Source: Pseudomonadota bacterium
GTDB lineage: Bacteria; Pseudomonadota; Gammaproteobacteria; Steroidobacterales; Steroidobacteraceae
Direction of reading: 5' to 3'
Assembly: GCA_025355105.1 (NCBI GenBank)
Contig: JANYAE010000115.1
Coordinates: 1-64,000 of the forward strand
Length of the DNA stretch: 64,000 nt
A program made the position numbers and the translations under genes. The notes beneath the pieces are model-generated. The model did not search any database. It had not been told where the DNA came from and saw nothing but the letters and a program-made list of their open reading frames with translations. Of the stretch, positions 1 through 64,000 are shown in pieces (position 1 is the stretch's first letter; every line of letters begins with the position of its first letter).

Positions 1-354
1 CGTCGTCAGCGTGAACGCCACCTGGTCGGTCGTGCCGGCGGCGACTCCGACGGCGCTCAGCTGCGCGTTCAGGTAGCCGGTCCTTGATGCAGTGACCGTG
101 TACGCGCCGATCGGAATCGACGCCAGCGTGAAGGCCCCGGCTGCGTCGGTCTGCACGGTCGTCGTGGTCGGCGTCGTCGAGATCGATACCCCGGCAACTG
201 CAGCGCCGGTCGAATCCTTGACGGTGCCGGCAATGGAGCCGGTGTCGAGGCCCGGCGTACCAGGCGCGCCATTCGAGCCATTCGAGCCGTTCGAGCCCGA
301 GCACGCGGCGAGTACTAACACGAGGAGGAGCGTAACGGCGCGGGACGCGTTCAT
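1..354 (-). CDS. Lipoprotein with collagen-like GSNGSNGSNGAPGTPG linker and carboxypeptidase-regulatory/Cna-B-like domain (C-terminus runs off the window)
   Basis: Read on - strand from CAT at 352-354: MNASRAVTLLLVLVLAACSGSNGSNGSNGAPGTPGLDTGSIAGTVKDSTGAAVAGVSISTTPTTTTVQTDAAGAFTLASIPIGAYTVTASRTGYLNAQLSAVG; lipobox LVLAAC; open at the window edge, so absent from the ORF track. Confidence 0.8.
   Translation of the reverse strand, partial: MNASRAVTLLLVLVLAACSGSNGSNGSNGAPGTPGLDTGSIAGTVKDSTGAAVAGVSISTTPTTTTVQTDAAGAFTLASIPIGAYTVTASRTGYLNAQLSAVGVAAGTTDQVAFTLTT
271..297. repeat. Three tandem 9-bp units (attcgagcc/attcgagcc/gttcgagcc) encoding the GSN linker
   Basis: Direct reading of the sequence. 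Confidence 0.8.
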
Positions 355-923
355 AGACAGCCCTTTGCCGTGCAAGAGCGGCGTCGCGCCGCGCGCGGCA
401 AGCGGAAGAGATACGCCGGCGACGCCAAGCCGACAATCGTGTCTTGCGCCTAGCGGGGTGTGGCCGGCCGTAGCGAGGACTTGGCGGCCATTCGCCTCCG
501 GACACACGCTGCCTGCGCAACTAGTTCGCCGGACGCGTCGAACGCCCGCTTCCGGGAATCACTGCGACAGGCGCGATCGTCCGCCATCGGCCGGCAACTG
601 CCTCATTGGTCGCCCACTTCTGGGCATCGGGGCGAAAATTCAGGGCCAACCGACCAACGGGTCATGATGACCCCGCGCCGCCGGTCGCGGCCGGCCGCTT
701 TCGGGAAGGCAAACCAGCTAGCGCATTGGCGAATGGCCTCGACCACGGCGGCGCAATTGACCGCTGACCGTCCATGTCCCAGTTGAGCATGCTGGATTCA
801 GGCGATGGCCGGCTCATCGGCGCCGGCCGAGTTGGCGCCTACGAGACTAGGAAGAGCGAGTCAAGGGACTCTCGCGCCCTCGACTGCCACGAGACGACGT
901 GCGACGCAGAGGGGGATTGCGTT

Positions 924-1487
924 TCATCGCAGTGGAGTAAAGAGCGCGATGATGTATGCGATAAAGATTCCAATGCCGAATAGCGGAAAAAGCTTGTGGT
1001 ACTTCTCCGCCCGAATGAGCATCGCCGCCAACGACATCGAGATGAAACCCAGGTGGAAGAGAAGGTTGAGCGCACCTGTGATTCGCCCGCCGATGACGAG
1101 ATCCTTCGCCAGGCTGACGAGCAGCAGGAAAATCAGCAGGCCGAAGAACCATCGCCTGTGTTGACGATAGTGATCGTGCAGATCAATAGCCCCGTATCCC
1201 GAAAAATCAGGGAATACGATGGCAGCAAGCATGTATTGGGCAATCGTCTGCGTTAGCAGAATGCCGAACGCCGGAAATGTCCAGTGCTGTATCGCGCGCA
1301 TGCCAAACATGGCCCACCAGCTTTGCACGTTGATCAGCAGCAGCAGCACGGCCCATTCGAACGTTGGCCAGTACACTTTGACGTGCGCACGCGACAAGAC
1401 GATTCCACGAAATCCGAGCAGGATCTGTGTAATTGAAAAGCCGACGATGATTGAGAGCAAGACTGACAGGTAGCCGAACTGATCCAT
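924..1487 (-). CDS. Multi-pass membrane protein, unknown function
   Basis: 187 aa, several hydrophobic segments (LSVLLSIIVGFSITQILLGF, EWAVLLLLINVQSWWAMF, FGLLIFLLLVSLA). Confidence 0.65.
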   Translation of the reverse strand: MDQFGYLSVLLSIIVGFSITQILLGFRGIVLSRAHVKVYWPTFEWAVLLLLINVQSWWAMFGMRAIQHWTFPAFGILLTQTIAQYMLAAIVFPDFSGYGAIDLHDHYRQHRRWFFGLLIFLLLVSLAKDLVIGGRITGALNLLFHLGFISMSLAAMLIRAEKYHKLFPLFGIGIFIAYIIALFTPLR

Positions 1488-1967
1488 GCGACGAAGCCTC
1501 CCGGTATTCTCGAATCCGACGAACTTATCGCCTTGGACAATGCCCCCGGAGCATGCGTCTTGACGCAGATACTCTACTGAAGCGAAGGCAGGCCTCGCGA
1601 TATTTTCGCCTACGACTACGATGAAGAATCGCCTGCGCAGGCGCCGAGCCTGGGTCGGGGCCGATGCGCGGCCTCAATCCCCTGCTCGCAGGCCGTACGC
1701 TTCCGCGTGGCCGGCGGGACTGCCTCGAACGGCAGCCTTCGGGCAGTCAAGTTGACATCATCAAGACCAGCGTAGCGCTGTACTGGGACGTCGCCCGAGC
1801 TGCCGGTCGGCGTCTATCTGCGAAGCTCGTGCGGCGCTCTGTCGATGCCCGCTTTCCGGCAGTGATTTGAGGGGGACTTAGGACCGCCTCTGGCCAGAAG
1901 CCGCCGGTCGCGATGCGACGAGCAGGGCCGCGCGTATCGTAGTGTCCTGCTCTCGCGTTGAAGCGCG

Positions 1968-2243
1968 TCAACGATAGATGTCGCTGCGGTTTCCGAGCCG
2001 CAACACTACGATTCGTACTTCGCGATCGCGGATTTCAGCGATGATCCGATAGTCGCCGACGCGGTACTTCCAGAACTGCCCCAGTTCATCGCCTTTGAGC
2101 GCGGCGTCGAGCGTGCGAGGATCCTTCGCAGGGGCCACCCGCTCGCGCAGAAACGCCGAAATCCGTCGGGCGACGGCGGGATCTAGCTTGCGCAGCTGCT
2201 TCGCGGTGCTGTCCGCGAATTCAATCCTCCACGCCAAGCTCAC
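1968..2243 (-). CDS. RelE/ParE-family toxin (likely GTG start at 2243, overlapping the antitoxin stop)
   Basis: WRIEFADSTAKQLRKLDPAVARRISAFL...LKGDELGQFWKYRVGDYRIIAEIRDREVRIVVLRLGNRSDIYR is a typical RelE fold sequence. Confidence 0.85.
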   Translation of the reverse strand: MSLAWRIEFADSTAKQLRKLDPAVARRISAFLRERVAPAKDPRTLDAALKGDELGQFWKYRVGDYRIIAEIRDREVRIVVLRLGNRSDIYR

Positions 2244-2454
2244 GCTCCAAGTCTTCGAGCGGAGTGACGCCCTCTCGGCCTTCGGCGACACGCTGCGCGA
2301 CCTTGCGCGCGAGGAAGAGGTCCTCGAGGTCAGCGATCTGTTCCTCGATGGCCTGCTTGACGTAGAAAGATTTGCTGCGTCCCGTCAGGCGCACCAGCCG
2401 ATCGAGTCTGGCGGCCAACTTCTTGTCGAGACGGATGGAGAACGGTTGCTGCAT
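2221..2454 (-). CDS. RelB/CopG-like ribbon-helix-helix antitoxin
   Basis: MQQPFSIRLDKKLAARLDRLVRLTGRSKSFYVKQAIEEQIADLEDLFLARKVAQRV: RHH N-terminus, directly upstream of the toxin. Confidence 0.85.
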   Translation of the reverse strand: MQQPFSIRLDKKLAARLDRLVRLTGRSKSFYVKQAIEEQIADLEDLFLARKVAQRVAEGREGVTPLEDLERELGVED

Positions 2455-2489
2455 GATGTGCGGCTCCTGCGATCAGCCGATTATGCCAT

Positions 2490-2509
2490 TCGCACTACAT
2501 GTAGTGCGA
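2490..2509. promoter_or_regulatory. 20-bp perfect palindrome tcgcactacatgtagtgcga upstream of the relBE-like pair, candidate autoregulatory operator
   Basis: The sequence equals its own reverse complement; lies 36 bp upstream of the antitoxin ATG. Confidence 0.6.
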
Positions 2510-2650
2510 TTTGAGTTATAAATCGGGATCTCGCTGGAAGGGATGCGGACGCCGTCCGGCGGCGCCAAGTGCGGGCGAGGGCGCTGCTGGCGAAAGGGCA
2601 CAAAACTGCGGGCGGAACAGCGTCGACCGGTCGCACTGGCGGACAAACCG

Positions 2651-2826
2651 CTGTAGCGCTTTTTTGTACCACCGGCAGGCTCCCCGGGGCGTCGTCAGAC
2701 TCGGTGTGGCGCAATTCGACGCGCGGCGCCGCGGTAACCCATCGATACGGCTACCAGTGTTCCTCGTCATCCGAGCCTCAAAATCCGCGTGTCGGCGGTT
2801 CAACTCCGCCCCTGGCCACCATTCGA
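2651..2826 (+). repeat. Diverged direct repeat, copy 1 (contains tRNA-Phe 3' half, CCA end at 2819-2821)
   Basis: Aligns by eye over about 175 bp with 3646-3820; ends ...aaaatccgcgtgtcggcggttcaactccgcccctggccacca. Confidence 0.75.
2775..2821 (+). pseudogene. tRNA-Phe 3'-half remnant (anticodon 3' strand, T-arm, acceptor, CCA)
   Basis: ctcaaaatccgcgtgtcggcggttcaactccgcccctggccacca resembles the tRNA-Phe(GAA) 3' half; no D-arm or 5' acceptor strand found upstream. Confidence 0.6.
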
Positions 2827-2994
2827 TTCGCTTCCGGGAGCAAGCGACGAGCTGTCGTGACCGCCGGCAGTCGACATTCTAAACTTTGCTGGCGGGCGGC
2901 AACATCCCGGCCGTCACCCCGAGCGCCCCGCGTCACCCGCAGAAGAGCTCAAGGCCGAGCTCGCCACACCGTAGTGGCAACGAGCGTATGTCGC

Positions 2995-3036
2995 GTTGCA
3001 TGTAACATCGACACTTGATGGGCTGTTACATGTAAC
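2995..3036. promoter_or_regulatory. Two 12-bp operator-like palindromes (2995-3006 gttgcatgtaac; 3025-3036 gttacatgtaac) 30 bp apart, upstream of the mazEF-like pair
   Basis: Second site is a perfect palindrome, first differs by one base; 30 bp centre-to-centre. Confidence 0.55.
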
Positions 3037-3055
3037 GCAGAACGGAGTGCGCAAG

Positions 3056-3274
3056 ATGGCGAGGCGAACGCGGGTTGCAGAGCGCGTCGCGAAGCATCGA
3101 GTGTCGTTGCGCGCGGCAGGGCTTCGGCCGGTGCAAATCTGGGTGCCGGATACACGGCGGACGGGCTTCGCGGCAGAATGTCGGCGGCAGTGCCTGGCGC
3201 TGCGCGGCGACCGCCACGAGGCCAAGACGCTGAAGTGGCTCGCAGCGGCCGCCGATCGGGATGGCTGGAAGTGA
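3056..3274 (+). CDS. MazE-like antitoxin (DUF3018-type)
   Basis: MARRTRVAERVAKHRVSLRAAGLRPVQIWVPDTRRTGFAAECRRQCLAL...; 4-bp GTGA overlap with the toxin. Confidence 0.8.
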   Translation: MARRTRVAERVAKHRVSLRAAGLRPVQIWVPDTRRTGFAAECRRQCLALRGDRHEAKTLKWLAAAADRDGWK

Positions 3275-3594
3275 CGCGCGGTGATCTAGTCACCATCGCG
3301 CTGTCGGGCGACTACGGTAAGCCCCGCCCTGCGCTAGTGATCCAGTCGGATCTTTTCGACGCGCGTCCATCAGTCAGCGTCTTGTCTGTTACCAGCGAAC
3401 TGCGCGATGCACCGTTGTTCCGCATCGCGATTTCGCCGAGCGCGGTCAACGGGCTGCGCAAGCCCTCGCAGGTCATGGTCGGCAAGCCGCAGACCGTGGC
3501 ACGCAGCAAGATCGGCAAGACCATTGGCCGGCTGGACGACGAGGTGATACGCAGGGTCAATCGCGCGCTGGCGGTCTTTCTCGGATTCGCCTAG
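3271..3594 (+). CDS. MazF/PemK-family toxin
   Basis: VTRGDLVTIALSGDYGKPRPALVIQSDLF...VSVLSVTSEL...FRIAISPSAVNGLRKPSQVMVGKPQTVARSKIGKTIGRLDDE; GTG start at 3271. Confidence 0.85.
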   Translation: MTRGDLVTIALSGDYGKPRPALVIQSDLFDARPSVSVLSVTSELRDAPLFRIAISPSAVNGLRKPSQVMVGKPQTVARSKIGKTIGRLDDEVIRRVNRALAVFLGFA

Positions 3595-3645
3595 CGCCCA
3601 CTCGGTTCGATACTGAAAGTTGCTCGCGCGCCCGGCCTCAGATTC

Positions 3646-3820
3646 CTGTAGCGCCTTTTGCACCACCGGCAGACGCGTCAGGACTTCTTGAGACTCCGTG
3701 TGGCGCATTTCGAGTAGAGGTGGTCGGGTAACCGATTGAAATTGCTACCAGTGCTCTTCGTCATCGGAGCCTGAAGATCCGCGTGCCGGTGGTTCGATTC
3801 CACTCCTGGCCATCATTCGA
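3646..3820 (+). repeat. Diverged direct repeat, copy 2 (contains tRNA-Phe 3' half)
   Basis: ctgtagcgcc...accaccggcag...cgtgtggcgca.ttcga...gctaccagtg.tc.tcgtcatc.gagcct.aa.atccgcgtg shared with 2651-2826. Confidence 0.75.
3769..3815 (+). pseudogene. tRNA-Phe 3'-half remnant with intact GAA anticodon sequence
   Basis: gcctgaagatccgcgtgccggtggttcgattccactcctggccatca; 5' half not recognisable. Confidence 0.6.
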
Positions 3821-3996
3821 ATCGGGTATGTTTGTCCAGAACGTGTCGAGGCCGTCGCGGTCCAGCCGGCATCAGGCGAGTGTTTGGATCTTCCTGGTGC
3901 TCCGACGCCTGCGCAGCAGTGCCCGCAGTCCAAAACCCGCCGGCACCAGGAGTGCGACCAGTGCGGTGGCAGCTGCCTCCGCGCAATCAGTGCTAG

Positions 3997-5550
3997 TCAC
4001 GGCTGTGGTCGCACCAGCTGCAGCTCGCCCCAGTCGCCGTTCACGTGTCCGTTCGGGTTGAAGTTGGGGTCGTCGGTCACGATGTACTGATCGTTGCCGT
4101 TCGCCCAGGCGTGGTCATACAGGTTACTGAGCTCGACGGTGCGCCCGGTGGACGAATCACGGAAGGTTTGCACCCCCCGCGTCAACTGGTCAGCTCCGTA
4201 GGCTGCCACCATGGAACCATGCTGCTGTCTGGCCGTCACGCCCTGGATCGTCTCGATCACGTGCTGCTGGAACGCCGCGACTATGGCGTTCTGCTTCTGC
4301 ACCTCCCGCGCCCACTGGGTATAGATCTGGTTGACAAAGCCGCTGTTCCACGCCTGGAACTGCGGATCGATGCGGACGCTGGTCGCCATCACCCGGTACA
4401 GTTTGTCGTAGCCGTCCAGTTTCCCCTTGGGAGTCTGGAAGACGGTGATCTGCTCGGCGTGCCAGTCGTAGGCCGCGCCCCGTCCTGCGACCGGAACAGG
4501 ATGCACGACGATGACCGCGGACCACCATTCATCGATCGGGTCGCCCTTCTCAGTGGTCGCGGAAGCTCGCACCCGCGCGGCCTCGACTCGCGTTGCGCCG
4601 CCACCTGCGCCGCCCCCGTGCGGCCCCAGGCCGAGCTGCAGGCGGACCAGTTGCTCGAGTTCGGGAAACGGCTCCGCGGTCACCTGCGGCCGGTCCTTGT
4701 GAAACTTCCAGACCAGGTACTCCCTGATGAAGTCGGCCGCGTGCATCGGCGCCACGATCGGGCAACCCTTGAGCTTGTACTTCTCATCGAAGCGATCACG
4801 CTGCTCCCACTGCTGCCGGACCGCCGGATCGTCCGCGTACCGGAATGTCGACTGGGGCGCCACGCCCATGCCGTAGGTCCCGTCGCTGCTCTTCACCGCA
4901 CCCTGCACCTGGACGAGATCGGAGAAGCAGCTTCCGGCATCGGTCTTGTTGGCAAACCCCCCGACCAGGCTCCAATCCGTCGGCGCGAGAAGCGAGAAGA
5001 TCTTGCTTTCGTGGTTCGCGTCCACCGGCGGGCTGCTGGGGGCGGGATCGAGCTTCATCATTGCCGTGACCCGTTTGAGCTCGTAGTAGCGAGCCGTGCC
5101 GCTACTCGCATGGGTGACCGGTTGCTTAGTCGCTGAAACCAAGGTGGGACGCGCCCCCTCGCCGGATGAAGCCGGGGCAGCGGCCGGTGCCTTGGGCGCC
5201 GCAGCCGTGGGGGCCGCGAGCGGCGCGCTCCCGGACGTCGGCGCATCAGCGGATGTCGGTTGACCGCCGGACGCCGGAGCACCGGCCGCCGAGCCTTGCA
5301 GCACGCTCGTGACCGCCTGCTTGCACGCGGGAGAGACCTGGTCGCGATGCTCTTTCAGGCACGCGAGCATGCGGCCGCCGCCCGGTTGCACACTTGCGCA
5401 GAACTTCTGCAGGTCGATACTGCAGGCGGCCCGCGCGGCCTCCATCGCAGCGGACTGGGCCGACGCGGGGACTTGAGCCGCGAAGCCCAGAACGGCGAGC
5501 AGTATGCTCGATCGCGGAAATCGATTCGGCCATGACATGGGCAGCTCCAT
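3997..5550 (-). CDS. Exported protein with N-terminal Cys-rich (GLG1-like) segment, unknown function
   Basis: 517 aa; signal SSILLAVLGFAAQVPASAQ; AACSIDLQKFCASVQPGGGRMLACLKEHRDQVSPACKQAV. Confidence 0.7.
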   Translation of the reverse strand: MELPMSWPNRFPRSSILLAVLGFAAQVPASAQSAAMEAARAACSIDLQKFCASVQPGGGRMLACLKEHRDQVSPACKQAVTSVLQGSAAGAPASGGQPTSADAPTSGSAPLAAPTAAAPKAPAAAPASSGEGARPTLVSATKQPVTHASSGTARYYELKRVTAMMKLDPAPSSPPVDANHESKIFSLLAPTDWSLVGGFANKTDAGSCFSDLVQVQGAVKSSDGTYGMGVAPQSTFRYADDPAVRQQWEQRDRFDEKYKLKGCPIVAPMHAADFIREYLVWKFHKDRPQVTAEPFPELEQLVRLQLGLGPHGGGAGGGATRVEAARVRASATTEKGDPIDEWWSAVIVVHPVPVAGRGAAYDWHAEQITVFQTPKGKLDGYDKLYRVMATSVRIDPQFQAWNSGFVNQIYTQWAREVQKQNAIVAAFQQHVIETIQGVTARQQHGSMVAAYGADQLTRGVQTFRDSSTGRTVELSNLYDHAWANGNDQYIVTDDPNFNPNGHVNGDWGELQLVRPQP

Positions 5551-5731
5551 CGGCGTGTGTGCCTTCGTATGGAATATTACTCAGCCGTCTCTACGCAAAT
5601 CAGGTTTATCTCACCGTAACCAGCCCAATATTCTCTGAATTCGAGGTTGGCCATTTGCTCCGAGTGAGGAGGACAGCCCATCCGAGTCAGGCGTTGTGCG
5701 CGCACATTGAGAGCGTGGAAATGACATACGT

Positions 5732-5813
5732 CCAAGCGCCAAGGTCGGCCTGGAGCTCCTCGAGCGTAGCGTAGATCTTCTTGCGGAAGACGACCCGGCA
5801 GAAGATGGTGGCG
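5732..5813 (-). pseudogene. IS481-type integrase/transposase C-terminal remnant
   Basis: - strand reading gives FCRVVFRKKIYATLEELQADLGAW, a hallmark of IS481-type transposase C-termini; no intact ORF around it. Confidence 0.55.
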
Positions 5814-6210
5814 GCGATTCGCGCGCAAGCCACTGCGCAGGCCAATGCTCGGATGGCGCCGATGATGCATCAGATGGCCAGGTCAACCAGGGTGTGGATT
5901 ATTTCGACCGGAGTGTCCTGCGGGGCCAGATTCCCGTGTCGATCTCAAACGCCGGCACCCTTGGGATTGACCCAAACTGATCCAAGAACGAGCGAGGACC
6001 CACCCAGCGAGCGCCCGTGACGGGGTGCCACGCATCGGCGTCGCCGAAGGTGACACCCGGGCCGCTGATCCGTCGTGGCACCCCAAGATACAGTCTGTGT
6101 CGCCAGCAAGTTGGCCCGCCCACCGCAGCGATGAGATTGACCGGATTGTGGAGTCGAAAGCCGGCCGCCTTGCCGAGTGTTCGGCACACACCGGTTCCGG
6201 CCGTCGCCTG

Positions 6211-9200
6211 TCACAACCAGTTGCCCATCAGGATGAAGGGAGCCCAGTAGTACGGATGGCGGAAGTCGAGCTTCCCGCTCTCGTCCCGCTCAGTCCCACT
6301 GAGCAGCGCGAGCTGTGCCTGCCGGAGCGCCTCGGCCTTACTGCGCTGGCGCTGTGCCCCCCGGGATGCGTAGAACGCATGCATCAGCCGGGCAGTAGCG
6401 GTGTCCTGCACTTCCCAGAGCGTCGCGATTACGGCGCGTGCGCCCTTTTTCAGCAGCGTCGTCGCGAGGCCCTCGAATTCGGTACCAGCGCGCTCGCCGG
6501 TGCCGGTGGATGTGTTGCACGCCGACAGCGTCACCAGGTCGTAGGTGCCGAGCGACAGCGTGCTGTCGGAGCGCAGCTCTCGCATCGACAGCAAATCACC
6601 GTCGCCGAGCAGCAGCTGCGACTCGTCCTCGCGTCCGGCGACCAGCTTGAAGTGGGTGGCGACATGCAGAACGGAGAAAGGCGCCTTGCGCCGGGCGAGG
6701 GCGTGTAGCTCCTCCCGGGTGAAGGCCTCGTCGAGGAAGCGCTCGCCAGGCAGTACGCCGCCCGTCCCGGCATCTTGCGCCGTGCGCACGACGGATTGGA
6801 GTTCACCCGGCACGGCGGTCAGCGCTGCGAATTCTCCAAGCGCCCGGCTGACACCGACTCCTGCGGCCGACCAGGCTGTCACCGGCGGTTCCGCGAGGCT
6901 GTCGCGCAGGCCGCCAACGGTATAGACCGCGAGCGCGTACTGCTCGATCAGGTGGCGATGCGCGACTGGATCGTACAGCGCCGCCACCGGCACGTATCGC
7001 AGCGCACCGACCAGGTACAGCATCAGTGTATCGACATGGGCGCTCTTCAGCGGCCCGGCGAGCGGCCCGATCAGGGCCGTATAGAGCTGACCGGCCACAT
7101 CGCGGTAGTTCGACGCGCGCGCCTCGATCGCCTGGCGCAACTGGGCAGCCAGCTGGTTCAGTCGGGCTTCCCCAACCCCACCCGTCAGCCCGATACTCCC
7201 CTGCGCGGTCACGACCATGAACGTGGTGGTCCGGTCGCCGGGTACGAAGTAGATCGCGGCAGCATGTCCGCCGCTTCGATCATCGAGCGTCGCCAGCTGG
7301 TTGCGGATGGCGTCGCGTTCGCCGATGGCAGCCTCGAATGCCCACTGCGTCGGCACGTGTGCCAGCGCTCCCACGGCTTGCCGAAACAGAGAGTCGAGCG
7401 CCTCGCCATCCGCCTGAATCCGTTCGCTCAGCTGGCTGCGTCGGGTTTGTGCCTCGGGACCGGCGTCGCCCCGTCCGTCGAGCGCATCAAGCTCCTCGTA
7501 AGCAGCGGCCAGTCGCTGAGCATTGTCGGCGAGCCGTGTAGACAGCTCTCGCTCGGCCGGCGACAGCGCCACCTCTGTGCCGGCGCCACCATCCTGCGCG
7601 TCACCGCGCACGAGCTCCGCTCGTTCGTGCCATTTCAGTAAGGTCAGCACCTGCTCGGCCTCTGCTAGGCGGCCGCGGCGCACCAGCAGCGCGGCCAGCA
7701 GGCGGTAGCGGGACTCCACGCTGTGGGCCAGCGAGCGTTGCGCTGCCTCGTCGAGTGAGCGCGCGCTCGAGCGCAGCAGCTGGGTCGTGTTGACCGCCTG
7801 CTTCAGGTAGAAGATCGCGAGGTCGGTCTCGCCGCGCCGGTCGTGGAATCGCCCCAGCCGGCTCTCGACCGCCGCCAGCGCCACACGATCCGTGCCAGTC
7901 CGCAGGATTGAATAGGCGCGATGATAGAGCGGCAGGGCGCGCTGCGGCTCGGCAAGGGTTTCATGGAGCGCTGCCAGGTTGTTCAGCGTCACGGCCACCG
8001 CGGTGCTCTGCGGGCCGAAGATCCGCTCGCGAATCGCGAGTGTCTGCAGCTGCAGCGGCAGGGCCTCACGCGGCCGGTTGAGGTCTTCGAGCATCCCTGC
8101 GAGGTTGCCAAGTGTCGTGGCGCTGTCGCGGTGCTCGAGACCCAGAGCCTTCTGCTGGATCGCAAGCACCCGGCGCTCCAGCGGCAGCGCCTGGTCAGGT
8201 CGTTGCTGCGCAACGTACAGCGACGCGAGATTATTCAGGCTCAGCGCGGTCGTCGGATTCTGCGGGCCGAGGCTGCGCTCGTTAATGGCGAGCGCGCGCT
8301 TAAGAAGCGGCTCGGCGTGGTCGTACTGCCCGAGCGCCTTGTAAAGCGATGCCAGATTGCCGAGCCCGCTGGCGGTATCCGGGTGATCCGGCCCGAGGGT
8401 CGCCTCACGAATCTCGAGAGCGCGTCGGTGCAGGGCGACGGCCGCGCCATATTCCCCCATCGCTCCATTGAGTTCCGCCAGATTGTTGAGCGCAATTGCG
8501 GTGTCGGGGTGCTGTGGGCCGACTGCGGCCTCGAGGATCGCAAGCGCCCGCTGCGCGAGGGGCAGCGCCTGCGAGTATTCGCCCTCCTGCTGGTAGAGGA
8601 GCGCAAGGCGGCCCGTGCTCATAGCTACCGCGGGGTTGTCAGGGCCGAACGCCGCCAGATTGATCGCCTGCGCCCGCTGCAGCAGCGGCAGCGCCCCGTC
8701 GTAGCGGCCCATGGTCGTGTACACCGCGGCTAGGTTGCCTAGGGCGGTCGCGGTGGCGGGGTGGTTGGGGCCGAGCATCTTCTCGTCGGACGCTACTGCT
8801 CGCCGTAGCATGGCGGCGGCCTCATCGAGCCGGCCGAGAGACTCCAGCAGCGTCGCAACATTGTTGAGGCTCACCGCGGTGTCGGGATGATCTGGGCCAA
8901 GGGCCTTTTCGCGGATCGCGAGGGCGCGCTGGTGCAGCCGCAGTGCCTCCTGATAGCGGCCAAGCTCACCGGTCGTTTCAGCGACGTTGTTGAGCGTCGT
9001 CGCGGTCTGCGGATCGCTCGGCCCGAAGGCTTTCTCGCGGATGGCCAGCGCGCGCTGATGTAGTGGCAGCGCCTCCTGCGGCCGGCCGAGGGCATCGAGC
9101 GCGCTGCCGAGGTTGGTGAGCGTGGTGGCCACGGGTGGCGCTTCGCGACCGAGCACCCTTTCGCGGATCGCAAGCGCACGCTCGAGCAGGGGTTTGGCGC

Positions 9201-9714
9201 GGCCGCCGTCGCCTCTCGCCAAGTAGAGCGCGCCGAGGTTGTTGAGGCTGAGCGCGGTCGGCGCCGCCTCCGGGCCGAGTGCTTTCTCACGGATTGCGAG
9301 AGAACGCTTGAACAGCGGCTCGGCCTCGTCCAGCCGGCCGGCGGCCCGATGGATGACCGCCAGCGTGGTCGCGAAATCCGCAAGCAGCGGGTCGTTCGGC
9401 GCAAGAATGCCCTCGGCTAGCGTTAGCGCACGCTGGGCGAAGAGCGTCGCCTCCTCATAGCGTCCTTCGTTGAAGAGCCGCACGGCCTCCGTCAATGGCG
9501 CCGTAGGGTCAGTGTTGCTCGGCGACGGGTCCAACGGAACCGCGACCGACGCCGGGGGGTCGGCTCCGAGCGCCGGTACCGCAGTCGCGAAATCGGCAGC
9601 GATCCATGCGATCCACAGGCCGGCGCAGCGCCAGGGTCCGCACCGTCTGCGGGTGGCGCTAGACGAACAGGTCCACCCAAGCCGGCCGCGCGCTCCGTTC
9701 CGTGGCGGTGTCAT
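6211..9714 (-). CDS. Large TPR-CHAT protein (about 12 kinesin-light-chain-like TPRs + C-terminal CHAT protease domain), probably exported
   Basis: Repeated ALxLxERALAIREKxLGPDHPDTAxxLNNLAxLY; CHAT His in FSVLHVATHFKL, Cys in DLVTLSACNTSTG; C-term HPYYWAPFILMGNW. ORF track start is 9768; internal ATG at 9714 lies just past the upstream gene's stop. Confidence 0.88.
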   Translation of the reverse strand: MTPPRNGARGRLGWTCSSSATRRRCGPWRCAGLWIAWIAADFATAVPALGADPPASVAVPLDPSPSNTDPTAPLTEAVRLFNEGRYEEATLFAQRALTLAEGILAPNDPLLADFATTLAVIHRAAGRLDEAEPLFKRSLAIREKALGPEAAPTALSLNNLGALYLARGDGGRAKPLLERALAIRERVLGREAPPVATTLTNLGSALDALGRPQEALPLHQRALAIREKAFGPSDPQTATTLNNVAETTGELGRYQEALRLHQRALAIREKALGPDHPDTAVSLNNVATLLESLGRLDEAAAMLRRAVASDEKMLGPNHPATATALGNLAAVYTTMGRYDGALPLLQRAQAINLAAFGPDNPAVAMSTGRLALLYQQEGEYSQALPLAQRALAILEAAVGPQHPDTAIALNNLAELNGAMGEYGAAVALHRRALEIREATLGPDHPDTASGLGNLASLYKALGQYDHAEPLLKRALAINERSLGPQNPTTALSLNNLASLYVAQQRPDQALPLERRVLAIQQKALGLEHRDSATTLGNLAGMLEDLNRPREALPLQLQTLAIRERIFGPQSTAVAVTLNNLAALHETLAEPQRALPLYHRAYSILRTGTDRVALAAVESRLGRFHDRRGETDLAIFYLKQAVNTTQLLRSSARSLDEAAQRSLAHSVESRYRLLAALLVRRGRLAEAEQVLTLLKWHERAELVRGDAQDGGAGTEVALSPAERELSTRLADNAQRLAAAYEELDALDGRGDAGPEAQTRRSQLSERIQADGEALDSLFRQAVGALAHVPTQWAFEAAIGERDAIRNQLATLDDRSGGHAAAIYFVPGDRTTTFMVVTAQGSIGLTGGVGEARLNQLAAQLRQAIEARASNYRDVAGQLYTALIGPLAGPLKSAHVDTLMLYLVGALRYVPVAALYDPVAHRHLIEQYALAVYTVGGLRDSLAEPPVTAWSAAGVGVSRALGEFAALTAVPGELQSVVRTAQDAGTGGVLPGERFLDEAFTREELHALARRKAPFSVLHVATHFKLVAGREDESQLLLGDGDLLSMRELRSDSTLSLGTYDLVTLSACNTSTGTGERAGTEFEGLATTLLKKGARAVIATLWEVQDTATARLMHAFYASRGAQRQRSKAEALRQAQLALLSGTERDESGKLDFRHPYYWAPFILMGNWL
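7900..9500 (-). repeat. Coding tandem array of 126-bp (42-aa) TPR units
   Basis: Regularly spaced REKALGPDHPDTAxxLNNLA in the translation. Confidence 0.75.
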
Positions 9715-9727
9715 CGCGCCGCTGCGG

Positions 9728-11227
9728 CTAGTGGTTCTTGAAGCGCCAGTATTGCCCGATGACGGCATCCGTCACGCGCTCGAGCGCGAAGCGCTCACGC
9801 TCCTCGGGCGGCAGGCTCTTGCGAATCACATACTTGAGGTCCGACATGACCGTGCCGCTGTCGCCGAAGTACGAATGACCGAGGAACTCGGTGCTCACCG
9901 TTGAGGCGTCCACTGTATCGAGGCCCTGCAGGACGACGAGATCCTTGCCGCTCTCGCCGAGGCGGCGATAACCGCCATGCACGCTGCGCGAAGCCGCGAG
10001 CGCCTTGTCGTTGCTCGACGCATAGAGGGTGACCCGCGGCCCTTTGCCGAGAATGGCGGGCCCGATCTCGCGCGCGAACACGTCGGCATCGACATCGGGC
10101 GCCGCCAGCACGATTTGCTTGAATGGGCGACGCTTGCCGGGGTCCTCCTCGAGCAGAGCCTTGAAGCCGCGCGTGAACACGCGATTGCCCATACTGTGCG
10201 CGATCACGTAGATCGGCGTGCCGGGCGCGACCGTTGCCAACGATGCGAGCACCGCCTTCATGTCGGGGACAGACCACTCGGCGGCCTGTTCGTCGACCGT
10301 GTATTCGAGAGTCGCGCCACGCGACGGCCATGAGAAGAGGACCGTCGAGCCGCCGAACCTGAGGTCGAACGCCAGCTGCCCGGCACGCCGCGCGGCGTCG
10401 CCGAAACTCGAGTTGTAGCCGTGGATGAACACCAAGATGCCGGGGTTACCCAGCGCCGTGGCGCGCTTGGCGATCTCGGCACGCCACGCGTCGGTGTCGA
10501 GTACCTTCAGCGACTGCAGCATCACGTGCTTGTCCGGGTCAGCGGTGAATTCCAAGCGCAGGATCGACGGCGCCTCGAGTTGCCCGACCTCGTGCGACTT
10601 CGGCAACGCGACGGTGACCACGCCAAAGGAGAGCGCACCGCGATCGCCCGCGTAGTGTTCGTCCGGCAACACGGCGGCGCTCTGCTTGCGGTTGGTCGCG
10701 TAGTAGACGCGGATGCTGTGGTACCGCAACTTACCTTGGGCGTCGAGGACGGCCTCACCGACCTCCGGAGCGTTGTCCTTGGAGAGCACCGCCGGCGGCG
10801 TCTCGCGGGCCACACCGAGCGCTCGCTCCACGGCGTTGACGAGCCCGCTGCCCGTCCCCCGTGTCACCTCGGCCTCAAGGTCGTGCGCCTGCGCGGCGGT
10901 CAGCGTGATCGTCAGCTTTAGCGTCGGCGCGATCGTCTCGTCGCACAGTTCCGCGTCGTAAGGCGCACCGAATACCTCGTCCGCGCGGTTGCCCCAGAAA
11001 CGCCGATTGGCGAGCACCGCACCAAGGCGCGGCGCGAACGCCGCGACATCCGCACCTTCGACGGTCAGTTGCAGCCGCGCCGTGCGGGTCTCCTCGAGAG
11101 ACGTGCCGCGTACGCACAGGTCGAAGGTCGCTGCGCCCGCGTCGGTGATGAAGCCCGTCAGGGCCAGCGCGAGCAGCGCGGGCAAGAGAGCGGCGGGCGG
11201 GGTGCGAGCGTTCGTCGACATCAGCAT
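9728..11227 (-). CDS. Exported alpha/beta hydrolase (DUF900-type)
   Basis: Signal LLPALLALALTGFITDAGA; VYYATNRKQ, GILVFIHGYNSSFGDAARRAGQLAFDL, VLFSWPSRG, IYVIAHSMGNRV. Confidence 0.85.
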   Translation of the reverse strand: MLMSTNARTPPAALLPALLALALTGFITDAGAATFDLCVRGTSLEETRTARLQLTVEGADVAAFAPRLGAVLANRRFWGNRADEVFGAPYDAELCDETIAPTLKLTITLTAAQAHDLEAEVTRGTGSGLVNAVERALGVARETPPAVLSKDNAPEVGEAVLDAQGKLRYHSIRVYYATNRKQSAAVLPDEHYAGDRGALSFGVVTVALPKSHEVGQLEAPSILRLEFTADPDKHVMLQSLKVLDTDAWRAEIAKRATALGNPGILVFIHGYNSSFGDAARRAGQLAFDLRFGGSTVLFSWPSRGATLEYTVDEQAAEWSVPDMKAVLASLATVAPGTPIYVIAHSMGNRVFTRGFKALLEEDPGKRRPFKQIVLAAPDVDADVFAREIGPAILGKGPRVTLYASSNDKALAASRSVHGGYRRLGESGKDLVVLQGLDTVDASTVSTEFLGHSYFGDSGTVMSDLKYVIRKSLPPEERERFALERVTDAVIGQYWRFKNH

Positions 11228-11555
11228 CTCCGGTTGTGGCGTATACGGGGGCGATGTTGCGATTGTTCAGTATCCGCCGCGGCGCTTGGGCGCGCTAGCT
11301 CGACGCCGATCGATTGTGGTCCGCAACAATTCGAGCACGTGCTGGGTGACTCAGCTGCGTCGGCCTCATGGGGCGCTGACTGGGAATCCGCCGCTCGAAT
11401 TGGCCAAAACTGAAGCCGGCGCGCGCGTCGTCGAGCCGATCTTGGCGAGGATCAACTGGGGCGCCGAGACGACAATCATCTGTATTGAAACGGTGCGGCT
11501 GTCGCGACGATTTCCGTCCAGCGAAAACTCCAGGACGACGTCGGACGAACGCCAG

Positions 11556-12368
11556 GGCGTGTTAACACTAAGTGATACACTCCCGGTATGGAAATCACAG
11601 CCGAACAGTACGCGCGGATCGAGCCGCACCTTCCGATTCAGCGCGGCAACGTCTCGCACCAGAATCTCAACGTGATCAACGCGATTTTGTTTGTCGCGGA
11701 GAACGGCTGTAATTGGCGGGCGTTGCCGAAGCGCTTCGGCAATTGGCACACGATCTACACCCGCATGAATCGCTGGGCGAAAGCCGGCGTGCTGGACCGG
11801 CTGTTTGCCGAACTGCAGCGCGAGCAGCTGATCCGCATCAAGATTGAAGCGGTGAGCCTCGACAGGACGATCGTCAAGGTTCATCCGGAGGGTACCGGTG
11901 CTCCAAAAGCAACGGCCCACAAGCCATCGGCAAGTCCGGCGGCGGCTGGAGCGCCAAAGTTCATATGGTTGCCGCGAGTGCCCGCTGCGCCATAGGGTTC
12001 TCGCTTTCACCCGGACAGGCCGGCGATGCGCCGGAGGGGCGTGCGCCGTTCACTCGATCCATGCGGCGCCGGCGCTGCCCGTCGCCTGCCATCTGCTGAT
12101 GGACTGCGCGTCTGAAGGCAACGAGAGACGCCCGCCGGCGCTCGACGTGGGCTTCATCCCCGTCGTGCCGCCGCATCCGAGCCGCGTTGAGCCCTGGAGG
12201 CTCAAGAAGGCCCCATATCGACGCCGCAACGAAATCGAGCGCCTGTTCAGAAGGCTCAAGGGCCTTCGCTGCATCTTCAGTCGCCTCGACAGGTCCGACC
12301 TGGTGTGCATCGCCTTCAGCTACTTCGCGCTCATCGTGGCAGCACGACGTGAGTAGTGTTAACACGCC
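11556..12368 (+). mobile_element. IS5-family (IS427-like) insertion sequence, about 813 bp
   Basis: 15-bp perfect terminal inverted repeats ggcgtgttaacacta (11556-11570) / tagtgttaacacgcc (12354-12368) enclosing transposase sequence. Confidence 0.85.
11588..12356 (+). pseudogene. IS5-family transposase distributed over three frames
   Basis: MEITAEQYARIEPHLPIQRGN...NWRALPKRFGNWHTIYTRMNRW (frame 1); KSNGPQAIGKSGGGWSAKVHMVAASARCAIGFSLSPGQAGDAPEGRA (frame 2); LLMDCASEGNE...FIPVVPPHPSRVEPW..YRRRNEIERLFRRLKGLRCIFSRLD (frame 3). Confidence 0.8.
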
Positions 12369-12453
12369 TTAGCGGCGGCTGTGTGGGAGCAAGACGTCCC
12401 GTTGCCGGCGGTTTGGTGTGCTTCTTCGTCGTGGCTGGATCGTGTACCCAAGT

Positions 12454-12771
12454 TCAGCTTGCCGCGCCTTTCGGAGTGTATTCATGTTCACTCCGAGCGC
12501 TCCAGCGATACAGATCCTCGTCGCCGCAATGGGGGCATTTGATCGCCGTCAATTGATCGTCGGCTGCGGGCGCGGCCATTTTGCTGCCTGCGGGTGGCGC
12601 TGCAATGGCGATGAGGGCGCCGCATGAGCGGCTCTTGCACAACCACCCGGCGTAGAGATTCCCTGCAACCATTTGCGGCTTCGGCGTCACGTCGACATGG
12701 CGCGCCGCAACGGCGACCGACGGCTTACGTGATGGTGTACCCCGGCTTTTGGCCGGACGTTTGATCGCCAT
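12454..12771 (-). CDS. Small protein with C-terminal CPHCG zinc-ribbon-like motif
   Basis: MAIKRPAKSRGTPSRKPSVAVAARHVDVTPKPQMVAGNLYAGWLCKSRSCGALIAIA...TAIKCPHCGDEDLYRWSARSEHEYTPKGAAS; in-frame ATG at 12771. Confidence 0.5.
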   Translation of the reverse strand: MAIKRPAKSRGTPSRKPSVAVAARHVDVTPKPQMVAGNLYAGWLCKSRSCGALIAIAAPPAGSKMAAPAADDQLTAIKCPHCGDEDLYRWSARSEHEYTPKGAAS

Positions 12772-13078
12772 TGATCTCTCTCCGCTTGAGAACCTCGAAG
12801 AGCCTACTGCGCCGGCGCCCACTCTACTAGCTCCAGACCAACCGAATTGCGCCTGACAGCCGACCGGCGCAAGAATTGTGACGATTCCCGCGCCCTCCGT
12901 CGTTTGATTCCGCGCAGCGCACCCCGCGGACGAGACGGCGACATCGCCCGTGACGCGCCGGTTGAACCGCTGTTGACGAAGCTTCCCGTGCAGATGTGGG
13001 CGGATGCGTGGAGCCGAACGCGACGTTGCGCCGTCTCGTCTCACCGTCTACCCCAGGTGCTCGTCTACCCGCCGCTCG

Positions 13079-13873
13079 CTACGCCGCCGGATGCCGTGCT
13101 GCCGCAAGCGCCGCGGCTGCGGCCAGCTTGTGTCTCGCTTGCCATGGCGCCCCGATCGATCGACCCATCGCCGTCAGGAAGGCGTCGACGTCCGCGCCAC
13201 CGAGCGCTGCTGCTGCGTCGCGAATCACGCGCTCGCGGTCGTACCAGTACACCGGCCAGCCGCGTGCCTCGGCTTCGACCGCCAACGCTTCACGGTACAT
13301 GACCGAGTCGGCGACGACCTGCGCGCGATTGTCCGCGATCCGCTGTTCGATCGTCGGCGGAAGCGTGGGGCAGGCGCGGATCGCGATGCGCGCAATCAGT
13401 ACCGGCACGGCGGCGGCCAGCGCGGCGAGGCTCTCGCGTGCGCCGCGGGCGGCGGACTCGTGCACACGCTCAATGAGCGCGACGGCTTCGGCGAGCGTCA
13501 TCGGCCGCGCCCATGGGCTGTTGAGGTAACGGCCCACCGCCCAGGCTCCTTCGTGGTGGTACGGGTGTGTCGGTAGGCCGCGCGTGAGGTCGATGCGCCG
13601 GCGATCGAGTAACACGCCGTCCGCTGCGACGGTCACTAGCACAGCCGAGTTGCCGTGCTCTGCGACGCCGACGGTCGCAGTTCGCTGCGTCCGGCCTCTC
13701 ACCACGTCCTCCACTTTCGAGGCCGCGCCCGGCCGCCGACGTCTTGACATTTCCGGTCCGGATCGCGCGAGTTGGACGCGCCGACCGGCGCGAAAACTAC
13801 CAGCCGTCGGCCAACCCGGCAACGGATGCGGCTTCAATCTCGCATACCGGCTTCGCCGCCGCGAAAGGTGCAC
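13079..13873 (-). CDS. Hypothetical protein
   Basis: 264 aa ORF, soluble composition; start uncertain. Confidence 0.5.
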   Translation of the reverse strand: MHLSRRRSRYARLKPHPLPGWPTAGSFRAGRRVQLARSGPEMSRRRRPGAASKVEDVVRGRTQRTATVGVAEHGNSAVLVTVAADGVLLDRRRIDLTRGLPTHPYHHEGAWAVGRYLNSPWARPMTLAEAVALIERVHESAARGARESLAALAAAVPVLIARIAIRACPTLPPTIEQRIADNRAQVVADSVMYREALAVEAEARGWPVYWYDRERVIRDAAAALGGADVDAFLTAMGRSIGAPWQARHKLAAAAALAAARHPAA

Positions 13874-14134
13874 AGCCAGCTGCCGGTTCTGGCCGGGTCC
13901 TCCTGATCAGGATCCCGATGCCAGACGGTCGGAACAAACCCTCGAGTGCCAGAGTCGAGCTTCGCCCGTCGCCCTCGACCGGCCGTTCACGAGCGTCCGC
14001 CGCGCGGCGCTGACCTACGGTCGGCAGGCGCTGCCGGCAGCGGCGGGCGTGACTGCAAGCCGCGCGGGACGCTCCTCGTACCTGGCGCCAGGGACGCGGC
14101 GCGCCAGACGCGGCGGTTCGTCCCTCGTCCCGCC

Positions 14135-14914
14135 TCAGTGGCCGAAACTGTCAGCGGCGCCGGGCCGCGGCTTAACGGTCTCGTGTGGCTTCCCGACTGC
14201 CGGAATCAGCATCGGCACGCGTTGCTTGTAACGTCGGTAGGTCTCGCCGAGGAACATCTCGAGGTCACGCTCCTCGTACTGAACGCCGACCAGGATGTAG
14301 CCTGACATTCCGATCGCAAACAGCAGATGGCCGAGCGTCATCCGCGGCGTGCCCCAGAAGCCGAGCAGCAGGCCGAGGTAGATCGGATGACGGATGAACT
14401 TGTAGAAGTACGTCACTTGGAACGGCGGGTGCGTGTAGACACGCCCGACGAGTCCGAGCCAGACCTGACGAAGTCCGAAGAGATCGAAGTGATCGATCAC
14501 GAAGGTCGATAGCAACACGATGCCGAAGCCGGCCAGCAACAGGCCCCAGAGGGCCGCCTGCGCGACCGGCGATTCGGCGTCCCAAATGAGCTGCGGGAGC
14601 GGGCGCCACTGCCAGTACAGAATGATCAGCGCCACGCTCGCTGCGAGGACGAAGGTGCTCCGCTCGATGCTCTCCGGCAGGAACGCCTCGAGGCGCCGCT
14701 TGAAGGCCGGCCGGGCCATCACGGAGTGCTGGACTCCGAACAACGCCATCAATGCGAAATTGATCAGCACTGCGGCACCGGTTGCACTGGGCACACCGTC
14801 ATCGATGCCTTTGGGAACCATGAAGTTGGCTAGGAACGCGATGAGGTAGAGGAAGGTCGCGAAAAAGATGGCGTAGCAGGCCACGCCGTAGGCCAAGCAG
14901 ACTGTCCGTCGCAT
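14135..14914 (-). CDS. mddA: MddA/NnrU-like integral membrane methyltransferase (methanethiol S-methyltransferase candidate)
   Basis: FGVQHSVMARPAFKR, ERSTFVLAASVALIILYWQWRPLP, FDLFGLRQVWLG, FYKFIRHPIYLGLLLGFWGTPRMTLGHLLFA, YEERDLEMFLGETYRRYKQRVPMLIP. Confidence 0.75.
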   Translation of the reverse strand: MRRTVCLAYGVACYAIFFATFLYLIAFLANFMVPKGIDDGVPSATGAAVLINFALMALFGVQHSVMARPAFKRRLEAFLPESIERSTFVLAASVALIILYWQWRPLPQLIWDAESPVAQAALWGLLLAGFGIVLLSTFVIDHFDLFGLRQVWLGLVGRVYTHPPFQVTYFYKFIRHPIYLGLLLGFWGTPRMTLGHLLFAIGMSGYILVGVQYEERDLEMFLGETYRRYKQRVPMLIPAVGKPHETVKPRPGAADSFGH

Positions 14915-15407
14915 ATCGGTTCCCCCTGAGTCGCCAATTCTTGGAGGCAATTGAGCCAGCATCGCTCCGGCTGCGCATGTGGCGGAGGCGCTCTGCGAAG
15001 CCTGTCAGCCGCCTTCGCTTCCGGCATGACCTGCTGCCGGGTGATCTGACCGTTCACTTTCGCGGCTTATACACCGGCGATCGGCAGGGCATCAAGACGC
15101 GGCGCAGCAGCGGGTGCGCCCTGCCTCACGTGCGTTGGCTGGAGTCCGCCTCAGGGCGTCGATGCGAAGACACCGAGCGACAGCGCTTGCGCGGGCAGCG
15201 CCGTTCCGCCGCAGCAGGGCTGCGCCGGTTCCCGAGCGTGGAGTTGCGGTCGCCGGGCGCCTCGAGCGTCAGAATGATCGGGCCACCCGATCGCGCTGCC
15301 TATCGCGCGGCCGGTCTGCCGGGGTTCCAACTTGCAATGCGCAAGTGGCAACAACTAGAGTCCCGCAACCCGCGTGATTCAAGTCGCTTGAATCAGGAAG
15401 TCCCACG

Positions 15408-16067
15408 ATGCCGCTCGCGCTCTACGGTCATCCGTTCTCTTCGTACACGCAGAAATCGCTCGTCGCGCTTTACGAGAACGGCACGCCATTCGAGTTCCGC
15501 TGCTTGGGCGCGGATGCACCGCAACACTCGGCCGAGTGGCTGCGGCGCTGGCCACTGCGCAAGTTCCCGCTGCTGGTGGATGGCGAGCGAAACATCGTCG
15601 AGACCAGCGTCATTATCGAATACCTGCAGCTCGTGCATCCGGGGCCGGTGCGCCTGTTGCCCGCAGACCCGCTCGCCGCGTTGGACGTGCGCTTCCTCGA
15701 CCGCTTCTTCGACCTGTACGTCATGAGCCCGGTGCAGCACGCGGTCGACGGTGCGTTGACCGGAGACCCGGTGAAGCGCCGGGAAGGGCTGGCTCGCGCC
15801 GAGAATCGGCTGGATCTCGCCTACGCGTGGCTCGAAGGGCAGCTTGCCGGCCGGACGTGGGCGGCCGGTGCGGACTTCACGCTGGCGGATTGCGCGGCCG
15901 CGCCGGCGCTGTTCTACGCGGACTGGACGCACCGAATTTCCGAAGCGTTTCCTGTGCTCCGCGCGTACCGCGCGCGCCTGCTCGGCCGCCCGTCCTTCGC
16001 GCGGGCGGTGCAAGAGGCGCGGCGATTCCGTCCGCTGTTCCCGCTCGGGGCGCCCGACCGGGACTGA
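15408..16067 (+). CDS. Glutathione S-transferase family protein
   Basis: LYGHPFSSYTQKSLVALYENG, LRKFPLLVDGERNIVETSVIIEYLQ, AGADFTLADCAAAPALFYADW. Confidence 0.9.
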   Translation: MPLALYGHPFSSYTQKSLVALYENGTPFEFRCLGADAPQHSAEWLRRWPLRKFPLLVDGERNIVETSVIIEYLQLVHPGPVRLLPADPLAALDVRFLDRFFDLYVMSPVQHAVDGALTGDPVKRREGLARAENRLDLAYAWLEGQLAGRTWAAGADFTLADCAAAPALFYADWTHRISEAFPVLRAYRARLLGRPSFARAVQEARRFRPLFPLGAPDRD

Positions 16068-16233
16068 AGCCCGCGGCACAGCGGCTGATCGGAGCTGGCG
16101 CGAGATTCTCGACACGCTCAAGAATTCTCGGGTCAAGAGCGAGGGCTTCGCGCCGAGCGGTTGCGCTGAGCGCCTGCGCGGCAATTGCACCACGGACTGC
16201 GATCTGGGGAAATCAGGCGCGACGGCGAACGAA

Positions 16234-16251
16234 GGCTCCCGGCCGGGAGCC
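16234..16251. terminator. 18-bp perfect palindrome, possible terminator or stem between the GST and MFS genes (no T-tract)
   Basis: ggctcccggccgggagcc in the convergent intergenic region. Confidence 0.3.
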
Positions 16252-16367
16252 CTCTGTCGGAGCTGGTCGCCCGCAACTTCCGGGACACGATCGATCATGG
16301 CCCTCGGCGAAGTGTCGCACCGGCCGGCGTCCCGGGACCGCCATCAGCCGCAGCGCCCACCGGCCGC

Positions 16368-17594
16368 TCAGTCGATGCGGCGCTCTCCTGATCCAAAGAC
16401 CAGAAATGCCACTGCGCCGAGCAACGCGATGCCGGCGGTCAGGTAGAACGGCGCGGCGAAGCTGCCGGTCCGGTCGACCAGCCAGCCGGTGATGAAGACG
16501 CCGACGATGCCGGGCAACGTGGCGACCGTGTTGCTGATGCCCCAGATCACGTCGGCATGGCGGGGCGCGATGTCGAAGCAGTTGGGTGCGAAACCCGCGA
16601 TGACGCAGGCGCCTAACCCGGCCGCCGCGCACGCAAGGATCAGGCCGGCTGTCAGCGAGGTCGCGCCCGGCAGCAGCAGCAAGAACATCCCCAGGCCGCC
16701 GAGCCCGATCGTGTTCATCAGCTTGCGGACGAAGGTCGCGCTGCGACCGGCGCGCAGCAGGCGGTCTGCGGCTGCCGCGGAGACGTTGGCCATGATGAAT
16801 GCGGCAAGCCACGGTGCCGCCGAGAGCGCGCCGGCATTGACCAGCGTGACGCCGAACGCATGCTTGAAGTAGCTCGGCAACCACGCCAGTTGCACGTACA
16901 ACGACCAGTTGGCGCAGAAGTGGGCGACGACGATCGCCCAGATCGCGGGCATGCGCACCAAGCTCGCCCACGGGATCTGCGTCGGCGCCTTCGCGGCGGG
17001 GGGCTCGACGCCCCAGCCGTTGCCGACGGCCGCGAACCACGCAGCGGCCCAGAGGAGCCCGACCGCTCCGAATGCGTAGAACGGGAACGGCCAGCCGTAG
17101 CCGCGCACCAGCCAGGCGGTTGCCGGCAGCGCGAACACCGTGCCGACGTAGAGCATGCTGATCAGCAGTGCCACCGCGCGGGAACGCTGCAGCGGCGGCA
17201 CCCAGCGACCGATCATGTTCATCGAGGCCGGAAAGACCGCTGCCTCGCCGAGCCCGAGCGCGATGCGCGCAACGACCAGCGCCGGCAGCGACAGTAGCGC
17301 GGCCGGCGGCGTGAGCGCCGTGAACAGCGACCACCAGAGTACCGCGACGCCGAGCACGATCTTGCCGCCGTAGCGGAACGCGAGCGCGCCGCCGGCGAGC
17401 ATCATCAGGATGTAGCCAATGAAGAACGACGAGAGAACAAGGCCCTTCTGGGTCTCGTTCCAGCCAAGCTGCGCCTGCATCGCGATCGCGCCGATCGAGA
17501 TATTGGTCCGGTCGATGTACGAGATGAAGACCGCCGCACACAGCAGCAGGACGACCAGATAGTGTGCAGGCCAGCGCGAGCTGCGCGCGGTCAC
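16368..17594 (-). CDS. MFS transporter
   Basis: 408 aa, 12-TM pattern; FISYIDRTNISIGAIAMQAQLGWNETQKGLVLSSFFIGY, GLGEAAVFPASMNMIGRWVPPLQRSRAVAL. Confidence 0.9.
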   Translation of the reverse strand: MTARSSRWPAHYLVVLLLCAAVFISYIDRTNISIGAIAMQAQLGWNETQKGLVLSSFFIGYILMMLAGGALAFRYGGKIVLGVAVLWWSLFTALTPPAALLSLPALVVARIALGLGEAAVFPASMNMIGRWVPPLQRSRAVALLISMLYVGTVFALPATAWLVRGYGWPFPFYAFGAVGLLWAAAWFAAVGNGWGVEPPAAKAPTQIPWASLVRMPAIWAIVVAHFCANWSLYVQLAWLPSYFKHAFGVTLVNAGALSAAPWLAAFIMANVSAAAADRLLRAGRSATFVRKLMNTIGLGGLGMFLLLLPGATSLTAGLILACAAAGLGACVIAGFAPNCFDIAPRHADVIWGISNTVATLPGIVGVFITGWLVDRTGSFAAPFYLTAGIALLGAVAFLVFGSGERRID

Positions 17595-18064
17595 GTGCGC
17601 CGGTTCCAGCCTTCAGCCGTGGTGTCGCTCAAACGCCGAACCTCCGCTGCCGTCGGGCCCAGCGAGTGTACACGCCCGGCAGCGCGGCGATCCGCGGCCC
17701 GAAGCGCGGCAGCGGACCTCTGCCATCGGATCGGCCAGCTGCTCCCGCGCGTCACCGGTTCTGGCCGGAGTTTGCCGATCGGAGTGCGAGTCGCTCGCGG
17801 CGCTCGTCGCTGCGCGCCGCCGTCGCCCCCGCAACAGCTGAGAGGGTATCGAAGATCAATTGAACCTTCTGCATTCAGCTGCGCCTGTTCGATCGGACCG
17901 CAAGCGCCGGGATTCGGCCGACACCAGACGCTTCACCGTGTGCCGACGTTGCGCCCAATCAGATGGGCGTAGCTTACGGCGGCGCAAGCGACGGAGGCGT
18001 TCCGCCCGCCAGCTGATCGCGCAGCGGCGGCGCGTCAGCTCGTGGTCATCCGGGGGAAATCGCT

Positions 18065-18718
18065 CTAGCCGCCCGCCGCAGGTCGGCGCCTGGGTCGACG
18101 GACGGCTCTGATCTTGCCGCTGCGCCCGCCGCCACAGAAAAACTGATCGGCGCCATCGGACTCGAGTCCCGAGACCGCGACCCCAGGCGGCATTTCGAGG
18201 GTCTCGAGGACAGCGCCGGTCTGAGCGTCGACGCGGCGCAGGTCACTCTGGTCACCTTCCCAGGTGCCATGCCAGAGCTCGCCGTTGACCCAAGTGACCC
18301 CGGTGACGAAGCGCTGCGACTCGATCGTGCGCAGGACCTCTCCTGTCTGCGGATCGATCTGACGAATCTTGCGATCCCGATACTGTCCGACCCAGAGCGT
18401 GCCTTCGTGCCATGCGAGCCCTGAGTCAGCGCCGCCGCCGGGCGCCGGGATCGTGGCGAGCACCTCGCCGGTGCTCGGATCGACCTTCTGGATGCGATCC
18501 TCGGCAATCTGGTACAGGTGCCGGCCGTCGAAGGCGGTTCCAGCGTGCGCGGCGACATCGATCGAGCGCAGCGTCTTCCCGCTCGTCGGATCGAGGGCGT
18601 TCAGCGTGTCGCCGGCGGCGAACCAGACATGCCGGCCGTCGTAGGTGACGCCATGGACGTGGTCGATGCCCGGGAAGGGTCCGTACTCACGGACGATTTC
18701 GGCTGCTGCTCGTTTCAT
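18065..18718 (-). CDS. Beta-propeller (glutamine-cyclotransferase/YVTN-like) protein
   Basis: Repeated LDPTSGKTLRSIDV, VDPSTGEVLATIPA, IDPQTGEVLRTIES, VDAQTGAVLETLEM. Confidence 0.75.
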   Translation of the reverse strand: MKRAAAEIVREYGPFPGIDHVHGVTYDGRHVWFAAGDTLNALDPTSGKTLRSIDVAAHAGTAFDGRHLYQIAEDRIQKVDPSTGEVLATIPAPGGGADSGLAWHEGTLWVGQYRDRKIRQIDPQTGEVLRTIESQRFVTGVTWVNGELWHGTWEGDQSDLRRVDAQTGAVLETLEMPPGVAVSGLESDGADQFFCGGGRSGKIRAVRRPRRRPAAGG

Positions 18719-18727
18719 GGCACTACC

Positions 18728-19948
18728 CTAGTCGCTCTGCGGAGGGGCAGGGAGTAACAAAATCGTCGTGAATCCGGGCAGAGGAGCGGTCACCCAGCGG
18801 CGTGCTCGTCCGCGGCCCGCCGAATGCGCCTTGCCCGATCGCGCGAGCGACTGAAGTGCCCGCTGCACCGTGCGCAGGCTGGCACTGAGCGCAAGTGACA
18901 GAGCCGAACTTGACCACGACTCACCGTCGGCGAGCAGGGCGAGGACCGCCGCGTGTTCGTCTTCCACAGGCCGCGCGATGACGACGATTTCGTGCGCGCG
19001 GCGCGCCGAGATCGCAAATCCTCTCTTGGTCGCGACGACGTCCGCCAGCGAGCGAAGCACTCGGCGCAGCCGCCCGACCTCGACCCGCAACCGCGCGCGA
19101 TAGCTCTCATCGACACGCTTGCCCCGGAATGCGCGCGCCACCAGCGTCTCCCTCGGCACGTCCGCCGGCCACGCTTCCGCGAGCAGGCGCGCGAGCGTGA
19201 ACAGGACCGGGCGCCTGGCGAGCTCGATCGCCGTGCCGGCCTCACGGACGCTGAACCGGCAGGCGTCTACGACGAGCGCTCTGGAGGACAGTATCTCTTC
19301 AACGTCCGCGAGCCGAAGGTCCCGCTCGGTGCCGTGTGCGATCAACCGCGCCGCGGGCGTCGTCAGGACAAGCGCTGCGGCGTCGACTTCAGCGGCCAAC
19401 GCCGGGATTCCTGATAGACGGGCGGCGCGCAAGGCGCGCGCGAACGCAAGGCTCGCGGTCCTCGTCCGGACGCGGCGCACGGCGATCCCGGCGATGATCA
19501 GCTCGTGGGCCGCCCGCAGGGCCGGCGGAACGGCCTTGGGGTCAAGCTGGCTCACCGCCTGCTCGGCCGCATCGAGACGGCCGATCAGGAGCAGGCGCCG
19601 AATCCCGAGGTACCGTGCGTGGGCCGCGTTCACGCGGTCACCGTGCGCTTCGAGCGTCAGGCGGGCCACGTCGAGGGATCTCGCGGACCAGCTGAAGTCG
19701 CGGCAGGCGACTGCGATCTCGGCCTCGGCAACGATGCACCGCGCGCGCGCGACCGCCTCCCGCGGACCGTAGCCGCGCGCCGCCCGGCGGAGCAGGGCCC
19801 TCGCTCGGGCGAGATCGCCAAGCTGTGCCATGGCGGTGCCGCGGAGCGCGAGCGCCGGCGGGTCGTCGCGCAGGGCAACCCGCTTCAGTGCGCCAAGGGG
19901 GTCGCCGACCGCGAGGGCGCGCGCAGCGGCGGCGATCAGCGAGTCCAC
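18728..19948 (-). CDS. Helix-turn-helix transcriptional regulator with TPR-like N-terminal region
   Basis: 406 aa; winged-helix-like PVLFTLARLLAEAWPADVPRETLVARAFRGKRVDESYRARLRVEVGRLRRVL and a second HTH-like segment SSSALSLALSASLRTVQRALQSL. Confidence 0.7.
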   Translation of the reverse strand: MDSLIAAAARALAVGDPLGALKRVALRDDPPALALRGTAMAQLGDLARARALLRRAARGYGPREAVARARCIVAEAEIAVACRDFSWSARSLDVARLTLEAHGDRVNAAHARYLGIRRLLLIGRLDAAEQAVSQLDPKAVPPALRAAHELIIAGIAVRRVRTRTASLAFARALRAARLSGIPALAAEVDAAALVLTTPAARLIAHGTERDLRLADVEEILSSRALVVDACRFSVREAGTAIELARRPVLFTLARLLAEAWPADVPRETLVARAFRGKRVDESYRARLRVEVGRLRRVLRSLADVVATKRGFAISARRAHEIVVIARPVEDEHAAVLALLADGESWSSSALSLALSASLRTVQRALQSLARSGKAHSAGRGRARRWVTAPLPGFTTILLLPAPPQSD

Positions 19949-20034
19949 GCGAATCCCGTCACGTTTGTCACTCCCAGGCGCCGCACCTCGGCGCCTAATC
20001 TAGCGCATCACCAATCACCACGAGGAGATCAGCG

Positions 20035-20790
20035 ATGACCACCCACAAGACCGGGACGCGCCAGGAGTGGCTCACGGAGCGACTCGAGCTGCTTCAGGCG
20101 GAGAAGGAGCTGACGCGGCGCAGCGATGAGCTGGCGCAACGGCGGCAGACGTTGCCGTGGGTCCGCACCGACAAGGAGTATCGGTTCGACACCGCGGACG
20201 GGAGCGCGTCGCTGGCAGATCTCTTTCGCGGGCGCTCACAGCTCCTGATCTACCACTTCATGTTCGGGCCCGACTACACCGCCGGCTGCCCGTCGTGCTC
20301 AATGATTGCCGACGGCTTTGACCGGTTCGCCGTTCACCTCGCCCAGCATGACGTGATGTTGTGGGCGGTGTCGCGGGCGCCGCTGGCGAAGCTGCAGAGC
20401 TACCGGCGGCGGATGGGATGGACATTTCCATGGGCATCTTCGTTCAGCAGCGACTTCAACTCCGACTTCAGCGTCTCGTGCACTGCGGACGAGCAGCGTG
20501 AGGGTGGCGTCGAGTACAACTACCGCCGTGGCGGCCATGCCCTGGACGCGACGAGCGCGCCAGAGCCCGTTCGGCAGTTCGCTGCAATGTGCGGAACCGA
20601 TGCGCCCACCTTCACGCGCGATCGGCCGGGCATGAGTGCGTTCGTGCTCGACGACGGGGTCGTCTATCACACCTACTCGACCTATGCGCGCGGCCTCGAC
20701 GGCCTATGGGGTGCCTACCAGTGGCTCGACCGCGCACCGTTGGGGCGCAACGAGGCGGGCATCTGGTGGCGACGTCACGACGAGTACTAG
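20035..20790 (+). CDS. DUF899 family (thioredoxin-like) protein
   Basis: RQEWLTERLELLQAEKELTRRSDELAQRRQTLPWVRTDKEYRFDT...FGPDYTAGCPSCSMIADGF...HTYSTYARGLDGLWGAYQWLDRAPLGRNE. Confidence 0.9.
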   Translation: MTTHKTGTRQEWLTERLELLQAEKELTRRSDELAQRRQTLPWVRTDKEYRFDTADGSASLADLFRGRSQLLIYHFMFGPDYTAGCPSCSMIADGFDRFAVHLAQHDVMLWAVSRAPLAKLQSYRRRMGWTFPWASSFSSDFNSDFSVSCTADEQREGGVEYNYRRGGHALDATSAPEPVRQFAAMCGTDAPTFTRDRPGMSAFVLDDGVVYHTYSTYARGLDGLWGAYQWLDRAPLGRNEAGIWWRRHDEY

Positions 20791-20801
20791 GGAGCCTGCC
20801 C

Positions 20802-20933
20802 ATGTGCCCCCTCTGTATCACGACAGCGGCGCTGTCCGCTGCCGGCACGACCGCCGGCGCAGGCGCACTGGCCTTCGCGACGAGCAGATGGCGGATTCTG
20901 TTGCGCTGGCTTTGCGGCCGGCGGCGCAGCTGA
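20802..20933 (+). CDS. 43-aa protein with CPLC motif and hydrophobic segment
   Basis: MCPLCITTAALSAAGTTAGAGALAFATSRWRILLRWLCGRRRS*, starts 11 bp after the DUF899 stop. Confidence 0.6.
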   Translation: MCPLCITTAALSAAGTTAGAGALAFATSRWRILLRWLCGRRRS

Positions 20934-21079
20934 AGTCCGAAGCAAGCGGGGCAGGCGGGTGGCGGAGCGTGCTGCTCCTGGCCGCCGCCGCTCCGGTCAT
21001 GACCGGCGCGCAGCAACCTCGGCTGTCAGGCTCCGCCGCCCCGGGCGCAGCGCCGAGCCTCTGACCTGTTAGCCGCGGC

Positions 21080-21220
21080 TCACTTCTCGTGCTTATCAAG
21101 GAAGGCGATCAGCCGGTTGAACAGCGCATAGAGACCGATCAGCGCTCCCCCGACCACGATCGTCAGGATCAGAAACACGACGAGAAACGGCAGCCAGTCG
21201 ATACGCATGGTGCCCATCAT
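21080..21220 (-). CDS. 46-aa single-TM protein
   Basis: - strand: MMGTMRIDWLPFLVVFLILTIVVGGALIGLYALFNRLIAFLDKHEK*; below the ORF-track cutoff. Confidence 0.55.
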   Translation of the reverse strand: MMGTMRIDWLPFLVVFLILTIVVGGALIGLYALFNRLIAFLDKHEK

Positions 21221-21675
21221 AGGATGGTCACGGCCGGATGGCGCGCTGCCTCGCGGTCACCGCGGATGAAGGAGTCTACGGGCAGCGCCTCACGTTCCGC
21301 GCACGGCCGGGACGATCGGCCCGCTGATGCCACTCGCGCCGCCGGCAACTGCGTGTGCGTCGCCCCGCCCGGTGCGACGGTCAGTCTGGCCAGCCGGCGA
21401 GCTTCAGACCCGCGTACAGCGGCTCGAATCCGTTCAGCGCCGTGGCCGGCACCATCCACTGGCGTGCGGCCCCGACCGAGCGCACCGCGGTCACCGAGCC
21501 CTGAAGATCCTCGAGGGCGTGCTGTGTAAGATCAAAATGACCGAGTCGCGCGCGGCCGCCGCGACGTCGACTCGCCCTCGAGCACGTGCGGAGAACCGAC
21601 GAGGTGTGGCGAGCCGCATGATCCAACACGTTGCACGTCGCAGCGGCTCTGCACGTGCATCGCGCGTGCCGGATG

Positions 21676-22233
21676 CTAGCGCGACGTTCCTGCCGGCGGC
21701 GCCAGCGAGCGGGCGTACAGCTCGACCGTCTCGCTGTCGCCGCGCAGGCAGATACGTCGCTCGTGGACGAAGCCGGTGCGCTCGAGAGTCGCGATGGAAC
21801 GCGTGTTCTGCGCCGTCACGATGGCCACCAGGCGACGCAGGCCGAAGCTCGTACCGGCCATCTCGATCAGCGCCCGGCACGCCTCGGTGGCGTAGCCGAG
21901 GCGCCGAAAGCGCGGTAGCAGCGCGTAGCCGAGATCAACGTCGTCAAGCGTCGGGCGCCGCAGCAGGCCCGCGATGCCGACCGGCAGGCCGCTGCTCCTT
22001 TCAGTGAGTCGCAGGAGACCGAAGCGGTGCTCCGCATAGCTGCGCAGCGGTCCAGTTTGCAGGTAGCCTGCGACATCGCTCACCTCGCGCACGCCCCGGT
22101 CACCGATGTAGCGGCGAAAGTCGGCATCGTTGAGGAGCGTCACGATGAATGGCGCGTCGCCGAGCGTGAGTGGCGAAAACGCGAGGCGCGGCGCGCTCGG
22201 AAGAATCGGCTCCATTCGCGCTCCCGGCGCCAT
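21676..22233 (-). CDS. GNAT-family (RimJ-like) N-acetyltransferase
   Basis: RLAFSPLTLGDAPFIVTLLNDADFRRYIGDRGV...GIAGLLRRPTLDDVDLGYALLPRFRRLGYATEACRALIEMA...VAIVTAQNTRSIATLERTGF. Confidence 0.9.
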   Translation of the reverse strand: MAPGARMEPILPSAPRLAFSPLTLGDAPFIVTLLNDADFRRYIGDRGVREVSDVAGYLQTGPLRSYAEHRFGLLRLTERSSGLPVGIAGLLRRPTLDDVDLGYALLPRFRRLGYATEACRALIEMAGTSFGLRRLVAIVTAQNTRSIATLERTGFVHERRICLRGDSETVELYARSLAPPAGTSR

Positions 22234-22383
22234 TCGGGCCTGCGAAGTCTACCGAACTCCTGCCGCCGCCTGCGGACGCGCAGCGGCGACCGGTTCGCGC
22301 CGGCGGTTTGCGATTGGCGAGGCGCTCGACAAGGCTGCCGACAGTAAATGAGCACGCCGTGACCGGCGCGACCGAAGCACGCG

Positions 22384-22671
22384 TCAGGACGGCGCGCGGG
22401 CCGGCGCCGCCGGGCGGCGCTTCGCCGCCGGGGCGTGAGTCACCTGCGCGGTGGTGGCCGCCGGGTGCTTGGCATTGGCGCGAGCGTGGTGAGCCGGCCG
22501 CGCCGGTCCGACGATCGGCGCGCCGATCGGCGAGCCGTAGACGTGCGGGCCGGAATGATTCCCCGGCGCGTAGGAACTGGGCTGCGTCTTGGTCGGCTTC
22601 GTCTGCGCGGTCGCCGCCAGCGGCGTGGCTAGGGCGAGAGCGAGGAGCGTCGCCCGTGCGATTCTCGTCAT
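22384..22671 (-). CDS. Small exported Ala/Pro-rich protein
   Basis: MTRIARATLLALALATPLAATAQTKPTKTQPSSYAPGNHSGPHVYGSPIGAPIVGPARPAH; signal peptide. Confidence 0.55.
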   Translation of the reverse strand: MTRIARATLLALALATPLAATAQTKPTKTQPSSYAPGNHSGPHVYGSPIGAPIVGPARPAHHARANAKHPAATTAQVTHAPAAKRRPAAPARAPS

Positions 22672-23588
22672 ATGCCGAATCCTCCAGAACGCCATCGTAG
22701 ACAGATCCGTTGCGGCGCGAAGTTGTGGCGTGACGTGATCGTGACGCGTGTCTCCAATTGCCCGCGCAGCGCAGCGATTGGCGCGCTGCGGCGGCCGCGC
22801 CTGCTCTTGGCCGTGCACCTCAACCTGTGATTTGCCTCACAAAGCCACGCCGGTAGCGGTGAGCCGTCTCTCGGTGATCGGCGTCGTCGTGCCGAGCCGA
22901 GCTCGTATTGCGGGATCGGCCGGAACGAGAACGCGAAGCGCCGCCGAGCGTCAGCGGCTCGCGCACGGTTGCCGCGACGCGTCCGGTGCGACGACGGCGG
23001 CGCGCGACAGCGACGTCAGACGACGGTCGTGCCGCTTCGGACGTCACGTGGCAACCGCATGGGCTTCGGTCAGGGTCCGGTCGTTCGCGGGCTCGCCGAG
23101 GTCCCGACGAGCGTCGTGCGCCGCGCCTGGGCCTGGTCGAGGCCGCCTGGAGCCGCAACGACGCCGCCGGCGCCGCGCGGTTGATGGCGTACTCCCTGGC
23201 GCCGCGATGAGCCTCGCCCGGCGCCAGCCATCGCTCGCACAGTGATCACGGGCGCGGCGTTACGGCGCCCGCAGGCGACTGGCCACCAGGTCGCGGTCGG
23301 CTGAGCGTACGGTGTAGCGGTCGCCGCCTTGCCGGTCGCGAGGCTATTTTCGTTGGACGATCAGCAACTTGGGGCACGTCGCTACGTCCTTTCTCAGGAG
23401 TGACTCTGCCTCACGCTCAGCTGTCGCGGAATCAAGACGCCGAAACATCTTGAGTGGCGGCGCGGCGCGCTCAATAGTGAGGTAGCGGGGCACGCAGGCC
23501 ACCGCGCGCGCCACGCGGGCAGCGGCCGACTACAGGCCGCCGGCGCATGCCAGCTGATGGATCGGAATCTCGCAGGGGACAGGTGACG

Positions 23589-24539
23589 ATGAGTAGACCA
23601 ACGACCGACGCGACCGCGGGTGGCAGCGCGCGCTACGTCGTGACCCTGCAGACCTCGAGCCTGCCGATGCCGGTGCTGCTGGCACGCGGGCTCGCGTTTG
23701 CGGGCGTGTCGGTATTCCGCTCGCGCACGGTCGAAGACGGCCGCGAACGCTTCCGGCTGCACCTCGGTTACTTTCGCACAGCGACCGAAGCTGAGGCGGT
23801 GCTCGCGCAGATCCGGTCCCGCTATCCGACGGCGCTGGTGGCGAGCCTTCCGGTCGACAGCAGCGGCTCCCTGGACGATACGATCAACACAGCGTTCTCG
23901 CTGGTGCGCGATGCCGTGGCGCGGATGGTCGAGCCGGTCCCACCGCCGCCGCAAGCTGCTGGGCCGGACCCGGCCAGCGCGAGTCGCTCGCCGACGCTCA
24001 CGCCCGGCGAGGTGGCCAGCGTCATGGCGCCACAGCGCTACGCGGTGCAGCTCGACTGGGCGCTCCGGCCGATCGATCAGGCGACGATCCCGCGGCTCGG
24101 CATCTTTCGCGCTTACAGCCTGTATTCGGTGCAGGTGTTGCGCCAGGGTTGCGCGGAGTACGGGCTGCGGCTCGGCTTCTTCAAGAATCTCGACGGTGCG
24201 CGCCAGGTCGCCGACTACGTGCGGCATGAATTCCGCCAGGCAAGCGTGGTGCCGGTCAGCTACCGCGAGTACGCCCGCGCGACCGAACTGACCCGTCCGG
24301 CGAGCGCCACGGGCGCCGCCGATGCTGCGGCGACGCCTCGGCCGGGCACCGAGCCGGCGCCGGTGGCGGCCGCGGCCGCGGCTGCGGAGGTCGAGCCGCG
24401 CACGCAGCCGCAGCTACTGTCGCTGCTCGGCGCCCACGAGCTCGAGGTCGATCGCGACCGGGACGGTCGCGTGACCTTGACGGCCGAGGAGCGCGCGATG
24501 CTGACCCGCCGGCCGCAGCGCGGCCTGCGGCGCTGGTGA
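23589..24539 (+). CDS. SPOR-domain-like protein (two copies)
   Basis: RYVVTLQTSSLPMPVLLARGLAFAGVSVFRSRTVEDGRERFRLHLGYFRTATEAEAVLAQIRSRYPTALV and RYAVQLDWALRPIDQATIPRLGIFRAYSLYSVQVLRQGCAEYGLRLGFFKNLDGARQVADYVR. Confidence 0.75.
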   Translation: MSRPTTDATAGGSARYVVTLQTSSLPMPVLLARGLAFAGVSVFRSRTVEDGRERFRLHLGYFRTATEAEAVLAQIRSRYPTALVASLPVDSSGSLDDTINTAFSLVRDAVARMVEPVPPPPQAAGPDPASASRSPTLTPGEVASVMAPQRYAVQLDWALRPIDQATIPRLGIFRAYSLYSVQVLRQGCAEYGLRLGFFKNLDGARQVADYVRHEFRQASVVPVSYREYARATELTRPASATGAADAAATPRPGTEPAPVAAAAAAAEVEPRTQPQLLSLLGAHELEVDRDRDGRVTLTAEERAMLTRRPQRGLRRW

Positions 24540-24567
24540 TCGCCGCGCCGCCGCGCGCGGCGCCTGC

Positions 24568-26484
24568 TCAGACCCAGCGCCGCGCGGTCAGCAGGTCTTG
24601 CACCGCGCGTTCGGCCTGATCGATGGCCACGTTGGTAAAAGCCGCGGCGCCCGCGTCGGCGTTGGCGATGCTGATCCGCCCGAAACGCTGCCGTCCGACG
24701 ACGTGCGGCAGCCGCTCGTCCGGAAGGTCCGGATCGCCGAGCGAGTCGTAGGTGTAGGCGTAGCCGTGCGGCCAGCGGTTCACGGTGATCGCGAGGATGT
24801 CGGCGGCGGGATCGAAGCCGCCGGGACCGAGGATGCGCGCGAGCTGCTCGCGCACCGAGCGCTCGATCTCGTCGAAGCTGGTCGCGAGCATGCCGGCCCG
24901 CCCGAGCCGCTGTTGGTCCTTACGCGGCAGCCCCGGCTGGTTGGGATTGCGGATCATGTGCAGCACCACCGGCTCGTCGGCCGAGCGCGCGAAACGGTAG
25001 CCGCCGAGCGAGACCGGCGGCACGAGCTCGAGCTCGGTGTGGTAGCCGTTTGGCGCCAACACGTTGTGTACGCCCAGCCGCTGCCACGCTCGCCAGTGGC
25101 GCAGCAGCACGTTCGTGTACTGCATCGGCACTTTCGAGGCGTAGGCGAGCGCCAGCTTCTGCGCCTCCGGCAGCGTCGGGACGATGTGGCGAATGATGTT
25201 GTTGTGGCAGGCCATTACGACGTTGCGACCGCGCACCCGGCAGCGCCGCCCGCCGCGCACGTAGACGACGTCGACCGACCGCGATCGGTCCGCAGCGCCG
25301 TCGTGCTCGACTCGTATCACCGTGCTTTCGAGCCGCAGCCGAGTCGCATCGCCGGGCAGATCGAGCTTCGCGTAGTCGACCGGCGCCAGTGCGGCGGACT
25401 CCATGTCGAGCGCCCCGGCCCACGCTCCGGGCACGAGACGGTTCGCCAGCAGCCGCGCGATGGTCGCGTTGCCATCAGGAAAGTGAAAGAAGAACTCCGG
25501 CTCGACCACCGGCTCGTCGTCGATGCGCAGGCCGGCGAAGCCTGGCGCCCCGGCGCGCGCCGCCTCGAGCGCCGGGCAGGTGTCGACGCGCTTGTTGTTG
25601 CGAAACGCATGGCCGGCGAAGAACGGTAGCGCCTCGGGCCTCAGGCGCGCGTGCTCGAGCAGGAAGGTCTGGTAGCTGATGCGCCGCAGGCGCTCGGCCT
25701 TCTGGGCCGCGTCGAGTCCCGGCAGGTAGTCGACGGCGGCGGTATGCAGTCGCGTGAGCTCGGCGCGCACCGTGCGCTCGAGCGGCGCGGCGGCGAAGAA
25801 CTCGGGCCACGGCCGGCTGCCGTAGCCCGCGACCACGCGGTCGGCGCCGAAGTGCTCGCGGTCGAAGAACACGCCGTCGGCCAAGCCGCGGTACAAGGAC
25901 TCGTCGAGATGGCGGCGGTAGCTCGCGACGTCGACGCCGAGTTCGCCGAGTAGCGCCTGGGCCGTGTAGCTGTACGGAAAATACGGCGTGTCGATGTCGA
26001 GCGTGCCGCCGGCGGCGAGGTAGACGCGGCCGTCGTGCCGGAACTCGTTGCGCTTGGCGTGCCCGCCGAAGTCGTCGTGATTGTCGAGAATCAGGACGCG
26101 CTCGCGCTCGCCGAGCATCCGCCGGTAGAAGTGCGCCGCGCTGAGCCCGGAGATGCCGGCTCCCACGACGATCAGGTCATAGTGCTCGCCGGTCTCCTCG
26201 TCGATCGCCAACGGGCCGGCGAAGCTGCCGTCACGGGCGCGGTGCGCGTCCTCGAAGGAGCCCGCGTGCTGGCCGCGCAGGCCGGTACGGACCGGCGGGT
26301 AGTCGCGCGCCAGGTCCGCGCGATCGGCCGGCAGGCCGGGAGGTGCCAGCGCGCTCGCGGCGGGCGCCAGGCCGAGCGCGGGCCCGGCCGCGAGCGCGGC
26401 GGCGCCGAGGGCCACGCCGCCGAGGAAGTCGCGGCGGTCGATCGGCCGGTCGAGACCCAGGTCCATGCGGCTACGGTCGCTCAT
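24568..26484 (-). CDS. Tat-exported FAD/NAD(P)-binding oxidoreductase (spermidine-dehydrogenase-like)
   Basis: DRRDFLGGVALGAAALAAG; YDLIVVGAGISGLSAAHFYRRMLGERERVLILDNHDDFGGHAKRNEF. Confidence 0.85.
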   Translation of the reverse strand: MSDRSRMDLGLDRPIDRRDFLGGVALGAAALAAGPALGLAPAASALAPPGLPADRADLARDYPPVRTGLRGQHAGSFEDAHRARDGSFAGPLAIDEETGEHYDLIVVGAGISGLSAAHFYRRMLGERERVLILDNHDDFGGHAKRNEFRHDGRVYLAAGGTLDIDTPYFPYSYTAQALLGELGVDVASYRRHLDESLYRGLADGVFFDREHFGADRVVAGYGSRPWPEFFAAAPLERTVRAELTRLHTAAVDYLPGLDAAQKAERLRRISYQTFLLEHARLRPEALPFFAGHAFRNNKRVDTCPALEAARAGAPGFAGLRIDDEPVVEPEFFFHFPDGNATIARLLANRLVPGAWAGALDMESAALAPVDYAKLDLPGDATRLRLESTVIRVEHDGAADRSRSVDVVYVRGGRRCRVRGRNVVMACHNNIIRHIVPTLPEAQKLALAYASKVPMQYTNVLLRHWRAWQRLGVHNVLAPNGYHTELELVPPVSLGGYRFARSADEPVVLHMIRNPNQPGLPRKDQQRLGRAGMLATSFDEIERSVREQLARILGPGGFDPAADILAITVNRWPHGYAYTYDSLGDPDLPDERLPHVVGRQRFGRISIANADAGAAAFTNVAIDQAERAVQDLLTARRWV

Positions 26485-26544
26485 CGGCGCAACCTCTGAT
26501 CGGCGATTGACGTCGGCGCGGCTGCTCTGGCGACGTACCGCCCG

Positions 26545-28557
26545 TCAGGGCTTGCGCCTGACGTACACCGCCTTGCCCATGAACCAGGTCTCGAGCACGC
26601 GCGTCTTGCCAACCTCCTCCGCCCGGCCGCCGTCGGCGAGCGCGAGGATGTCGCGGTCGAGGACCACGAAGTCGGCGGACTTGCCCGCCTCGATCGAACC
26701 GGCCTCGTGGTCGCGGCCGAGGTAGCGCGCGCCGTTGATCGTGTAGGCGTCGATCGCGTCGCGGACCGGGATGGCCTCGGCGGCGTTCAGCGGCGGCTTG
26801 CCGGGGAGCCGGCGCGTCGCCGCCATCGCGATGTTGACGAAAGGCTGCGGATCACGCGTGTTGACCGGCGCATCGGAGCCGCCGAGCAGCGTCGCGCCGG
26901 CCTCCTTCAGCGAGCGGACCGGGTAGGCGTTCTGCTCGTAGTAGCCGTCCGCCGGGTGCAGCGCGGCAGCGTCGCCGCCGTGAACCCGGTCGAGGAACGG
27001 TACCACGGAGAGGTCGTACTCCGGATCCGTCAGCGCCCACGAATAGGTGAACGCGAGATACAGGTGATCCCGCCCGATGCGGGCGACGTCATCAGGATGA
27101 ACCAGCTGAATGTGCGCCAGCGCGTCGTGCGTGGAACTGATGCCGTCCGCGGCGCGGGCCGCCTCGATCGCGTCGACCGCGGTGCGGATCGGCAGGTCGC
27201 CGATGGCATGAATGTGGACGCCGAATCCGGCGAGATGGAAGCGCTTCGCGAACTCCAGGATCACGGCGCGGTCGTGCTGCAGCTGTCCTGCCGGTATCAG
27301 GCACTGGTCAGGATGGTGGCCGTGCTCCTTCAGGAATGCCGCCGTCGCGGCGGCCATCTCGAACTGCTCGTGGTGCGCGCGGACCTCGACGCACAGCGGC
27401 GAGGCGGTGTCGACATAGCCGACGACCGACAGATGGCCGTCGGCACCTGCCTGGAAGATCGGCTGCAGATAGGGTCGGATCGACGCCACTTCGGGCAGCG
27501 TCGGCGGCACGGCGTAGGGATTGCCTTCGAGCACGCCGTCGGCGAACAGCTTGACGACGTCGGCGCGCAGCAGCGGGTCGTTGGCGTATTTGGCGCGGAT
27601 CGCCGTCGCCGACGACAGCATGCGCTCCCAGTCCGGCTGGCCGGCGGTCGTGCGGATCTGGTCCGGGTCGTAGAACTGCGCCAGCGTCGCGCGCACCGTG
27701 AGCTTGTGACGCTTCTCGAGCGTGTCGTACAGCGTCAGGGTCTCCGGCGGCACGACCGCGTCCAGAACGCCGGTGATGCCAGCGCTGTTGAGGCGCGCGG
27801 TGACGCGCTCCGGGGCCTTCATGACCTCGGCGAAATCGACGTCGAGAATCGACGGGGCGCCCATCGCCTGCCTGGCTTCCTCGTTGACCGTGCCGTTCGG
27901 CTCGCCGCCCGCGTCGACACCGACCAGCTTGCGGTAGGCCTGCAGGTCACCGGTCAGCGTCGCCTTCGAGATGCCGACGACCTGGCCGGCGGCCGACTTC
28001 GCCCGTGCCAGCGCCAGGCTGTTGAAGGCGCCATGATGGCCGTCATTGCCGATCAGCTGGATCGGATGCCGGCGCGACGCGAGGTCAAGGGCCACGCGCA
28101 ACGTCGGATGCGCGGTGTCCGGTACGTTGCCATTGCTGAAGTTCCACTGCCGTACGCTGACCCAGCTGCCCGCCGGGATCCGGTAGCGCTCGATGCAGCC
28201 GCGCACGAAAGCGGTCATGGCCGCGAGCGACTGGGCCTCGCTCTTGAGGTCGCAGACTTCGAGGTCGACGATCCCGACCGGATGGATGTGGCTGTCATAG
28301 AGGCCGGGCAGCAACAGCCGACCGCCGAGGCGGCGCACCTTGGTCTTCGGGCCGATCCAGCGTTTGGCGTCGTCGTTGCGGCCGACGAACACGATCTTGT
28401 CGGCACGCACGGCGATCGCTTCGGCCATCGAGCGTGCGGCGTCGGCGGTGTAGATCCGCGCATCGGTGATCACCAGGTCCGCCGTCGGATGGGCGGTGGC
28501 GGACCAGGACGATGCGGCGCACAGCAAGGTGACCAGCGTCAGGAACAGCTTCGACAT
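26545..28557 (-). CDS. Exported amidohydrolase family protein (YtcJ-like)
   Basis: ADLVITDARIYTADAARSMAEAIAVRADKIVFVG, RLLLPGLYDSHIHPVG, FGVHIHAIGDLPIRTAVDAIE, LLGGSDAPVNTRDPQPFVNIAMAATRR. Confidence 0.9.
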   Translation of the reverse strand: MSKLFLTLVTLLCAASSWSATAHPTADLVITDARIYTADAARSMAEAIAVRADKIVFVGRNDDAKRWIGPKTKVRRLGGRLLLPGLYDSHIHPVGIVDLEVCDLKSEAQSLAAMTAFVRGCIERYRIPAGSWVSVRQWNFSNGNVPDTAHPTLRVALDLASRRHPIQLIGNDGHHGAFNSLALARAKSAAGQVVGISKATLTGDLQAYRKLVGVDAGGEPNGTVNEEARQAMGAPSILDVDFAEVMKAPERVTARLNSAGITGVLDAVVPPETLTLYDTLEKRHKLTVRATLAQFYDPDQIRTTAGQPDWERMLSSATAIRAKYANDPLLRADVVKLFADGVLEGNPYAVPPTLPEVASIRPYLQPIFQAGADGHLSVVGYVDTASPLCVEVRAHHEQFEMAAATAAFLKEHGHHPDQCLIPAGQLQHDRAVILEFAKRFHLAGFGVHIHAIGDLPIRTAVDAIEAARAADGISSTHDALAHIQLVHPDDVARIGRDHLYLAFTYSWALTDPEYDLSVVPFLDRVHGGDAAALHPADGYYEQNAYPVRSLKEAGATLLGGSDAPVNTRDPQPFVNIAMAATRRLPGKPPLNAAEAIPVRDAIDAYTINGARYLGRDHEAGSIEAGKSADFVVLDRDILALADGGRAEEVGKTRVLETWFMGKAVYVRRKP

Positions 28558-28868
28558 GGACGGACTCCGCGATGGGGACGACGGCGCGCGCGGTCGGCGC
28601 GGGCCCAGACCACGGACCGTATCGGTCGGCAACCGAGACCGTCAAGCATCTTGCGGCCGCAGCATGCGTCCGCGGCCTTGCGCACGCGCCTCGCGGCGCC
28701 GAACCGGAAGGCGCGCGCATCGAGCGGGTGTCGGTCACGGTGGGCCGCGGCCGCCGCTCACCTGCCAGTCGCGAGCCGTCATCGCCGCGTTGCTGCCGTG
28801 GTCGGGCGGCGCTGTGCTGTAATGCACCGGCGTTCGCGTCGCCGCGTTCCCTGTCATGCCGCTGCCTG

Positions 28869-29522
28869 ATGTGCACCTCACCTCAAGCTGACCTGCTCGA
28901 TCCGGCCACCGGCCCCGCGCGCGTCGCGGTCTCCGACCAAGTGGTCTGGTTGCGGCGGTTCGTGTCGACCGCCGCGCTGCGCGCTGCGATCGATGCGATC
29001 GCGGCCGAGGCGCCGTTTCGCCACCTGACCACACCCGGCGGCGGGCGGATGTCGGTCGCCATGACCAACGCCGGGCCGTGGGGCTGGCACAGCGACGCGC
29101 GGGGCTATCGGTACCTCGAGCGCGACCCGCTCTCCGGCCGGCCGTGGCCGGCGCTGCCCGCGGCATTCGCGGCACTCGCGGCCGCGGCGGCGGCCGAGGC
29201 CGGGTTTGCTTCCTTCGCGCCGGACTGCTGCCTCGTGAACCGCTACGCGGTCGGCGCGCAGATGGGCACCCATCGCGACTACGACGAGCGCGACCTGCGC
29301 CAGCCGATCGTGTCGGTGTCGATCGGCCTGCCGGCGGTCTTTCTCTGGTACGGCGCCACGCGCAAGGGCCCGCCGTCGCGCGTGCCGGTCGAGGACGGCG
29401 ACGTGCTGGTGTGGGGTGGCAGCGCGCGTGCCGGTTACCACGGCGTGCGCCGCCTCGCGGCGCCGGCGGACGCCGCCGCTCAGCCGTGGCGCTTCAATCT
29501 GACCTTCCGCCGTGCCCGCTGA
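28869..29522 (+). CDS. alkB: AlkB-like 2OG-Fe(II) dioxygenase (DNA/RNA demethylase family)
   Basis: MSVAMTNAGPWGWHSDARGYRY, CCLVNRYAVGAQMGTHRDYDERDLRQPIVSVSIGLPAVFLWYGA, VEDGDVLVWGGSARAGYHGVRRL. Confidence 0.9.
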   Translation: MCTSPQADLLDPATGPARVAVSDQVVWLRRFVSTAALRAAIDAIAAEAPFRHLTTPGGGRMSVAMTNAGPWGWHSDARGYRYLERDPLSGRPWPALPAAFAALAAAAAAEAGFASFAPDCCLVNRYAVGAQMGTHRDYDERDLRQPIVSVSIGLPAVFLWYGATRKGPPSRVPVEDGDVLVWGGSARAGYHGVRRLAAPADAAAQPWRFNLTFRRAR

Positions 29523-29573
29523 GCGCCGTCGCGCCGCGGCTCGACCGGCCGCGGGACGCGGTAGCATGCCGGC

Positions 29574-30137
29574 ATGCTGACCACGCAGGCCCGGCTCGTC
29601 CGTCATCCGCGCGCGCCCTGGACGGGGCCCGAGCTCTCGATCGCCGCCGCGTGCATCGTCAACGACCGCGGCGCCGGACTCTGTCGCTTCGAGGTCGTCG
29701 GTGCCGTCGAGTCGATCGTCGTGCCGGCAGCCTGCGCGCCGGTGGCGGCCGACGGCCTCTGGCAGCACACCTGTTTCGAGCTGTTCGTCGGCCGGCGCGG
29801 TGCGGCGGCCTATCGCGAGTTCAACTTCTCGCCGAGCGGCGAGTGGGCCAGCTACGCGTTCACCGACTACCGCGCAGCGGCAGCATCGCCCGCGGTACCG
29901 ACGCCCGTCATTCGGGTCGAGGGTGCCGGCGGGCGACTGTCGCTGACGGCGCTGCTCGGACCGGCGTCGTGGCCCGAGCCCGGGGCCGGGGTGCTCGAGG
30001 TCGGCCTCGCTGCGGTGCTCGAGACCGCGACCGGCCCGCTCGGCTACTACGCGCTCGCGCATCCCGCGGAGCGGCCTGATTTTCACGACCGGCGCGCATT
30101 CACGCTGACACTCGGGCCGGAGCTGCCCGCCACATGA
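29574..30137 (+). CDS. DOMON-like domain protein
   Basis: GLWQHTCFELFVGRRGAAAYREFNFSPSGEWASYAFTDYRAA. Confidence 0.85.
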   Translation: MLTTQARLVRHPRAPWTGPELSIAAACIVNDRGAGLCRFEVVGAVESIVVPAACAPVAADGLWQHTCFELFVGRRGAAAYREFNFSPSGEWASYAFTDYRAAAASPAVPTPVIRVEGAGGRLSLTALLGPASWPEPGAGVLEVGLAAVLETATGPLGYYALAHPAERPDFHDRRAFTLTLGPELPAT

Positions 30138-30192
30138 GCGCGGCGCTCAACCCGGCGCGCCCCGCTGGCGTCAATTTCTGGAGCGGCTGCCG

Positions 30193-31401
30193 ATGACGAG
30201 CTTTGGAGTGGACCGGCTGCTCGCGGAACCCGCGCTGCAGCACCGCCTGGCGGGCCGTCGCGTCGCGCTGCTCGCGCACCCGGCGTCGGTGCTCGCCGAC
30301 CTCAGCCACTCGCTGGACGCGCTCGCCGCGGTGCCCGGTCTGCAGCTGACCGCGGCGCTCGGGCCGCAGCATGGCCTGCGCGGCGACAAGCAGGACAACA
30401 TGGTCGAGTCGCCGGACTATTGCGACCCGCGGCGTGGCATTCCGGTGTTCAGCCTCTACGGCGAGGTGCGCCGGCCGAGCGCCGCGATGCTCGACAGTTT
30501 CGACGTGCTGCTCGTCGATCTGCAGGATCTGGGCTGCCGGATCTACACGTTCCTGACGACGCTGCGCTACGTGCTCGAGGCCGCGGCGGCGCATGGCAAG
30601 GCGGTGTGGGTGCTCGACCGGCCGAACCCGGCCGGCCGGCCGGTGGAAGGCCTCGCGCTGCGATCAGGCTGGGAGAGCTTCGTCGGCGCCGGTCGCGTTC
30701 CGATGCGTCACGGGCTGACGCTCGGCGAGGCCGGCCACTGGTTCGTGCGCGAGCTCAAGCTCACGGTCGAGTACGAGGTCGTCCGCATGGCCGGGTGGGC
30801 GCCGGACGCGGCGCCTGGCTACGGCTGGCCACTCGGCGAGCGCAGCTGGGTCAATCCGAGCCCGAATGCCGCCAGTCTGCCGATGGCCCGCTGCTATGCG
30901 GGCACCGTGCTGCTCGAGGGCACGACGCTCTCCGAGGGCCGCGGCACGACGCGGCCGCTCGAGCTGTTCGGTGCGCCGGACCTCGACGCCGAGGCGCTGC
31001 TCGCCGCGATGCGACGCGTCGCGCCGGATTGGCTCGCGGGCTGCCGGCTGCGGCCATGCTGGTTCGAGCCGACCTTTCACAAGCATGCCGGCCGGCTGTG
31101 CGCGGGCCTGCAGATCCACGTCGACGACCCGGCCTACGACCACCACGGCTTCCGTCCGTGGCGACTGGTTGCGGCGGCCTTCAAGGCGCTGCGGCAGCTG
31201 CGGCCGGACTACCCACTGTGGCGCGACTTTCCCTACGAGTACGAGCGCGACCGCCTGGCGATTGATCTGATCAATGGGGGTCCGGGGCTGCGCGAGTGGG
31301 TGGATGACCCGGCCGCCGCGGCAGGCGACCTCGACGCGCTGGCGCGCCGTGACGAGCAGGCCTGGCGCGCCGAGGTCGCGGAGTTGCTGCTCTACCGCTG
31401 A
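30193..31401 (+). CDS. namZ: DUF1343 family, NamZ-like exo-beta-N-acetylmuramidase
   Basis: RVALLAHPASV, ALGPQHGLRGDKQDNM, GIPVFSLYGEVRRPSAAMLDSFDVLLVDLQDLGCRIYTFLTTL, VWVLDRPNPAGR, LLEGTTLSEGRGTTRPLELFGAP. Confidence 0.9.
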   Translation: MTSFGVDRLLAEPALQHRLAGRRVALLAHPASVLADLSHSLDALAAVPGLQLTAALGPQHGLRGDKQDNMVESPDYCDPRRGIPVFSLYGEVRRPSAAMLDSFDVLLVDLQDLGCRIYTFLTTLRYVLEAAAAHGKAVWVLDRPNPAGRPVEGLALRSGWESFVGAGRVPMRHGLTLGEAGHWFVRELKLTVEYEVVRMAGWAPDAAPGYGWPLGERSWVNPSPNAASLPMARCYAGTVLLEGTTLSEGRGTTRPLELFGAPDLDAEALLAAMRRVAPDWLAGCRLRPCWFEPTFHKHAGRLCAGLQIHVDDPAYDHHGFRPWRLVAAAFKALRQLRPDYPLWRDFPYEYERDRLAIDLINGGPGLREWVDDPAAAAGDLDALARRDEQAWRAEVAELLLYR

Positions 31402-31432
31402 GGCGGTCTCGCGCCGACGCCGAGCCCAGCTG

Positions 31433-32266
31433 ATGCGCCATCTCACCGCAATGTCTCCTGGCGCCGGCGGCGGCCCGCTGTTCGTCCAGCGCTGGTTGCC
31501 GGCCGACGCGGCGCGCGGCGCGGTGGTCCTGCTGCACGGGCTCGCCGAGCACAGCGGCCGCTACGCGGTGCTGGTGAACAGACTGGTGGCGCGCGGTCTG
31601 GCGGTCTACACGCTTGATCATCGCGGCCACGGTCGATCGAGCGGGCCGCGCGCCAACTACGGCCGCTTCGACTGGCTGGTCGCCGACGCGGCGGCGCGGC
31701 TGGCGACGGCGCGCGCCGAATTGCCCGGCCGCCCGCTGCTGCTGCTCGGCCACAGCCTGGGCGGCGCGATCGCGCTCGCCACCGCGCTCGCGCATCCACG
31801 CCTCGTCGACGCGCTGCTGCTCTCCGCGCCCGCGCTCGCTGCGGATCCGGAGGTACCGCGCGGCCGCCTCGCGCTCGCGAGGCTGCTGTCGATCGTCGCG
31901 CCGTCCGCGGGCGTGCTCACCTTGCCATCGGCCGCGCTCAGCCGCGACCCGAGCGTCGGCGCGGACTACGATCGCGACCCGCTCGTCTACCGCGGCGCGT
32001 TGCCGGCGCGCGCCGTGGTCGAACTGCTGGGCGCCATGCGGCGGCTCCAAGTCGCCGCGCCGCGGCTCGCGGCGCCGGTGCTGGTGATGCACGGCAGCGA
32101 CGATTCGCTGGTGCCGCTGCGCTTCAACGCGCCCGTCTACGAACGGCTCGGCTCCGCGGATCGCACGATCCTCCGCTACGAGGGTCTCTATCACGAGATC
32201 TTCAACGCCCCCGAACGCGAACGCGTGTTCGCGGACCTCGAAGCCTGGCTCGAGCAGCGGCTCTAG
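31433..32266 (+). CDS. Alpha/beta hydrolase (monoacylglycerol-lipase-like)
   Basis: VVLLHGLAEHSGRYAVLVNRLVARGLAVYTLDHRGHGRSSGPRANYGRFDWLVAD, LLLLGHSLGGAIALA, LVMHGSDDSLVP. Confidence 0.9.
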   Translation: MRHLTAMSPGAGGGPLFVQRWLPADAARGAVVLLHGLAEHSGRYAVLVNRLVARGLAVYTLDHRGHGRSSGPRANYGRFDWLVADAAARLATARAELPGRPLLLLGHSLGGAIALATALAHPRLVDALLLSAPALAADPEVPRGRLALARLLSIVAPSAGVLTLPSAALSRDPSVGADYDRDPLVYRGALPARAVVELLGAMRRLQVAAPRLAAPVLVMHGSDDSLVPLRFNAPVYERLGSADRTILRYEGLYHEIFNAPERERVFADLEAWLEQRL

Positions 32267-33606
32267 ACGCTCGCGCCCGTGCCGTCGGCGACGCGCGTCG
32301 CGAGCGCGCGGCTGTTGCGGCAGCAGTCGTTCATCGCGACGCCGTGGTAGGCGTTGCCGATGAGCGCGAGACCTGGATGGCGCGCGACCGCGGCGTCGAT
32401 GGCCGCGACGGTGGCCAGGTGGCCCGGCCCGTAGTTCGGGATGCCGCGCTCCCAGCTGTAGACGTAGGCGACGTCCGGGGTCGCGTCGACGCCCATGCTG
32501 CGCTGGATGCCCTCACGCGCGCGCGCGATCAGCGCGTCCCTGTCGAGTCGCGCGAGCTCGGGGTTGCGCTGGCCGCCGAGCATGGCGCGCAGGATCTTGC
32601 CGCCCGGAGGCGCGCGGTCGGGAAAGATGCTGCTGTCCCAGAGCACGCCCAGCACCGGCAGGCGGGCCGCCGCGGTCGTCAGCAGGCCGAAGCCGTCGAG
32701 CGGCGCGGCGAGCGCGCGGTAGCCGAATCCCACCACCGCGATCGGCGAGTAGTCGATGCGGGCGAGACTGCGGGCGAGCTCGCCGTCGAGGGCCTCGAGC
32801 TGGCGCGCCGCGGCGTATGCCGGCGTCGCCACGACCACCTGATCGACCTCGGTGACCGCGCCCTGCGCGTGAATCCGGTAGCCGGTGCCGGCCCGCTCGA
32901 TCGAATCGATGCTGCTGCCGAGGTGCCAGTCCGCGCGCAGCGTCCGCGCGAGGTGCTCGATGAAGCTGCTGACGCCGCCGCGAAAGCTCGTCAGCACACC
33001 GCCGGGACCGGCCTCGCGCTTGCGCTTGGCCAGCATGCCGCGGAACAGGCCGCCGTGTTCGCGCTCGAGCGCGGCGATCAGCGGGAACGCCGCGGCCACC
33101 GACAGGTGCGCCGGCGTCGAGCCGTAGATGCCGGCCGTCATCGCGCCGAGGAACACGTCGGTGAACTCGCGGCCGAGCCGGCGGTAGCCGAACTGCTCGA
33201 GTGTCTCCTCGGCGCCGTCGCGCCGGGCGCGCACGAGGAACTCGCCGGCCACCCGCAGCTTGGCCGCGGTCGACAGTAGCCGGGTGGTCAGGAACGCGCG
33301 CGGTGACTCCGGCAGGCTGTAGAGCGCGTCGGTGTACACGAAGCGCTTGCGGGCCGCCGCCGAGCTCTCCATCAGCAACGGCGTCGCGCCGCTCGCCCGG
33401 ACCAGGTCGAGGCTGTCCGGCTTGTTGGTCAGGAAGCCGTTGCAACCGGCCTCGAAGCGAAAGCCCTCGACCACTTCGGTGTGCAGGGCGCCGCCCGGCG
33501 TGGCGGCCGCCTCGAAGATCGCGAGCGGCCAGTCCGGCCGCGCCTGCTGCAACCAGAATGCCGTGCCGAGTCCGCTGATGCCTGCGCCGACGATGCCGAT
33601 GCGCAT
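32263..33606 (-). CDS. hemG: Protoporphyrinogen oxidase (HemY/PPO-type)
   Basis: MRIGIVGAGISGLGTAFWLQQ...GGALHTEVVEGFRFEAGCNGFLTNKPDSLDLVRASG; YSWERGIPNYGPGHLATVAAIDAAVARHPGLALIGNAYHGVAMNDC. Confidence 0.88.
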   Translation of the reverse strand: MRIGIVGAGISGLGTAFWLQQARPDWPLAIFEAAATPGGALHTEVVEGFRFEAGCNGFLTNKPDSLDLVRASGATPLLMESSAAARKRFVYTDALYSLPESPRAFLTTRLLSTAAKLRVAGEFLVRARRDGAEETLEQFGYRRLGREFTDVFLGAMTAGIYGSTPAHLSVAAAFPLIAALEREHGGLFRGMLAKRKREAGPGGVLTSFRGGVSSFIEHLARTLRADWHLGSSIDSIERAGTGYRIHAQGAVTEVDQVVVATPAYAAARQLEALDGELARSLARIDYSPIAVVGFGYRALAAPLDGFGLLTTAAARLPVLGVLWDSSIFPDRAPPGGKILRAMLGGQRNPELARLDRDALIARAREGIQRSMGVDATPDVAYVYSWERGIPNYGPGHLATVAAIDAAVARHPGLALIGNAYHGVAMNDCCRNSRALATRVADGTGASV

Positions 33607-33722
33607 GCGTGCTCCATGGGTGACCTGCCGCGATTATGGACCGGGAGGGGCGGCCACCCATCCGCGAAAGCCGCGCCGGACCGTGGGGATTGCGGAGCCG
33701 GCGCGGCAGACGGCCGAGCGCG

Positions 33723-35900
33723 CTAGTGGGTTCCGGGCGGCACCGGAAAGCCGCGATGGCGCATCAACGCCGCGATGCCCGGATCGCGGCCGCGGAAGGC
33801 GCGATAGCCGTCGGCCGGGTCGCGCGTATTGCCGACCGAGAAGACGTTGCCGCGCAGCCGCGCGGCGACTTCCGGATCGTAGGGCCCGTTGGCCTCCGTG
33901 AAGGCTTCCCACGCGTCGGCGGAGAGCGTGTCCGACCACAGGTAGCTGTAGTAGCCGGCCGAGTAGCCGTCGCCGGAGAAGATGTGGCCGAACTGCGGGG
34001 TCCGGTGCCGCATCACGATCTCGTGCGGCATGCCGAGCGCGGCCAGCGTGTCGCGCTCGAAGGCGATCGGCTCGATCGGCGTGGCGCCGGCGAGATGCAG
34101 TTTCATGTCCACCAGCGCGCTCGACAGGTACTCGACCGTCTTGAAGCCCTCGTTGAAGGTCTCGGCACGGTGGATCTTGGCGACCAGATCCGCCGGCAGC
34201 GGCTGGCCGGTGCGGTAGTGGAGCGCGAAGCGGTTCAGCACCTCAGGCGTCGACACCCAGTGCTCGAGCAGCTGCGACGGGAACTCGACGTAGTCGCGCG
34301 CCACGCTCGTGCCGGCGAGGCTCGGATAGCTCACGTTCGACGACAGGCCGTGCAGCGCGTGGCCGAACTCGTGGAACAGGGTGCGGGCGTCCTCCCAGCT
34401 GATCAGGATCGGCTCGCCGGGCGCGCCCTTCACGAAGTTGGCGTTGTTCGAGACGATCGCGGTGACCGGGCGCTGGAAGCGCTCCTGCGAGCGGTACTCG
34501 TTCATCCACGCGCCAGAGCTCTTGTCCGGCCGCGCGTACGGATCGAAGTACCAGAGGCCGACGTGCGCGCCCTGGCCGTTCTTGACCTCGAACACGCGGA
34601 TGTCCGGGTGCGCGACCGGTACGCGGCCGGCAGCGAGCGGCGTGAAGTGCAGGTCGAAGAGCTTTCCGGCCACCCAGAACATGCCCTCGCGCAGCTTCTC
34701 GAGCTGCAGGTAGGGCTTGACCTCGTTGGCGTCGAGGTCGAACTTCTCCTTGCGGACCTTCTCGGCGTAGTAGCGGTAGTCCCAAGGTTCGATGCTGATC
34801 CGCGCCGCACCCTGCGCGGCGCTCTCGCGGTCGGCGACCGCCTGCATGTCGGCGACCTCCTCGTGGACGCGGGCCACCGCCGCCGGCCAGACCGCCTCCA
34901 TCAGCGCGACCGCCCGCTCCGGCGTCTTCGCCATCGAGTCCTGCAGCCGCCAGTGCGCGTGCGTCGCGAAGCCGAGCAGCTGCGCGCGCTCGGCGCGCAG
35001 CTTGAGGATCTCGGTGATGGTCGCGTTGTTGTCGTGCTCGTCGCGGTTATCGCCGCGACTGATGAAATTGCGCCAGACCTTCTCGCGCAGATCGCGGCGC
35101 GTCGAGTACTCGAGGAAGGGCTCGACGCTCGAGCGCGTGTTCAGCACCGCGCCCCTGGCCTTGATGTCGCGCGCCGCGGCGCCCGCGGCCAGCGCTGCGC
35201 GCGTCGGTTCCGGCAGGCCGGCGAAGTCCGCATCGCTGTCGAGCGGCAGTGCGTGCGAGTTCTCGTCGGCGAGCAGGTTCTGCGAGAACTTCGTGTACAG
35301 CGACGCGAGTGCCTGATTGATTTCGGACAGCCGCAGCTTGGCCTTGGCGTCGAGCTGCGCGCCTTGGCGGACGAAGCCGGTATAGGTGACCCAGGTGAGG
35401 CGCTGCTGCTCGGCGCTGAGGCCGCTCGACTCGCGGCTCGCGTACACCGCCGCGACCCGTGCGAACAGCTTGCTGTTCTGCGTGATCTGGTCGGCGTGCG
35501 CGGCGAACAGCGGCGACATCTCCCGGTCAACCGCCTGTACGTCCGTGCCGTTGAGCGTCGAGGTGTAGACGCCGAAGACGCGGGCGACGCGGCCGAAGGT
35601 GCGCCCCGAGCGCTCGAGCGCCGCGATCGTGTTGTCGAAGGTCGGCGCGTCGCGATTGGCGGCGATGCGCTCGACTTCCGTCAGCTCCGCGGCCATCGCG
35701 GTGCCGAGCGCGGGCTTGAAGTCGCCGACCCGTACTTTGTTGAACGGCGGTACCCCGCCGAAGGGCCCGCTCCACGGCGCCAGCAGCGGGTTGGCGCCGG
35801 CCGCTGCGGGCGGCGCCGCGTCGGCGTCGAGGGGCAGCGTCAGCAGCGTCGTCACGGTGAGGGCAAGGCCGGCGAGCCGGCGAAGGGTGCGATGGCGCAT
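33723..35900 (-). CDS. M3-family metallopeptidase (peptidyl-dipeptidase Dcp/oligopeptidase-like), exported
   Basis: TLFHEFGHALHGLSSNVSYPSLAGTSVARDYVEFPSQLLEHW (HExxH), signal-like N-terminus. Confidence 0.93.
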   Translation of the reverse strand: MRHRTLRRLAGLALTVTTLLTLPLDADAAPPAAAGANPLLAPWSGPFGGVPPFNKVRVGDFKPALGTAMAAELTEVERIAANRDAPTFDNTIAALERSGRTFGRVARVFGVYTSTLNGTDVQAVDREMSPLFAAHADQITQNSKLFARVAAVYASRESSGLSAEQQRLTWVTYTGFVRQGAQLDAKAKLRLSEINQALASLYTKFSQNLLADENSHALPLDSDADFAGLPEPTRAALAAGAAARDIKARGAVLNTRSSVEPFLEYSTRRDLREKVWRNFISRGDNRDEHDNNATITEILKLRAERAQLLGFATHAHWRLQDSMAKTPERAVALMEAVWPAAVARVHEEVADMQAVADRESAAQGAARISIEPWDYRYYAEKVRKEKFDLDANEVKPYLQLEKLREGMFWVAGKLFDLHFTPLAAGRVPVAHPDIRVFEVKNGQGAHVGLWYFDPYARPDKSSGAWMNEYRSQERFQRPVTAIVSNNANFVKGAPGEPILISWEDARTLFHEFGHALHGLSSNVSYPSLAGTSVARDYVEFPSQLLEHWVSTPEVLNRFALHYRTGQPLPADLVAKIHRAETFNEGFKTVEYLSSALVDMKLHLAGATPIEPIAFERDTLAALGMPHEIVMRHRTPQFGHIFSGDGYSAGYYSYLWSDTLSADAWEAFTEANGPYDPEVAARLRGNVFSVGNTRDPADGYRAFRGRDPGIAALMRHRGFPVPPGTH

Positions 35901-35934
35901 GGTTGCGTTCCAGGTGGCACGGCGAGGCCGTGCA

Positions 35935-36729
35935 TCATACGCGCTCGAGCGCGCCGGCCTGAAGCCAGCCCTTGAGCCAGCCGGCGGCGGCGAGCGCCGC
36001 GGCGCCGCCGTCGCCGAGCGTCGCGGCGAGCTGCTCGCAGAGCGCGCCGAATGTGTCCCCGGCCAGCAGGCGGTCAAGGGCGGCGGCCTCGTCCGCCGGC
36101 AGCGAGCGGAACTCGGCGTCGAGGCGCGGCCGCAGGATCAGCCACTCGATCGGTGCCTGGCGCTCGGGCGCGGGATCGCACAGCGGCCCGCTCGCCGCGC
36201 CCGCATCGATGGCCGCCTTCGCGGCACGCCACGCCGCTACGGCGTTGGTGGTGGTGGCGAGCCTAGCGAGGCTCGGCACCGCGCGAAAGCGCAGCGCCGG
36301 CCAGTTGTCGGCGGCGACGCCGGCGAGGTCGGTGACGGCGGCTGGCTGCCCCGGCGCGGCGTCGAAAGCCGCCGCGAGCTGCCACTCGAACTCGGCGAGC
36401 TCCGCCCGCAGCTCGTCCTCGACGTCGCGCGCGCCGGCGGCGAGGTGCGCCGGCAGCTCGCGGCCGTAGTCGCGGATCGAACGGTGCACCGACGGCGTCA
36501 CGGCGATGAACGCCGCGACGCGCGCCGCGAAGGCGTCGCGGCCGCAGCGCGCGGCGAGCGCCGGCAGCTGCGTGCCGAGCGCCTCGGCGAGCCGCAGCCG
36601 ATAGCCCTCGGCGTAGATCTGCCAGCGCTCGGTGGCCGGCGGCGCGACCGCGGCCGCGAGTGCCGCAGGCAGCGCGCCGCCGTCATGGATGTAGCGCTGT
36701 ACGGTGCGCTCGAGTTCGCCGAGCTTCAT
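35935..36729 (-). CDS. bufC: DUF2063 family BufC/HvfC-like RiPP-recognition partner
   Basis: MKLGELERTVQRYIHDGG...RWQIYAEGYRLRLAEALGTQLPALAARCGRDAFAARVAAFIAVTPSVHRSIRDYGRELPAHL; overlaps the DUF692 stop. Confidence 0.85.
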   Translation of the reverse strand: MKLGELERTVQRYIHDGGALPAALAAAVAPPATERWQIYAEGYRLRLAEALGTQLPALAARCGRDAFAARVAAFIAVTPSVHRSIRDYGRELPAHLAAGARDVEDELRAELAEFEWQLAAAFDAAPGQPAAVTDLAGVAADNWPALRFRAVPSLARLATTTNAVAAWRAAKAAIDAGAASGPLCDPAPERQAPIEWLILRPRLDAEFRSLPADEAAALDRLLAGDTFGALCEQLAATLGDGGAAALAAAGWLKGWLQAGALERV

Positions 36730-37556
36730 CAGGCGGCCTCGCTCAGGACCTGGCTGGCGATGGCGCGGGCGCGTCCGAGCTCGGCGACGAGTTCCTCGAG
36801 CGACGGGATGTTGTCGTCGCGCTCGAGCAACGTGCTCAGGCAGCCGAAGCGGCGCAGCGCGTGGCCGTAGAGATCCCACACCTCGTCGCGCACCGGCGCA
36901 TCGTGCGTGTCGATCACGTGGGTGCCGAGGTCGAGGTGGCCGGCCAGGTGAAACTGCTGCACGGCCGCGGCCGGCACGCCGTCGAGGAACTGGCGCGGGT
37001 CGAAGCCGTGGTTGCGGCTGCTGACGTAGACGTTGTTGACGTCGAACAGCAGCCGGCAGCCGGTGCGGGCGACGAGCGCCGACAGGAACTCCCACTCGCT
37101 CATCGCCGAGCTCGTGTAGCTGACGTAGCTTGAGACGTTTTCCAGCACCAGCGGGCGCCGCAGCAGCTCCTGGACGCGGTGGATTCGCGGCGCCAGGTGC
37201 TCGAGCGCCTCGGTCGTGTACGGCAGCGGCAGCAGGTCGTGCAGGTTCGTGCCGCCGGTGCCGGTCCAGCAGAGGTGATCGGAGATCCATTCCGGCTCGC
37301 AGCGCGCGGCGAGCCGGGCGACGGCGGCCAGGTAGTTGAGGTCGAGCGGCGCGGTGCTGCCGATCGACAACGACACGCCGTGCATCACCACCGGGTAGCG
37401 CGCGCGGATCGCGTCGAGGAAGGCGAGCGGCCGGCCGCCGCCGACGAGATAGTTCTCGGTGATGACCTCGAACCAGTCCACCGCCGGCGCGGTGTCGAGG
37501 ATCGCGGTGTAGTGCGGCGGCCGGAGGCCGAGACCGAAGCCGAGAGAGCGTCGCAT
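36729..37556 (-). CDS. bufB: DUF692 multinuclear non-heme iron oxidative enzyme (BufB/MbnB-like)
   Basis: GFGLGLRPPHYTAILDTAPAVDWFEVITENYLVGGGRPLAFLDAIRARYPVVMHGVSLSIGS, WISDHLCW, LVLENVSSYV, LLFDVNNVYVSSRNHGFDP, FHLAGHLD, VIDTHDAPV. Confidence 0.95.
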   Translation of the reverse strand: MRRSLGFGLGLRPPHYTAILDTAPAVDWFEVITENYLVGGGRPLAFLDAIRARYPVVMHGVSLSIGSTAPLDLNYLAAVARLAARCEPEWISDHLCWTGTGGTNLHDLLPLPYTTEALEHLAPRIHRVQELLRRPLVLENVSSYVSYTSSAMSEWEFLSALVARTGCRLLFDVNNVYVSSRNHGFDPRQFLDGVPAAAVQQFHLAGHLDLGTHVIDTHDAPVRDEVWDLYGHALRRFGCLSTLLERDDNIPSLEELVAELGRARAIASQVLSEAA

Positions 37557-37590
37557 GGCGAGACCCGCAGATCGAATTCCCGGGAGGGCA

Positions 37591-37616
37591 GGGCGCGGCG
37601 GCGGGCCGCCGCGCCC
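37591..37616. promoter_or_regulatory. Strong hairpin (11-bp perfect stem, CGGG loop) between precursor and DUF692 gene
   Basis: gggcgcggcgg-cggg-ccgccgcgccc in the bufA-bufB intergenic gap. Confidence 0.6.
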
Positions 37617-37623
37617 GCCGATC

Positions 37624-37875
37624 TTACTTCTTCGAGAGCGTCGCCTTGGCGGCGTCGCAGTCGGCCTTGGCCAGCTGCAGGAAGCCCTGGCCCTTGCACT
37701 TGTTCTGGCCCTGGCAGGAATTGTGGGCCGTCGCGCAGGCCGAGGTGCCCTTGCACGAATTCACGCCCTCGCACTTGATCTTCGCATCCTCGGCGTGCGC
37801 CAGCGGGGCGGCGACGCTCGAGAACAGCAGGGCGGCGGCGGTGGCAATGGCGGCGCCGGTGACGTTGGTCTTCAT
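37624..37875 (-). CDS. bufA: Cys-rich bufferin-type RiPP precursor with signal peptide (BufA2-like)
   Basis: MKTNVTGAAIATAAALLFSSVAAPLAHAEDAKIKCEGVNSCKGTSACATAHNSCQGQNKCKGQGFLQLAKADCDAAKATLSKK; six Cys, the first five spaced x5/x5/x6/x5. Confidence 0.88.
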   Translation of the reverse strand: MKTNVTGAAIATAAALLFSSVAAPLAHAEDAKIKCEGVNSCKGTSACATAHNSCQGQNKCKGQGFLQLAKADCDAAKATLSKK

Positions 37876-38014
37876 GACTCGATACCTCGTTGATGGATGA
37901 CGTGATGATCGCAAACAGGGACCGGCGGCGACAGACCCGCCCGGCAGGCGGATCCCGGCAACCCGTCGCGCCGGCCCCCTCGGAGCGGCGGGTCGCCGAT
38001 CGAAACGAACGCGG

Positions 38015-38497
38015 CTAGACGCGCGCGCCCTTCGCCGTGCCGCCGAGCGCGGCGTCGAGCGACCAGCGGCCGGGGCCGTAGACGGCGAGCACCAGCAGCA
38101 TGAAGCCCCACAGCTGGTGCTGGCCGACCGCCGCCTCGAAACCGTCCTGCAGCAGCACGTGGCGGTAGGAGACGAAGGCCATCAGGTTCACGGCGAACAG
38201 GCCGACGGCGCCGGCGCGGCCGGCGAGGCCGGCGACGATCAGCGCGCCGAACACGAGCTCGCCGCCGGCGCCGGCGTAGGCCGCGAGCGGCGTCGGCAGC
38301 AGCGGCACGTGGTACTCGGTCGCGAACAGCGACAGGGTCTGCGGCCAGTCGCTGACCTTGAGCCAGCCGGACTTCAGGAACACCCAGCCGACGTAGAGCC
38401 GCGTCGCGAGCGCGAACGGCGCGGCGAGATAGCCTGCCGCGATCGCGAGCCCCTGCTCGAGGCTGCCGAGAGTCTGCCGTAGGTTCATCGATCGCAT
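38015..38497 (-). CDS. DoxX family membrane protein
   Basis: LATRLYVGWVFLKSGWLKVSDWPQTLSLFATEYHVPLLPTPLAAYAGAGGELVFGALIVAGLAGRAGAVGLFAVNLMAFVSY. Confidence 0.88.
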   Translation of the reverse strand: MRSMNLRQTLGSLEQGLAIAAGYLAAPFALATRLYVGWVFLKSGWLKVSDWPQTLSLFATEYHVPLLPTPLAAYAGAGGELVFGALIVAGLAGRAGAVGLFAVNLMAFVSYRHVLLQDGFEAAVGQHQLWGFMLLVLAVYGPGRWSLDAALGGTAKGARV

Positions 38498-38711
38498 CCT
38501 TGCCTGGCGGTCCTGACGGCGCCTGTTCGGGGCGCACGTCGAACTAGACCGGCCCGCCGGGCATCTTCTTACACGCTTGCGGTGACGGCGGCGACGGCGC
38601 GTGACATGCTGCGCCGCGGCAGCGCCGGCCGCGATCGGATCCGCGTGTAGGATTCGGCCCGGGCGGCCCTGCCGCCGCGTAATAAGCCACCCGGAGGCCC
38701 GGTCTACGTCC

Positions 38712-39230
38712 ATGAGCGACTCCGTTACGCCGCCGGCGCAGCAGACTCGGTTCGAGGCGCTGTGCGGACAGCTGCGCCCTGACCTGTACCGCTTCGCGTT
38801 CTGGCTGGCGCGCGATCGCGCGGTGGCCGAGGACGTGGTGCAGGACACGCTGCTGCGCGCCTGGCGTTCCTTCGCGAGCCTCGGCGACGAGGCCGCTGTG
38901 CGGCCGTGGTTGCTGACGATCGCGCGTCGCGAGTTCGCACGGCGCTTCGAGCGCAAGGTGCTGGAGACGGTCGACGTGGACGACCTGGCCGAGCTCGAGG
39001 ATCCGGCACTCGCGGCGCAGGACTCGCAGGAGGTCCTCGACATGCGGGCCGCGATCTTCGCGCTCGAGCGCGACTATCGCGAGCCGCTGGTGCTGCAGGT
39101 GCTGATGGGTTACTCGACCGAAGAGATCGCAACGCACATGGAGCTCACCCCCGGAGCGGTGCTGACGCGCCTGTTCCGCGCCCGGCAGAAGCTGAAGGTT
39201 GCCCTGCTGGGCGGAGGCGAAGAGCCGTGA
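38712..39230 (+). CDS. RNA polymerase ECF sigma factor
   Basis: LRPDLYRFAFWLARDRAVAEDVVQDTLLRAWRSF...LEDPALAAQDSQEVLDMRAAIFALERDYREPLVLQVLMGYSTEEIATHMELTPGAVLTRLFRARQKL. Confidence 0.93.
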   Translation: MSDSVTPPAQQTRFEALCGQLRPDLYRFAFWLARDRAVAEDVVQDTLLRAWRSFASLGDEAAVRPWLLTIARREFARRFERKVLETVDVDDLAELEDPALAAQDSQEVLDMRAAIFALERDYREPLVLQVLMGYSTEEIATHMELTPGAVLTRLFRARQKLKVALLGGGEEP

Positions 39231-39919
39231 ACTGCCTCGAGTTGCGTCGCGCGCTCGGTGCCGAGCCCGGCCGGCGCACGCCGGAGCTGGACGCACACCT
39301 CGAGCAGTGCGCCGCCTGCGCACGCTACGCGGCGGATCTGGCGCGCCTCGAGGTCACGCTGCGCCAGGCGCTCGAGATTTCGGTCCCGGCGGCCGGCGCG
39401 CGACCGGCGGCCGCGGTGAGCGAACGCGGCGCGCGGCCGCGCTGGTTCGCGCTCGCGGCGTCGATCGTCGGCGTCGCCTTGCTGTCCGGCGCGCTCTGGA
39501 CGCTCTATCCGCGCGACGCGCTCGCGACCGCGCTCGTCGGCCACATGGCGCACGAGCCGCAGTCGCGCCGGAAAGGCGAGGTGCCCGTGCCGCCGGCAGC
39601 GCTCGCCTATGTGCTGCAGCGCTCGGGGGTCACGCTGGCGCCGGACGCGCCGCTGGTCAGCTATGCGCAGAGTTGCTGGTTCCGCGGCTGGTTCGTTCCG
39701 CACCTCGTGGTGCAGACGCCTGACGGGCCGATGACGGTGATGGTGTTGCCGCACGAGCGCGTCGCCACGGCGACGATGGTCGAGGAAGGCGGCTACCGCG
39801 TGGTGATCGTGCCGGCCGAGCGCGGCTCGATCGCGCTGCTCGCGACCGGGCCGGTCAGCGCCGCCAGCGTCGCGGCGATCGTCGCCCGCGTCGCCGCGGC
39901 GGTGCGCTTCACGGGCTGA
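39227..39919 (+). CDS. Anti-sigma factor (DUF3379-like), single TM, GTG start with 4-bp overlap
   Basis: MNCLELRRALGAEPGRRTPELDAHLEQCAACARYAADLARLE; TM ALAASIVGVALLSGALWTLY; CWFRGWFVPHLVVQTPDGPMTVMVLPHE. Confidence 0.8.
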   Translation: MNCLELRRALGAEPGRRTPELDAHLEQCAACARYAADLARLEVTLRQALEISVPAAGARPAAAVSERGARPRWFALAASIVGVALLSGALWTLYPRDALATALVGHMAHEPQSRRKGEVPVPPAALAYVLQRSGVTLAPDAPLVSYAQSCWFRGWFVPHLVVQTPDGPMTVMVLPHERVATATMVEEGGYRVVIVPAERGSIALLATGPVSAASVAAIVARVAAAVRFTG

Positions 39920-40818
39920 ACGGCGCGCCGGCACGGCGCCTCACCCTGGTCGCGAACTTCGCCGCCGGTGGTGCGGAAGGTCCAGCGGTAGTGATCGCGT
40001 TCGAACTCGAGCTCGAGCACGCCGTGCTCGCGCGCGAACGCCCGGTGGCCGGACGACAGCGACAGGTCCACCAGGTGCGCGCCGCCGGTGCCGACCACGA
40101 ACTCGCGGATTCCCGTTTCGCGCGCGGCGCCGTCCGCATCGAGCGGCTCGAAAGACTCATAGAAGTGCTCGTGGCCGCTCAGCACCAGGTCCGCGCCGGC
40201 GGCGTCGAGCGCGGCCCAGGCAGGCTTCATGCGGTCGCCGTCGCCCTTGTGCAGGCCGGTCGAGAACAGCGCGTGGTGCCATAGCGCGACGATGCAGCGT
40301 CCGTCGCCGTCGATGGCCGCGAGTTCGCGCGTCAGCCAGCTGGTCTGGCGCGCCAGCGACTTGCCGGCGAGATCGCTGTCGAGGCCGACGACCCACCAGT
40401 CGCCGAGCGACGCGCGGAAATACGTCCGGCGCGGATTGCGCTCGCCGAAGTAGGCGAGAAAGTCACGCGGCGTGCCGGCGACGTAGTCGTGGTTGCCAGG
40501 CACCGCGTAGGTTGAGGACCGCAGCCGACCCCAGGTCGCCGCGTAGCAGCCCTCGAGCACCGCGCGCGTGGCGAACGGATAGGCGGCGTCGCCGAGCACG
40601 AACACCGCGGCGCCGTCAGGAATCATCCGTGCGGTCGCCGCGGCCGCAGTGGTCGCGGGGTCGCGGCCGCGACAGTCGGCAATGTCGCCGGCCGCGTAGG
40701 CGCGGACCCCGGCCTGCGCCGGCGCGGCCACGAGCACGGCCGCGAGCGCGCCGGCGACCAGGCGCACCGCGGCGCGGTGCGCCTGAGCCGTGCCTCCGGC
40801 GGGACCGCGTTCAGCCAC
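39793..40818 (-). CDS. Exported metallophosphoesterase (calcineurin-like)
   Basis: AYAAGDIADC, VFVLGDAAYP, YAVPGNHDY, WWVVGLDSD, VALWHHALFSTG, LVLSGHEHFYE. Confidence 0.9.
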   Translation of the reverse strand: MAERGPAGGTAQAHRAAVRLVAGALAAVLVAAPAQAGVRAYAAGDIADCRGRDPATTAAAATARMIPDGAAVFVLGDAAYPFATRAVLEGCYAATWGRLRSSTYAVPGNHDYVAGTPRDFLAYFGERNPRRTYFRASLGDWWVVGLDSDLAGKSLARQTSWLTRELAAIDGDGRCIVALWHHALFSTGLHKGDGDRMKPAWAALDAAGADLVLSGHEHFYESFEPLDADGAARETGIREFVVGTGGAHLVDLSLSSGHRAFAREHGVLELEFERDHYRWTFRTTGGEVRDQGEAPCRRAVQPVKRTAAATRATIAATLAALTGPVASSAIEPRSAGTITTR

Positions 40819-42250
40819 GGGCGGACTCGTCGCCCGGCAGCGCCTGGGCGGCGGGCTGCGGTTGCGGCGGCGCGGCCGTTGCCGCGGCCGGCAGCATGCG
40901 CGCGCGGCGCCAGCCGCCGAAGCGGTAGTAAGCGATCGCGAGGCTCGCCGAGACCACGGAGGCCAGCGGGAAGCTCCACCAGATCGCGTCGGCGCCCCAG
41001 CTCGGCAGCAGCAGCATCGCGAACGGCAGGCGCACGATCCAGAGCGCGAAGAACAGCACGACCACGGGCGTCACGACGGCGCCGGTCGAGCGCACGACGC
41101 CGAACAGCACCATCGAGATGCCAAAGAAGACCCACGACGGCGCCGCGACCAGGTTCACGTGCCGCGCGATCTCGACCGCATGGCCGGCCGGCAGGAACAG
41201 GCGGAGCGCGGCGCCGTCGATCGCGACCAGCAGCAGCACCACTGAACCGGTCGCGAGGCAGACGAACAGCACGCCGGTGCGGGCCGTGCGCGCGACGCGG
41301 TCCCAGCGGCCGGCGCCAACGTTCTGCGCCGCCATCGAGGACACCGCGGCACCGAGCGCGAACGCGGGCATCTGCACGTAGTTCCACAGCTGCCACGCGG
41401 CCCCGTAGGCCGCGGTGGTGTCCGAGCCGAAGCGATTGACCAGCGTGATCATCGCCACCGCGTTGGCCGAGATCACGACCATCTGCAGGCCCATCGGCAG
41501 GCCCTTGCGCAGCAGCGTCGCGATGATCGCGGCGTCGAAGCGCAGCAGCGCGAGATCGCTGCCGCGCAGGCAGAGCGGGTTGCGGGTGCGGTACAGGTAG
41601 GCGAGCAGCGCCGTGAAGCTGACCGCGTTCGCGACCAGCGTCGCGAGCGCCGAGCCGGCGATGCCCAGCCGGGGGACGGGGCCGAGGCCAAAGATGAACA
41701 GTGGGTTGAGCGCGATGTCGAGGCCGACCGAGAGCAGCAGGAAGCGGAACGGCGTGCGCGAGTCGCCGGCACCGCGCAGCACCGCCATCACGTAGGTGTA
41801 CAGATAGAGGAAGGGTAGCGCCGCGAAAATGATCCTGAGGTAGGCGCGGGCGTACGGCACCGCGTCAGGCGGCGTGTGCATCGCGGCGAGGAGCGGATCG
41901 GTGGCCAAGGCGCCGACCACCGCGAGGGCGATCGCGACCGCGCTGAAGAACGCCGCGCTCGCGCCGACCACGCGCCGCGCCTCCGCCGGCCGCCCGGCGC
42001 CGACGTGCTGGGCGACGAGGATGGTCGCCGCCATCGACACGCCGAAGGCGCCGCCGAGCAGCAGGAACAGCACCGTGTTGGCGTTCGAGGTGGCCGTCAG
42101 CGCTGCTTCGCCGAGAAACTGGCCGACCCAGACCGAATTGACCGAGCCGTTCAGCGACTGCAGCACGTTGCCGAGCAGGATCGGCAGCGCAAAGGCGAAC
42201 AGCGTCGGCGCGATCGGCCCCTCGGTCAGTACGGTCGGGCGGGATCTCAT
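40811..42250 (-). CDS. MATE family efflux transporter
   Basis: 479 aa, 12-TM; GAGRPAEARRVVGAS, RGAGDSRTPFRFLLLSVGLDIALNPLFIFGLGPVPRLGIAGSALATLVANA. Confidence 0.93.
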   Translation of the reverse strand: MRSRPTVLTEGPIAPTLFAFALPILLGNVLQSLNGSVNSVWVGQFLGEAALTATSNANTVLFLLLGGAFGVSMAATILVAQHVGAGRPAEARRVVGASAAFFSAVAIALAVVGALATDPLLAAMHTPPDAVPYARAYLRIIFAALPFLYLYTYVMAVLRGAGDSRTPFRFLLLSVGLDIALNPLFIFGLGPVPRLGIAGSALATLVANAVSFTALLAYLYRTRNPLCLRGSDLALLRFDAAIIATLLRKGLPMGLQMVVISANAVAMITLVNRFGSDTTAAYGAAWQLWNYVQMPAFALGAAVSSMAAQNVGAGRWDRVARTARTGVLFVCLATGSVVLLLVAIDGAALRLFLPAGHAVEIARHVNLVAAPSWVFFGISMVLFGVVRSTGAVVTPVVVLFFALWIVRLPFAMLLLPSWGADAIWWSFPLASVVSASLAIAYYRFGGWRRARMLPAAATAAPPQPQPAAQALPGDESARG

Positions 42251-43311
42251 GCGGACGGGTTGACGAGCAGCACCGACTTACCGACCGTCTGGCCGGCCTT
42301 GAGTTCCAGCAGCGCCTCGCGGGCGGCGGCGAAGGGGTAGCAGGCGCCGATGTGCGGCGCAGGCAGCTCAAGTGCGGCGAGCTCGGCATAGGCGGCCGGC
42401 ACACGCTCGACCGACTCCCACAGCCAGATCAGGTTGAAGGCCAGCAGCGCGCGGTTCTGCGAGATCATCTCGAGCGGGTCAAGCCGGGGTCGCCGCAGCC
42501 AGCGCCAGGCGAGCCGCGTCCAGCCGCGGCGCGTGCCGCTCGGCATGAAGTCCGCCGCTCCGTAGAGGACGTAGCGGCCCTCCGGTGCGAGCCGGGCGAA
42601 GGCCGGCCGGAACCAGCGGCCGAGCACCGCGTCAAACACGACATCGAAGCCGCGCGCGCCGCGCGCCCGCAGCGCGGCGTCGAGCGCCGCGGCGTAGCCG
42701 CGTGGCTCGCGCAGCAGCAGCAGCTCGGCCGCGAGCCCGTGCTGCGCCGCCAGGTAGTCGATCTTGGCCTGGCTGCCGACGACCGCGACCGGCTGTGCGC
42801 CGAGGCGGCGTAGCACCGCAAGGGCCTGCAAGCCGACGCCGCCGGCGGCCGACTGGACGAGGACGGTGCTGCCGGCGCCGACCGCGCCGAGGCGGACCAG
42901 GCCGTACCAGGCCGTCAGCGCCTGCACCGGGAACGCGGCGCCGGCCTCGAAGGACCAACCGGCCGGGATCGGCGTGAGGTAGCGGGAGTCGACGTTGACG
43001 GCGGTCGCGTAGCCGCCGAAGCGCGTCAGCACGATGACCCGGTCGCCGACCGCGGGCAGCGGCCGGCCGGGGAGCGGCGCCCCCACGGCATCCACCGTGC
43101 CGGCCGCCTCGAGTCCAGGGACGAAGCTGCCGCGCGGCGTCGCCGAATAGAGACCGAGGCAGGCGAAGGCGTCGGCGAAGTTGAGGCCGACGGCTCGGAT
43201 CGCGACTCGCACCTCGCCGGGCCCAGGTGGCTCGAGCGGCTCCTCGACGAGACGCAGGCGGTCAAGCGATCCGGCGCGATCGATGCGCCATGCGGCGCGG
43301 GGGCTCGGCAT
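42247..43311 (-). CDS. Zinc-type alcohol dehydrogenase/quinone-oxidoreductase-like (MDR superfamily, VAT1-like)
   Basis: EEPLEPPGPGEVRVAIRAVGLNFADAFACLGLYSATPRGSFVPGLEAAGTV, VLVQSAAGGVGLQALAVLRRLGA. Confidence 0.9.
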   Translation of the reverse strand: MPSPRAAWRIDRAGSLDRLRLVEEPLEPPGPGEVRVAIRAVGLNFADAFACLGLYSATPRGSFVPGLEAAGTVDAVGAPLPGRPLPAVGDRVIVLTRFGGYATAVNVDSRYLTPIPAGWSFEAGAAFPVQALTAWYGLVRLGAVGAGSTVLVQSAAGGVGLQALAVLRRLGAQPVAVVGSQAKIDYLAAQHGLAAELLLLREPRGYAAALDAALRARGARGFDVVFDAVLGRWFRPAFARLAPEGRYVLYGAADFMPSGTRRGWTRLAWRWLRRPRLDPLEMISQNRALLAFNLIWLWESVERVPAAYAELAALELPAPHIGACYPFAAAREALLELKAGQTVGKSVLLVNPSA

Positions 43312-43328
43312 GGGATCATAGTAACCGC

Positions 43329-45929
43329 ATGACTGAAACAAGTGCGCGGAGCAACGCGGTGCCGGCGGCGGTACCGGAAGCGGCGCCCGGCTGGCGACGC
43401 TGGCTGGCGCCCGCGGTCTCGGTGCTGCTGTTCGTCGTCGTCGCGGCGGTGCTGCACCACGTGCTCGGCAGTTACCGGCTCCACGACGTGCTGCAGGAAC
43501 TGCGCGCGATCCCGGCGCGCGCGCTCGCCGGCGCGGCGCTGCTGACCGCCGGCAGCTACACGATGCTGACGCTGTATGACTGGCTCGGCATCCGCTACAT
43601 CGAAAAGCCGGTGTCCTACGCGCGCACCGCGCTGACTTCGTTCATCGCCTACGCCTTCGGCCACAACCTCAGCCTCGCCGCGTTCACCGGTGCCGCGGTG
43701 CGCTACCGGATGTACTCGTCGGAGGGCCTGACCGCGGTCGACGTCGCCACCATCGTCTCGCTGTGCGCCCTGACCACCGCGCTCGGCGTCAGCATGCTCG
43801 CCGGCAGCGCGCTGCTGCTCGCGGCGCCGGGCGCCGCGGCGCTGCACCTCGGACACGCCGGCTCGCGGCTGATCGGCGTGGCGTTGCTCGGCTGGGTGCT
43901 CGCCTACGTCGCCTGGTCGAGCCGTGCCCGCGAGCCGGTGCTGCTCGGCTCCTGGGCGCTGCGGCCACCCGGCGCGCGCATCGCACTCGCGCAGGTCGTG
44001 GTTTCGGTCGTCGACCTGTCGCTATCCGCGGGCGTGCTCTACCTGCTGCTGCCGGCATCCGCCACCAGCGACTTCGTTAGCTTCGCCGGCATCTACGCGG
44101 TCGCGGTGGTCGGCGGCATCGCCAGCCAGGTGCCGGGCGGCCTCGGCGTGTTCGAGGCGATCCTGCTGCTGGCGCTGCCGCAGGTGCCGCCGCCGCAGCT
44201 GCTCGGCGCGCTGCTGGCGTACCGCGGTGTCTATTACCTCGCGCCGCTGACGCTGGCGGCGCTGGCGCTCGCGGTGCAGGAGCTCATCCGCCAGCGGCCG
44301 CGCCTCGGGCGCGCCGCGGGCGTCGCCGACACGCTGCTCGCGCCGGTGGCGCCGCAGCTGATCGGCGTGCTGGTGTTCGTCGCCGGGACGATCCTGCTGA
44401 TCTCCGGCGCGACACCGGCGCTCGACGCGCGGCTCGGCAAGCTCACCGAGGTCGTGCCGCTGCCGCTGCTCGAGGTCTCGCACCTCGCCGGCAGCGTGGT
44501 CGGCGTCGGCCTGCTGATCCTCGCGCGCGCGCTGTTCCGGCGGGTCGCGGCCGCCTATCACCTGACGTTCTGGCTGCTGGTCGCCGGCATCGTCGCCTCG
44601 CTCGGCAAGGGACTCGACATCGAGGAGGCCGCGTACCTGTCGCTGGTGCTGCTCGTGATGTGGCTCGCGCGTCGCGCCTTCCATCGGCCGTCGACGATCA
44701 TGAGCCAGCGCTTCACGCCGGTGTGGGTCGCGAGCGTCGCGATCATCGTCGCGCTCACCCTCTGGGTCGGCTGGCTGTCGGCGCGACACGTGCCGTACTC
44801 CGGCGACCTGTGGTGGTCCTTCGGACTCCACGGCCACGCGCCGCGGGTGCTGCGCGCCTCGCTGGTCGTGCTGGTGGTGCTCGCCGCGTTCCTCGCCGCA
44901 CAGCTGCTCGCGCCGGCGCCGCCGGCGCCGCACGATCCTGCGAGCGTCGACCTCGATCGGGCGCGGCAGGTGATCGCGCGCGCCGACGCGAGCCTTGCCA
45001 ACGCGGCACTCGCCGGCGACAAGCGGCTGCTGTTCCACCCGGTCGGCGACGCCTTCCTGATGTACCAGGTCAGCGGCGCCAGCTGGATTGCGCTCGGCGA
45101 TCCGGTCGGCGCGGCCGAGCGCGACGAGGAGCTGGTCTGGAATTTTCGCGAGCTGGTCGACCGGCGCGGCGCGCGGACCGTGTTCTACCAGGTGAGCAGC
45201 CGCTCGCTGCCGCTGTACCTCGACCTTGGGCTGTCGCTGCTCAAGCTCGGTGAGGAGGCGCGCGTGCCGCTCGCCGACTTCAGCCTCGACGGCAGCGCGC
45301 GCGCCGATCTGCGCCAGTCGCGCCGGCGCGCGGAGCGCGACGGCGCGACCTTCGAGGTCGTGCCGCCGGACGGCGTGGCGGCGATTCTGCCGCGGCTGCG
45401 GCAGATCTCGGACGCCTGGCTCGCGGACAAGGCGACCGCCGAGAAGGGCTTCTCGCTCGGTGCCTTCAGCGAGCGCTACGTCGCCGAGTTCCCGGTCGCC
45501 ATCGTCCGCGCCGAAGGCGACATCGTCGCCTTCGCGAACCTGTGGCCGACCGTGACGCGCGAGGAGCTGTCGGTGGACCTGATGCGCTTCGGGCCGGATG
45601 CGCCGCGCGGCACGATGGACTACCTCTTTATCAAGCTGATGCTGTGGGGCCGGAGCGAGGGCTACCGTTGGTTCAACCTCGGCATGGCGCCCCTGTCCGG
45701 TCTCGAGAACCGCGCGCTCGCGCCGCTCTGGCATCGGATGGGCAGCTTCCTGTTCCGCCACGGCGAATCCTTCTACAACTTCGAGGGGCTGCGGCGCTAC
45801 AAGGACAAGTTCGAACCGGTCTGGGAGCCGCGCTATCTCGCCTCGGCCGGTGGCCTGCACCTGCCGCGCGTGCTGCTCGACGTCTCGACGCTGATTTCGG
45901 GCGGCCTCAAGGAGCTGATCACCAAATGA
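43329..45929 (+). CDS. mprF: Bifunctional phosphatidylglycerol lysyltransferase/flippase MprF
   Basis: 866 aa; flippase TM region plus C-terminal DUF2156 domain (FHPVGDAFLMYQVSGASWIALGDPVGAAE, MAPLSGLENRALAPLWHRMGSFLFRHGESFYNFEGLRRYKDKFEPVWEPRYLA). Confidence 0.93.
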   Translation: MTETSARSNAVPAAVPEAAPGWRRWLAPAVSVLLFVVVAAVLHHVLGSYRLHDVLQELRAIPARALAGAALLTAGSYTMLTLYDWLGIRYIEKPVSYARTALTSFIAYAFGHNLSLAAFTGAAVRYRMYSSEGLTAVDVATIVSLCALTTALGVSMLAGSALLLAAPGAAALHLGHAGSRLIGVALLGWVLAYVAWSSRAREPVLLGSWALRPPGARIALAQVVVSVVDLSLSAGVLYLLLPASATSDFVSFAGIYAVAVVGGIASQVPGGLGVFEAILLLALPQVPPPQLLGALLAYRGVYYLAPLTLAALALAVQELIRQRPRLGRAAGVADTLLAPVAPQLIGVLVFVAGTILLISGATPALDARLGKLTEVVPLPLLEVSHLAGSVVGVGLLILARALFRRVAAAYHLTFWLLVAGIVASLGKGLDIEEAAYLSLVLLVMWLARRAFHRPSTIMSQRFTPVWVASVAIIVALTLWVGWLSARHVPYSGDLWWSFGLHGHAPRVLRASLVVLVVLAAFLAAQLLAPAPPAPHDPASVDLDRARQVIARADASLANAALAGDKRLLFHPVGDAFLMYQVSGASWIALGDPVGAAERDEELVWNFRELVDRRGARTVFYQVSSRSLPLYLDLGLSLLKLGEEARVPLADFSLDGSARADLRQSRRRAERDGATFEVVPPDGVAAILPRLRQISDAWLADKATAEKGFSLGAFSERYVAEFPVAIVRAEGDIVAFANLWPTVTREELSVDLMRFGPDAPRGTMDYLFIKLMLWGRSEGYRWFNLGMAPLSGLENRALAPLWHRMGSFLFRHGESFYNFEGLRRYKDKFEPVWEPRYLASAGGLHLPRVLLDVSTLISGGLKELITK

Positions 45930-47446
45930 CACCGTACCGCCTCTGGTCCGTCGCGCTCGCCGCCATCGTCGCCTTCGGATGCGCCCGACCGGCCGGCGCC
46001 GATACGGCCGCGCCGCCGAAGGCCGCCGCGCGGACGGCGCCGAAGCCCGGCACCGGTGGCGATGCGCCGGCACCGGCGATCGCCGGCGAGCTCAAGCTGA
46101 ACTACGGGCCTTTCGGCGAGGTCACGGTCTACCGGCCGCGCGGCGCGGTGAAGAGCGTCGCGCTGTTCGTCTCCGGCGACGGCGGCTGGAACCTCGGCGT
46201 CGTCGACATGGCGCGGCACCTGCTGGAGGAGGACGCCGCGGTCGCCGGCATCGACATCCGCCACTACCTGAAGTCGGTGAACACGCCGGGTGCCGGCTGC
46301 AAGAGCTTCGCGGTGGACTTCGAGGGACTCGCGCACGAGGTCGAGCGGCGCCTGAAGCTCGCCGACTACCTGCCGCCGATCCTGGTCGGTTACTCGTCCG
46401 GCGCGACGCTAGTCTACGCCACCGTGGTCGAAGCACCGAAGGGCACCTTCGCGGGTGCGCTCAGCCTTGGTTTCTGCCCGGACCTCGACGTGACGCAGAA
46501 GATCTGCAAGGGCAGCGGCCTCGGCTACGAACTGCAGTACGCGAAGACGCCCGTACCGCCGCCGGTGAAGGGCGTGCTGTTCAGCGCCTCGAACAGCAAC
46601 GTGACGCCGTGGATCGCGTTCCAGGGCGAGGCCGACCAGGTGTGCAGTCCGCCGGGGACGCGGGCCTTCGTCGCCGCCACCTCGAGCGCCGAGCTCGTCT
46701 GGCTGCCGAAGGTCGGTCACGGCTACTCGGTGGAGCGCAACTGGCTGCCGCAGTTGCGGGTGGCCTACCAGAAGCTCGCGGCGCACGCGGCGCCTCCCCG
46801 GGTCACGCTGTCGGAAGTCGCGGACCTGCCGCTCGTCGAGGTGGCGGCAACGACCGCCGCTGCCGCGGGCAGCGAGCAGCTGTTCGCGGTGCTGCTGACC
46901 GGCGACGGCGGCTGGGCCGGGATCGACCAGGACGTGGCGTCGGCGATCGCGGCGCGCGGCATCCCGGTGGTCGGCTGGAACTCGCTCAAATACTACTGGC
47001 AGGACCGCACCCCGGAGGCAGCCGCGCACGACTTGGAGCGCATCGTGCGTCGCTACGCGGCGGCGTGGCGGCGCCCGAAGGTCATCCTGGTCGGCTATTC
47101 GTTCGGCGCCGACGTGCTGCCGTTCCTGTACACGCGCCTGCCCGCGGAGCTGCGCGACACGGTTCGCAGCGTCAGCCTGCTCGGGCTCAGCGACACGGCG
47201 AGCTTCGAGTTCCACGTCGCCGACTGGATCCCCGGCGCGGACGGCAGCGGCCGGGCGACGCTGCCGGAAATCGGGCGGATGGGCGCGGCCGCGGTGCTGT
47301 GCCTGTACGGCGCCGAGGAGACGGACAGCCCCTGCCGCAGGCTGAGCGGTCCCGCGCGCAAGGCCGTCGCGCTCGCGGGCGGCCACCATTTCGGCGGCGA
47401 CTACCAGACGCTCGCGACGCAGATCCTCGATTCCGTCGCGCGCTGA
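45926..47446 (+). CDS. acvB: AcvB/VirJ-like exported protein (candidate aminoacyl-phosphatidylglycerol hydrolase)
   Basis: Two VALFVSGDGGWNLGVVDMARHL / AVLLTGDGGWAGIDQDVASAIAARGIPVVGWNSLKYYWQDRTPEAAAHDLERI modules; VILVGYSFGADVLPF; ATGA overlap with mprF. Confidence 0.88.
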   Translation: MTPYRLWSVALAAIVAFGCARPAGADTAAPPKAAARTAPKPGTGGDAPAPAIAGELKLNYGPFGEVTVYRPRGAVKSVALFVSGDGGWNLGVVDMARHLLEEDAAVAGIDIRHYLKSVNTPGAGCKSFAVDFEGLAHEVERRLKLADYLPPILVGYSSGATLVYATVVEAPKGTFAGALSLGFCPDLDVTQKICKGSGLGYELQYAKTPVPPPVKGVLFSASNSNVTPWIAFQGEADQVCSPPGTRAFVAATSSAELVWLPKVGHGYSVERNWLPQLRVAYQKLAAHAAPPRVTLSEVADLPLVEVAATTAAAAGSEQLFAVLLTGDGGWAGIDQDVASAIAARGIPVVGWNSLKYYWQDRTPEAAAHDLERIVRRYAAAWRRPKVILVGYSFGADVLPFLYTRLPAELRDTVRSVSLLGLSDTASFEFHVADWIPGADGSGRATLPEIGRMGAAAVLCLYGAEETDSPCRRLSGPARKAVALAGGHHFGGDYQTLATQILDSVAR

Positions 47447-47629
47447 TCGCGCAGCGCGTCGCCGCCACGCGCCGTCAGCCGGGAGCGGTACATTCGCGCT
47501 CGGGACCAAGCCCTCGTCCTTGGTTTTGCACTGCAAGACGAATTCGCGACCAAGCGTCCCATATTCGCAACGAATTTCGCCTCGGTTGGGACAAACCTGC
47601 CCAATCGGCGGCGAACCGCGGCTTTCCCA

Positions 47630-47657
47630 TTGCGCGAATACGTACACCCTGTAGTAT
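47630..47657 (+). promoter_or_regulatory. Candidate sigma70 promoter TTGCGC-N16-TAGTAT upstream of TBDR-1
   Basis: Direct reading; about 100 bp upstream of the ATG. Confidence 0.35.
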
Positions 47658-47757
47658 TTTCAGCAACAGGCGGCGGCGTGGGACGGCCGGCCGCGTGGAA
47701 CGAGGGCGCAAACGCTTTCGATTCTGACTGCGTTCACGAAAACATGGGGGCTCGACA

Positions 47758-50700
47758 ATGACCAATTCCAATCGCGCGCTACGGCGCGCGGTCCGCTTTT
47801 CGCTCGCTGCTTCGGCGCTCGCTGCCGGTGGTCCGCTCGCCTACGCCCAGACCGCGCCCGCGGCGAGCGCGCCGGCGGCCACGGTTGAGGACGTCGTCGT
47901 CACCGGCTCGCGCATCATGCAGTCGCCGAACGCCATCTCGATCAGTCCGGTCACCAGCGTGACCGCAACCGAGATTCAGCAGACGGGTCTGACGCGGGTT
48001 GAGGACCTGCTGAACAATCTGCCGCAGGTCGTGGCCGAGCAGGGCTCGGGCCTCGCGATCAGCTCGAACGGCACGGCGACCATCAGCCTGCGCGGCCTCG
48101 GCTCCAACCGCACCCTGGTGCTGGTCAACGGCCGGCGACTGAACCCGGGCGGCGGCATCGGTCTCAATTTCGGTTCGGTGCCGGACATCAACCAGATCCC
48201 GGCCGACATGATCGAGCGCGCCGACGTGCTCACCGGCGGCGCATCCGCCGTGTACGGTGCCGACGCGGTCGCCGGCGTCGTCAACTTCGTGCTCAATACG
48301 AAGTACCAGGGTATCAAGCTCGACGCGAACTACAGCTTCAACAACCACAAGAACGACAGCGGCCAGTACCTCGGCTACCTCGATGCCGCCGGCATCCAGC
48401 GTCCGCCGGGCAGCGTCAACACCGGCCAGACCCAGGATCTGTCGTTCCTCGCCGGCTCGAACTTCGCCGACAACCGCGGCAACGCCACGTTCTATGCGAC
48501 GTACGCGCACGCGCAACCGGTCGCCGGCTACCAGATCGACCATTCCGCCTGCACGCTGAACGGGCCGTCGTCGATCATCCCCGGTGCGCCGAGTTCCATT
48601 AGCTGCGGCGGCTCGAGCACCAGCGCGACTGGCCGGTTCACGGAGCTTGGAACGGTTGGCGGCGCCAACAAGCGCCTCTTCAGCCGCACGGTCGATGCCA
48701 CCACCGGCGCCTTCCGCCCGTTCGGCGGCGGCGACTTCTACAACTACGGCGCGCTCAGCTATTTCCAGCGCGGCGCGGAGCGGTTCACCTCGGGCCTGTT
48801 CCTGAACTACGACGTGACCGAGCACACCAATGTCTACTCCGAGTTCATGTTCGCGCGCAACACGTCGACGGCTCAATACGGGCCGAGCGGCGCATTCGCC
48901 TACACGCTCTTCAAGACCCAATGCAGCAATCCGCTGTTTACCGCCGGAGAGGCGTCGATCATCTGCGATCCGACCAATCTGGCGGCGAACCAGGCGCTGT
49001 ACGGCCTGACGGGTAACAACGTGGAGCTGCGCATCGCTCGCCGCAACGTCGAAGGCGGCGGACGACTCGACAACTACACCTCGAACTCCTTCAAGGAAGA
49101 CCTCGGCATCCGCGGCAAGATTGGCGAGGCGTGGTCGTACGACGCCTATGGTCAGATCGGCATCACGGCGTTCAGCAACAACGAAGGCAATTTCCTCGGC
49201 ACGCAGCAGATCAACAACGCCCTCAATGTCGTCGCCAATCCGGCGACCGGCGGCGTGCCGGGCGTCGCTCCCGGCACCCCGGTCTGCCAGTCCGCGCTCG
49301 ACAAGTCCGATCCGACCTGCGTGCCTTGGAACATCTACGTGCCGGGCGGCGTGACCCAGGCAGCGCTCAACTACATGACGGTACCCTCGACCTGGACGAC
49401 GAAGACCTCCGAGTACATCGCCTCGGGATCGCTCACCGGCGACCTCGGCAAGTACGGCGTCAAGGTCCCGTCGGCGGCGAGCGGAATCGTCGTCAACGTC
49501 GGCGCCGAGTACCGCCAAGAGACCTACAACTTCGATCCGGACTATATCTTCGCAAATGGCTTTGCGTCCGGCGGCAATGGCGCCGCGCGCCCGATCCACG
49601 GCGAGTTCCACGTGACGGAGCTGTTCACGGAAATGCGCCTTCCGCTGATCGACGAAAAGCCGGGCGCGTACAACCTGGCCGCCGAGGCGGGCTACCGGTA
49701 CTCGGACTACACCTCCGGATTCAAGACCAACACCTACAAGGTCGGCCTCGAGTGGGCGCCCATCCAGGACCTGCGCTTGCGCGGCAGCTACAACCGCGCC
49801 ATTCGTGCGCCGAGCCTGAGCGACCTGTTCTCGCCGCCCGTGGTCGGTGCCGGCGGCACTGCGGATCCGTGCTGGGGTCCGACGCCGGCCTACAGCCTCG
49901 CGCAGTGCCAGCTGACCGGCGTGAGCGCTGCACAGTACGGGAACATCGAAGCGAACCCCGCGGCGCAGATCAACAACGTGCTGGCCGGCAGCCGTACGCT
50001 CAAGCCCGAGACCGCCGACACCTACTCGTTCGGCTTCGTGGCGCAGCCCCGGGCGATCCCGAACCTGATCGTGTCGGTGGACTACTACGACATCAAGATC
50101 AAGAACACGATCCAGACGCTGTCGACCAACACGGTGATCGCGAACTGCGTGAAGTCGGGTAACGCGAACTCGCCGCTCTGTGGCCTGATCCACCGCGGCG
50201 CGGACGGCGCGCTGTGGACGGACGTCACCGAGTTCGTGGACACGACCGAGCAGAACATCGGCAACGTCTCGACCTCGGGCATCGACCTCAAGTCGCACTA
50301 CCGCTGGGACCTGGGCAGCATGGGCAAGCTGGCCATGGACCTGGTCGGCACCAAAGCGATCAGCTTCGTCACCCAGCCGCTGCCCACCGGGGGTTCGTAC
50401 GACTGCGTCGGGCTCTGGGGCAGCACCTGCAATGCGCCGCTGCCGAAGTGGCGGCACGTGCTCAACAACACGTGGATCACGCCCTGGGGCGGATTCGACC
50501 TCACCGCGCGGTGGCGCTACATCGGGTCCTCGGAAGTCGACCGGTCAAGCTCGAACCCGCTGCTGGCGGCGCCGTTCTACGCCTCGACGGCGCACATCGG
50601 CTCGTACAACTACATCGACCTGTCGGCGTCGATGCCGGTCAGTTCCGGCGTGAGCATTCGACTCGGCATCAACAATCTGACCGACAAGAACCCTCCGCTG

Positions 50701-50817
50701 GTGCTCAATGGGACGTTCTCGGACTGCCCGAACACGACCTGCAACGACAACACCTGGGCGGGCACGTACGATGCTCTCGGTCGTTACATCTACGCGCACG
50801 TGAGCGCGAAGTTCTGA
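47758..50817 (+). CDS. TonB-dependent receptor (TBDR-1)
   Basis: 1019 aa; signal peptide, VEDVVVTGSRI plug, RTLVLVNGRRLNPGGGIGLNFGSVPDINQIPADMIERADVLTGGASAVYGADAVAGVVNFVL, C-terminal Phe. Confidence 0.96.
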   Translation: MTNSNRALRRAVRFSLAASALAAGGPLAYAQTAPAASAPAATVEDVVVTGSRIMQSPNAISISPVTSVTATEIQQTGLTRVEDLLNNLPQVVAEQGSGLAISSNGTATISLRGLGSNRTLVLVNGRRLNPGGGIGLNFGSVPDINQIPADMIERADVLTGGASAVYGADAVAGVVNFVLNTKYQGIKLDANYSFNNHKNDSGQYLGYLDAAGIQRPPGSVNTGQTQDLSFLAGSNFADNRGNATFYATYAHAQPVAGYQIDHSACTLNGPSSIIPGAPSSISCGGSSTSATGRFTELGTVGGANKRLFSRTVDATTGAFRPFGGGDFYNYGALSYFQRGAERFTSGLFLNYDVTEHTNVYSEFMFARNTSTAQYGPSGAFAYTLFKTQCSNPLFTAGEASIICDPTNLAANQALYGLTGNNVELRIARRNVEGGGRLDNYTSNSFKEDLGIRGKIGEAWSYDAYGQIGITAFSNNEGNFLGTQQINNALNVVANPATGGVPGVAPGTPVCQSALDKSDPTCVPWNIYVPGGVTQAALNYMTVPSTWTTKTSEYIASGSLTGDLGKYGVKVPSAASGIVVNVGAEYRQETYNFDPDYIFANGFASGGNGAARPIHGEFHVTELFTEMRLPLIDEKPGAYNLAAEAGYRYSDYTSGFKTNTYKVGLEWAPIQDLRLRGSYNRAIRAPSLSDLFSPPVVGAGGTADPCWGPTPAYSLAQCQLTGVSAAQYGNIEANPAAQINNVLAGSRTLKPETADTYSFGFVAQPRAIPNLIVSVDYYDIKIKNTIQTLSTNTVIANCVKSGNANSPLCGLIHRGADGALWTDVTEFVDTTEQNIGNVSTSGIDLKSHYRWDLGSMGKLAMDLVGTKAISFVTQPLPTGGSYDCVGLWGSTCNAPLPKWRHVLNNTWITPWGGFDLTARWRYIGSSEVDRSSSNPLLAAPFYASTAHIGSYNYIDLSASMPVSSGVSIRLGINNLTDKNPPLVLNGTFSDCPNTTCNDNTWAGTYDALGRYIYAHVSAKF

Positions 50818-50845
50818 TCGACGTCGCGGGCAGGGCGGCAAGGAA

Positions 50846-50873
50846 AGAACGGCGGGCCTCGGCCCGCCGTTCT
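50846..50873 (+). terminator. Rho-independent-like terminator after TBDR-1
   Basis: agaacggcgggcc-tc-ggcccgccgttct, 13-bp perfect stem followed by cttt, 29 bp past the stop. Confidence 0.75.
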
Positions 50874-50968
50874 CTTTCCGGGGCGCACCTGCACCTGACG
50901 CGTGGCGGATCGCTCCGCCGGCAGGTGCGCGCGGCCCGGCGCTCGGCGCCTGCGCCGACGCCGGGCAG

Positions 50969-51496
50969 CTACTGCGCGCGCATCACCCGGTAGCTGCGGC
51001 GCGACGGTGTCTGCATGAGGTACGAGCCGAGCGAAGCCCGACGGATCGTGACCGGGTCACCGCGCTCCAGGCGCACGTCGCTGTCGCTGACGGTCCAGGT
51101 CTGGCCGTTGTCGAGTTCCAGGCGCATCGGGCCAGCGCGCGACTGGGTGATGCCGACCACCACGGCTTGGATCGACGCCGGCTCCTCAGCGGCCGCGCTG
51201 AACCGCGGCCTGTTGTCGCCGAAGCTCGTGCCGGGGGACGCGGCCGGCGTCGGTGGCGCAGGGCCGCCAACCAGTGTCGCGGCAGGCAACGCGGCAGCGC
51301 GCGCCGTGCCGGCACCGGAGGCACTCGCCGATCCGGCCGGCGGGCGGCCAGCCAGCCGGTCGTAGCAAGCGAGGCGCTTCTCCGGCGCATCGATCGCGGC
51401 GCAGCGCGTGAGCTCGTCCGCGCGCGTGTCGGTCGCGGCGAGCGCGAGCGCGAGCGCCGCGAACGACACGCGCCGCGCCGCCCCTCGCCGGGTCAC
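50969..51496 (-). CDS. Small exported protein A (RLACYDR/LDNGQxW family)
   Basis: GTG start; signal FAALALALAATDTRA; APEKRLACYDRLAG; LELDNGQTWTV...SLGSYLMQTPSRRSYRVMRAQ; 4-bp overlap with the upstream gene. Confidence 0.75.
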   Translation of the reverse strand: MTRRGAARRVSFAALALALAATDTRADELTRCAAIDAPEKRLACYDRLAGRPPAGSASASGAGTARAAALPAATLVGGPAPPTPAASPGTSFGDNRPRFSAAAEEPASIQAVVVGITQSRAGPMRLELDNGQTWTVSDSDVRLERGDPVTIRRASLGSYLMQTPSRRSYRVMRAQ

Positions 51497-52800
51497 AACG
51501 CACTCTCCGCGCGAAGCGAATAGTGCCGACCGTAGAGTTCGGTCGCGACCTGAATCATGTCGCGCTCCGCCGCGCTCAGCAGCGGATTCCAGATGTCGAA
51601 GATCAGGATGGCGCGCGGCGTGTCGGACAGGTTCCAGGCCTCGTGTTCGATGGTGTCGTCGAACACCCAGGCCTGTCCCGGGACCCATTCGCGCGTCGTG
51701 CCGCCGACCCGGAAGCCGCAGGCCGGCGGCACTACCAGCGGCAGGTGCACCGTGCAGCGCGTGTTGGTGACGCCGGTATGCGGCGGAATCCGAGTATTGG
51801 GGTCGAGGATCGAGAAGAACGCGGTGGGTGCACGGCCGGCGACCCGGCAGCGTGGGGCGGTCTCGAGCACCCGCGCCGTGGTTGGGCACTGTGCGATGTG
51901 CCCGGCGACCGCCTCGCTCTGGTTCCACAGGAAGTACGCGCTCCAGCGCCGCGACCCGTTCAGTTCCCGGAACTGGTCGAGCGGCAGGCCAGTCGGAAAA
52001 TCGATGTACGGCTGCAGCCCGTCGCGGTCGGCCACCAGCACGCGCAGCAGTTCGGCACGGATCTCGCCCGCCGCGGCCTCGATGGCGTCGAGCCACGGGA
52101 AGTCGGCGCGCTCGAAGAACTCGATTGCCGGCAGTTCCGGGAAGTGCATCCAGGTCGGCTGAGCAGGGAATACCCGCCGCCGGCCCAAGAGCGCCTCGAG
52201 GCACAGGTCCACGCGTCGTTGCCGGCCACCACCATGACGCTGGCGGATGGCGGCCAGCGGCTCCTCGAGCACGGCGTTCAGCGCCGCAACGTCCGCCGCC
52301 ACCATCGCGCGAGCATGCTGCAGCGTCGCCTCGATGCCGGGCGGCAGCTGCGCGCCGGGCGGCAGCGAGTCGAGTGCGTTCTGGTACATGCGCGCCGCAT
52401 TGCGCGGCTCGCCGGTGTCCTCGAGGTAGGCGGCCTTCTGCAGCAGCGCCGACAAGTGCCGCGGCTCGAGCTCGAGCGCCTTCTCGAGCGCGCCGAGCTC
52501 CTCAGTGCTCCGCCCGAGCGCCTTGAGGCTGCTGGCGAGATTCGCCCACAGCGCGGGGTGGCGCGGGTCGCCGGCAGTCGCGCGCACGAAGAGCGCATGG
52601 GCCTGCTCGGCCGCCCCGCGCGCCAGCATCCGTACGCCGAGCGCGTTGAGCACCGCCGGATGATGCGGCGCCTGCTGCGCGAGGCGCGCCAGCAGCTGGT
52701 CCGACTCCATGATCCGGCCGCTCGCGGCCTCCGCGCGGCAGGCCTGCAGCAGGCGCACGATCGCCGCCTCGTCCAGCGGCGCGGGTAGGGCGGTGTTCAT
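51493..52800 (-). CDS. TPR + aspartyl/asparaginyl beta-hydroxylase-like protein A
   Basis: N-terminal TPRs; NGSRRWSAYFLWNQSEAVAGHIAQCPTT, PTAFFSILDPNTRIPPHTGVTNTRCTVHLPLVVPPACGFRVGGTTREWVPGQAWVFDDTIEHEAWNLSDTPRAILIFDIWNP. Confidence 0.9.
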   Translation of the reverse strand: MNTALPAPLDEAAIVRLLQACRAEAASGRIMESDQLLARLAQQAPHHPAVLNALGVRMLARGAAEQAHALFVRATAGDPRHPALWANLASSLKALGRSTEELGALEKALELEPRHLSALLQKAAYLEDTGEPRNAARMYQNALDSLPPGAQLPPGIEATLQHARAMVAADVAALNAVLEEPLAAIRQRHGGGRQRRVDLCLEALLGRRRVFPAQPTWMHFPELPAIEFFERADFPWLDAIEAAAGEIRAELLRVLVADRDGLQPYIDFPTGLPLDQFRELNGSRRWSAYFLWNQSEAVAGHIAQCPTTARVLETAPRCRVAGRAPTAFFSILDPNTRIPPHTGVTNTRCTVHLPLVVPPACGFRVGGTTREWVPGQAWVFDDTIEHEAWNLSDTPRAILIFDIWNPLLSAAERDMIQVATELYGRHYSLRAESAL

Positions 52801-53032
52801 GCAGGCGGCCTCACGCGGTGCCTTGCGGCGCCGGGACGATTGTAGCGCGCGGGGCGGGACCGGTCTTCCGCCGCGCGCGTTGACTCACCCGCCCGACTCC
52901 GCTTAGATGACGCGATCGCGCACCGGTCGTCCACGCGAGCCCAGCCCACGACTGGTGCGCTCGCCAGGGCGCCGCCCCGCCGCCGATCTGGAGTGATCCC
53001 TGAGCGCGAGTGCCAGTGTAGATCTCGAGCTG

Positions 53033-55021
53033 ATGCGCGCCGCCGCGATCCTCGACTCCGACCCGGTGGCTGCGGCCCGGCGCGCGAGCGACATCGTCGC
53101 CGCCGACCCGGCGCACAGCGGGGCGGCCTTGCTGCTGGCCGCTGCGCTGCGCCGGCTCGGCGATCCGCAACGGGCCGTCGCGGTGCTCGAGGCCACCGTG
53201 GCGGCGCATCCCGGGGTTCCCGTATTCCAGCTTGAGCTCGGTCGCGCCTGCGCGGCGGCTGGGCGGGGCGGCGCGGCCCTCGCGGCCTTTCGCAGCGCGG
53301 TCGCGCTCGATGCGGAGCTGGCCGACGGCTGGTGGGAGCTTGCGGCGCAGCTGTACGCCGCGGGCGACGCCGCGGGCGGCGACGCCGCCTACTCGAACTT
53401 CGAGCGCCGCATGCCAGATCCGCCCGGGCTGCAGGACATCCTCGCGGCGCTCGCCGATGGCCGCATCGATACCGCCGACGCGCTGCTTCGCGAGCGGCTG
53501 CAGCGGACTCCGGGTGAGGTGGCGGCGCTACGCCTCCGGGCGCAGGTCGCGATGCGACGCAACGACCTCGCCGCGGCCGAACGGCTGCTGGACGAGTGCC
53601 TCGAGCTCGCACCGGGATTTGCGCGCGCCCGCTACGACCTCGCCTGCGTGTACTTTTCGCAGCAGCGGCCGCAGGAGGTGCTGGCGCTCCTCGAACGGCT
53701 GCTGGCGCTCGACCCCGCGCACTGGGCGTGCCGCATCCTGAAGGCGCGGACCCTGCGACTTGTCGACCGCATGGGCGAGGCGATCGCGCTGCTGGAAAGC
53801 GCGGTTGCGCAGCATCCGGAAGACGACGCCGCCTGGCTGCTGCTCGGTCACGTGCGGCGCGAGATCGGCGATCAGGCGCTGGCGATCGACGCCTATCGCC
53901 GCGCGCTTGCGCTGCGGCCTGATTCGGCGGAGGTCTACTGGAGCCTCGCGAACCTCAAGACCGTGCCCCTGGAGGCTGCGGACGTCGACGCGATGCGCCA
54001 GTTGCTGACGCGCGGCGCCTTGTCCGGCGTCGACCGCGAGCGCCTCGAGTTCGCGCTCGGCAAGGCGCTCGAGGATGAGCGCTGCTACGCCGAGTCGTTC
54101 GCGCACTACGCGCGCGGCAACGCGCTGCATCGCGCGACCAACGGCTACGACGCGGACGCGGCCAGCGCGGCGGTGCAGCGCGCGCGGACGCTGTACACGC
54201 CGGACTTCTTCCGTGAGCGGGACGGCTGGGGCAGCGCGCGCCCGGATCCGATCTTCATCGTCGGCGTGCCGCGCTCCGGGTCGACGCTGCTTGAACAGAT
54301 GCTGGCCAGCCACCCGCGGGTCGAGGGGACGCGCGAGCTTTCCGAGCTGTCGGCGATCGTCTCCGAGCTCTGCGCACGCGCCGAGGCGGGCGCGGCTCTG
54401 GCCCATCCGGATCTGGTGGCGGGCCTCGGGCGCGGGGAGATCGAGGCTGCGGCCGAGCGCTATCTCGAGCGCACCCGGATTCATCGGCCGCTCGGCAGGC
54501 CGCGTTTCATCGACAAGATGCCGGCCAATTTCAGCCACGTCGGCCTGATCCGCCTGATGTTCCCGAACGCCTCCATCGTCGACGCGCGCAGGCATCCGCT
54601 CGCCTGCGCGTTTTCCTGCTACAAGCAGCTGTTCGCCTTCGGCGCCGCCTTCAGCTACGACCTGACGGAGCTCGGTCGGCACTTAAGCGACTACGCCGAG
54701 CTGATGGCGCATTTCGACGTCGTGCTGCCGGGCTACGTGCACCGCGTCTACTACGAGCGCCTGGTCGCCGAACCGGAGGCCCAGCTGACGGCGCTGCTCC
54801 GCCACTGCGGCCTGCCCTTCGACGCGGCGTGCCTGCGCTTCCACGAGAATCGCCGCGTCGTGCAGTCGGTCAGCTCCGAGCAGGTGCGGCGGCCGCTCTA
54901 TTCCGAGGGCGTCGATCAGTGGCGCCACTACGAGCCGTGGCTGGGACCGCTCAAGGCGGCCCTTGGCGATCTCGTCGACCGCTATGCCGCGGTGGCGGAG
55001 CCGCCGCTGCCCCGGCGGTAG
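53033..55021 (+). CDS. TPR-sulfotransferase 1
   Basis: N-terminal TPRs; 5'-PSB PIFIVGVPRSGSTLLEQMLASHPRVEGTRELSEL; FIDKMPANFSHVGLIRLMFPNASIVDARRHPLACAFSCYKQLF. Confidence 0.93.
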   Translation: MRAAAILDSDPVAAARRASDIVAADPAHSGAALLLAAALRRLGDPQRAVAVLEATVAAHPGVPVFQLELGRACAAAGRGGAALAAFRSAVALDAELADGWWELAAQLYAAGDAAGGDAAYSNFERRMPDPPGLQDILAALADGRIDTADALLRERLQRTPGEVAALRLRAQVAMRRNDLAAAERLLDECLELAPGFARARYDLACVYFSQQRPQEVLALLERLLALDPAHWACRILKARTLRLVDRMGEAIALLESAVAQHPEDDAAWLLLGHVRREIGDQALAIDAYRRALALRPDSAEVYWSLANLKTVPLEAADVDAMRQLLTRGALSGVDRERLEFALGKALEDERCYAESFAHYARGNALHRATNGYDADAASAAVQRARTLYTPDFFRERDGWGSARPDPIFIVGVPRSGSTLLEQMLASHPRVEGTRELSELSAIVSELCARAEAGAALAHPDLVAGLGRGEIEAAAERYLERTRIHRPLGRPRFIDKMPANFSHVGLIRLMFPNASIVDARRHPLACAFSCYKQLFAFGAAFSYDLTELGRHLSDYAELMAHFDVVLPGYVHRVYYERLVAEPEAQLTALLRHCGLPFDAACLRFHENRRVVQSVSSEQVRRPLYSEGVDQWRHYEPWLGPLKAALGDLVDRYAAVAEPPLPRR

Positions 55022-55216
55022 AGGCCGAGCGGACAGTCGCGACGGCATCGAACGCACGCGGCCGCCGGGGCCGGACGCACTTTGCCCGCGACAGGAACGT
55101 ACGGCCGTCCACGTCGTTCTGGCATCATCGGCGACAGGCTGGCACGGCGGCGGTCTGGAGCGCCGAGTTCACGCCGCTCAGCGGTGGCGGCGCCGCGACG
55201 TCCGGCACTGGAAGGG

Positions 55217-56848
55217 ATGATGGCACGCGACCTCGCCGCGGATCTCGAGATGCTACGCACGGTTCGCGCCTACGCGCAGAACCGCGACTGGACGCGGGCC
55301 GGCGCCATGGCCGAGCGGGCGCTCGCCGACGGCTTCGAGCACCCGCTGCTTTTCAACGTCGCGGCCACGCGACTCGAACAGGCGGGGCGCTTCGAGGAGG
55401 CGGTGCAACTGCTCGAGCGCGCGGTCACGATCGCACCCGACGACGTCGGCGTGCGCAACGCGCTGGCGATGGGCCTGCAGCGGGTCGGCAGGCCCGCGGA
55501 CGCGCTGGGGCAGTCAGACGAGCTCCTGCGGCGCCACCCCGGCCTGGGCTTCGCGCACGCCAACCGCGCCAACGCGCTGCTCGCGCTCGGCTGGCTCGGT
55601 CAGGCGCGCGACGGCCACCTGCGCGCGCTGGCGCTCGAGCCGGGCAACGTCGCCGCGATGGCCGCGCTCGCCTCGATCGCCAGTCACCGCGGCCAGCACG
55701 ACGAGGCGCGCGAATGGGCGACGAAGGTGCTGGTCCTGGTGCCGAACTTTCCGGACGCGGTGCTGAGCCTCGCCGCCGCGGAGCTGGCCGACGGCGCCCC
55801 CGGACGCGCCGAGACGCTGCTGCGGCAGCTACTCGTCGACCCGCGCCTGGCGGCCATCGACTGGGCGCGGGCGCACGGACTGCTCGGCGACGTGCTGGAT
55901 GCCGCCGGCAGCTACGAGGCCGCGTGGGCCGCGTATGCGGCCTGCAACGAGCGGCTGCAACGCATCCTCGACCGCTTCGCGGCCGATCCCGGCCCGCGGC
56001 GCTACGCGCGCCGGCTCGGCGCGGCCTTCGCCGGCGCGGGCTGTCGCGACTGGAGCGCCAGCGCGCCGCCGGCGACGGTTTCGGCAGCTGAGCTCGGGCA
56101 CGTGTTCTTGCTGTCGTTTCCCCGCTCGGGCACGACGCTGCTCGAGGTCGCCCTCGACGGCCATCCGCAGGTCGTGAGCCTGGACGAGCACGAATTGCTC
56201 ACCGAGTCGGTCACGCGCTACCTGCGCGATTCGCCGTCGCTCGATGGGCTGCTGGCGGCCGACGCGCGCGAGATCGACACGCTGCGCGCCGCCTACTGGG
56301 AGCGCGTGCGACACGCAGGAGTCGACCCGGCTGGCAAGCTGTTCATCGACAAGCACCCGTTAAATACCTTGAAGCTGCCGCTGATCGCCCGGCTGTTTCC
56401 GCATGCCAGAGTGCTGTTCGTGCGCCGCGACCCGCGCGACGTCGTGCTCGGCTGCTTTCGTCGCCGATTCAAGATGAATGCGGCGATGTACGAGCTGCTG
56501 ACGCTGCCGGGCACGGCAGACTTCTATGACGCGGTCATGGAGTTCGCGGAGCTAGCGCAGCCGCTGCTGGGGCTGGAATGGCGAAACGTGCAGTTCGAGA
56601 GCCTGGTCGCCGACTTCTCCGGGCAGATGCGCGCCATCTGCGGATTCCTCGACCTCGAGCCGGCCGATGGCCTAGAGGACTTCGGTGCCCGCGCGCGGCT
56701 GCGCGAGCACGCGACGCCGAGCACCGCGCAGCTCGCTCGCGGCCTCGATCGAACGGGCGCTGGCCACTGGCGGTACTACGCATCGGCTCTGCAGCCGGTG
56801 CTGCCGCTGCTGGCCCGCTGGGTCGAGCGGTTCGGCTATCCGGCGTGA
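55217..56848 (+). CDS. TPR-sulfotransferase 2
   Basis: TPRs; HVFLLSFPRSGTTLLEVALDGHPQVVSLDEHELL; FIDKHPLNTLKLPLIARLFPHARVLFVRRDPRDVVLGCFRRRF. Confidence 0.93.
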   Translation: MMARDLAADLEMLRTVRAYAQNRDWTRAGAMAERALADGFEHPLLFNVAATRLEQAGRFEEAVQLLERAVTIAPDDVGVRNALAMGLQRVGRPADALGQSDELLRRHPGLGFAHANRANALLALGWLGQARDGHLRALALEPGNVAAMAALASIASHRGQHDEAREWATKVLVLVPNFPDAVLSLAAAELADGAPGRAETLLRQLLVDPRLAAIDWARAHGLLGDVLDAAGSYEAAWAAYAACNERLQRILDRFAADPGPRRYARRLGAAFAGAGCRDWSASAPPATVSAAELGHVFLLSFPRSGTTLLEVALDGHPQVVSLDEHELLTESVTRYLRDSPSLDGLLAADAREIDTLRAAYWERVRHAGVDPAGKLFIDKHPLNTLKLPLIARLFPHARVLFVRRDPRDVVLGCFRRRFKMNAAMYELLTLPGTADFYDAVMEFAELAQPLLGLEWRNVQFESLVADFSGQMRAICGFLDLEPADGLEDFGARARLREHATPSTAQLARGLDRTGAGHWRYYASALQPVLPLLARWVERFGYPA

Positions 56849-56867
56849 GCCGCCGAGTCTGGCGCCG

Positions 56868-57536
56868 CTACGGCGCCGATTCGGACAGCGTGAACCAGCA
56901 GTTGAAGGCGATCGTGATGCGCTCACCCTCACCCTCGAAGGGCTTGACGTCGTGCAGCAGGTAGGACGGGAAGATCACCAGCTGCCCGGCCTGCAGCTTG
57001 ACGCTGCGGATCTGCACGCCGAACGGCGGCGGGATCCGAGCGATCGCGGCGTCGAGGTACATCGCGCTCGGCAGCATCGGATTGACGAGCGTCAGCGCGC
57101 CGCTCTCGGGCTTGCCGGCGTCGTGCTGTCCCGGGTCGACGCAGTAGACGCCGCTCCATGAAGCGTTCGGGTGGTTGTGCAGGCCGAAGTAGCCGCCGCG
57201 CCGCGTCACGTGCACCCAGGCATCGTTGTAGATCTGCAGCCGCTGGACGGTTGCGAGGTCGTAGCCGTTGAGCTGCCCGATCACGGCGAGCAACTGGTCC
57301 CAGCAGTGGCGTTTCAGTTCCTGGATTGCAGGGTCCGGATCGCGAAACAGGTCGAAATGGCTTTCGTAGACCGGCGCGTTGCGCTGGGTCAGCGGCCGCG
57401 GATTGGCGCCGGCGACACCGCGACCTTCCTGTGCGAGCGCGAAAACTCGCAGCGCCGCGTTCAGGCGCGCGGGGTCCGGATGATGGCTGAAGGCGAAGGG
57501 CACGGCGAACAGCGGCAGGATTTCGGGCGCGGGCAT
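56868..57536 (-). CDS. TIGR02466-like putative 2OG-Fe(II) oxygenase
   Basis: ILPLFAVPFAFSHHPDPARLN, WVHVTRRGGYFGLHNHPNASWSGVYCVDPGQ, GQLVIFPSYLLHDVKPFEGEGERITIAFNCWF. Confidence 0.85.
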   Translation of the reverse strand: MPAPEILPLFAVPFAFSHHPDPARLNAALRVFALAQEGRGVAGANPRPLTQRNAPVYESHFDLFRDPDPAIQELKRHCWDQLLAVIGQLNGYDLATVQRLQIYNDAWVHVTRRGGYFGLHNHPNASWSGVYCVDPGQHDAGKPESGALTLVNPMLPSAMYLDAAIARIPPPFGVQIRSVKLQAGQLVIFPSYLLHDVKPFEGEGERITIAFNCWFTLSESAP

Positions 57537-57625
57537 GGGCGACCTCGGTCAGCGGCGGCGTGGACGGTCGCTGGCGATTCTAGCCGGTGCGGGGCCTGCC
57601 GATCCGGGCGCTATACTTCTGGCGT

Positions 57626-58954
57626 ATGAGCAGACTCCCGGACGCCGTCGCCGGCCGACCGACGCCGGCAGAGCAACACGTGCTCGCGCTGATGTCCGCC
57701 TGCGACCGGGCGCTCGCCGAGCGCTGCGACGCCGATGCCGCGCGGGCGTTGCGCGAGGCGGAGGCGATCCTGCCGGACCACCCGCTGGTGCTCCACGAGC
57801 GCGCGCGTCGGGCGCTCGGGGCCGGCGATCCCCGCGCAGCCCGTGCGCTGCTCGAGCAGGTCGTCGCCCGAGCGCCGGGCCACCCGCCGTTCTGGCTGAG
57901 CCTCGCCGACGTCCTCAGGGTGCTGGCCTACGCCGACGAGGAACTTGCCGCGCTCGAGCAGGTGCTCAAGCTCGAGCCGGTCCACCCGCTCGCGCTGCTG
58001 CGCAAGGGCGCGCTGCTCGACCGCATGGGCAAGCGCCGCAGCGCCGTCATGACTTACGGCAACGCGCTCGCCACGCTCAAGCCCGAGCTGCGCCTGCCGC
58101 CGGCGATCGAGGCGCTGGCCGCCGAGGCGCGCCGGCGCGTCGCCGAGGGTGCGGCTGAGCTCGACTCAGTGATCGCGCAGCGGATCGGGCCGCTCCGTGC
58201 TGGCCGGGACTTGAGCGAACGACGCCGCTTCGAGCGCTGCATGGACCACCTGCTCGGTCGCGCGCAGGTTCACCATCCGCAGCCCTCGTTCATGCTGTTT
58301 CCCTACCTCAGCAATTTCGAGTTCTACGAGCGCGGCGACTTCCCGTGGCTCGACTCGATCGAGGCGGCCACCGACGCAATCCGCGAGGAGTGCCTCGGCG
58401 TTCTCAGCGACGACGCCGCCGGCATCAGGCCGTACGTCGCCTACCGCGACGGCGTGCCGCTCGCGCAGTGGGCGGAGCTCAACAACTCGCGTCGCTGGGG
58501 CGCGTACTTCCTGTGGAACCAGAGCGAGCGCGTCGAGGATCACATCGCGCGCTGTCCACGCACGGCGGCGGTGCTCGCGGCGGCGCCGCGCGTCGACATC
58601 CCGGGACGCGGGCCGACGGCGTTCTTCTCGATCCTCGACGCGCGCACCCGGATCCCGCCGCACCATGGCGCGACCAACACGCGCCTCACGGTGCACGTGC
58701 CGCTGGTGGTGCCGCCGGGCTGCGGCTTCCGCGTCGGCAGCGACAGCCGCGAATGGGCGGTCGGCTCGGCGTGGGTGTTCGACGACACCGTCGAGCACGA
58801 GGCCTGGAACGGCTCCGACCTGCCGCGCGCGATCCTGATTTTCGATATCTGGCACCCGCAGCTGACCGCGCTCGAACGTGACCTCGTGCGCGAGACGACC
58901 GTGGCGCTGGCCGACTACTACGGCGCCGAGGGCATGCCCTCGATGGAGCTATGA
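57626..58954 (+). CDS. TPR + aspartyl/asparaginyl beta-hydroxylase-like protein B
   Basis: Paralogue of 51493-52800: NNSRRWGAYFLWNQSERVEDHIARCPRT, PTAFFSILDARTRIPPHHGATNTRLTVHVPLVVPPGCGFRVGSDSREWAVGSAWVFDDTVEHEAWN. Confidence 0.9.
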   Translation: MSRLPDAVAGRPTPAEQHVLALMSACDRALAERCDADAARALREAEAILPDHPLVLHERARRALGAGDPRAARALLEQVVARAPGHPPFWLSLADVLRVLAYADEELAALEQVLKLEPVHPLALLRKGALLDRMGKRRSAVMTYGNALATLKPELRLPPAIEALAAEARRRVAEGAAELDSVIAQRIGPLRAGRDLSERRRFERCMDHLLGRAQVHHPQPSFMLFPYLSNFEFYERGDFPWLDSIEAATDAIREECLGVLSDDAAGIRPYVAYRDGVPLAQWAELNNSRRWGAYFLWNQSERVEDHIARCPRTAAVLAAAPRVDIPGRGPTAFFSILDARTRIPPHHGATNTRLTVHVPLVVPPGCGFRVGSDSREWAVGSAWVFDDTVEHEAWNGSDLPRAILIFDIWHPQLTALERDLVRETTVALADYYGAEGMPSMEL

Positions 58955-59460
58955 ACATGCGACACCCCGTGACTGGCCGGTGGCGCGGGAGCGCGCGGCT
59001 TGCGGGCGCGGCGCTGCTCACGCTGGTCGCGACCGGCGCGTCGGCAGCCGACCGGCTCGCGCCACTGCTGGCGTGCCGAGCGCTAACCGACGACGCGGCC
59101 CGGCTCGCGTGCTTCGACCGCGAGAGCACAACGCTCGCCCCGGCGGTCGCGAAGCCGGCGCTGTCGCCGGAGCAGAAGTTCGGCCTCGATCCGCGCGCGC
59201 TGGCCGCCAAGGAAGCCGAGCAGGGCCAGCCGCGCTCGGACGTCGATGCGCTCGAGTCGAAGCTGGTCGCGGTGCGTGCCGCACCCGACGGGCGTCACGT
59301 GTTTACGCTCGACAACGGCCAGGTGTGGCGCCAGCTGCAGCCCGGCTCCGACCTGCTGCTCCAGGCCGGTGACGCGATCAAGATCGTGCGCGGCGCGCTC
59401 GGCTCGTTCCTGCTGACGGCGCCCGGGCCGCGCAGCTGCAAGGTGATGCGCGTCCGCTGA
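58951..59460 (+). CDS. Small exported protein B (RLACFDR/LDNGQxW family)
   Basis: Signal LAGAALLTLVATGASA; ARLACFDR; FTLDNGQVWRQLQPGSDLLLQAGDAIKIVRGALGSFLLTAPGPRSCKVMRVR; ATGA overlap with the hydroxylase. Confidence 0.75.
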   Translation: MNMRHPVTGRWRGSARLAGAALLTLVATGASAADRLAPLLACRALTDDAARLACFDRESTTLAPAVAKPALSPEQKFGLDPRALAAKEAEQGQPRSDVDALESKLVAVRAAPDGRHVFTLDNGQVWRQLQPGSDLLLQAGDAIKIVRGALGSFLLTAPGPRSCKVMRVR

Positions 59461-59473
59461 GCCGGGCGCCGGC

Positions 59474-61051
59474 TCAGTCGACGGCGATGCCGGCGGCCTC
59501 CAGCCGCTCGCGCAGCGGCCGCAGCCCCTCCGCGTAGTGCCGCCACTGCTCGAGGGACGAGTCGTACACGGGCTGGCGCACCTGCACCGAGCTCGCAGTC
59601 GTGACTGCGCCTGCGGCGCTGTGGAAGTCGAGGCAGGCGGCCTCGAACGGCAGGCCGCAGTAGTCGAGCACCATCCGCGTCGTCGCCTCCTGCGAGCGCA
59701 CGATGTCCTCGTAGGCGACGTCCAGGATCCGTCCCGGCAGGATCCGTTGCCAGTGCGCCATCATTTCCCGGTAGCCGATGTAGAAATCGGCGAGCTCGCC
59801 GAGCTCGTAGGAAAACGAGAAGCCGCGCGTGAAGCGCGTCTTGAAGACCGCGTAGCACGCGGCGAGCGGCTGGCGCGTGAGGTGCAGGATCCTGGCATTC
59901 GGGAACGCCCGCAGGATCAGCGCGCAATAGAAGAAATTGGTCAACTGCTTGTCGCTGAAGCGCGGCCGGTCACCGCGCCACGGCCGCACGCGCGCCAGGT
60001 ACTCGGCGGCGAGCTCCGCACCGTCCATGCGCCCAAGCAGCGCCGCGTACTCGTCGATCTCGAGGTCGACCGGCGGCCGGGTGCGCGCGATCACGCCGCC
60101 GATGGCCTCGAACAGCACCGCGAGCTCGCCGCCGGAGTGCACCTGCGAGTGGCTGCCGAGGATGCGCTCCAGCAATGTCGTGCCGGTACGCGGCAGGCCG
60201 ACGACGAAGATCGGGCTCTCGCCGGTCGTGTCGGCGGCGAGCGGCTCGAGCGCCGGGAATTGGCCGACGATGCTCTGCATCATCCGCACGTCGCGGCGCA
60301 CGTCGTAACGCAGGCGCGTGCGCTCGAGGCCGTTGCCCGCCCGCACGTGGCGCCAGCTGGCTTGGTAGTCGCCGAGATCCTCGTGTGACTTGGCCAGCGC
60401 AAAATGCAGCGGTGCCGCGTACTCGGCGTCGGTCGGGTTGCGGGCGAGCGCGGCCTCGAGCGCCGCGACGGAGTTGTGCTCGGCACTCTGCCGCTGCAGC
60501 TCGCCGCGCGCCTTGAGCGCCTCGACCTCCATCGGGTTCAGCTCGAGCACCGCCTCGTAGTCGGCCGCCGCCTGCTCGAAATTGCCGAGGAAGCGCTGTG
60601 CCGCGGCGCGGTGTGAGCGCAGCTCCGGGTCCCGCGGCGCGGCGGCGATGGCGCGGTCGAACACCGCTACGGCCCGTTCGTACTGCGCGGCATGGTTGAA
60701 GAACAGGCCGACGGCCGTCAGCGCCGCCGCATTGCTCGACGCCGCGGCGATCGCCGCCTCGGCTGCCGTGATCGCGTCGCCGCTGCGGCCGAGCGTCCAC
60801 AAGCACTCGGCGCGATGCAGCTGGCACTCGAAGTCGTCAGGTCGCGCCGCGAGGCCGCCATCGATGAGCGCGAGCGCCTCGTTCTTTCGATCGATCAGCA
60901 ACGCGACGAAGCTGCCGAGCAGCCAACCGGCCGTTTCGGTCGGCCACGCGGCGCGACAGGCCGCGGCCGCAGCCGCGGCGCGGCTCCAGTCCCGCACGTC
61001 CATGCGCGCGGCGATCTCGCGCCTGAAATCCATCACGCTCGGCGTCGTCAT
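59474..61051 (-). CDS. TPR-sulfotransferase 3
   Basis: TPRs; PIFVVGLPRTGTTLLERILGSHSQVHSGGELAVLFEAIG; FSDKQLTNFFYCALILRAFPNARILHLTRQPLAACYAVFKTRF. Confidence 0.93.
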   Translation of the reverse strand: MTTPSVMDFRREIAARMDVRDWSRAAAAAAACRAAWPTETAGWLLGSFVALLIDRKNEALALIDGGLAARPDDFECQLHRAECLWTLGRSGDAITAAEAAIAAASSNAAALTAVGLFFNHAAQYERAVAVFDRAIAAAPRDPELRSHRAAAQRFLGNFEQAAADYEAVLELNPMEVEALKARGELQRQSAEHNSVAALEAALARNPTDAEYAAPLHFALAKSHEDLGDYQASWRHVRAGNGLERTRLRYDVRRDVRMMQSIVGQFPALEPLAADTTGESPIFVVGLPRTGTTLLERILGSHSQVHSGGELAVLFEAIGGVIARTRPPVDLEIDEYAALLGRMDGAELAAEYLARVRPWRGDRPRFSDKQLTNFFYCALILRAFPNARILHLTRQPLAACYAVFKTRFTRGFSFSYELGELADFYIGYREMMAHWQRILPGRILDVAYEDIVRSQEATTRMVLDYCGLPFEAACLDFHSAAGAVTTASSVQVRQPVYDSSLEQWRHYAEGLRPLRERLEAAGIAVD

Positions 61052-61394
61052 CGCGGGTCGTTCCTGCGCGTTGCGAGGGCGGCATGGTGCGGGCTTGGGC
61101 TCGGATCGTCCAGTCAGGGCCCGTGCACCGTTGTTGCTTTACGACAACATGTCGGCGCGGGCCAGCCATCGGGCCGGTCGCGACCCCCGTTCGGCGGTGC
61201 TGGCGGTTGCCTGGGCCTCCCCCGCAGCGGCATCCCGGCGCACCCGGCGGCTCGGGAATTGGCGGTCAATCGACTGTTTGACAGAACAATATTGGAAAAT
61301 CGTCCGGCACGTCGTCGACGTTTCCATCACCGCTCTGAAATCGTGGCCGCTGCCGGGCGTCGCGGGACCACCTTGTGGTGACGTTCCGACACCG

Positions 61395-61403
61395 TGCTAT
61401 ATT
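61395..61403 (+). promoter_or_regulatory. Candidate extended -10 element TGcTATATT upstream of TBDR-2
   Basis: Direct reading; TTGTGG 19 bp upstream as a weak -35. Confidence 0.4.
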
Positions 61404-61596
61404 GCGCGCATCGGCGAAATACCTAGAGACGCTCAAACGTCCGCCAGAGGGAGTTACCGCCTTGCGAGGCTCGTCGGGACCTGTGTCCCGGTGAGTGTCC
61501 CCGCAGGGATTGAGCTCCTGCGGACGGAGTGTTTCGGTGTCGTGGCTCGCCAGGTTCTGGTCATTACATCCGACCCGCTATTGGGAGACTCACTCA

Positions 61597-64000
<2,404 letters not shown>

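Follow-up and report, generated by a model that had tools for sequence, protein, structure and literature searches.

Introduction

Elements are known to accrete in tandem at RNA genes, and CIMEs are likewise known (PMC3146451, PMC5704250), as is the stabilisation of islands by toxin–antitoxin (TA) systems (PMC2654960, PMC8978831). In Dehalococcoides, many tandem islands lie downstream of ssrA, each closed by a 3'-end direct repeat with a conserved flanking motif, and 15 ssrA islands without an integration module have been proposed to be cis-mobilizable (PMC3146451). A CIME is an element that has no integration or transfer genes and has retained both att sites (PMC5704250). TA systems occur on site-specifically integrated islands, for example on SXT (PMC2654960) and, in the case of HipAB, on an island at tRNA-Trp (PMC8978831). 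Small units that have no integrase of their own, with recombination sites between them, form integron cassette arrays and CALIN (PMC11389934).

The locus described here differs from each of these systems. The Dehalococcoides islands use a serine integrase and the tmRNA target, are larger and carry rdhA (PMC3146451), whereas here the targets are tRNAs, the integrase is of the tyrosine type and the ~1-kb units hold essentially one TA pair. Described CIMEs (PMC5704250) differ from these units in size, in that the cargo here is TA only, and in the recurrence across tRNA genes; the present units are known from sequence alone. On SXT and the HipAB island the TA system is one pair on a large island, whereas here it makes up nearly the whole unit. 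Unlike those of integrons and CALIN, the sites here combine an arm with a tRNA 3' half, and the regions examined showed no integron integrase. A literature search of partial coverage returned no TA units of this integrase-less kind at tRNA genes. The apparent novelty is the occurrence at several tRNAs of regular ~0.7-1-kb units with essentially one TA pair and no integrase.

The window, a stretch of 64,000 nucleotides from a Steroidobacteraceae genome, very probably holds the distal part of a tandem tRNA-Phe integration array, with attR-type repeats and a CIME-like mazEF unit. The host genome is a draft of 142 contigs, 91% complete. The abundance of chromosomal TA systems is a long-standing question, for which the genus gives a concrete and testable route of arrival and retention. 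The system also separates two ideas that are usually mixed: the selfish persistence of TA genes after the loss of an island, and the mobility of TA genes as a cassette in their own right.

Repeats and toxin–antitoxin genes of the window

Repeats 1 and 2 lie in direct orientation and are identical at 139 of 180 positions (77%, E = 2e-35; Table 1). This bears out a sequence-only reading of the region, in which segments of about 175 bp (2651-2826 and 3646-3820) were seen to align, and refines their limits. Each repeat consists of a 126-128-bp arm followed by the final 46 bp of tRNA-Phe. The host genome contains a single match to an intact tRNA-Phe(GAA) gene, on contig C113, and the 3' halves that the same reading had described as lacking 5' halves match this gene at 43/46 (repeat 2) and 40/46 (repeat 1) positions; no tRNA-Phe 5' half is present on C23, the contig of the window, or on contig C76. 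The host-genome search that the reading had proposed recovered, besides the C113 gene, a third copy of the repeat on C76, whose tRNA part is identical to the intact gene at all 46 positions. Over 45 bp, the core of repeat 1 has two mismatches to the tRNA-Phe of G011, a genome of the same genus, and six to its own.

ARAGORN called zero tRNAs in the window. The Rfam tRNA model, whose gathering score is 29, gave 19.8 bits at repeat 2 and, with E-values up to 10 allowed, left repeat 1 unmatched. Neither program accepts the repeats as full-length tRNAs, the outcome to be expected of half-tRNAs. The sequence-only reading had made its tRNA assignment depend on covariance-model scoring: the score of a half does fall below threshold, and the identity of the repeats is established by their match to the tRNA-Phe gene of the host genome itself. 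It is extremely improbable that the repeats are a functional tRNA-like RNA or a regulatory element rather than att sites. The full-length model match at repeat 2 would fit such a role, but it is weak, scores below gathering and includes a long insert, while repeat 1 is unmatched and no tRNA is called.

Only the mazEF pair fits between the two repeats, as had been noted before. The MazE-like antitoxin and PemK/MazF toxin genes are full length, intact and adjacent, the gene arrangement of a predicted MazEF type II TA system. The same arm and tRNA-Phe 3' half stand on both sides of an interior free of integration and transfer genes, which is structurally that of a CIME. MazF has a patchy distribution in the family, with the best homologs (75-78%) coming from distant genera; none of the MazF homologs elsewhere in the family lies near a tRNA-Phe half.

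The earlier reading, correct on the repeats and on mazEF, had missed the third repeat, the integrase by tRNA-Phe and a ParDE pair (1968-2454) immediately left of repeat 1. Comparison of this pair with the copies on C76 gives dN/dS of 0.13 for ParE and 0.05 for ParD, values indicating purifying selection. With adjacent RHH and ParE genes under such selection, the pair has the features of a ParDE/RelBE type II TA system. The palindromes upstream of parD and mazE are likely to be TA operators.

Table 1. Features of the repeat region and its flanks (window coordinates)
Feature	Position	Strand	Remarks
Overlap with contig C76 (third repeat)	1..141	.	141/141 identical
ParE toxin	1968..2291	-	PF05016, 3e-11; homolog beside repeat 3
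ParD-like RHH antitoxin	2221..2454	-	PF01402, 8e-9
Perfect 18-bp palindrome CGCACTACATGTAGTGCG, upstream of parD	2491..2508	.	read from sequence
Repeat 1, overall	2649-2822	+	arm and tRNA-Phe 3' half
Repeat 1 element arm (putative attR-type)	2649..2776	+	shares 75-81% identity with the other arms (repeats 2 and 3, G011)
Repeat 1 arm motif TGTRGCGCNTTTYG, copy 1	2652..2665	+	1 mismatch
Repeat 1 arm motif TGTRGCGCNTTTYG, copy 2	2705..2718	+	1 mismatch
Repeat 1 tRNA-Phe 3' half	2777..2822	+	40/46 identical to the host's own tRNA-Phe
Inverted repeat, upstream of mazE	2993..3038	.	15-bp arms, 14/15 complementary; read from sequence
MazE-like antitoxin	3056..3274	+	PF11455, 2e-29
MazF/PemK toxin	3271..3594	+	PF02452, 2e-23
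Repeat 2, overall	3645-3816	+	arm and tRNA-Phe 3' half
Repeat 2 element arm	3645..3770	+	81% identity with the repeat 3 arm
Repeat 2 arm motif TGTRGCGCNTTTYG, copy 1	3647..3660	+	exact
Repeat 2 arm motif TGTRGCGCNTTTYG, copy 2	3699..3712	+	exact
Repeat 2 tRNA-Phe 3' half	3771..3816	+	43/46 identical to the host's own tRNA-Phe
517-aa protein, right array flank	3997..5550	-	76% DNA identity to the G011 gene right of the orthologous repeat

The element arm

The left edge of the arm falls at the same point beside three cargos: parDE, mazEF, and an S9 peptidase in G011. The same repeat thus occurs beside different cargo, for which the sequence-only reading had recommended a search. The G011 repeat also ends in a tRNA-Phe half; the tRNA similarity, which that reading had expected to hold in relatives if correct, does so. 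In the parDE units the arm is ~76-85% identical and the adjoining intergenic DNA only 50-57%, which suggests that the arm is under constraint. A 14-bp motif, TGTRGCGCNTTTYG, is present in two copies, spaced 52-53 bp, in each of repeats 1-3, and these copies may be arm-binding sites of an integrase. The arm appears to be narrowly distributed: among 217 family genomes it is present only in the host and G011, among 84,980 species genomes it was found in one record, apparently G011, and searches of plasmids, phages and viral contigs gave no match to the repeat.

Other arms were seen at other sites. The tRNA-Lys arm on contig C125 of the host (L227) has the motif TAACCCATTGATAT, which is also found in the tRNA-Phe arm of G011. 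Two loci of another family (L051 in G044 and L062 in G057) have tRNA-Phe halves with a common arm of a different type, and the interval adjoining tRNA-Phe in G044 encodes an AbiEi/AbiEii pair.

The array and its integrase

The final 141 bases of C76, in reverse complement, are the first 141 bases of the window, and because of this identical overlap C76 most likely lies directly left of the window. Read across the join, the order of the array is parDE', repeat 3, ~10 kb, parDE, repeat 1, mazEF, repeat 2 and the gene of the 517-aa protein. The ~10-kb stretch after repeat 3 encodes a multiheme cytochrome, a haloperoxidase-like protein and a TPR regulator; the whole interval from repeat 3 to repeat 2 showed no integrase. 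Further along the window (11559-12367) lies an IS-like element with GTGTTAACAC ends, whose transposase is apparently split over two reading frames.

On C113, a tyrosine integrase gene (PF00589) is located directly downstream of the intact tRNA-Phe gene and convergent with it. Its homologs in the family tend to occupy similar positions: 8 of 12 adjoin tRNA-Phe or its half, and three adjoin tRNA-Cys or tRNA-Ser. The placement of att sites at the tRNA-Phe 3' end, which the sequence-only reading had proposed, is well supported by the intact tRNA-Phe with this integrase, by the exact third half, by the shared edge of the arm and by the different cargo at the orthologous position in G011. The search for an integrase carrying these arms found none, and because the TGTRGCGCNTTTYG motif is absent from the flank of the C113 integrase itself, that enzyme is a conjectural actor on the arms. 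The layout would fit tandem accretion, with tRNA-Phe and integrase on C113 and the three repeats on C76 and C23; since the gap between C113 and C76 is unassembled, we infer the physical linkage of the array to tRNA-Phe.

Repeats 1 and 3 have in common a 987-bp homologous segment that includes parDE, as would be expected if a tRNA-Phe fragment had simply been duplicated, or had recombined homologously, without an integrase. This origin is nevertheless very unlikely: every repeat runs from the arm to the 3' end of the tRNA, five tRNAs have 3' halves that lack the 5' part, and an integrase adjoins tRNA-Phe.

Order of insertion

In G011 the repeat is found at the orthologous position and adjoins the same flanking gene as repeat 2, with the S9 peptidase gene beside it instead of mazEF. 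Position therefore pairs the G011 repeat with repeat 2, but sequence pairs it with repeat 1: ten informative sites group repeat 1 with G011 and repeat 2 with repeat 3, and each of the two alternative groupings has one. This grouping, like the closeness of the repeat 1 core to the tRNA-Phe of G011, fits a mazEF unit that most likely joined the array beside repeat 1 once the G011 lineage had diverged; gene conversion could also have produced the pattern. Simple successive insertion at the tRNA conflicts with the order of the repeats by sequence. Had the crossover taken place at the anticodon loop, the tRNA cores should be distributed in the opposite way to that observed. In a search for the empty site, only one gene of the window (13085-13678) matched the gene adjoining tRNA-Phe in G006 (65%), and as a single gene was matched, it only suggests where the ancestral right border of the island lay.

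In the explanation we prefer, elements would integrate one after another at the tRNA-Phe gene to give a tandem array, each repeat being an attR-type site composed of an element arm and a displaced tRNA 3' half. A tyrosine integrase would recombine at the anticodon loop, judging from where identity begins. The mazEF unit would be a CIME-like unit of 994 bp that entered an already existing array; an att-type site stands at each of its ends, and its interior has a single TA pair and neither integrase nor transfer genes. It may then have persisted because its loss would leave the stable toxin without antitoxin. The att-type structure, the intact tRNA-Phe with its integrase, the exchange of cargo, the selection on parDE and the recurrence of TA units at five tRNAs are observed; the identity of the integrase, addiction as the cause of persistence, and excision are inferred.

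Toxin–antitoxin units at other tRNA genes

We took all 43 ParE (PF05016) matches in 15 genomes of the genus, all of them drafts, and sought nearby tRNA genes and 3'-half copies. A tRNA 3'-half copy lies within 1.2 kb of 16 of the 43 ParE genes and of none of 40 TetR genes from the same genus (Fisher p = 6e-6, only a guide, since the genomes are related and the 43 ParE genes are partly non-independent). The TetR loci, hand-picked across the result list rather than random, showed no half and no tRNA within 3 kb. Loci already available, some of them close to ParE, supplied the library of 22 tRNA types, and this biases detection towards such surroundings. Bracketing within 2 kb was found for eleven of the 43, a count limited by contig ends, and in the host genome four of six are linked to tRNA halves. 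Among PIN genes, 2 of 20 have halves, in a small sample that included one picked because it was already known by tRNA-Arg. A large share of ParE in this genus is found in very small units, with a tRNA gene on one side and the 3' half displaced from it on the other.

The ParE units occur at five tRNAs (Phe, Arg, Lys, Val and Thr). At 45% identity the tRNA-linked ParE proteins fall into six clusters, two of which are each found at two different tRNAs, so the pattern is not that of a single inherited insertion. Three genomes of the genus, in which the tRNA-Arg pattern was first seen via ParE and which are also part of the census, have ParE homologs with tRNA-Arg(ACG) on one side and, only 679-691 bp downstream, a tRNA-Arg 3' half on the other; the shortest intervals, of 0.68 kb, consist essentially of the TA pair alone. 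At tRNA-Arg (L165, L166, L167 and L213), a conserved left end is followed by RelBE in G003, G009 and G013 and by AbrB-PIN in G006, and the tRNA-Arg half comes directly after the toxin stop. Further half-bracketed cargos are TumE, HTH-Fic pairs, AbiE, a second MazEF, and a HipA or PIN gene; several half-bracketed intervals hold no TA system, for example those with a FAD oxidase or S9 peptidase. Together these observations suggest that TA pairs travel in tRNA-targeting mobile elements or are the last part of them to survive.

Two sharper versions of the array explanation could account for the small units; the sequence-only reading had already named both relics of successive integrations and a small cassette mobilised in trans. 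According to the first, which is compatible with the att reading, the unit between two halves is excised and inserted as a small circle, in trans, by the integrases of other elements, in the manner of CALIN cassettes and an integron integrase. The similar sizes (0.68-1.03 kb) at several tRNAs point to this, as do the exchange of RelBE for AbrB-PIN between the same tRNA-Arg left end and half, the presence of one ParE family at tRNA-Lys and tRNA-Arg alike, and the placement of mazEF, which conflicts with insertion at the tRNA only. We regard it as possible but rather unlikely: neither a circle nor an empty-site pair has been demonstrated, many halves are decayed, and the Lys and Arg arms beside the same ParE are non-homologous.

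The second version holds that bigger islands eroded down to an att site, the TA genes and an att site, with deletion of the TA genes selected against. Other intervals do contain TA genes together with gene fragments or an IS-like transposase, the TA genes of this array occupy the attR end of a ~10-kb unit, and TA-stabilised islands are known (PMC2654960, PMC8978831). By itself, erosion leaves the exchange of TA genes between conserved ends and the recurrent ~1-kb sizes unexplained, and we consider it quite plausible, if short of probable; for the older, decayed copies we lean slightly towards it. A more far-reaching reading can be put forward tentatively, though it is unlikely: TA pairs of the genus would be a class of minimal, integrase-less mobile cassettes bounded by tRNA 3' halves. 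Integrases specific for tRNAs would insert, exchange and stack them in trans, and addiction would keep them in place. If true, they would be a tRNA-based counterpart of integron cassettes.

Several individual loci illustrate the variety of such intervals. On contig C125 of the host (L227), tRNA-Lys(CTT) is followed by an RHH-ParE pair and, ~1 kb downstream, by a tRNA-Lys 3' half (38/38). In two species (L204 and L208), pairs of Mobile mystery proteins A and B (HTH plus Fic) lie inside intervals bracketed by tRNA-Arg halves. Contig C112 of the host (L201/L202) has a second array, in which three 3' halves of tRNA-Arg come after tRNA-Arg(ACG) (joined coordinates 1596, 14320, 16508 and 20382), with ParE before the last half and a PIN gene one interval earlier.
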